The notes below the pieces were generated by a model. The model ran no database searches. It was not told the DNA's origin and saw only the letters and a list, made by a program, of their open reading frames with translations. DNA of 21,941 bases, taken from the IMG/VR virus record IMGVR_UViG_3300037847_001192, positions 1 to 21,941 of that record. One strand, given 5' to 3'. Positions 1-21,941 of the stretch are shown piece after piece. Each line of letters begins with the position of its first letter. Positions within the stretch are counted from its first letter, which is position 1. A program made the position numbers and the translations under genes. The stretch is from a virus.

Positions 1-1257
1 GAATAAGTCTCCAGCCGCATTAATGCTGCCGTTATTAAGTAGCTCGATTTTTACTGGACCAGACGATTCATACGTCTGGAAAGCAGAAGCTGTATTAGGC
101 TGTAGATAAGTAATTCCTGTATTAACTACTTTTACGTCACCATTGACTTGTAACTTAGTGCCTGGAGCCGTGGTGTTAATTCCCACGCGGCCCGCGCTCG
201 TGATGCGCAGCCGCTCGGTTGGTGATGACGCACCATCGGCGGTTGTAGCAAACATGAGGCGTCCGGGATAGTCACCCGATCCACTGCTCGCACCGCCCTC
301 GCAAAGAATGTGTGCAAACCTATTTGCGCTCGCATCAGTAAATCGAAGAATGCCGATTTCAGTTCCTGCGGCAATCGAGCCACCTGCTGAAAGATTTGTT
401 GCGACGTCAACAACGCCAGTATTGCTACTGGTATTTCCTTTGACAACAAGTTTTGCTAAGCCAGATGTTGAAGTCGTACCCACCAACAATCGACCAGAGC
501 TGTCGATTCGCATCCGCTCGCTGCCATTTGTCGTAAAAGTAATTGGCGCAGTGCTACTTGTTTCAATTCCAACTGGTATGTTGTAATTACCGTAAATTGC
601 AAATGCTGTAGCACTTCCAGTGATATTTCCTCCGCCTGCTCCTGCTGCGCCTTGTAAATCAAGCCTGCCAACAGAAGCTCCACGAATAGTTAAAGATGTT
701 TGGTTTGAAAGCGCAACAGGACTGGTGGTGCCTACGCCAATATTTCCATCGCTATTAATGCGAACGTGGTTATTAAAGTTCGTCGGTTGATTAAACGTCC
801 AACAACCAGTGCTCTGCACCCAATTGATCGTCTTATCAGACGCACCCTTCAGCGTGATTCCACCGCCATCAGCAGTCGTATCCGTTGGCGTTGAAACAAC
901 TGCAATCTCAATGTTCTTATCCTTAATTGAAAGCGTATTGCTCTCAACCGTTGTAGTCGTTCCGTTAACAGTTAGATCCCCTTGGATCGTTGTGTTGCCA
1001 GACGCATCAATCAAAAGCCTTTGCGTCCCGCCAGTTGTAACCGCAAATTGATTTGCGCCAGGGCTATAAATGCCTGTATCAATATCGCCGCTAAAAGAAA
1101 ATGATGGTGCTGACGCCGTTCCAGCGCCGAACGTCCTGAGTAAATTCTCAACCGTTACTTTCTTGGTCTGATTATTGACCAAATCAACAATCGGCAAAAC
1201 GTCAGTGCTGACCGGACTTGTATAAGCCGTCAGCTCAGTTAGCTTGACGTTTGCCAT
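1..1257 (-). CDS. Tail fibre/appendage protein, partial (C-terminus off the left edge)
   Basis: The frame is open from an ATG at 1257 to base 1, giving 419 codons with no stop, so the gene continues outside the window. The N-terminus (MANVKLTELTAYTSPVSTDV, then LPIVDL) is of the kind that starts many marine phage fibre proteins. A GTASAP...DIDTGIY module sits at residues 46-64. Degenerate beta-rich repeats of the form RxxIxxxGxxxxG occur near residues 79-88, 165-180, 246-262 (SERMRIDSSGRLLVGTTS) and 347-365 (TERLRITSAGRVGI). The protein probably builds a trimeric fibre or appendage at the tail tip and contacts the host surface; that role is inferred from position and repeat type. An AGGG four bases before the ATG could serve as ribosome binding site. 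It follows the next fibre gene after 41 bases. No enzymatic or receptor-binding domain is recognisable in the part that is visible. Confidence 0.8.
   Translation of the reverse strand, partial: MANVKLTELTAYTSPVSTDVLPIVDLVNNQTKKVTVENLLRTFGAGTASAPSFSFSGDIDTGIYSPGANQFAVTTGGTQRLLIDASGNTTIQGDLTVNGTTTTVESNTLSIKDKNIEIAVVSTPTDTTADGGGITLKGASDKTINWVQSTGCWTFNQPTNFNNHVRINSDGNIGVGTTSPVALSNQTSLTIRGASVGRLDLQGAAGAGGGNITGSATAFAIYGNYNIPVGIETSSTAPITFTTNGSERMRIDSSGRLLVGTTSTSGLAKLVVKGNTSSNTGVVDVATNLSAGGSIAAGTEIGILRFTDASANRFAHILCEGGASSGSGDYPGRLMFATTADGASSPTERLRITSAGRVGINTTAPGTKLQVNGDVKVVNTGITYLQPNTASAFQTYESSGPVKIELLNNGSINAAGDLF
1228..1244. repeat. 17-nt exact direct repeat, copy 1 (with 2358-2374)
   Basis: The sequence CGTCAGCTCAGTTAGCT occurs here and again at 2358-2374. 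In both places it encodes the LTELT segment near the N-terminus of a fibre protein, at a similar distance from the start codon. The match ends exactly at the 17th base on both sides. It most likely marks shared ancestry or recombination between the two fibre genes rather than a regulatory site. Confidence 0.75.
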
Positions 1258-1298
1258 GACACCCTAGGCTGCTTTTGCTAGCCCAATCTTAGCCCCTG

Positions 1299-2396
1299 CT
1301 ACCAAGTGGCAATTGCAACGCGCTTCCACGTATTAGAAGCAACGCAGACATAGACATAGTTTGCGTCCCATGCAATCTCGCCTGCTGTTCCTGCTGCTGT
1401 CGCTGAAGACGGTGTATGTGTTGGAATAATCGGCCTTGCAGCTAATGTCACGTTGGCAGCAGTAATTGCCGCCATGCTCGTTAACGTTCCAGCAGACTGA
1501 ACCTTAAAGTCAAGCTTGCCGTCTTCTGTTGTGTCGCTTGCATCGAGAATGGTTGACTCGATCTTGCTAAACAGAATCTGCTCAGGCGTTGACGCATCAT
1601 TGTTTCCTTGAAAATTGATGCTGCTCAAGACATCATTGTCTTGCCCTGCAACGCTTGAACCACGATGGTGATACAGCGTGATGTCAGCAGCACTAACAGC
1701 GACGGCTTCAGCTGACTCAATAAACAAGCCAGTGTTTTCAACAGACTCCGTAATATGCAACGGATGCTCTGGATCGCTTTCGTTAATGCCAACCCTGTCG
1801 CTTTTAACAGTGACGCGTGCAGCTACCGTTCCAGCAGCCGCTGACATCAACTGCAAAATGCCATCTTCACTGCCATCAGTCGTGTCAGCCAACTGAGCAG
1901 AAATTTGGCAATAGGCAACGTCTTGGCTTGCAGCATTCCTACCGCGAAACTCAAGGTTGCCAAGATTATCGTTGGCAGCCGGTGATGCTGAATTGCGATA
2001 CAACACAACATCAGGTGCTGTATCTAAACCAGCGTCCGTGTTTTCAATGATGACTTGGTCAGTCGTATCGGTACTAAACAGATGCAGCTGTGCTGCTGCC
2101 GTTCCGGTGCCTAGTTGAAACCCAGCCGTCGTAAATTTGGCAACGTAACTGCTGTTTGCAGTAATTGCAATTTCATTGGCAGCACTACGGTAAAAACCAC
2201 TAGCGCTTGAATCACTTAAAAAACTAATTGCAGGCGCAGACGCTGTCCCATCAGGTACGGCCTTATGGATCGTTTGGAACGAAATCTTTTTATTCTTATC
2301 GGCGCTTGCAGCTTCGCTAGCGTCAACAACAACAAAAGTGTCAGCAATCGCAGGTGACGTCAGCTCAGTTAGCTGAGAAATTTTTCTATCAGCCAT
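1299..2396 (-). CDS. Tail fibre/appendage protein (365 aa)
   Basis: The 365-residue protein begins MADRKISQLTELTSPAIADT and carries a DGTASAPAISFLSDSSASGF module at about residues 49-68, matching both neighbouring fibre genes. The middle is beta-rich with two related segments (QVIIENTDAGLDTAPDVVLY near 113 and GLFIESAEAVAVSAADITLY near 223, each followed by NSASP/HRGSS and a further NLEFRGR/SINFQGN stretch), suggesting an internal duplication. The C-terminus, with AGEIAWDANYVYVCVASNTW near residues 340-359, is a short end domain I recall from cyanophage structural proteins. A fibre or appendage role at the tail tip is inferred from its place after the J-like gene. The ATG lies one base after the stop codon of the preceding gene (TGA-A-ATG), so translation is probably coupled. 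The receptor is unknown. Confidence 0.8.
   Translation of the reverse strand: MADRKISQLTELTSPAIADTFVVVDASEAASADKNKKISFQTIHKAVPDGTASAPAISFLSDSSASGFYRSAANEIAITANSSYVAKFTTAGFQLGTGTAAAQLHLFSTDTTDQVIIENTDAGLDTAPDVVLYRNSASPAANDNLGNLEFRGRNAASQDVAYCQISAQLADTTDGSEDGILQLMSAAAGTVAARVTVKSDRVGINESDPEHPLHITESVENTGLFIESAEAVAVSAADITLYHHRGSSVAGQDNDVLSSINFQGNNDASTPEQILFSKIESTILDASDTTEDGKLDFKVQSAGTLTSMAAITAANVTLAARPIIPTHTPSSATAAGTAGEIAWDANYVYVCVASNTWKRVAIATW
2358..2374. repeat. 17-nt exact direct repeat, copy 2 (with 1228-1244)
   Basis: This is the second copy of CGTCAGCTCAGTTAGCT, encoding SQLTELT near the start of the 365-residue fibre protein. The codons are identical to those of the first copy, although the flanking sequence has diverged. 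Confidence 0.75.
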
Positions 2397-2397
2397 T

Positions 2398-3435
2398 TCA
2401 GCAAGCCATTAGGACGCATGGCACACAATAGCTGCCATCTGAATAGGTTACAGACTTAACGGTGCTAGTTACCTTGGCAATCGTCTTGCTGCGCACAATG
2501 TCATCGTCTTGAGGTTTTGCCGTTCCATCACCGGCTGACATCAGCAAATCACCGCGAGCAACGGTCATGTCTTTAGCAATGCGAATAATAAAGTCACCAG
2601 TCATTGCACAATAGAAGTCTTTTGTATATGTCTCATCATCATCATCCCAATCCTGAAAAACGCCAGAAACGTTGACATCACCTTCAACGCTTGAAACCTG
2701 CATTCGGTTTAACTGCTCATTGTCTTCACTGCCCCATTCGCACATTTCATCAAGGTTGGTTAATACCGTGCCACGTAAAATCTCAGTACGAGCGCCATTG
2801 CTTGGCAACTGCGAATAACGCGAAAGATGCGCGCCGTTGTAACTAACAGTTGTGCCGCTAACCGAAATGCTGCCCTCTTCATTTGCGGCTTGACGAAAAG
2901 CCATTAATTTTCCGTCATCACTCGTCCTATTAAGGACTGCGCAAACAGCGCCATATTGGCCAATGTTTAACTTGCCTCGTTGCGTAATCTGCAAGCCTTC
3001 GCCACTTTCGGATGCGCTTCCAATTGGATTAATGGCGGTTTTCCACAGCAACGACGGGCCACCATCATTTGTACTAAGCGAACCCCCGACAACAAGTCTC
3101 TTAACGCCATTGCAAGTGACGCCAATAGTGTCAGCTTCTGGCCTGTAAAATCCTGTATTAGAGTCAGACGCAAAGGCAAACCCTGGAGCGCTTACCGTTC
3201 CATCTGAAATCGTAAATGACCCATCTAAGCCACGTAGCGTAACCCAAGAAGAATTGTCTTCGCTCCGAATTTTTAACTGATTAGCGTTGGTATCTGCCCA
3301 GAACTGGCATCCAAAAGTTGTTGTTGGGGGAGTGTCGCCACTGTGCGTTGTAAAGGCAGCAGCCAACTGGTTGTTAATGTCAGTTCTTACTGCTGCGCCA
3401 CTGCCGTTTGCAACGTTGCCATCTGCTTGAGCCAT
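2398..3435 (-). CDS. Tail fibre/appendage protein with chaperone-like C-terminal domain (345 aa)
   Basis: The 345-residue protein has a short N-terminal region (residues 1-75, including TTFGCQFWADTNANQLKIR). It is followed by the same module as its neighbours, DGTVSAPGFAFASDSNTGFY at about residues 78-97. The last 120 or so residues (EDNEQLNRMQVS, VFQDWDDDDETYTKDFYCAM, TVARGDLLMSAGDGTAKPQD, then DDIVRSKTIAKV) form a conserved C-terminal domain seen in marine phage fibres. It recalls the intramolecular chaperone or autocleaving (peptidase G2-like) ends of trimeric fibres. Self-processing is an inference; no catalytic residue is proved here. The start ATG has AAGG seven bases upstream, one of the clearer ribosome sites in the window, and lies nine bases after the J-like stop. 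It is the first of three appendage genes read leftwards. Confidence 0.78.
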   Translation of the reverse strand: MAQADGNVANGSGAAVRTDINNQLAAAFTTHSGDTPPTTTFGCQFWADTNANQLKIRSEDNSSWVTLRGLDGSFTISDGTVSAPGFAFASDSNTGFYRPEADTIGVTCNGVKRLVVGGSLSTNDGGPSLLWKTAINPIGSASESGEGLQITQRGKLNIGQYGAVCAVLNRTSDDGKLMAFRQAANEEGSISVSGTTVSYNGAHLSRYSQLPSNGARTEILRGTVLTNLDEMCEWGSEDNEQLNRMQVSSVEGDVNVSGVFQDWDDDDETYTKDFYCAMTGDFIIRIAKDMTVARGDLLMSAGDGTAKPQDDDIVRSKTIAKVTSTVKSVTYSDGSYCVPCVLMAC

Positions 3436-3444
3436 GGTAAAGCC

Positions 3445-6400
3445 TTAAGACTGCTGATTGCCAAATCCTATTGCAGTGTACTGGAAATTACGTTCCACGA
3501 CACTTGCACCGTTCCTAAACGTGATCGTAAAGCCAGTTCCCGTTGGCTCTGACATCGCGTAATAGTCCCCAGGAGAAAAGTCAAACGCTGTAATCCCGAC
3601 AGTGACCTTTGTGTCGTCGTCTGTATAAAACGCATTTTCAAACGTCACGACCTTGCCGGTCTGCGCCGTTCCAGAATTAATCGTCTTGCTGTTTTCTGTA
3701 CGACGCTCGAACTGGAGCCGTACTCCCAGCTCTTCCACAAGCGGTGTTTGACTGACGTCTTCCGTTGAAAGCACGGCTTTAAACTGAAATGACCGGCCTA
3801 CATACGCATTGTTTTCTAGCGGTATCCATTCCTCAAAGACAAGCGTTGACTGCTGCTGCAGGTTTGAAGTGACGCTGTCTTCTAATTGAATTTTCCCCCC
3901 ATCCTCGTTAATTATATCGCCATCAGCTTCTGCGGAGTCAGATTTTCTAAAATAAACCTCAGCGTTCGTGTCATCAGGGATAACACCGTCAAAGTCAGAC
4001 CAAGTGTCAATCAACTCCAATCTGTCGTCGATTAAATCTCTTAAGTACAGTCCTCTTGCGGTAAGAATGCGCTGCATTCGCACGCTGTATTTTGCCCCAA
4101 GGTCAAGCACATGTTGGAAAAAGTACTCACCGCTCGTAAACATTGTGCCAAACAAGTCATCCAAAGTGCTTCCGCCACCGCTAATTCCAAACAAGTCAAG
4201 ATTGAATATGTCGTCAAAGCTTGCGTTGCCGTCAAAAATCAAGCCATCGTATTGATCGCTGTAAAAGACGTTTAGCTTTTCGCCTGGGAACGGCCCTGGC
4301 TTTGTGTCTTCGCGAATCTCTTCAAAGTTATACCTTGGAATGCTGTCTGGAATGTTGATAACTGCGCTTCCAGCATTTGCACTGCGCAGCTTTTGTTCGT
4401 TCTCAAATTTGACCAGATATTCTCCATTAAGCAGTGGCAGCACAGCCTGCGTCGTTCTGGCCTCAACTCTTCGCAATACCGTACTGTTTGGCCAAGTGCC
4501 CGTCCCATTAGTCTTACCGGAGTGCCTAATAACAGCTACAAAATTGTCAATTTTTTGACCGTCTGCTGTAGACGCCCAGCGCAAAACAACTTGATCAACA
4601 CCAATTGCTTCGATTGTGACGTTTTCAGGATCTGGCGGTAGGTCGACTCCTGCTTGACTATCAACATTATCGCTTGTGCCGCCAACTGGAATTAAGCGGT
4701 CAATAAATGCAAATTCTGATCGCTTGTTGTCTGGCTCTGGGCCAATTGCTTGCACCTTGCAAAACAAACGCTTGCCGACCTGCAAGTTGCTATTAATGTC
4801 AATAAAATTATTTTCGGTAAACCGACACTCCCAATTTCCATCTCCAACTTTGTAACATGCTTTAAATTCAGAAACTGGCCCTGTTAAGCCTCTTGACCAA
4901 GAAAATGTGGCGCGGTTGGTCGTATTGCGTCCATCATCAATGCCCTGAAAAATAATCTTTAAATCCACAGGAGCTGCAGGCGCTCCATCAAAAGTGCCTG
5001 GAAATAGCAGGTCCAAATCTGCACCTGTGTCATCAATAATGTTATAGATACCGTCAACATGCTTAACCGCAATAACGCTATAAATGCCGCCTTCCCCTTC
5101 AGCTACTGAAAGGCATCGATATTTTGGCAAAACAAAATTATCATCTCTAATCGCAAAAGCTGCATTGTCTGGCGGATCTTGCGTAAACTCTGGAGAGACT
5201 TGAGCCCTGTTTCCTGAAAAACTTGTAATGCTGCTAGTCTCTAGCGTTCCATCACGCATTACAACTGTAATTTTGGCGTTTGATCCGGATGGCACCGCTT
5301 GATCAATGTCTACAAATGTTTTAGTTGCGCCAACAATTCGCCCAGCCATGCGAACTGCTTGACGCATTTGATCAGACACTTCAAATACTTGACCTGGTAA
5401 AACGTTTAAACCTTCAATGCCAACAGCAAAGGATATGGTCTCGTCGTGCAACTTTTCGGACTGCATGACCCATCGCCCCATACGTTGCGCTTGATACTTG
5501 GACGTACAACCAAAAGCAACAACACTTTTTTCTTGAATGCCGTATTTTTTAACTAAAGCTTCGTCCTCAATAACAATAAAATTTGATTTGTAAAAATTGT
5601 CCGGATCGTTGTACCTAACACGAACCCTTGTGCTTCGCGTTTTTAACGACGAACCGCTATAAACAAAGCTGCCGTTTACGACGTTTGAATTGTTAAAAAT
5701 ATGAACCGGAGTGACGTTTTGCCGCTCCAATTCGCCATGGTCCGCAGCAAGCTGCACGCTGTCTGACTTCCAAAAGATCATTCCACGAAACACGCTTGCC
5801 ATGTCCTGCAAGACGTTGTAAGCCTCTGCTTGGGAGCCCAGCACCGTATTGATTGCAAAGCGAGGTTCTCGGCCAGCAGGAGTGCTGACAAGCTCATTGC
5901 AGTATTTAGATATTTCAATTAAATCAACCCAGTTGACATTGGCTTTATCAATAAAATCACCGCAACCGTATCTGGTGTTAGTAAGTAAATCGTAAAAACA
6001 ACAAACAGGGCATGTTGTATAAAAACGCCCGCCTTTTAACGTTCCATCAAAAGGCAAGTCGGCAATGCCAAGATCAGGATCTCCTCCATACTTTAAACGG
6101 CCATCCGCAAGGGCAATCGCATTAGAGGGGATTCTTACTTTCATACCCCTCACTTCATAAGCTCTGGCAGGCAAAGTGTTGTACTCTTCAGCATCTACGC
6201 TTAGATGAACAAGAGCAGTAAATGGATAAGTTGTTTTAAATTTTTTTCCAACAATAATACTGGTCCAAAAAATTGTGTCAGCACGTTTGTCTGCTAACGG
6301 TGTCTTTTTGGGAAGGTCCTCAAGATCAGTAAACTTAAATTCAAAAGCCTCTTCTCTTTCTTGATCGGTATTGCCAAAATCAAGTTTTTGCACCCTAATT

Positions 6401-7008
6401 CGATAGGGAGGACGCGCTTCGCCTTTTTTTCTTCTAAGGTTTATAGGCTGCGTTTTAAACTGATACTGCGACGTAGAAATTCCTTTAATAACGTTTTTTT
6501 TGCTAACGCCCTCTGCTTTGATATTGACGTGATTGTATCCGCCGTCAGCGTCCTGAATGCTAATCGCAAGTTTTATTTGAGCAAAGAACAGCTGGCCACG
6601 CGCCAAGCCTTCCGGCGCTACGCAATAAAGTTTTGGAACGGTAAAAACGAGTTGAACAAAATCAACATCAACGTCTGTAATTTCTCGCACCACCTGCCCT
6701 CTGCCATAGTCTCTTTCCTTGACGCGATTGTTGTCGTTTAAAGTTTCACTATAATTTTTGCCAACCTGTTCGTTTACATTGATAATTGTTGTTTGGACAT
6801 CGCTCAAAAGGCTACTTTCGTCAAATCCGCCTTGCTCCTTAGTTCCTCTTTTTTCAACAAAAGAAACGGTTTCTTCTACTCTTTGCTGCTCGTAAGTAAT
6901 TTTTGTTTCATTTAAAAATACGCTGTTTCTTCTGCTCACTAATCCGTCAATAGGCCCTTCGCATAAAGCGTCAATAATTTTAAGATTAGTCTTGGAGTTA
7001 AGGGCCAT
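3445..7008 (-). CDS. Central tail tip protein, lambda gpJ-like (1187 aa)
   Basis: At 1187 residues this is close to the length of lambda gpJ (1132), and it is the last core tail gene before the appendage genes. The N-terminus (NLKIIDALCEGPIDGLV) is the typical start of gpJ proteins that close the tail tube. Residues of about 250-440 (AVHLSV-type region, KVRIPSNA, CGDFIDKANVNWVDLIEISK, FRGMIFWKSD) correspond to the conserved gpJ/phage-tail_3 core. Two fibronectin type III-like segments follow near 672-765 and 790-890 (PPDPENVTIEAIGVDQVVLR). The C-terminal end (GFTITFRNGASVVERNFQYT) resembles short beta domains in other phage tail proteins. In gpJ the C-terminal part contacts the host receptor; that role is inferred here. 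Its ATG overlaps the stop codon of the I-like gene by one base (TAATG). Confidence 0.92.
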   Translation of the reverse strand: MALNSKTNLKIIDALCEGPIDGLVSRRNSVFLNETKITYEQQRVEETVSFVEKRGTKEQGGFDESSLLSDVQTTIINVNEQVGKNYSETLNDNNRVKERDYGRGQVVREITDVDVDFVQLVFTVPKLYCVAPEGLARGQLFFAQIKLAISIQDADGGYNHVNIKAEGVSKKNVIKGISTSQYQFKTQPINLRRKKGEARPPYRIRVQKLDFGNTDQEREEAFEFKFTDLEDLPKKTPLADKRADTIFWTSIIVGKKFKTTYPFTALVHLSVDAEEYNTLPARAYEVRGMKVRIPSNAIALADGRLKYGGDPDLGIADLPFDGTLKGGRFYTTCPVCCFYDLLTNTRYGCGDFIDKANVNWVDLIEISKYCNELVSTPAGREPRFAINTVLGSQAEAYNVLQDMASVFRGMIFWKSDSVQLAADHGELERQNVTPVHIFNNSNVVNGSFVYSGSSLKTRSTRVRVRYNDPDNFYKSNFIVIEDEALVKKYGIQEKSVVAFGCTSKYQAQRMGRWVMQSEKLHDETISFAVGIEGLNVLPGQVFEVSDQMRQAVRMAGRIVGATKTFVDIDQAVPSGSNAKITVVMRDGTLETSSITSFSGNRAQVSPEFTQDPPDNAAFAIRDDNFVLPKYRCLSVAEGEGGIYSVIAVKHVDGIYNIIDDTGADLDLLFPGTFDGAPAAPVDLKIIFQGIDDGRNTTNRATFSWSRGLTGPVSEFKACYKVGDGNWECRFTENNFIDINSNLQVGKRLFCKVQAIGPEPDNKRSEFAFIDRLIPVGGTSDNVDSQAGVDLPPDPENVTIEAIGVDQVVLRWASTADGQKIDNFVAVIRHSGKTNGTGTWPNSTVLRRVEARTTQAVLPLLNGEYLVKFENEQKLRSANAGSAVINIPDSIPRYNFEEIREDTKPGPFPGEKLNVFYSDQYDGLIFDGNASFDDIFNLDLFGISGGGSTLDDLFGTMFTSGEYFFQHVLDLGAKYSVRMQRILTARGLYLRDLIDDRLELIDTWSDFDGVIPDDTNAEVYFRKSDSAEADGDIINEDGGKIQLEDSVTSNLQQQSTLVFEEWIPLENNAYVGRSFQFKAVLSTEDVSQTPLVEELGVRLQFERRTENSKTINSGTAQTGKVVTFENAFYTDDDTKVTVGITAFDFSPGDYYAMSEPTGTGFTITFRNGASVVERNFQYTAIGFGNQQS

Positions 7009-8378
7009 TAGCTTGAGATAACGTCGTCTGAAATCAAATTGTAGCCATAAGCGTGAAGCTCAAACCGTGCATTGTCATGAACAGCTAAATCAATAATCTC
7101 AATAGTAATGTCCATTCCTTCTCCGTTTCGCTGGTCAACACTAGGCATTTCAAAACGATGTGCATACATGAAAGCCTTTTGGTCTGCCACTAAGCCCTGT
7201 AGCGTTGCGCGAGCTTGAGCTACATCAACATCAGAACCGCCTCTTGTAATCGTAACCGTAACTTCGTAAGTAATAAAACCATCAATCTTAGTTGTGCCCT
7301 CCTCTCCAACGTAATCAAACAAACCTTTTTTGTATCTAAAAATAATATCTAATTTGTCTCTTTTTTTCTTTCTGTAGTTCAAGTGCCGACGATTGCTGTC
7401 GCCACTATTAGTCGTATATGTAGCGCCTTCTTCAAGCTTTTGAGGCTGGCCGGGACCAAAAACTTTTTCAAGCAAATGTCTTTTGTCTGACCTGTTGTTT
7501 GACTCATTGCTTCTAACAACTAATTCGTCACCAGATGCCCTGACAGAATCCAAGCCTCCGAGACTATTAAGCTTTCTTGTCAGTGCTTCGCCGTTTATTT
7601 TTAACGTTTTAAGTCCTGGAGTTTGCGTTGCTGATTGCAATGGATCTGAGTCGTCGCTAATGTCTAAATTTACGGCTAGCAAGTGACTGCCAGTAATAAC
7701 TTGACCATAAATAACTGGCAAAGTTGTCCCCGTTCCAACGGTATTTGCTGGCCCGGTAAACGCATAAGACTGCGTATCTGAAGCACCACGAGTCACACCA
7801 TCTGGACCTTGACCGCGCACATTTGTTCCTTGTCCCCTAGTTGCGCCTAACTTTGGCAGCTGTGGCTGTGGCGAAATAAGACTTGCCGTTCCAGATAAAA
7901 TCAAACCTGCGCCAATAGCACTTAAGGCAGTGCCAAGCGTTGTAGCAAATGCGCCGCCAGCAATACCTACTCCTGTTGCTCCTATAGCCGGAACAGCAGA
8001 TCCAAAAGCCAACAAATTTCCAAAAATGCTACTTGTGCCAAACAATCCAGCGCCAGGCAGCAAAAATGACGCAGCAACCAATCCAACGCCAATCAAAATT
8101 TGCGTTGTTGGTCCGCCACCTGAACCTGAAATGACAGGCACAACCAATAACGGCTTGCTGCCAAACGGCAACAACAATTCGTCATATCCCATTGCTGCAC
8201 CACCTTGGATCACCTTGTATCCAATGCCGTTATGGTGCGCTTCAATTAACTCCTGCTTGAGCGCTGGATAGTTAATGCACAACAGCTTGATTGCATCAGC
8301 TGGTGTCTGCAGGTTGTAATACTCGTGCTTAGTGCCGTACCTTTCGCCAAGCTCACCTGCCAGCAAGACAAGTTGCAT
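7008..8378 (-). CDS. Tail assembly protein, lambda gpI-like, enlarged (456 aa)
   Basis: The N-terminal 80 residues (MQLVLLAGELGERYGTKHEY, then DAIKLLCINYPAL and a GG-AMGYDELLLP stretch) match the lambda gpI fold. A Gly/Ala-rich hydrophobic segment follows at about 85-175 (QILIGVGLVAASFLLPGAGL), then a conserved SYAFTGPANTVGTGTTLPVI block near 204-223 ending in YGQV. Lambda gpI has 223 residues. Here about 230 further residues follow, with a Lys/Arg-rich patch (RRHLNYRKKKRDKLDIIFRY) and a beta-rich end. gpI acts in tail tip assembly before J. Its place between the NlpC-type gene and the J-like gene, and its 26-base overlap with the former, repeat the lambda K-I-J order. The extra C-terminal part probably takes over a tip-building function, but I do not recognise it as a named domain. 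Confidence 0.85.
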   Translation of the reverse strand: MQLVLLAGELGERYGTKHEYYNLQTPADAIKLLCINYPALKQELIEAHHNGIGYKVIQGGAAMGYDELLLPFGSKPLLVVPVISGSGGGPTTQILIGVGLVAASFLLPGAGLFGTSSIFGNLLAFGSAVPAIGATGVGIAGGAFATTLGTALSAIGAGLILSGTASLISPQPQLPKLGATRGQGTNVRGQGPDGVTRGASDTQSYAFTGPANTVGTGTTLPVIYGQVITGSHLLAVNLDISDDSDPLQSATQTPGLKTLKINGEALTRKLNSLGGLDSVRASGDELVVRSNESNNRSDKRHLLEKVFGPGQPQKLEEGATYTTNSGDSNRRHLNYRKKKRDKLDIIFRYKKGLFDYVGEEGTTKIDGFITYEVTVTITRGGSDVDVAQARATLQGLVADQKAFMYAHRFEMPSVDQRNGEGMDITIEIIDLAVHDNARFELHAYGYNLISDDVISS

Positions 8379-8742
8379 GACGATACACAGCCACTAACCT
8401 GTCACGATAATACTGCCTGAACGGCTCAACCGCACTGATGCTATTCATTCGCTGGTGCAAAATTCGATCACCAGGCAAATAAATTGCTGCGTGCATTGGC
8501 GTTCTCGTTCCAAGGCGCATAAGCAAGACATCAGACTCTTGACGACTTTCCATCGCTACGCGCTCAAAATTTAGATCCTTTGCGTAACGCAAGAAAATGC
8601 TATCGGTTGTCTCCAAGTCCTTAGGCCGCTCAAAATCAGGCAACATTACGCCAAGAAGCTCGTAATACTGTCGCAACAATCCGTAGCAATCTTGCGTGCC
8701 ATACTTCCATTCCTTCCCGACTATGGCTTTATAGTCCACCAT
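8353..8742 (-). CDS. NlpC/P60 cysteine peptidase, tail assembly (C-terminal half of lambda gpK)
   Basis: From the ATG at 8742 the protein has 129 residues. It contains the NlpC/P60 pattern: KEWKYGTQDCYGLLRQYYEL with the likely catalytic Cys, then MHAAIYLPGDRILHQRM with the likely catalytic His and a further His. In lambda this domain is the C-terminal half of gpK; in tails of this type it is thought to cleave peptidoglycan or act in tip assembly. An in-frame GTG at 8772 would give 139 residues but sits deeper inside the upstream JAB gene. I prefer ATG 8742 because the domain starts there (MVDYKAIVGKEW). The gene overlaps the JAB gene by 22 bases and the I-like gene by 26 bases, so all three are probably translationally coupled. 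Confidence 0.85.
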   Translation of the reverse strand: MVDYKAIVGKEWKYGTQDCYGLLRQYYELLGVMLPDFERPKDLETTDSIFLRYAKDLNFERVAMESRQESDVLLMRLGTRTPMHAAIYLPGDRILHQRMNSISAVEPFRQYYRDRLVAVYRHATCLAGR

Positions 8743-9032
8743 TCTTTGCTTGGGACGGAATACACGTACCACCTAATCTTAGTTTGCATACAGGCCCTAT
8801 AGTCATAATGACTAATTGGAGTCCCTTGAGGGTGCGAATGCACAATTGCTTCAATCGCTCCTAATGCCATTGCTCGCGCATAATCAACAGGATCAATGAC
8901 AAAACTATTTTCTGGATCGTCAGCGATGTTCCTGCAAGGAAAATAACTTCCGTTAACGACAAGACCTGCTGCCTCTTTTGGATGCTCAAGCTCAGCGTGC
9001 TTAGCTGCTTTAAGCCTGAAGTCTTGCGCCAT
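8721..9032 (-). CDS. JAB/MPN metalloprotease-like tail protein (N-terminal half of lambda gpK)
   Basis: From the ATG at 9032 (MAQDFRLKAAKHAELEHPKE) the protein has 103 residues. It shows the JAMM zinc-binding pattern: a Glu in HPKEAAGLVV, then IVHSHPQGTPISHYD giving HxH...S..D. The spacing between the second His and the Ser is one residue shorter than in the classic eukaryotic JAMM motif; all expected zinc ligands are present. In lambda this domain is the N-terminal half of gpK, so the two domains are encoded separately here. Other in-frame starts are ATG 9056 and TTG 9068. The last lies inside a hairpin, and both add residues that do not look like the domain. The gene overlaps the L-like gene by 23 bases and the NlpC gene by 22. 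Confidence 0.82.
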   Translation of the reverse strand: MAQDFRLKAAKHAELEHPKEAAGLVVNGSYFPCRNIADDPENSFVIDPVDYARAMALGAIEAIVHSHPQGTPISHYDYRACMQTKIRWYVYSVPSKEWWTIKP

Positions 9033-10095
9033 AAAAACCACCAAAGGGTAAATCATTATCCCTGCCAAATCTTTTTTGGCAGCTTTTTAGTCGCTTGCCG
9101 CAAACATCAGCGTTTTTTTTCTGCTCTTCCGTCCCAGTGACAATCAACGCATCATCAACCGTAAAGCACTTGTCGCCCTCGTATCCGCATTCTGAACCAC
9201 GGTATTGCCACGGGCATACCTCTTCAATTGTGCGCCTGGGAATTTGTACGTTGACCAAATCAAGCTTAGGTGCAAGCTCAAATTCAACAAACTGCTGATT
9301 TTCAGATGCAATTCTGTCGATATACCACGTCTCAACAAGCTTTGCCTGTGGGTCCGCTGTGTCGTTAAATGATTGCATAATCAACGAATCAGCGTCTTCA
9401 GTTGTCAAAACATCTGTGATGTCAGCATCACTAGCAAAAAGAGAGCCTTGGCTAAAGTTTGCAGTATCAATAAATTTGGCAAACGTGCGGATTCGCCTTA
9501 CTTTTGCGCCTAATGGATTATACTGCTCACCTGTAGTGCTGTTTACTTTAAGCATTAAATTAGTAATTGCATTATTAGCATTTGCTACTCGCATTGTGGG
9601 ACGGGGCAGCGTTCCTTTTGCCGAAAAAGAAAACCCATCGATTTCAACCGGTACGGCTGCATACTCTTTTCCGTCAAATTTTAAATCTTCAGTTATGCCG
9701 TTTTTGCCTGCGTGATACCTCAAAGTGTCTGTGATTTCTGCGCCAAGATTGTCAGGATCTTCAACGTTGTTAAGCTTAGTCGTTAATTCAATTTCAAACA
9801 AGTCAATAACAGCTGTTGGCGCAAGCTTTAATAACTCCTCGGCTAACGGCTCAAACGCTTCCCATGTGCAAGTACCATCTTGCAGCGTTTCTGTAATTTT
9901 AAATGGAAAAAGAGGCTCTTTGCCTTTGAAGTTAAAATAATCATCACCTTCCTCAGCATTCGTTCCAGACGTCCCAGAGACAATGCACTTAAAGGCAAGT
10001 GTATTGCTGCTTATAGTCGGATCGGCTCGTACAACATCGCCAAGCTCATATAGATTGTTTGGCTTCCACTTGTGCAGTGCGTACGGATAAGCCAT
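9010..10095 (-). CDS. Minor tail protein, lambda gpL-like with iron-sulphur cysteines (361 aa)
   Basis: The C-terminal domain holds CPWQYRGSECGY (Cys 294 and 303) and CGKRLKSCQKRFG (Cys 332 and 339), the four-cysteine pattern that in lambda gpL binds a [4Fe-4S] cluster, and ends with LPFGGFYGARLQA, close to the usual LPFGGFPG end. An extra Cys 310 lies between the pairs. Residues of about 90-290 (KLAPTAVIDLFEIEL onward) match the gpL body. The first 90 residues are additional: they contain YELGDVVR, FKCIVSGTSGTN and LQDGTCTWEA, a small module found at the front of various phage and secreted proteins. The protein is expected in the tail tip. Its ATG overlaps the stop of the M-like gene by one base. 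A strong hairpin is embedded in its 3' end (see 9062-9088). Confidence 0.88.
   Translation of the reverse strand: MAYPYALHKWKPNNLYELGDVVRADPTISSNTLAFKCIVSGTSGTNAEEGDDYFNFKGKEPLFPFKITETLQDGTCTWEAFEPLAEELLKLAPTAVIDLFEIELTTKLNNVEDPDNLGAEITDTLRYHAGKNGITEDLKFDGKEYAAVPVEIDGFSFSAKGTLPRPTMRVANANNAITNLMLKVNSTTGEQYNPLGAKVRRIRTFAKFIDTANFSQGSLFASDADITDVLTTEDADSLIMQSFNDTADPQAKLVETWYIDRIASENQQFVEFELAPKLDLVNVQIPRRTIEEVCPWQYRGSECGYEGDKCFTVDDALIVTGTEEQKKNADVCGKRLKSCQKRFGRDNDLPFGGFYGARLQA
9062..9088 (+). terminator. Candidate plus-strand (antisense) intrinsic terminator
   Basis: The plus strand reads CTGCCAAA (9062-9069), a five-base loop TCTTT, TTTGGCAG (9075-9082) and then CTTTTT. That is a perfect 8-bp stem followed by a run of five Ts, so it has the form of a rho-independent terminator for rightward transcription. 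It lies inside the coding sequence for the last cysteine of the L-like protein, so part of the sequence is fixed by coding need. In the leftward mRNA the same stem lies just before the possible JAB starts. Function is not shown. Confidence 0.4.
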
Positions 10096-10433
10096 TACTC
10101 AAACACCTGAACAAACGTTGTGGAAATTTCCGCTCGATCAACGAATGGAATTGTCTTCGTCCATTCCGAGCAGATAAATTTACTGCTCGACGCTTCTCCA
10201 GGCGGTGTGTAATTAAACGCCTCTACACCACCCCTTGCATCAAGAAAAGCCTCAATCGTGTCAGCTTCTGACTCTGACACCCGAAACGTCAGGTTATAAG
10301 ACTTTGGATTTTGATTAATGCCAAAGGTTGCTCGCTGGCTGTAACCGCTCCCAAACTGAATAGAACGCACTTGCGGAGCGCTCTGCTTTGTCATCCCTGG
10401 AGCGGGATCAAAATCAGGAAAAGTGCTACTCAT
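10095..10433 (-). CDS. Minor tail protein, lambda gpM-like (112 aa)
   Basis: The 112-residue protein contains FPDFDPAPGMTKQSAPQVRS, IQFGSGYSQRATFGINQNP and a middle AFLDARGGVEAFNYTPPGE, which together are the pattern of the phage minor tail protein M family (lambda gpM is 109 residues). It lies between the tape measure and L-like genes exactly as in lambda, and joins the tape measure protein to the tail tip. Both ends overlap the neighbouring genes by one base in TAATG junctions, which indicates coupled translation. Confidence 0.92.
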   Translation of the reverse strand: MSSTFPDFDPAPGMTKQSAPQVRSIQFGSGYSQRATFGINQNPKSYNLTFRVSESEADTIEAFLDARGGVEAFNYTPPGEASSSKFICSEWTKTIPFVDRAEISTTFVQVFE

Positions 10434-12793
10434 TAGCGTGCAAGCAAGCCTCCAGGTCGCTGTTGCTTAACTATCTCCGACTGTACTGCCGCTCCAATCA
10501 ACCCGCCAAGCTGTTTACCTGCTGCGCTGTCGCCTGACGCAGAAGTGCCTTTGGCATCAACGTTGACAACGACATTCGCTCCACCACCAAGCTTGTTGTT
10601 TGGAACGATGTTGCCAGAGGAGTTAGGAACAAAAAGCTCAGGGCCTTTCTCGCCAACCATATAAGGCTTGCCGCCTGTAACAGGACCACCAGCGGCCCTG
10701 CCTGGGAAAAACGCTGAAAGCCCAGGGATGCCGCCTAAAGCAGTGTTTACGCCAAACTGCAGCAAGATATTGGCAACTTGTCGCAAGACCTGAGACGCCA
10801 CGTCAGCAAGCGATTTCGTGCCTTCAACAGCTGCGCTTAGTGCGTCAACAATGCCTGTTGAAATACTTTGACCAATTGCAGCGTACATAGATTCTAATTC
10901 TTCTAAAGCGCTTACCTGCTCCTTAAGAACTTGATTTCCTCTCAAAGCTGCTTCAACCTGCTCTCTCGTCAGACCTGTGTTTGTTTCAAGTATTTTTTCA
11001 ATTTGTTGGTCTAATTGCACTTCTTCAAGCCTTCCGTCAAGCCTAGCTTGAAGCAGAGCGCCTTCGTCTTGCAAGCTTTTTAACTTTGCCGCTGCAGACT
11101 TTTTGTCCTCAACGTTTGATCGAGTTAAACTTTGGTCTACTTTTGCAATGCTTCGCTTCGCATTAAGAGTTGCAAGTGCAATTGCGCGTGCCTCTCGAAC
11201 TGGTCCTAAACCTTCTGCTCTAAGGTCGGCAATCTTTGTTTCCAACTCTGCCTGAACTCTTTGCTTCTCCAAAGAAGCTTCTAAAACGCGGTCTTCCTCT
11301 AGCCTTGCTTGAAAAAGTTTTTCGTCTAATACAAGCAGCTCTTCGCCTAGTTTTAATTGATTTTCTAATTTTGAAATTTTGCGTTGCTCACGCTCAGCGG
11401 CCTTTCTAAGGCGATCAGCCGCTTTTGCCTGATTTTTAAGTAATCGCTCCGCTTTTTCTGCCGCCTGTGCTTTTGCTCGCTCAACATCAACGCCCAGTTG
11501 AGCAAGCTCATTCTTTTTTTTCTGTAGAATAATTTCTTGTTCGAGCTCAATCTCTTTTTTCCTCTGCTCGTCTACAACAAGCCCCATCGCTTTTATCTCA
11601 GCGTCTAGTTGCTGTATCTTGGTAGATGCTTTTTCAATTATATCGATTTTTCTTAAACCAACGATGCGCTCATCCGTCAAGTCGTTTCCTGCTTTTATAA
11701 GTTCGTTTGCTCTTATTAAAGAATCGTTTTGACCACTAAGCGCATTTAATCGAATTTGACCCTGAGCCTGAAAAGCAGCGTCACGGGCACCTGCGTCCAC
11801 TCGTCCTTGGTCTCTTTTTGGTCTTTGACCTTCAATCTGTCGAACCAAATTAAACACACCAAGCGCTTGCCCAGCAGGACCAAGCCCAATTGACTGCCTG
11901 ACAAGACCTTTACCAACGTCCCCAATAAAAGGAATTGCTTTGCTAAGCCCCTTCGCCGCAACGCCAGCGACTTGCGCTAACAAAATAAAAACAGGGGCCA
12001 ACTCTGTTTGCAAAACAGCTGTAAGATTACCCGCTTCGGTATTTGCAAATTCGTTTGCTGACTTAAGTTCCTGTAAAGCTGCAACCCCTTCATCTCCATA
12101 CAAATCAGTTAATCGTTTTTGAACTAACTCATAAGCCAAAACCGCTTGACCTGAGTCTTCAAGCGATTGAATGTATTCAATGTTTGAATTTTTAACTTGG
12201 ATCCCAACATCTCGCAAGGCTTCTAACGTAGACACCGTTCCGCCAAGCGAGCTTGCAACAGAACTTGCTGAGTCCTTTAAATTGGTAAACGCGCTATCAA
12301 CTATTTGACCGATTGATGAGAATAAAATCTGCAGACCAAAACCATCTTTACCCCGACCAGCGACTGCACCTAGCGCTCCACCCGCAACGGCTCCTACCCC
12401 ACCGCCAAAAAGCAAGGGAAAACCAACACCAAGAGCAAGGTTCTCTTTAAATTTTGCGTTTTCTCTTGCTAGTTTTCGCTCAGCCTTCGCTACGTCCTGA
12501 GCGGCCTTAATTCTGCTAGTTCGCTCAATTTGAAGAAGCCTTTGTTTTATGCGTTGTGTATTTTTGGCTTTTGCTACGCGCAAGCGCTCTTCTTCTACTA
12601 CAGCTTCTTTGACATAATCTAGTATTTCTTGCTCAAGGCGAAGTTTTTCACGTTTTTGACGGTCAAGCGCACCTTTGCTCGCCCCGCCAGAAGCTCCAAA
12701 TGGATTTGAAATTTTTTCAATACGCTGCTCTAAATCTTTAAGCTCTTTATCTATTACTTTTACACGCAGCTCGATCTCGCTCTGATAAGCCAC
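10433..12793 (-). CDS. Tail tape measure protein (about 786-790 aa)
   Basis: This is a long, mostly helical protein with extended charged heptad-like stretches (about 45-120 and 390-620). Near residues 123-150 it has a Gly-rich hydrophobic segment (LGVGFPLLFGGGVGAVAGGA). Near 703-736 it has the GGPVTGGKPYMVGEKGPELF block ending in VPNSSG that is common in tape measure C-terminal regions. It sits after G/GT and before M, as in lambda. With the usual rule of about 0.15 nm per residue the tail would be near 115-120 nm, an inference. There is no ATG near the front: the open frame offers TTG at 12805 and GTG at 12793. I prefer GTG because AYQSEIELRVKVID then follows at once, as I recall for related proteins. 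Neither start has a clear ribosome site, so coupling to the GT stop at 12820 is likely. Confidence 0.9.
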   Translation of the reverse strand: MAYQSEIELRVKVIDKELKDLEQRIEKISNPFGASGGASKGALDRQKREKLRLEQEILDYVKEAVVEEERLRVAKAKNTQRIKQRLLQIERTSRIKAAQDVAKAERKLARENAKFKENLALGVGFPLLFGGGVGAVAGGALGAVAGRGKDGFGLQILFSSIGQIVDSAFTNLKDSASSVASSLGGTVSTLEALRDVGIQVKNSNIEYIQSLEDSGQAVLAYELVQKRLTDLYGDEGVAALQELKSANEFANTEAGNLTAVLQTELAPVFILLAQVAGVAAKGLSKAIPFIGDVGKGLVRQSIGLGPAGQALGVFNLVRQIEGQRPKRDQGRVDAGARDAAFQAQGQIRLNALSGQNDSLIRANELIKAGNDLTDERIVGLRKIDIIEKASTKIQQLDAEIKAMGLVVDEQRKKEIELEQEIILQKKKNELAQLGVDVERAKAQAAEKAERLLKNQAKAADRLRKAAEREQRKISKLENQLKLGEELLVLDEKLFQARLEEDRVLEASLEKQRVQAELETKIADLRAEGLGPVREARAIALATLNAKRSIAKVDQSLTRSNVEDKKSAAAKLKSLQDEGALLQARLDGRLEEVQLDQQIEKILETNTGLTREQVEAALRGNQVLKEQVSALEELESMYAAIGQSISTGIVDALSAAVEGTKSLADVASQVLRQVANILLQFGVNTALGGIPGLSAFFPGRAAGGPVTGGKPYMVGEKGPELFVPNSSGNIVPNNKLGGGANVVVNVDAKGTSASGDSAAGKQLGGLIGAAVQSEIVKQQRPGGLLAR

Positions 12794-12819
12794 GACCGTC
12801 CGCAAAAACTGATCACATT

Positions 12820-13343
12820 CTACCTGCGACGGCGAGCTTTACGCATTTCCTCCTCTTGATCCTCGTTCAAAATTTTAAAATACGCGCTCCAACCCAATAG
12901 CTCTTCTGCTGTCATCGTTGACCGTAGCTTCGACAAGCTCATGCCAAGTTCTTTGGCAACGCCAAACTGCAGCATGAGCCAATTGTCTTTCCGAAGCTCG
13001 GCTCCTAAGATTTTGGGTCGATTGCCTCTTCTTCGTCGTCAGTCAAAATAGCCAGCATCAAAGCCTGTAAATCCTTGTCCTTGACTTCGTTTTTAAGAAC
13101 ATCAATCTCACCAGCAATGAACAATGCTTCTCCAAACTCGTCCTGAGCTTTACTGATCAACAACTGCAGCGCAAACGCATTGGCATCATCTGATCCAGCG
13201 CGTTTTTGGGCACGCTCACGCTCTGCCATCGTCAGTGGCGTCACCCACATCTCAAATTTAGTTTCGTCTGAAAGCGTAACTACTTTCTTTGTTGCTTCTA
13301 AGTTTGCAGCTTTTTTAAGACGATCAATGGCGCGTGATGCCAT
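12820..13343 (-). CDS. Tail assembly chaperone GT fusion, made by -1 frameshift (174 aa)
   Basis: If ribosomes slip back one base at CCCAAAA (13017-13011), translation passes the G stop codon and continues in the -1 frame for 63 more residues to the TAG at 12822-12820. The product has 111 residues of G and the tail ILGAELRKDNWLMLQFGVAK ... TAEELLGWSAYFKILNEDQE EEMRKARRRR. This T part has no usable start of its own with a good context, yet it contains a coherent, conserved-looking tail chaperone domain ending in an Arg/Lys cluster. In lambda, gpG and gpGT bind the tape measure protein and recruit the tube protein; both are absent from the finished tail. Position directly before the tape measure gene fits fully. 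Coordinates span both frames; the joining point is base 13011, which is read twice. Confidence 0.85.
12976..13017 (-). promoter_or_regulatory. Programmed -1 ribosomal frameshift signal
   Basis: In the G frame the mRNA reads GAC CCA AAA TCT TAG. The heptamer C CCA AAA (13017-13011) has the X XXY YYZ form, so both tRNAs can re-pair in the -1 frame. A 6-base spacer, which holds the G stop codon, leads to a 7-bp stem: GAGCCGA (13004-12998) pairs with TTGGCTC (12982-12976), including one G-U pair, around a 15-base loop. Heptamer, spacer length and downstream structure are those of known recoding sites in tail chaperone genes. The usual lambda heptamer is GGGAAAG, so the sequence differs while the layout is the same. 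Confidence 0.85.
13005..13343 (-). CDS. Tail assembly chaperone G-like (112 aa)
   Basis: The 112-residue protein begins MASRAIDRLKKAANLEATKK and contains EMWVTPLTMAERERAQKRAG, a typical segment of short tail chaperones, and ends in an acidic tail (TDDEEEAIDPKS). It is the 0-frame product of the G/GT pair; the longer form arises by the frameshift at 13017-13011. Lambda gpG has 140 residues and a similar place between the tube and tape measure genes. A terminator separates it from the tube gene, so its level should be well below that of the tube protein. No strong ribosome site is visible before the ATG. Confidence 0.85.
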   Translation of the reverse strand: MASRAIDRLKKAANLEATKKVVTLSDETKFEMWVTPLTMAERERAQKRAGSDDANAFALQLLISKAQDEFGEALFIAGEIDVLKNEVKDKDLQALMLAILTDDEEEAIDPKS

Positions 13344-13377
13344 GAGTTACAACTGATTGTTTTACTAGAGTAGCATT

Positions 13378-13406
13378 AAAAAGACCCCCGACAATGCCAG
13401 GGGTCT
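13378..13406 (-). terminator. Intrinsic terminator after the tail tube gene
   Basis: On the minus strand AGACCCC (13406-13400) is followed by an 11-base loop, GGGGTCT (13388-13382), and a run of Ts ending at 13378. The 7-bp G/C-rich stem plus T-tract is a standard rho-independent terminator. It stands in the 82-base gap between the tube gene and the G-like gene, where partial readthrough would reduce expression of the assembly and tip genes relative to the tube protein. Confidence 0.85.
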
Positions 13407-13425
13407 CTTTATCGTCAATCGACTA

Positions 13426-14166
13426 TCAGCTCTTAGCGAAGTCGAAAGACGGTGCTGTTGTTGGACGGAAGTTAATCGACACAGCCTGAGCATCGTCAGG
13501 AGTGACTGAATAACTAGCGGAAGTCAACACCGCTTCAAGCTCAATTGAACGACTCTTGGTGTCGTCTGGCGTTCCAGAAGACAGCACAGTGTCCATATAC
13601 AGCTTGAAGGTTGCACCGACTTGGTTGCGCTGCGTAACGTCTTCAATCAGACGAGCAGAGATACCAGTGTCATCGTCAGTGAAATACACTTCCGCAGAAC
13701 CCGTACCATCGGCAAAGCCTGAGATAAAAGTACGGAATGGAGCGGTTTGACCCAGTGTTCCACCGATGCTGGTTACATCGATTTCTTCACGAGTCACCTC
13801 AAACGACCAAGACCTCACGTTTGCAACCGACTGAAATTCGGTGTACTTAATTGTGAAATCGCTAGTGCCGTCAGTCCCGTCATTACTTAGAGCCAACACT
13901 GAACCACCAGCAGTTGCACTAAAAGTGGCTGCTCCTGTGGCGGCTGTGTACGTCTTGATAAAAACAGGAGTTCCTTCAGCCAGGCCACCAGGCAAGGTGC
14001 CGCCACCAGCAGTAAACGAAACTTTGTCGTCTACCTTGAAGTTCAGAAACGTTCCAACGTTGATGGTGTCGCTGGCATTAGTGACATCAGCAGCCTTAAA
14101 GGTGCCAGATGTACCAGCGGGTTTGTAGTAGAGGGCTCCAGAGGTGCCCGAAAGGACGGTAGCCAT
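13426..14166 (-). CDS. Major tail (tube) protein (246 aa)
   Basis: The 246-residue protein has the tube protein signature in its second half (NVRSWSFEVTREEIDVTSIG near 116-135, then FADGTGSAEVYFTDDDTG and SRSIELEAVLTSASYSVTPD near the end), in the place of lambda gpV directly before the G/GT genes. The region 30-107 (VGTFLNFKVDDKVSFTAGGG, LPGGLAEGTPVFIKTYTAAT) looks like an inserted beta domain of the LPxGLxxGTxYYV type known from many phage tail and capsid proteins. The tube protein is present in many copies; the terminator that follows at 13406-13378 fits with this. No strong ribosome site precedes the ATG; the 74-base gap before it holds only a weak GGG-TTTCG-CCC hairpin. Confidence 0.87.
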   Translation of the reverse strand: MATVLSGTSGALYYKPAGTSGTFKAADVTNASDTINVGTFLNFKVDDKVSFTAGGGTLPGGLAEGTPVFIKTYTAATGAATFSATAGGSVLALSNDGTDGTSDFTIKYTEFQSVANVRSWSFEVTREEIDVTSIGGTLGQTAPFRTFISGFADGTGSAEVYFTDDDTGISARLIEDVTQRNQVGATFKLYMDTVLSSGTPDDTKSRSIELEAVLTSASYSVTPDDAQAVSINFRPTTAPSFDFAKS

Positions 14167-14240
14167 TCGTAATGCGGAGAATGGTGGACTTACGGGCGAA
14201 ACCCGGACACATACAGCTTAGCGTGCTACCAGCAAAACAT

Positions 14241-14672
14241 CTAACCGTGATCTTCGGCAATAAAGCCAGCATCAATCCGTCCCATCATGTGTGGAGACTG
14301 TTCAGTTACTGAAAAAGTGGGTCCATTAACTACTCCAGGTCGGAGATAAATGCCTGTAGCCGCTCTGGTGGAAGAACTTAAAGCCAACAATGTTGAAACA
14401 GCTGTATCCACCAATGTTTGATTTCTGGCCGGACCCTTACCTTTCTCTGTGTAAACACGGATAACAACACTTCCACGGATACGATCTAAATTGCCTTCAA
14501 GAGTTTGCTCGGTTGTTAATCCAAAAGTAACCGATACCTTGACGTACTCTGTCGTTGAGTTCTCTGGAGCGGCAGTGATATTGTCAAAAAAGACAGGCAC
14601 TGCCGGACTTAACGCCCCAAATGCCGTTTGGAGCGGCGATTCGACAGCAGCACGAACGGCTTGGTATCTCAT
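14241..14672 (-). CDS. Tail terminator protein, putative (143 aa)
   Basis: The 143-residue protein (MRYQAVRAAVESPLQTAFGA, then VPVFFDNITAAPENSTTEYV and a GSVVIRVYTEKGKGPA stretch) has the look of the DUF4128/gpU group: an N-terminal helix followed by a strand with an xxFDN-type turn, and a two-strand core. Proteins of this group cap the tail tube and form the tail side of the head-tail joint. Its place directly before the tube gene supports this. The ATG overlaps the stop codon of the preceding gene (ATGA). Confidence 0.68.
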   Translation of the reverse strand: MRYQAVRAAVESPLQTAFGALSPAVPVFFDNITAAPENSTTEYVKVSVTFGLTTEQTLEGNLDRIRGSVVIRVYTEKGKGPARNQTLVDTAVSTLLALSSSTRAATGIYLRPGVVNGPTFSVTEQSPHMMGRIDAGFIAEDHG

Positions 14673-15250
14673 AGCTTGCGAAGAGAAATGTCCATTTCGA
14701 TTTCAACAGCTTTATCTAGCTTACCGCTGTTCTTGTAGGTAGTATACCAATCTTTTTCAGCCGTTCTAGACGCTTCGCCTGCGTCTCCTCCGTAAATATC
14801 CCACCTGTAACCAGGCTTTTTAGAACGATTTTGGCCAGACTCTTCCCATTTTTTGAGACCTAATTGTGTTTCAGGCTTCTCAGTTGGACGATAAAATACT
14901 CCTTGCTCTTGGTCAGTGGCGTAACCCATCCATTGACTAAAATTTGATATTTTAAAAACAACCTTGTCTTTGGTCATTTTAGTGCGAATTAAAGTGCTTA
15001 CAGCCTGCGGACCAGTGAATGGCCCGGTAGAAAACTTAAGCGGACGAGGCTCACCCCTGCCTCCATCTCCTTTAATTTGCTGACCTTGAGGGCCTGTAAT
15101 TTGCCAGGAGTTTGAAAAACGTCCTGTCCAACTAGGGCCTTCTTCCTGCAGTTCTTTAACAATACGCTCAGCGCTTTTGACGGCACCTAAAAAGGCAAGC
15201 GATTCCATATCCCTACGAAATCTGTCAAAGCCACTTAAGCCTTTTGCCAT
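14669..15250 (-). CDS. HK97 gp10-like neck/tail completion protein, putative (193 aa)
   Basis: The 193-residue protein starts MAKGLSGFDRFRRDMESLAF with a helical, charged N-terminus. It then shows EEGPSWTGRFSNSWQITGPQ, similar to the P..TG.L..S turn of HK97 gp10-family proteins, followed by a beta-rich part containing VVFKISNFSQWMGYATDQEQ and GVFYRP. In these phages the protein lies between head closure and tail terminator, as here, and takes part in joining head and tail. The exact role cannot be read from the sequence, and the C-terminal 60 residues (from about 130) have no counterpart I recognise. The start codon overlaps the preceding stop by one base (TAATG). Confidence 0.55.
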   Translation of the reverse strand: MAKGLSGFDRFRRDMESLAFLGAVKSAERIVKELQEEGPSWTGRFSNSWQITGPQGQQIKGDGGRGEPRPLKFSTGPFTGPQAVSTLIRTKMTKDKVVFKISNFSQWMGYATDQEQGVFYRPTEKPETQLGLKKWEESGQNRSKKPGYRWDIYGGDAGEASRTAEKDWYTTYKNSGKLDKAVEIEMDISLRKL

Positions 15251-15627
15251 TACTGTGGCCTCGCAATAATTGTGTGAAGCAAGGGATCTTCACCCCTAAA
15301 GCTCAACACATTTAAAACCTTGGCTTCCCTTGTGACACCAGCTTGCGAATACTGAATGCGATCAGCTTCTGTTGGATAGTAAGAACCTAACTCATCACCT
15401 CCAATAATCACTTTAATGTCAGTCGTTTGATAAAGTCCCTCGCTTTCCCTGGAAGACACATTAGAGATCAACCCTTTTAACGCTACTGACGTGTCCGCAC
15501 CAGTGACAGCTCCTGTTGACGGGTCGTAAGTACGGGGTGTCACTGTTTTGACAAGCGTTATGTCTTGACCCCAGTCATCCAGCAACGCTTTTGGAATTGA
15601 CTTGAAAGTGCTGTCTACTAATGACAT
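15250..15627 (-). CDS. Head closure/head-tail joining protein, putative (125 aa)
   Basis: The 125-residue protein (ALLDDWGQDITLVKTVTPRT, YDPSTGAVTGADTSVALKGL, KVIIGGDELGSYYPTEADRI) has a small beta-barrel pattern with a YDPSTG turn that is common in head closure and head-tail joining proteins of siphoviruses. Its position between the DnaT-like adaptor and the gp10-like gene is where head closure proteins lie. Function is inferred from this pattern and place only. It starts one base after the adaptor's stop codon (TGA-G-ATG). Confidence 0.55.
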   Translation of the reverse strand: MSLVDSTFKSIPKALLDDWGQDITLVKTVTPRTYDPSTGAVTGADTSVALKGLISNVSSRESEGLYQTTDIKVIIGGDELGSYYPTEADRIQYSQAGVTREAKVLNVLSFRGEDPLLHTIIARPQ

Positions 15628-15628
15628 C

Positions 15629-16159
15629 TCAACCCCTCACCACACGAACTTGATAAGAGCCAGAACCTCCAAGACAATAAGCGCCAAGATAAGACTGCAG
15701 CCAAGGGTAAACGTCGAATACGTTATTGACAGCTCCAACAGCTTGGCTATCGGTGTTGTACTTGACTTGCAGGTCTCCGAGTTTGACCTCTTCGTATAAC
15801 CCCTTATCGCCGGTAGTCCCTGTAATCGCGTCCGTGTCATTGGCAAGCTCAAACGCTAGTAAATATGTAGCTTTTTTGATGTCGTTTGGAATCGCGGAAC
15901 AAGTTAATTCGACGCGATCGACATGATAATTATTACGAGGCCACTTCAACGCTTGATCGGCATCGCAACGATCACCGTAAAAAACCAACGTGTCGATCCA
16001 GCCTGTTGCTGAAATCAATGCACGATTTTTGTTGTCGTCTGTCTTGTTATCCCACTGCGTACTGCTTGGAACGGTTTCAAAATACGCATCAGCTTCTGCC
16101 AACGTCACATAGCTGTTGGCTGTCGCGCTTTTGAGTGTGGCGTTGATCGTGGCAGCCAT
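15629..16159 (-). CDS. Head-tail adaptor, DnaT-like phage family (176 aa)
   Basis: From the ATG at 16159 (MAATINATLKSATANSYVTL) the protein has 176 residues. NSYVTLAEADAYF, ALISATGWIDTLVFYGDRCD and ALKWPRNNYHVD form the pattern of a phage family usually labelled DnaT-like; these proteins are helical adaptors that bind the portal at the head-tail joint. The label DnaT reflects a distant resemblance and not a role in replication. An upstream in-frame GTG at 16183 would add MGPPYFCL. That codon lies inside the stem of the terminator at 16165-16197, so I reject it. The adaptor gene is the first gene after the terminator that follows the capsid gene. Confidence 0.72.
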   Translation of the reverse strand: MAATINATLKSATANSYVTLAEADAYFETVPSSTQWDNKTDDNKNRALISATGWIDTLVFYGDRCDADQALKWPRNNYHVDRVELTCSAIPNDIKKATYLLAFELANDTDAITGTTGDKGLYEEVKLGDLQVKYNTDSQAVGAVNNVFDVYPWLQSYLGAYCLGGSGSYQVRVVRG

Positions 16160-16164
16160 AAGGC

Positions 16165-16197
16165 AAAAATAAGGTGGCCCCACCTAATGGTAGGGCC
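16165..16197 (-). terminator. Intrinsic terminator after the major capsid gene
   Basis: On the minus strand GGCCCTACC (16197-16189), loop ATTA and GGTGGGGCC (16184-16176) form a 9-bp stem with one U-G pair, followed after three bases by TTATTTTT (16172-16165). It sits between the capsid stop at 16214 and the next start at 16159. It would set capsid mRNA above the downstream connector and tail mRNA. Confidence 0.85.
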
Positions 16198-16213
16198 TTT
16201 GCTCTGATCAAGA

Positions 16214-17293
16214 TCAGATGGTGCTGGTGTCCAGAGGACTGTTAACAGTGAGCTGAACCATAGGGATCAGATCAATGTCATAGGTGGCAGCCCACTTGTT
16301 AGCCGTTGCCAAGTTGGCATTGGTGGGGTTGTCACCAGCATCAGACCACTTAGTACCCATCACGTGATAGGTGCTGTGATAATCCACTGAAAGCACGTCT
16401 TGCTTGGAGAGGACGTTGCGATCAGCTTCAATGCGAAGCTCTTGCTGCACACCTTCAAGGATGGTGCCGGACTTAATCAGATAGCAGTAGAACTCACGCT
16501 GATGGCCAGAAGTACCAGGAGCGACAGTGTTGACTGCAGAGTCAACAACCACACGCATACCAGCAAACTCACCAACTTCACGAGCGCCAATACCGACGCC
16601 ACCGCCACCCCAAGTCACCGCGCCAGAAGCAGCAAGTGCAGAGGTAGAGAAGGTCAGCATTCCTACCTGATACAGGTAGTAAGCGACGGAGGGGTGAACA
16701 ATCAGAGTGTCCAGCTCTTCGCCACGCTCACCCAGTTTGGAACGTGCTTCTGCAACAGTCGCAGCAGTCAGGAAGTTGGCTTCAGCACCACCAGAAGCAG
16801 CAGCCTTACCTTTGTCCAGAGCGTTGCCAGACAGAGCAGTGCCAAACAAACCAGCAAGCTGTGAGAACAGACGTGCGCTGTTCAGCTTGTTGATGGCATC
16901 AGCCAGTTGGTTGCGGATGTGAAGCATTGGATCTTCACCAGCAGCCAAAACTGCAACGTCATCTACGGCATACGCAAAACCGCGATGGCAGATGGTTGCA
17001 ATTTGAGTGCCAGTACCGATCTTCTGAGGAGTCAGATAACCGTTAGAACTGGTACCCCAAGTTGCAGTGCCGTCCATGATCTCCTCAGTTGGAGATACAG
17101 GATTGAACTCAGGGACTTGAATGCGAGTACCGCCAGAACGAGAGTCAAGCAGTGAATTGCGAACAACAGCGCCAGACTTGATGAACAGACTGCGCTCTTT
17201 AATAGCCTCAGACACATAAGTGCTGAGATTATTCCTTTTTACGATGTCCGCTAGAAGGACACCGCCGGAATAATTCTGAAATGGTGCGGCCAT
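16214..17293 (-). CDS. Major capsid protein (359 aa)
   Basis: The 359-residue protein (GGVLLADIVKRNNLSTYVSE, SLFIKSGAVVRNSLLDSRSG, then PEFNPVSPTEEIMDGTATWG) has the layout of an HK97-fold capsid protein that is not cleaved: a short N-terminal arm, an early extended loop region, a long helix (DPMLHIRNQLADAINKLNSA) and a C-terminal beta part with LIVHPSVAYYLYQ and FAGMRVVVDSAV. Its place between the scaffold and the connector genes confirms the call. The family may be the group of 'major capsid 13-like' proteins, but I cannot confirm this. It is followed by a strong terminator, which fits with high expression. The ATG has only a weak AAGAA upstream. Confidence 0.9.
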   Translation of the reverse strand: MAAPFQNYSGGVLLADIVKRNNLSTYVSEAIKERSLFIKSGAVVRNSLLDSRSGGTRIQVPEFNPVSPTEEIMDGTATWGTSSNGYLTPQKIGTGTQIATICHRGFAYAVDDVAVLAAGEDPMLHIRNQLADAINKLNSARLFSQLAGLFGTALSGNALDKGKAAASGGAEANFLTAATVAEARSKLGERGEELDTLIVHPSVAYYLYQVGMLTFSTSALAASGAVTWGGGGVGIGAREVGEFAGMRVVVDSAVNTVAPGTSGHQREFYCYLIKSGTILEGVQQELRIEADRNVLSKQDVLSVDYHSTYHVMGTKWSDAGDNPTNANLATANKWAATYDIDLIPMVQLTVNSPLDTSTI

Positions 17294-17357
17294 TTCTTAT
17301 TCAGGGATAACGTTTGCGGGTTTCAAGTCACAGACTCGAAGTGGTGTCCCACAGGGA

Positions 17358-18062
17358 CTATTTACCAGCCTCTCTCTTGAGCACAGCTGCAAGATCAGGG
17401 TCAGTAGCTTCCAAAGCCATTTGCTTTGTTAAGTTAATACTACCGTCTAGCCAAGGATTTGCGACACCTGCTGCACCCGCAGTGCCTACCGAAGGCTTAG
17501 CTCCCATTCCAGCTTGTGTGCTTGGCTTGAAATGATGCTCAAAACCTGAGCCAGGATTTTTCAACTTGGCCAGGTAAACACCAAGATCTTGCTCAACACC
17601 ACCATCAAGCACCTTGACTGCACCAGTCTCAGATTTTTTTAGGTTGCTTTGAACCAGTTGCAGCATTTGTTCTGCGTTGATTGCTCCAGCCTGGCTAATG
17701 GCTGACAATGCAGAGTTTTTCATTGCAGCAGTTTCATTAGAAGTCCGAAGATCTTCTAGCTGACGTTGCAATTCAACAATTTTTTGCTCCTTATCTTGAG
17801 CAGTTTTGTTGGCTTCCTCCCAAAGATCTTTCCATTGACCTTGATCTTCCAACGTCTTTTTACGTTGATCGTCTTGTTTTTTGTAGACCTCGTCTAACTT
17901 GCTTTTAATGCCTTGAAACTTTTCTTCAGCTTCAGAGGCACGTTGCTGGAGCGCTTGAATTTGCTGTTCGTAAGCAGAAACATCGACAGCAGGAGTTTCA
18001 GTCGCAGCCACAGGCTGTTCAGGCGACGCCACAGGCGTTTCCTGGATGACTTGTTCTTCCAT
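17358..18062 (-). CDS. Scaffolding protein (234 aa)
   Basis: The 234-residue acidic protein has a Pro/Thr/Val-rich disordered N-terminus and a long coiled coil from about 30 to 110 (YEQQIQALQQRASEAEEKFQ, DKEQKIVELQRQLEDLRTSN). A short helical, Gly-rich C-terminal region ends in EATDPDLAAVLKREAGK. This is the usual plan of phage scaffold proteins of the gp20 type, with a basic or helical end that binds the capsid protein. It lies directly before the major capsid gene. A 5-bp hairpin (17346-17358) overlaps its stop codon but has no T-tract. Confidence 0.82.
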   Translation of the reverse strand: MEEQVIQETPVASPEQPVAATETPAVDVSAYEQQIQALQQRASEAEEKFQGIKSKLDEVYKKQDDQRKKTLEDQGQWKDLWEEANKTAQDKEQKIVELQRQLEDLRTSNETAAMKNSALSAISQAGAINAEQMLQLVQSNLKKSETGAVKVLDGGVEQDLGVYLAKLKNPGSGFEHHFKPSTQAGMGAKPSVGTAGAAGVANPWLDGSINLTKQMALEATDPDLAAVLKREAGK

Positions 18063-18076
18063 TGTAAGAAGTGAAT

Positions 18077-18184
18077 TTACTCGTCTACTTTACTAGACTT
18101 TGTTTTTTTAGTTGCAGTCTTTTTGGCAGCTGCAGACTTGTCTTCTTTTTTAGGAGGATTGATCTCCTCAAAACGCAGTCCCAT
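18077..18184 (-). CDS. Small lysine-rich ORF between portal and scaffold (35 aa)
   Basis: An ATG at 18184 opens a 35-codon frame ending in TAA at 18079-18077. The product, MGLRFEEINPPKKEDKSAAA followed by KKTATKKTKSSKVDE, is rich in lysine (9 of 35) and contains no hydrophobic core, so it would be unfolded alone. It fills most of the 136-base gap between portal and scaffold in an operon that otherwise leaves almost no gaps, which favours a real gene. No clear ribosome site precedes it, and I recognise no family. It could be a decoration, scaffold-helper or DNA-contact peptide; this is a guess. Confidence 0.5.
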   Translation of the reverse strand: MGLRFEEINPPKKEDKSAAAKKTATKKTKSSKVDE

Positions 18185-18198
18185 GACGGCAAAAGCTA

Positions 18199-19650
18199 TT
18201 ACTCGCCTACTGTAACGCTCTCTTGGGACTCTGCCGCTGTAGGCAAAATTTCGCCTTGAACCAGCATCTCGCGGAACTCCTCGCGATCAATAATGTTGCC
18301 TTCAAACAGCTGAGCCATTGCTGCAATGTCTTGCCCGATAAGACGTTGAAGGTCGAAGTCACGACTAATTTTGACCTGAGGTGGCTCAATACCTAAGTAA
18401 TTAGCAGCTAGGTTGTAAGACTTCTGCAAGCCTGACTCCAAATCCATTGAAACCATTGCCAACATTGAATTTGTGTCGATACGATCTAAACGTCGTGCAT
18501 CAGCAGATTCCGCTACAAATTTTTGCTGGCTAAGCGTACTAAGGCCCAATGACGCCATTTGCTGCTGTAACTCTTGGATTTCCGCAGATTGCGCTTCAAA
18601 AGCGCTAGCGGCAGGTTCCACGTAATAGACCTTGTTTCCCGGCTGTGTCGCCATCGCATAGTTCACACTGATCGCCATATCCTTAGTCTGATCGTCCCAG
18701 CCCTCAAGGACCAGCATTGGCTGGCTCGCAATATGCAAGCTATGAATTAAATCAGCCTGACGCTGGAAGTGAGCCAGATTTAAATGAGCAATGTCCAGTA
18801 ATGGTGGACGACTGGTCATTGTGTCGGTTTTGTTCGCGTAGACCGTGACCAGGGGGATTTGTTCAAGTGAATACGGTCCAGATTCAATAAGTTCAAACTC
18901 CGCTGTAGCGTCGGATTGATCGAACGAAGAGGGATATGGAAAATTCCCTTGCATCTCTTTTTTCTGCTGCTCTTGTCGATAGACGCGATAACGACCTGGT
19001 TCAATGACACGAATTTGGTCATAAACTTTTTCTCCAAACTCTCCGTCAGGAACAACGGCTTTTTCGCCAATACGAACTTGCGTTAAGTTGCCATAATTAG
19101 ATTCACGATCTAAACGCCATCCATAAACTTTCGTTGGATCAACTTCAATCCAGTATGGACGACGATTTAATGCACGCTCTTCTGCAAGACTTTTGGCGTT
19201 TGTTGGTGCGGGAAAATCAACCAAGGTATGGCAATGACCATAGGTCAATGCACACATGACAAGACGACGTGCATATTCGTCTAAATCTGATCCGCAACCA
19301 TCAACATCTTTGTTGAAAACTTCAGTCCAATATGAATCGCCTTCAATGCTGATCGGCTTACGCAGAATCAATCCGGCGGCACCAGAGATCAATCGCTGCG
19401 TATAAGGCGTAAAAACAGCACGGTTGACACGCGCTAAATACGCTGAATAGTCCTCACGAGGCTCTAGCGGCAGGAATGCCTCGCAATTCTCACGCAGATA
19501 CTCTGTGCCGGAAACCACGGCTTTCATGTTTTCCCAGCCTTTCATTTGATCGATCACCGCACGGGTGCGAACAAATGGACTGTCAACTTTTCCTAAGTAG
19601 GAAGAACTGACTAAATGTGTCCTGACTGAGCCCGGAACAGAGTACGTCAT
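18199..19650 (-). CDS. Portal protein, DUF4055-like (483 aa)
   Basis: The 483-residue protein contains features of the DUF4055 group of portals: TRAVIDQMKGWENMKAVVSG, YLRENCEAFLPLEPREDYSA, an AVFTPYTQRLISGAAGLILR segment near residues 80-100, RPYWIEVDPTKVYGWRL, and LEQIPLVTVYANKTDTMTSR before the helical wing and tunnel region (LLDIAHLNLAHFQRQADLIH). Portals form a dodecameric ring at one capsid vertex through which terminase moves DNA. The long helix near 360-385 (IQELQQQMASLGLSTLSQQK) and the acidic C-terminus follow the usual portal plan. The length is typical. Order terminase-small genes-portal-scaffold-capsid supports the call. Start and preceding stop form TGACATG. Confidence 0.87.
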   Translation of the reverse strand: MTYSVPGSVRTHLVSSSYLGKVDSPFVRTRAVIDQMKGWENMKAVVSGTEYLRENCEAFLPLEPREDYSAYLARVNRAVFTPYTQRLISGAAGLILRKPISIEGDSYWTEVFNKDVDGCGSDLDEYARRLVMCALTYGHCHTLVDFPAPTNAKSLAEERALNRRPYWIEVDPTKVYGWRLDRESNYGNLTQVRIGEKAVVPDGEFGEKVYDQIRVIEPGRYRVYRQEQQKKEMQGNFPYPSSFDQSDATAEFELIESGPYSLEQIPLVTVYANKTDTMTSRPPLLDIAHLNLAHFQRQADLIHSLHIASQPMLVLEGWDDQTKDMAISVNYAMATQPGNKVYYVEPAASAFEAQSAEIQELQQQMASLGLSTLSQQKFVAESADARRLDRIDTNSMLAMVSMDLESGLQKSYNLAANYLGIEPPQVKISRDFDLQRLIGQDIAAMAQLFEGNIIDREEFREMLVQGEILPTAAESQESVTVGE

Positions 19651-19651
19651 G

Positions 19652-19936
19652 TCACCATTTTACCTTGTTAGCCCAGTACGCGGCACTCATCTTGCCCTTA
19701 GCAATGTTTTTGGCATGTCGCGCCTTAAAACTAGCTCGCTTATCCTTCATTGCTTGGCTTTCACCGGCTTTTGGTTTGCCAGCAGTCTTTGCCCCTTGCT
19801 CGCCAAAACGAATCAATTTCACTTGATCGCCTTGCTTAGCCAAGACAACATGACTTTTTTTTGGATGGCCTGGCGTCCTTTTGGGCTTATTAAACCCATC
19901 CAACCCATGACGCTCTAATCGTGGATCTTTGGCCAT
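19652..19936 (-). CDS. Small basic phage protein (94 aa), conserved, function unknown
   Basis: The 94-residue protein is very basic (24 Lys/Arg against 7 Asp/Glu). RTPGHPKKSHVVLAKQGDQV, KLIRFGEQGAKTAGKPKAGE and RASFKARHAKNIAKGKMSAA followed by YWANKVKW are a pattern I recall from many marine phages (a DUF6321-like group; the exact family name is from memory). Such proteins have been found beside terminase or structural genes, but their role is not known. The C-terminal half with its many Lys and Arg and final aromatic residues could bind nucleic acid. The gene starts inside the stop codon of the preceding basic protein (TAATG) and ends one base before the portal ATG. Confidence 0.72.
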   Translation of the reverse strand: MAKDPRLERHGLDGFNKPKRTPGHPKKSHVVLAKQGDQVKLIRFGEQGAKTAGKPKAGESQAMKDKRASFKARHAKNIAKGKMSAAYWANKVKW

Positions 19937-20151
19937 TACTTTTTAGCTTTTGGCTTGCGTTTCTTTGCAGTTTTTGCTGCGTCCTTAAAGTTTTTTGCTG
20001 TTGGAGCGCCAGGATCGCCTGCTTTCCTCATCTTTTCGCCAGAACCGGCCTTGATTCGACGCTTTTTTGCCGCAATATTGGCATATAAACCTTTTTTCTT
20101 CTTGGCAGGACGGCCTTTCTTGCTGCCATAGGTGCCGGAGCCTTGGGGCAT
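19936..20151 (-). CDS. Small, highly basic phage protein (71 aa)
   Basis: Of 71 residues 25 are Lys or Arg and only 3 are acidic. The N-terminus MPQGSGTYGSKKGRPAKKKK followed by LYANIAAKKRRIKAGSG is a pattern I have met in small phage proteins near terminase genes, and the end is a run of Ala/Lys (AAKTAKKRKPKAKK). The sequence is low in complexity and probably unfolded without a partner. DNA or RNA binding, for instance in packaging or genome condensation, is a natural guess but is not shown. It overlaps the next gene by one base and follows the zinc-ribbon gene after 24 bases. Confidence 0.7.
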   Translation of the reverse strand: MPQGSGTYGSKKGRPAKKKKGLYANIAAKKRRIKAGSGEKMRKAGDPGAPTAKNFKDAAKTAKKRKPKAKK

Positions 20152-20175
20152 AACAAAAATTAGCGTTGACCTATC

Positions 20176-20430
20176 TTAATTGATTTTAGACACGTATTCC
20201 ACCTTCACACGACGCCTCATTCCGTCTGGTGTCGTCCATTTTGGAAATATCACACGGATTGATGGGTCAAGCTCCTCCTCCGCTGATTGAACAGTCTTCC
20301 ATCGATAACCACACTCCTGACAAACTCTCTCCCGAATACACTCGTTAAGTTGCGACGTATAACGCCCCAATACACGGGACTCCACAGAGTCGCACTTTGG
20401 GCACAATGGCGAGTTAGACGCTCGAAACAT
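20176..20430 (-). CDS. Zinc-ribbon protein, NrdR/Ogr-like cysteine pattern (84 aa)
   Basis: The 84-residue protein has CPKC (Cys 10 and 13) and CQEC (Cys 37 and 40), spaced as in a zinc ribbon. ECIRERVCQECGYRWKTVQS is close to the RRR.C..C..RFTTYE segment of the NrdR repressor, but the ATP-cone domain that follows in NrdR is missing and the protein ends after 44 more residues (DPSIRVIFPKWTTPDGMRRR). The overall plan CP.C...R..RY...E...Q.C also recalls Ogr/Delta proteins, which activate late genes of P2-like phages. A role as DNA-binding transcription factor or as packaging helper is therefore possible; neither is proved. It starts two bases after the terL stop codon and is surely co-transcribed with terL. 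Confidence 0.7.
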   Translation of the reverse strand: MFRASNSPLCPKCDSVESRVLGRYTSQLNECIRERVCQECGYRWKTVQSAEEELDPSIRVIFPKWTTPDGMRRRVKVEYVSKIN

Positions 20431-20432
20431 CC

Positions 20433-21686
20433 TTAATACAGGCGGTAAGTCGTAGTTCCCATGGCCTCTGGTTTGGCCAAGTTGAACTGCTGCAATACAA
20501 GATAGCCGAAAGCGTCGAACGCATGGTCCACTCCTAAATTTTTGTTAGGCAAACCAGTGCCTGGTGCATACGTCAATGTCCTTAATGACTTGATCAGCTC
20601 CTTACACCTTGGATGAATCTTGACCCTTCGCGTTCCAGAAGCATCCATTAGACCGGTGTTGACAGCTGTAATCTTGTCTCGGATTTTCCACGGTGATCTA
20701 GGGCTTTGAACCGTGAAACCGCTACGTCGCAAAATTGCGTGGTCTGTCACGCCAACACCACTTGTCTTTCTTGCACCACCAGTTGGGTCAGGACATGCAA
20801 TAACCCTGCGATCTACTCCATATCGTCGTGTGACCTCATCCGCAAAATCCCATGTCGTTGCTCCACCTGTCAACGTAATTTCGTCAAAGACATAAAGCGT
20901 GTCAGAATCTTTGACCGCACAAATGCCACTCATTGGATCAACGTTAAAATCCACGCCCAATAGCAATGGTTGAATTGATATATCCTTCGCTTCGGTCGAA
21001 ATATTGTCGTCTGAAAAGCTGATTGCAACCAAACCAGTTAAGTTCTCAAAGGACGCTTCAAACTCCTGGCGGAACGTGCGCGTATCAAGTTGAGCGCGGG
21101 CTGCTTCAACCTCATGCTTACTGACATTTCCTCCTTCAATCGTTGTATAACTCCACCTTTGCCACTCTTTTGTCTCATCCTCTGGCACATAACACCACAA
21201 ATCATAAAACCAACTCGCAGTGCCGTCTGGGGTTGAAATAAATAGTGCCCAGCCTTCCTTATCCGCTAAAGCTGGTCGAATTACCTCAAACCATACCTCC
21301 GCATCCATAAATGCAGCCTCATCCAACACCACACCACTTAAACTTCGACCCCTTAATGCCATCGCGTTCTCAGTACCCTTCAATTCAATCGTTGAACCGT
21401 TCACAAGCTCAATCCGAAGGTCTGTTTCGTTCTTAGTCTTGATCCATACCCTCGGTACCAACTTCTTTAATGCTCTCCAGGCAATGTCCTTTGCCATTCG
21501 ATACGTCGGAGCACAATAAAAAAACGTCTCCCCTGGTCTGTCAATCGCTCCACGTAACAACTCAACGCATGACAAATACGATTTCCCAAACCTGCGTCCC
21601 GCTACTAATACTCGGAAACGCTTTTCACTTGAAAAAACTTGCCCCTGTGCCCATCGAAGGCTAACGGGTTCGGAATTTTGACTCAT
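20433..21686 (-). CDS. terL: Terminase large subunit
   Basis: The protein has all parts of a terminase motor. Numbered from the in-frame GTG at 21695, they are: Walker A AGRRFGKS at 32-39, the Walker B strand GVVLDEA at 121-127 with Asp 125 and Glu 126, and STP at 154-156. The RNase H-like nuclease follows, with Asp 249 in LGVDFNVDPMSG, Asp 303 in CPDPTGGA and Asp 390/394 in VDHAFDAFGY. It uses ATP to pump DNA into the procapsid through the portal and cuts the concatemer. I choose ATG 21686 (MSQNSEPV, 417 residues) over GTG 21695 (420). It is the first gene of the leftward operon. Packaging type (cos or headful) cannot be decided from the sequence. Confidence 0.95.
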   Translation of the reverse strand: MSQNSEPVSLRWAQGQVFSSEKRFRVLVAGRRFGKSYLSCVELLRGAIDRPGETFFYCAPTYRMAKDIAWRALKKLVPRVWIKTKNETDLRIELVNGSTIELKGTENAMALRGRSLSGVVLDEAAFMDAEVWFEVIRPALADKEGWALFISTPDGTASWFYDLWCYVPEDETKEWQRWSYTTIEGGNVSKHEVEAARAQLDTRTFRQEFEASFENLTGLVAISFSDDNISTEAKDISIQPLLLGVDFNVDPMSGICAVKDSDTLYVFDEITLTGGATTWDFADEVTRRYGVDRRVIACPDPTGGARKTSGVGVTDHAILRRSGFTVQSPRSPWKIRDKITAVNTGLMDASGTRRVKIHPRCKELIKSLRTLTYAPGTGLPNKNLGVDHAFDAFGYLVLQQFNLAKPEAMGTTTYRLY

Positions 21687-21783
21687 GCCGTTCACATTAC
21701 ACAGCTTTTTGACCCCTACCCCCCTCTAAACGTGCCAGAAAGCATCATGGACGGTTATTATCGTGAAAACGGTCGATAGGTTA
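21687..21783. promoter_or_regulatory. Divergent intergenic region between terL and the plus-strand gene
   Basis: These 97 bases separate two genes read in opposite directions, so at least one promoter for each is expected here or close by. The plus strand has TATTAT at 21756-21761, a good -10 candidate for the rightward gene, but no matching -35. The leftward strand has TGTAAT just before terL, also without a -35. A C-rich run (CCCCTACCCCCCTC, 21712-21725) separates them. No operator repeat is evident. The boundaries of any promoter are uncertain. Confidence 0.35.
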
Positions 21784-21941
21784 ATGCCTGAACGTCTTAC
21801 GGATCGCACTACTCAAGCGAAAGAAGATCGTATCCGTCGCCTCTATCGTCGACAGCTCGATGGCCTCTCTGCTCGTGCTCTCGTCTATGACCACGCTGAA
21901 AAAGAACAATGCTCAATTAATACCGCTTGGCGTGATTGGGC
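21784..21941 (+). CDS. Partial plus-strand gene, possible HTH protein or small terminase (52 aa visible)
   Basis: An ATG at 21784 (alternative GTG at 21763) opens a frame that runs to the window edge without a stop. All three minus-strand frames over the last 120 or so bases of the window contain stops, so the plus frame is the plausible gene. The visible part (MPERLTDRTTQAKEDRIRRL, then YRRQLDGLSARALVYDHAEK and EQCSINTAWRDW) is helical and basic, and the GLSARALVYDHAE..SINTAW stretch reads like a helix-turn-helix. A small terminase or regulatory protein is possible. It diverges from terL, whereas small terminase genes usually lie on the same strand. The ATG has AGG only three bases upstream. 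Confidence 0.55.
   Translation, partial: MPERLTDRTTQAKEDRIRRLYRRQLDGLSARALVYDHAEKEQCSINTAWRDW

Follow-up and report, generated by a model that had tools for sequence, protein, structure and literature searches.

Xu, Hendrix and Duda reportedly described the G/GT frameshift of phage lambda in 2004. According to PMC5009743, −1 frameshifting of the lambda G/GT tail assembly chaperones is standard. The same source terms the tail chaperone of HSTV-2 'very likely +1' and gives mixed direction for Ig-domain extensions, and +1 frameshifts are found in Listeria phage PSA and in the tail tube gene of SPP1. A literature search, which covered few subscription papers and for which '+1' was unusable as a search word, listed no paper that deals with CCCAAAA in tail chaperones or with a change of frameshift direction within the family described below.

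The DNA analyzed here (the window) is the whole stretch of 21,941 nucleotides of the marine phage record IMGVR_UViG_3300037847_001192. It very probably carries a lambda-type G/GT pair with a −1 slip at C CCA AAA, and the relatives of this pair appear to use other sites and also the other direction, which would have changed more than once. The G/GT −1 frameshift of the window is ordinary in kind, being a well-known trick. The switch between backward and forward shifting across the family is strong as a sequence pattern, and its mechanism is putative. A nucleotide search of the window against phages gave no match.

The anatomy of the locus can be read directly from the ORFs and their phrog matches. 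On the minus strand, the gene for the major tail protein (14166-13426; phrog_1407, E 8e-5) is followed by G (13343-13005; phrog_20784, E 4e-35), a tail assembly chaperone gene with a normal termination product of 112 aa, then by T and by the tape measure gene (12805-10433; phrog_1538, E 2.8e-15). The G/T pair is placed between the major tail protein and tape measure genes, as in lambda-type G/GT. Inspection by eye showed, between the major tail protein gene and G, a GC-rich inverted repeat with a run of T's after it (gacccctggcattgtcgggggtcttttt; 13406-13376, minus strand), which resembles an intrinsic terminator or attenuator. No ATG is found close to the beginning of the tape measure frame (12805-12793, minus strand); the first candidates are TTG 12805, which lies 14 nt beyond the T stop, and GTG 12793.

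The end of G reads GA C CCA AAA TCT TAG. CCCAAAA (13017-13011, minus strand) has the phasing X XXY YYZ (counted from the G ATG at 13343, phase 2) and its AAA is the second codon before the G stop, just as the first-pass annotation had placed it. G has another, out-of-phase CCCAAAA at 13210-13204. The open −1 frame extends from 13038 to 12823, or 72 codons, and stops at TAG 12822-12820; past the heptamer it comprises 63 codons (13011-12823), and the predicted G–T fusion (13343-12820, minus strand) has a computed length of 174 residues, both lengths being those given earlier. As a 63-codon open run arises by chance in about 4.5% of Markov sequences, this openness by itself is weak evidence. The idea that T has no start of its own holds for its N-terminal part: the earliest ATG, GTG or TTG of the frame is at 12975, 12 codons in and within the conserved core. 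A Shine-Dalgarno-like AAGAGG, read from the sequence 7 nt upstream of the heptamer (13030-13025, minus strand), is a possible enhancer.

That slippage takes place, how efficient it is and what G and T do are inferred from this arrangement. Most ribosomes would stop at the G stop (13007-13005), and a minority would slip back one base at C CCA AAA, the re-pairing being CCA to CCC for tRNA-Pro and AAA to AAA for tRNA-Lys. The slipped ribosomes would read on through T as far as 12822-12820, producing the fusion. By analogy with lambda, G would coat the tape measure protein, and the T part would recruit the major tail protein. Relatives would reach the same function by a −1 slip at CCCAAAG/C, AAAAAAC, AAAAAAA, A_AAG or C_CCC_AAG, or by a +1 slip at AAA AGN, at which tRNA-Lys would move from AAA to the overlapping AAA. 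Direction would be switched via 2-nt indels at or beside the site and by recombination carrying the signal together with T.

Conservation of the site was seen at the nucleotide level. In the first IMG/VR scan (best 80 of 597 confirmed relatives), T is in the same −1 frame in 79 relatives, and the heptamer is CCCAAAA in 75 and CCCAAAG in three. Of the other two, L079 has T CCA AAA AAC, in which the heptamer is A AAA AAC and lies one codon further on, and L039 lacks a heptamer and has T in the +1 frame. The G stop varies among TAG, TAA and TGA in these best 80 of 597 while the −1 frame remains open, and downstream of the heptamer this frame is conserved as protein without an early start. The T frame is thus more than chance because of the conservation of both the frame (79/80) and the heptamer (78/80). 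Among 95 unique sequences of the window's clade, GAC at the site is invariant, AAA is nearly so, and proline is always encoded by CCA, compared with 31% of proline codons elsewhere in G. From codon −7 to +1 the excess codon conservation is 0.35, versus 0.10 upstream and far from the site. The near-invariant GAC CCA AAA, together with the fold of G (see below), supports the original assignment to the G/GT type of −1 frameshift.

The first-pass annotation had also included in the signal a 7-bp stem set off by a 6-base spacer (13004-12976, minus strand). The stem can form: GAGCCGA (13004-12998) can pair with UUGGCUC (12982-12976) through 7 bp including one G–U, with a spacer of 6 nt. Its energy in the window is −11.9 kcal/mol (z −1.36), and 21 of 200 shuffles fold equally well. 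The stem is missing from the minimum-energy fold of the 80-nt stretch, its seven pairs are all formed in only two of 98 unique relatives, and the consensus fold of the window's clade is empty at that place. A conserved downstream stem is rejected for this clade by the latter two results, and a role of the stem in the signal is not supported. The consensus fold revealed no conserved stimulator in the clade. The upstream AAGAGG form is present in 37 of the 98 unique relatives, and its GAG codon is nearly invariant.

G is a tail assembly chaperone, as indicated by its modeled structure. The AlphaFold2 model, built from a 28-sequence alignment (pLDDT 79.7), has the HK97 tail assembly chaperone 2OB9 as its best PDB match (Foldseek E 1.4e-3, probability 1.00; in VIA, Z 8.3 over 102 residues, rmsd 4.4, 13% sequence identity) and YqbN (3KLU) as the second (Z 7.4). 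Both Foldseek and VIA therefore place G in the tail assembly chaperone fold. At the sequence level, one relative (L213) has a match to phrog_344, a tail assembly chaperone family, in its G part (4e-7), and Pfam gives a weak Phage_TAC_13 match in three of 12 G sequences (best E 0.0023). The G profile had no match among the sequences of solved structures, and G had no sequence match to lambda G.

By sequence, T matches phage tail families. The window T matches phrog_26456 (E 1.2e-7) and the tail protein families phrog_337 (E 2.9e-5) and phrog_14766 (E 1.1e-3). In a set of 23 diverse T's, phrog_26456 (unknown function) and phrog_14766 were found in all 23 and phrog_337 in 21. The T family profile aligns with residues 3-41 of lambda gpT in hhalign (E 6e-4), a weak match with a probability of only 28.8%. 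The T model is all helical, with four helices and pLDDT 93.2. Comparison of T with solved structures, by sequence and by fold, gave just low-complexity or chance matches, and Pfam and NCBIfam gave chance-like matches only, with no Pfam tail family.

The pair is also present in named records: cyanosiphovirus KBS-S-2A (62% identity), S-H1, MED4-184, MED4-117, S-2L and AG-345-A17. As predicted in the first-pass annotation, gene callers miss T: it is unannotated in KBS-S-2A, MED4-184, MED4-117 and S-2L, and S-H1 has a separate short ORF annotated at T. AG-345-A17, a deposited single-cell record, carries no annotation. The annotation can thus be corrected, T being missing in four of the five annotated named phages examined. 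The sites are A AAA AAC in KBS-S-2A and S-H1, C CCA AAG in S-2L and only A AAG in MED4-184 and MED4-117; in AG-345-A17, T is in the +1 frame at TTG AAA AGC TAA. In a word search of the KBS2A paper (PMC3751600) and the freshwater cyanosiphovirus paper (PMC6157547), the word 'frameshift' was absent.

The family was collected with eight viral scans and one genome scan, to which the named records were added; this yielded 571 loci including the window. Some contigs occur twice and, with at most the best 80 loci per scan, the counts represent a sample rather than a census. The genome scan gave one relative, L572, in a contig binned as an uncultured gammaproteobacterium. With a truncated locus (L341) left out, the matches listed comprise 570 loci with both G and T: 438 with T at −1, 131 with T at +1 and a single one with T in the G frame. 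The last (L421:44-553) has an indel inside G that breaks the frame upstream of an intact CCCAAAA, so that T falls in the G frame; this may be a sequencing error or a mutation.

Among the matches listed, every one of the 438 −1 loci has a −1 site: CCCAAAA in 146, AAAAAAC in 101, A_AAG in 82, AAAAAAA in 40, CCCAAAG in 35, C_CCC_AAG in 16, CCCAAAC in nine, CCCAAAA plus AAAAAAC in eight and CCCAAAA plus AAAAAAT in one. The +1 loci listed have AAA AGC (124), AAA AGT (5) or AAA AGG (2). The first-pass annotation had held that loss of the heptamer in close relatives would speak against the signal. Such loss occurs, but always with a replacement site, which is A AAA AAC, A AAG, A AAA AAA or C CCC AAG at −1, or AAA AGN with T at +1. 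The 16 −1 loci with GAC CCC AAG AAC (L420, L422, L430, L432, L572 and others) have no double-slip heptamer, and therefore only P-site C_CCC could slip there.

The two classes of junction are sharply separated. Among the 451 unique junctions listed, an in-phase AAA AGN within 12 codons of the G stop is present in 102/102 +1 junctions and in 0/349 −1 junctions, against a background of 131 in-phase AAAAG in 44,254 codons within G. CCCAAA or AAAAAA in the same range is found in none of the 102 and in 267 of the 349, being absent in 82. In the relatives with T at +1, the P-site tRNA is able to re-pair one base forward (AAA A, 102/102 listed). In 91 of these 102 junctions the T-frame stop directly abuts the pivot AAA on its upstream side, and the shift must therefore fall between AAA and the G stop; in this stretch, the only good re-pairing would be that of the Lys tRNA from AAA to the overlapping AAA, one base forward. 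Slippage by −2 at the +1 loci is ruled out by pairing, as the Lys anticodon would face UGA/UAA or CCA. The +1 pivot is always AAA, though within the G genes of these clades AAA accounts for 42-72% of the codons for Lys, and in the AG-345 clade AGC follows the pivot in 64 of 69, though AGC is 13% of Ser codons. To our knowledge, there is no experiment on +1 slippage at AAA AGC.

Further features accompany the forward site in two clades. In the AG-345-A17 clade (L083, L088-L167), codons −7 to −3 before the AAA pivot are GAAGAGGCTAAAGCC (GAA GAG GCT AAA GCC). This element (GAAGAGGCUAAAGCC), 6 nt upstream of the pivot, is free of synonymous variation across 68 unique sequences, a lower level than anywhere else in the gene, in a region where the T frame is closed. 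It contains a hairpin of three pairs, GGC(UAAA)GCC, plus an SD-like GAGG, and it has the appearance of an element that serves the +1 shift at the RNA level. The L039 clade has a 7-bp stem (UGCAGAG/CUCUGCA) that begins eight bases after the first base of the pivot; since this stretch is coding in both frames, conservation of the stem does not count as independent evidence.

The history of direction was traced on trees of 71 representatives, which stand for 396 of the 409 rows that preceded the last scans, the genome scan being one of these; 13 rows with a short G or T, S-2L among them, were dropped. The fewest direction changes on these trees are four for G+T, five for G and seven for T. The approximately unbiased (AU) tests used careful trees of 46 of the 71 representatives, from the window and KBS groups. 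These require three changes for G+T, and none of 200 bootstrap trees needs only one. A single direction change is rejected for G+T (AU p 0.00019) and for G alone (p 0.0026). For T alone, a single change is not rejected at the 5% level among these 46 (p 0.069), and therefore some of the changes on the G tree may represent T exchange.

Close pairs of opposite direction suggest how the change may take place. When the pairs L408 (+1)/L378 (−1), L409/L382, L399/L364 and L213/L440 are aligned, a gap of 2 nt falls at the shift site or next to it, as in ATGAAAAGC versus ACAAAAA, the exact place of the gap in such a run being ambiguous; further gaps occur in the flanks and toward the T end. L408 and L378 are 92-100% identical in the DNA further upstream and 61-73% in the G–T block, which argues that the block was exchanged as a whole. 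L412 (+1; its contig is also that of L188) and L414 (−1) share 1292 nt of DNA at 95.9% identity, ending 30 nt before the L412 G stop. Past this boundary the shift sites and T's differ, and resemblance resumes at L412:2179; the G proteins are 97% identical and the T proteins 52%. The signal and T moved together in this case, as judged from the alignment. A recombination boundary at L412:1291 is seen against both L414 and L413, with the shift signal, T and the following sequence replaced and the direction switched.

These pairs bear on whether direction is ever converted in place. It is possible, though rather unlikely, that all the direction changes are only T-cassette exchange between −1 and +1 lineages. 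L412/L414 fits this, as does the T tree, which tolerates one change; however, L399 (+1) and L082 (−1) have T's that are 79% identical and G's that are 70% identical, and several pairs align across G and T with the 2-nt gap at or beside the site. A broader account, which we consider to have slightly better than an even chance, is that in this cyanophage-like family direction is an evolvable and exchangeable module. The Lys AAA would be the pivot at most −1 and all +1 sites, a 2-nt indel would turn −1 (CCC AAA or A AAA AAN) into +1 (AAA AGN) and back, and the signal would travel with T by recombination; in one +1 clade, a new upstream element (GAAGAGGCUAAAGCC) would drive the forward slip.

Other explanations concern the frameshift itself. 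T could be a separate short gene translated via coupling or internal re-initiation, with no fusion made. The T frame does have internal ATG/TTG codons at 12975, 12942 and 12936, S-H1 carries its annotated ORF, and BFVD has T-like entries of 52-87 aa that stand alone, possibly as artefacts of annotation. This explanation is nevertheless very unlikely: among the 451 unique junctions listed, the first T-frame start is more than 10 codons in at 401 (within 10 codons at 21, none at 29), conservation sits on the slippery codons, and the type of site separates perfectly with T direction. RNA polymerase slippage during transcription would explain both directions and, in PMC3711429, direction is described as conserved among orthologs using ribosomal frameshifting and mixed direction as a sign of transcriptional slippage. 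A runs of six to eight in the A AAA AAC/A AAA AAA sub-clade would suit such a process. Polymerase slippage needs a run of about 7-9; only four A's are present in the window, four to five at the +1 sites and three in A_AAG, and in-phase placement of the site is expected for ribosomal, not transcriptional, slippage, which makes this process highly improbable. It is barely credible that the +1 loci are −1 loci altered by errors in sequencing or assembly. Indels are possible in metagenome contigs, and L421 has one inside G, but the 102 unique +1 junctions listed come from many independent samples, each with AAA AGN and without a −1 heptamer, and +1 occurs also in the single-cell record AG-345-A17. 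Ribosomal slippage, backward or forward, is preferred to each of these explanations.

In this family a single orthologous gene pair shows both shift directions, mostly on A runs seemingly too short for transcriptional slippage. The close −1/+1 pairs (L408/L378 and L412/L414) would constitute a natural experiment on what the ribosome needs for backward versus forward slippage, and on how the signal for a shift can switch sides while function is kept.

In comparison with lambda G/GT, the window has the same order of major tail protein, G, T and tape measure genes, an in-phase heptamer near the end of G and a T that would be reached only by a −1 shift, and the T profile of its family aligns, if weakly, with the gpT N-terminus. 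It differs in the heptamer (GGGAAAG in lambda and CCCAAAA in the window), in the length of T (144 residues in lambda and 63 in the window) and in G, which shows no sequence match. The predicted G fold is like that of the HK97 chaperone in spite of the low sequence identity. In KBS-S-2A (HQ634187), the counterparts are CPKG_00058 and the gap before CPKG_00059, in the same −1 register as in the window; the site and the lack of an annotated T are the differences. PSA and SPP1, and very likely HSTV-2, resemble the +1 loci of the family in that a phage tail gene is extended by a forward shift. However, PSA and SPP1 shift on proline codons and extend structural proteins, whereas the putative +1 pivot of the family is Lys AAA followed by AGN, in a chaperone that has close relatives using −1.
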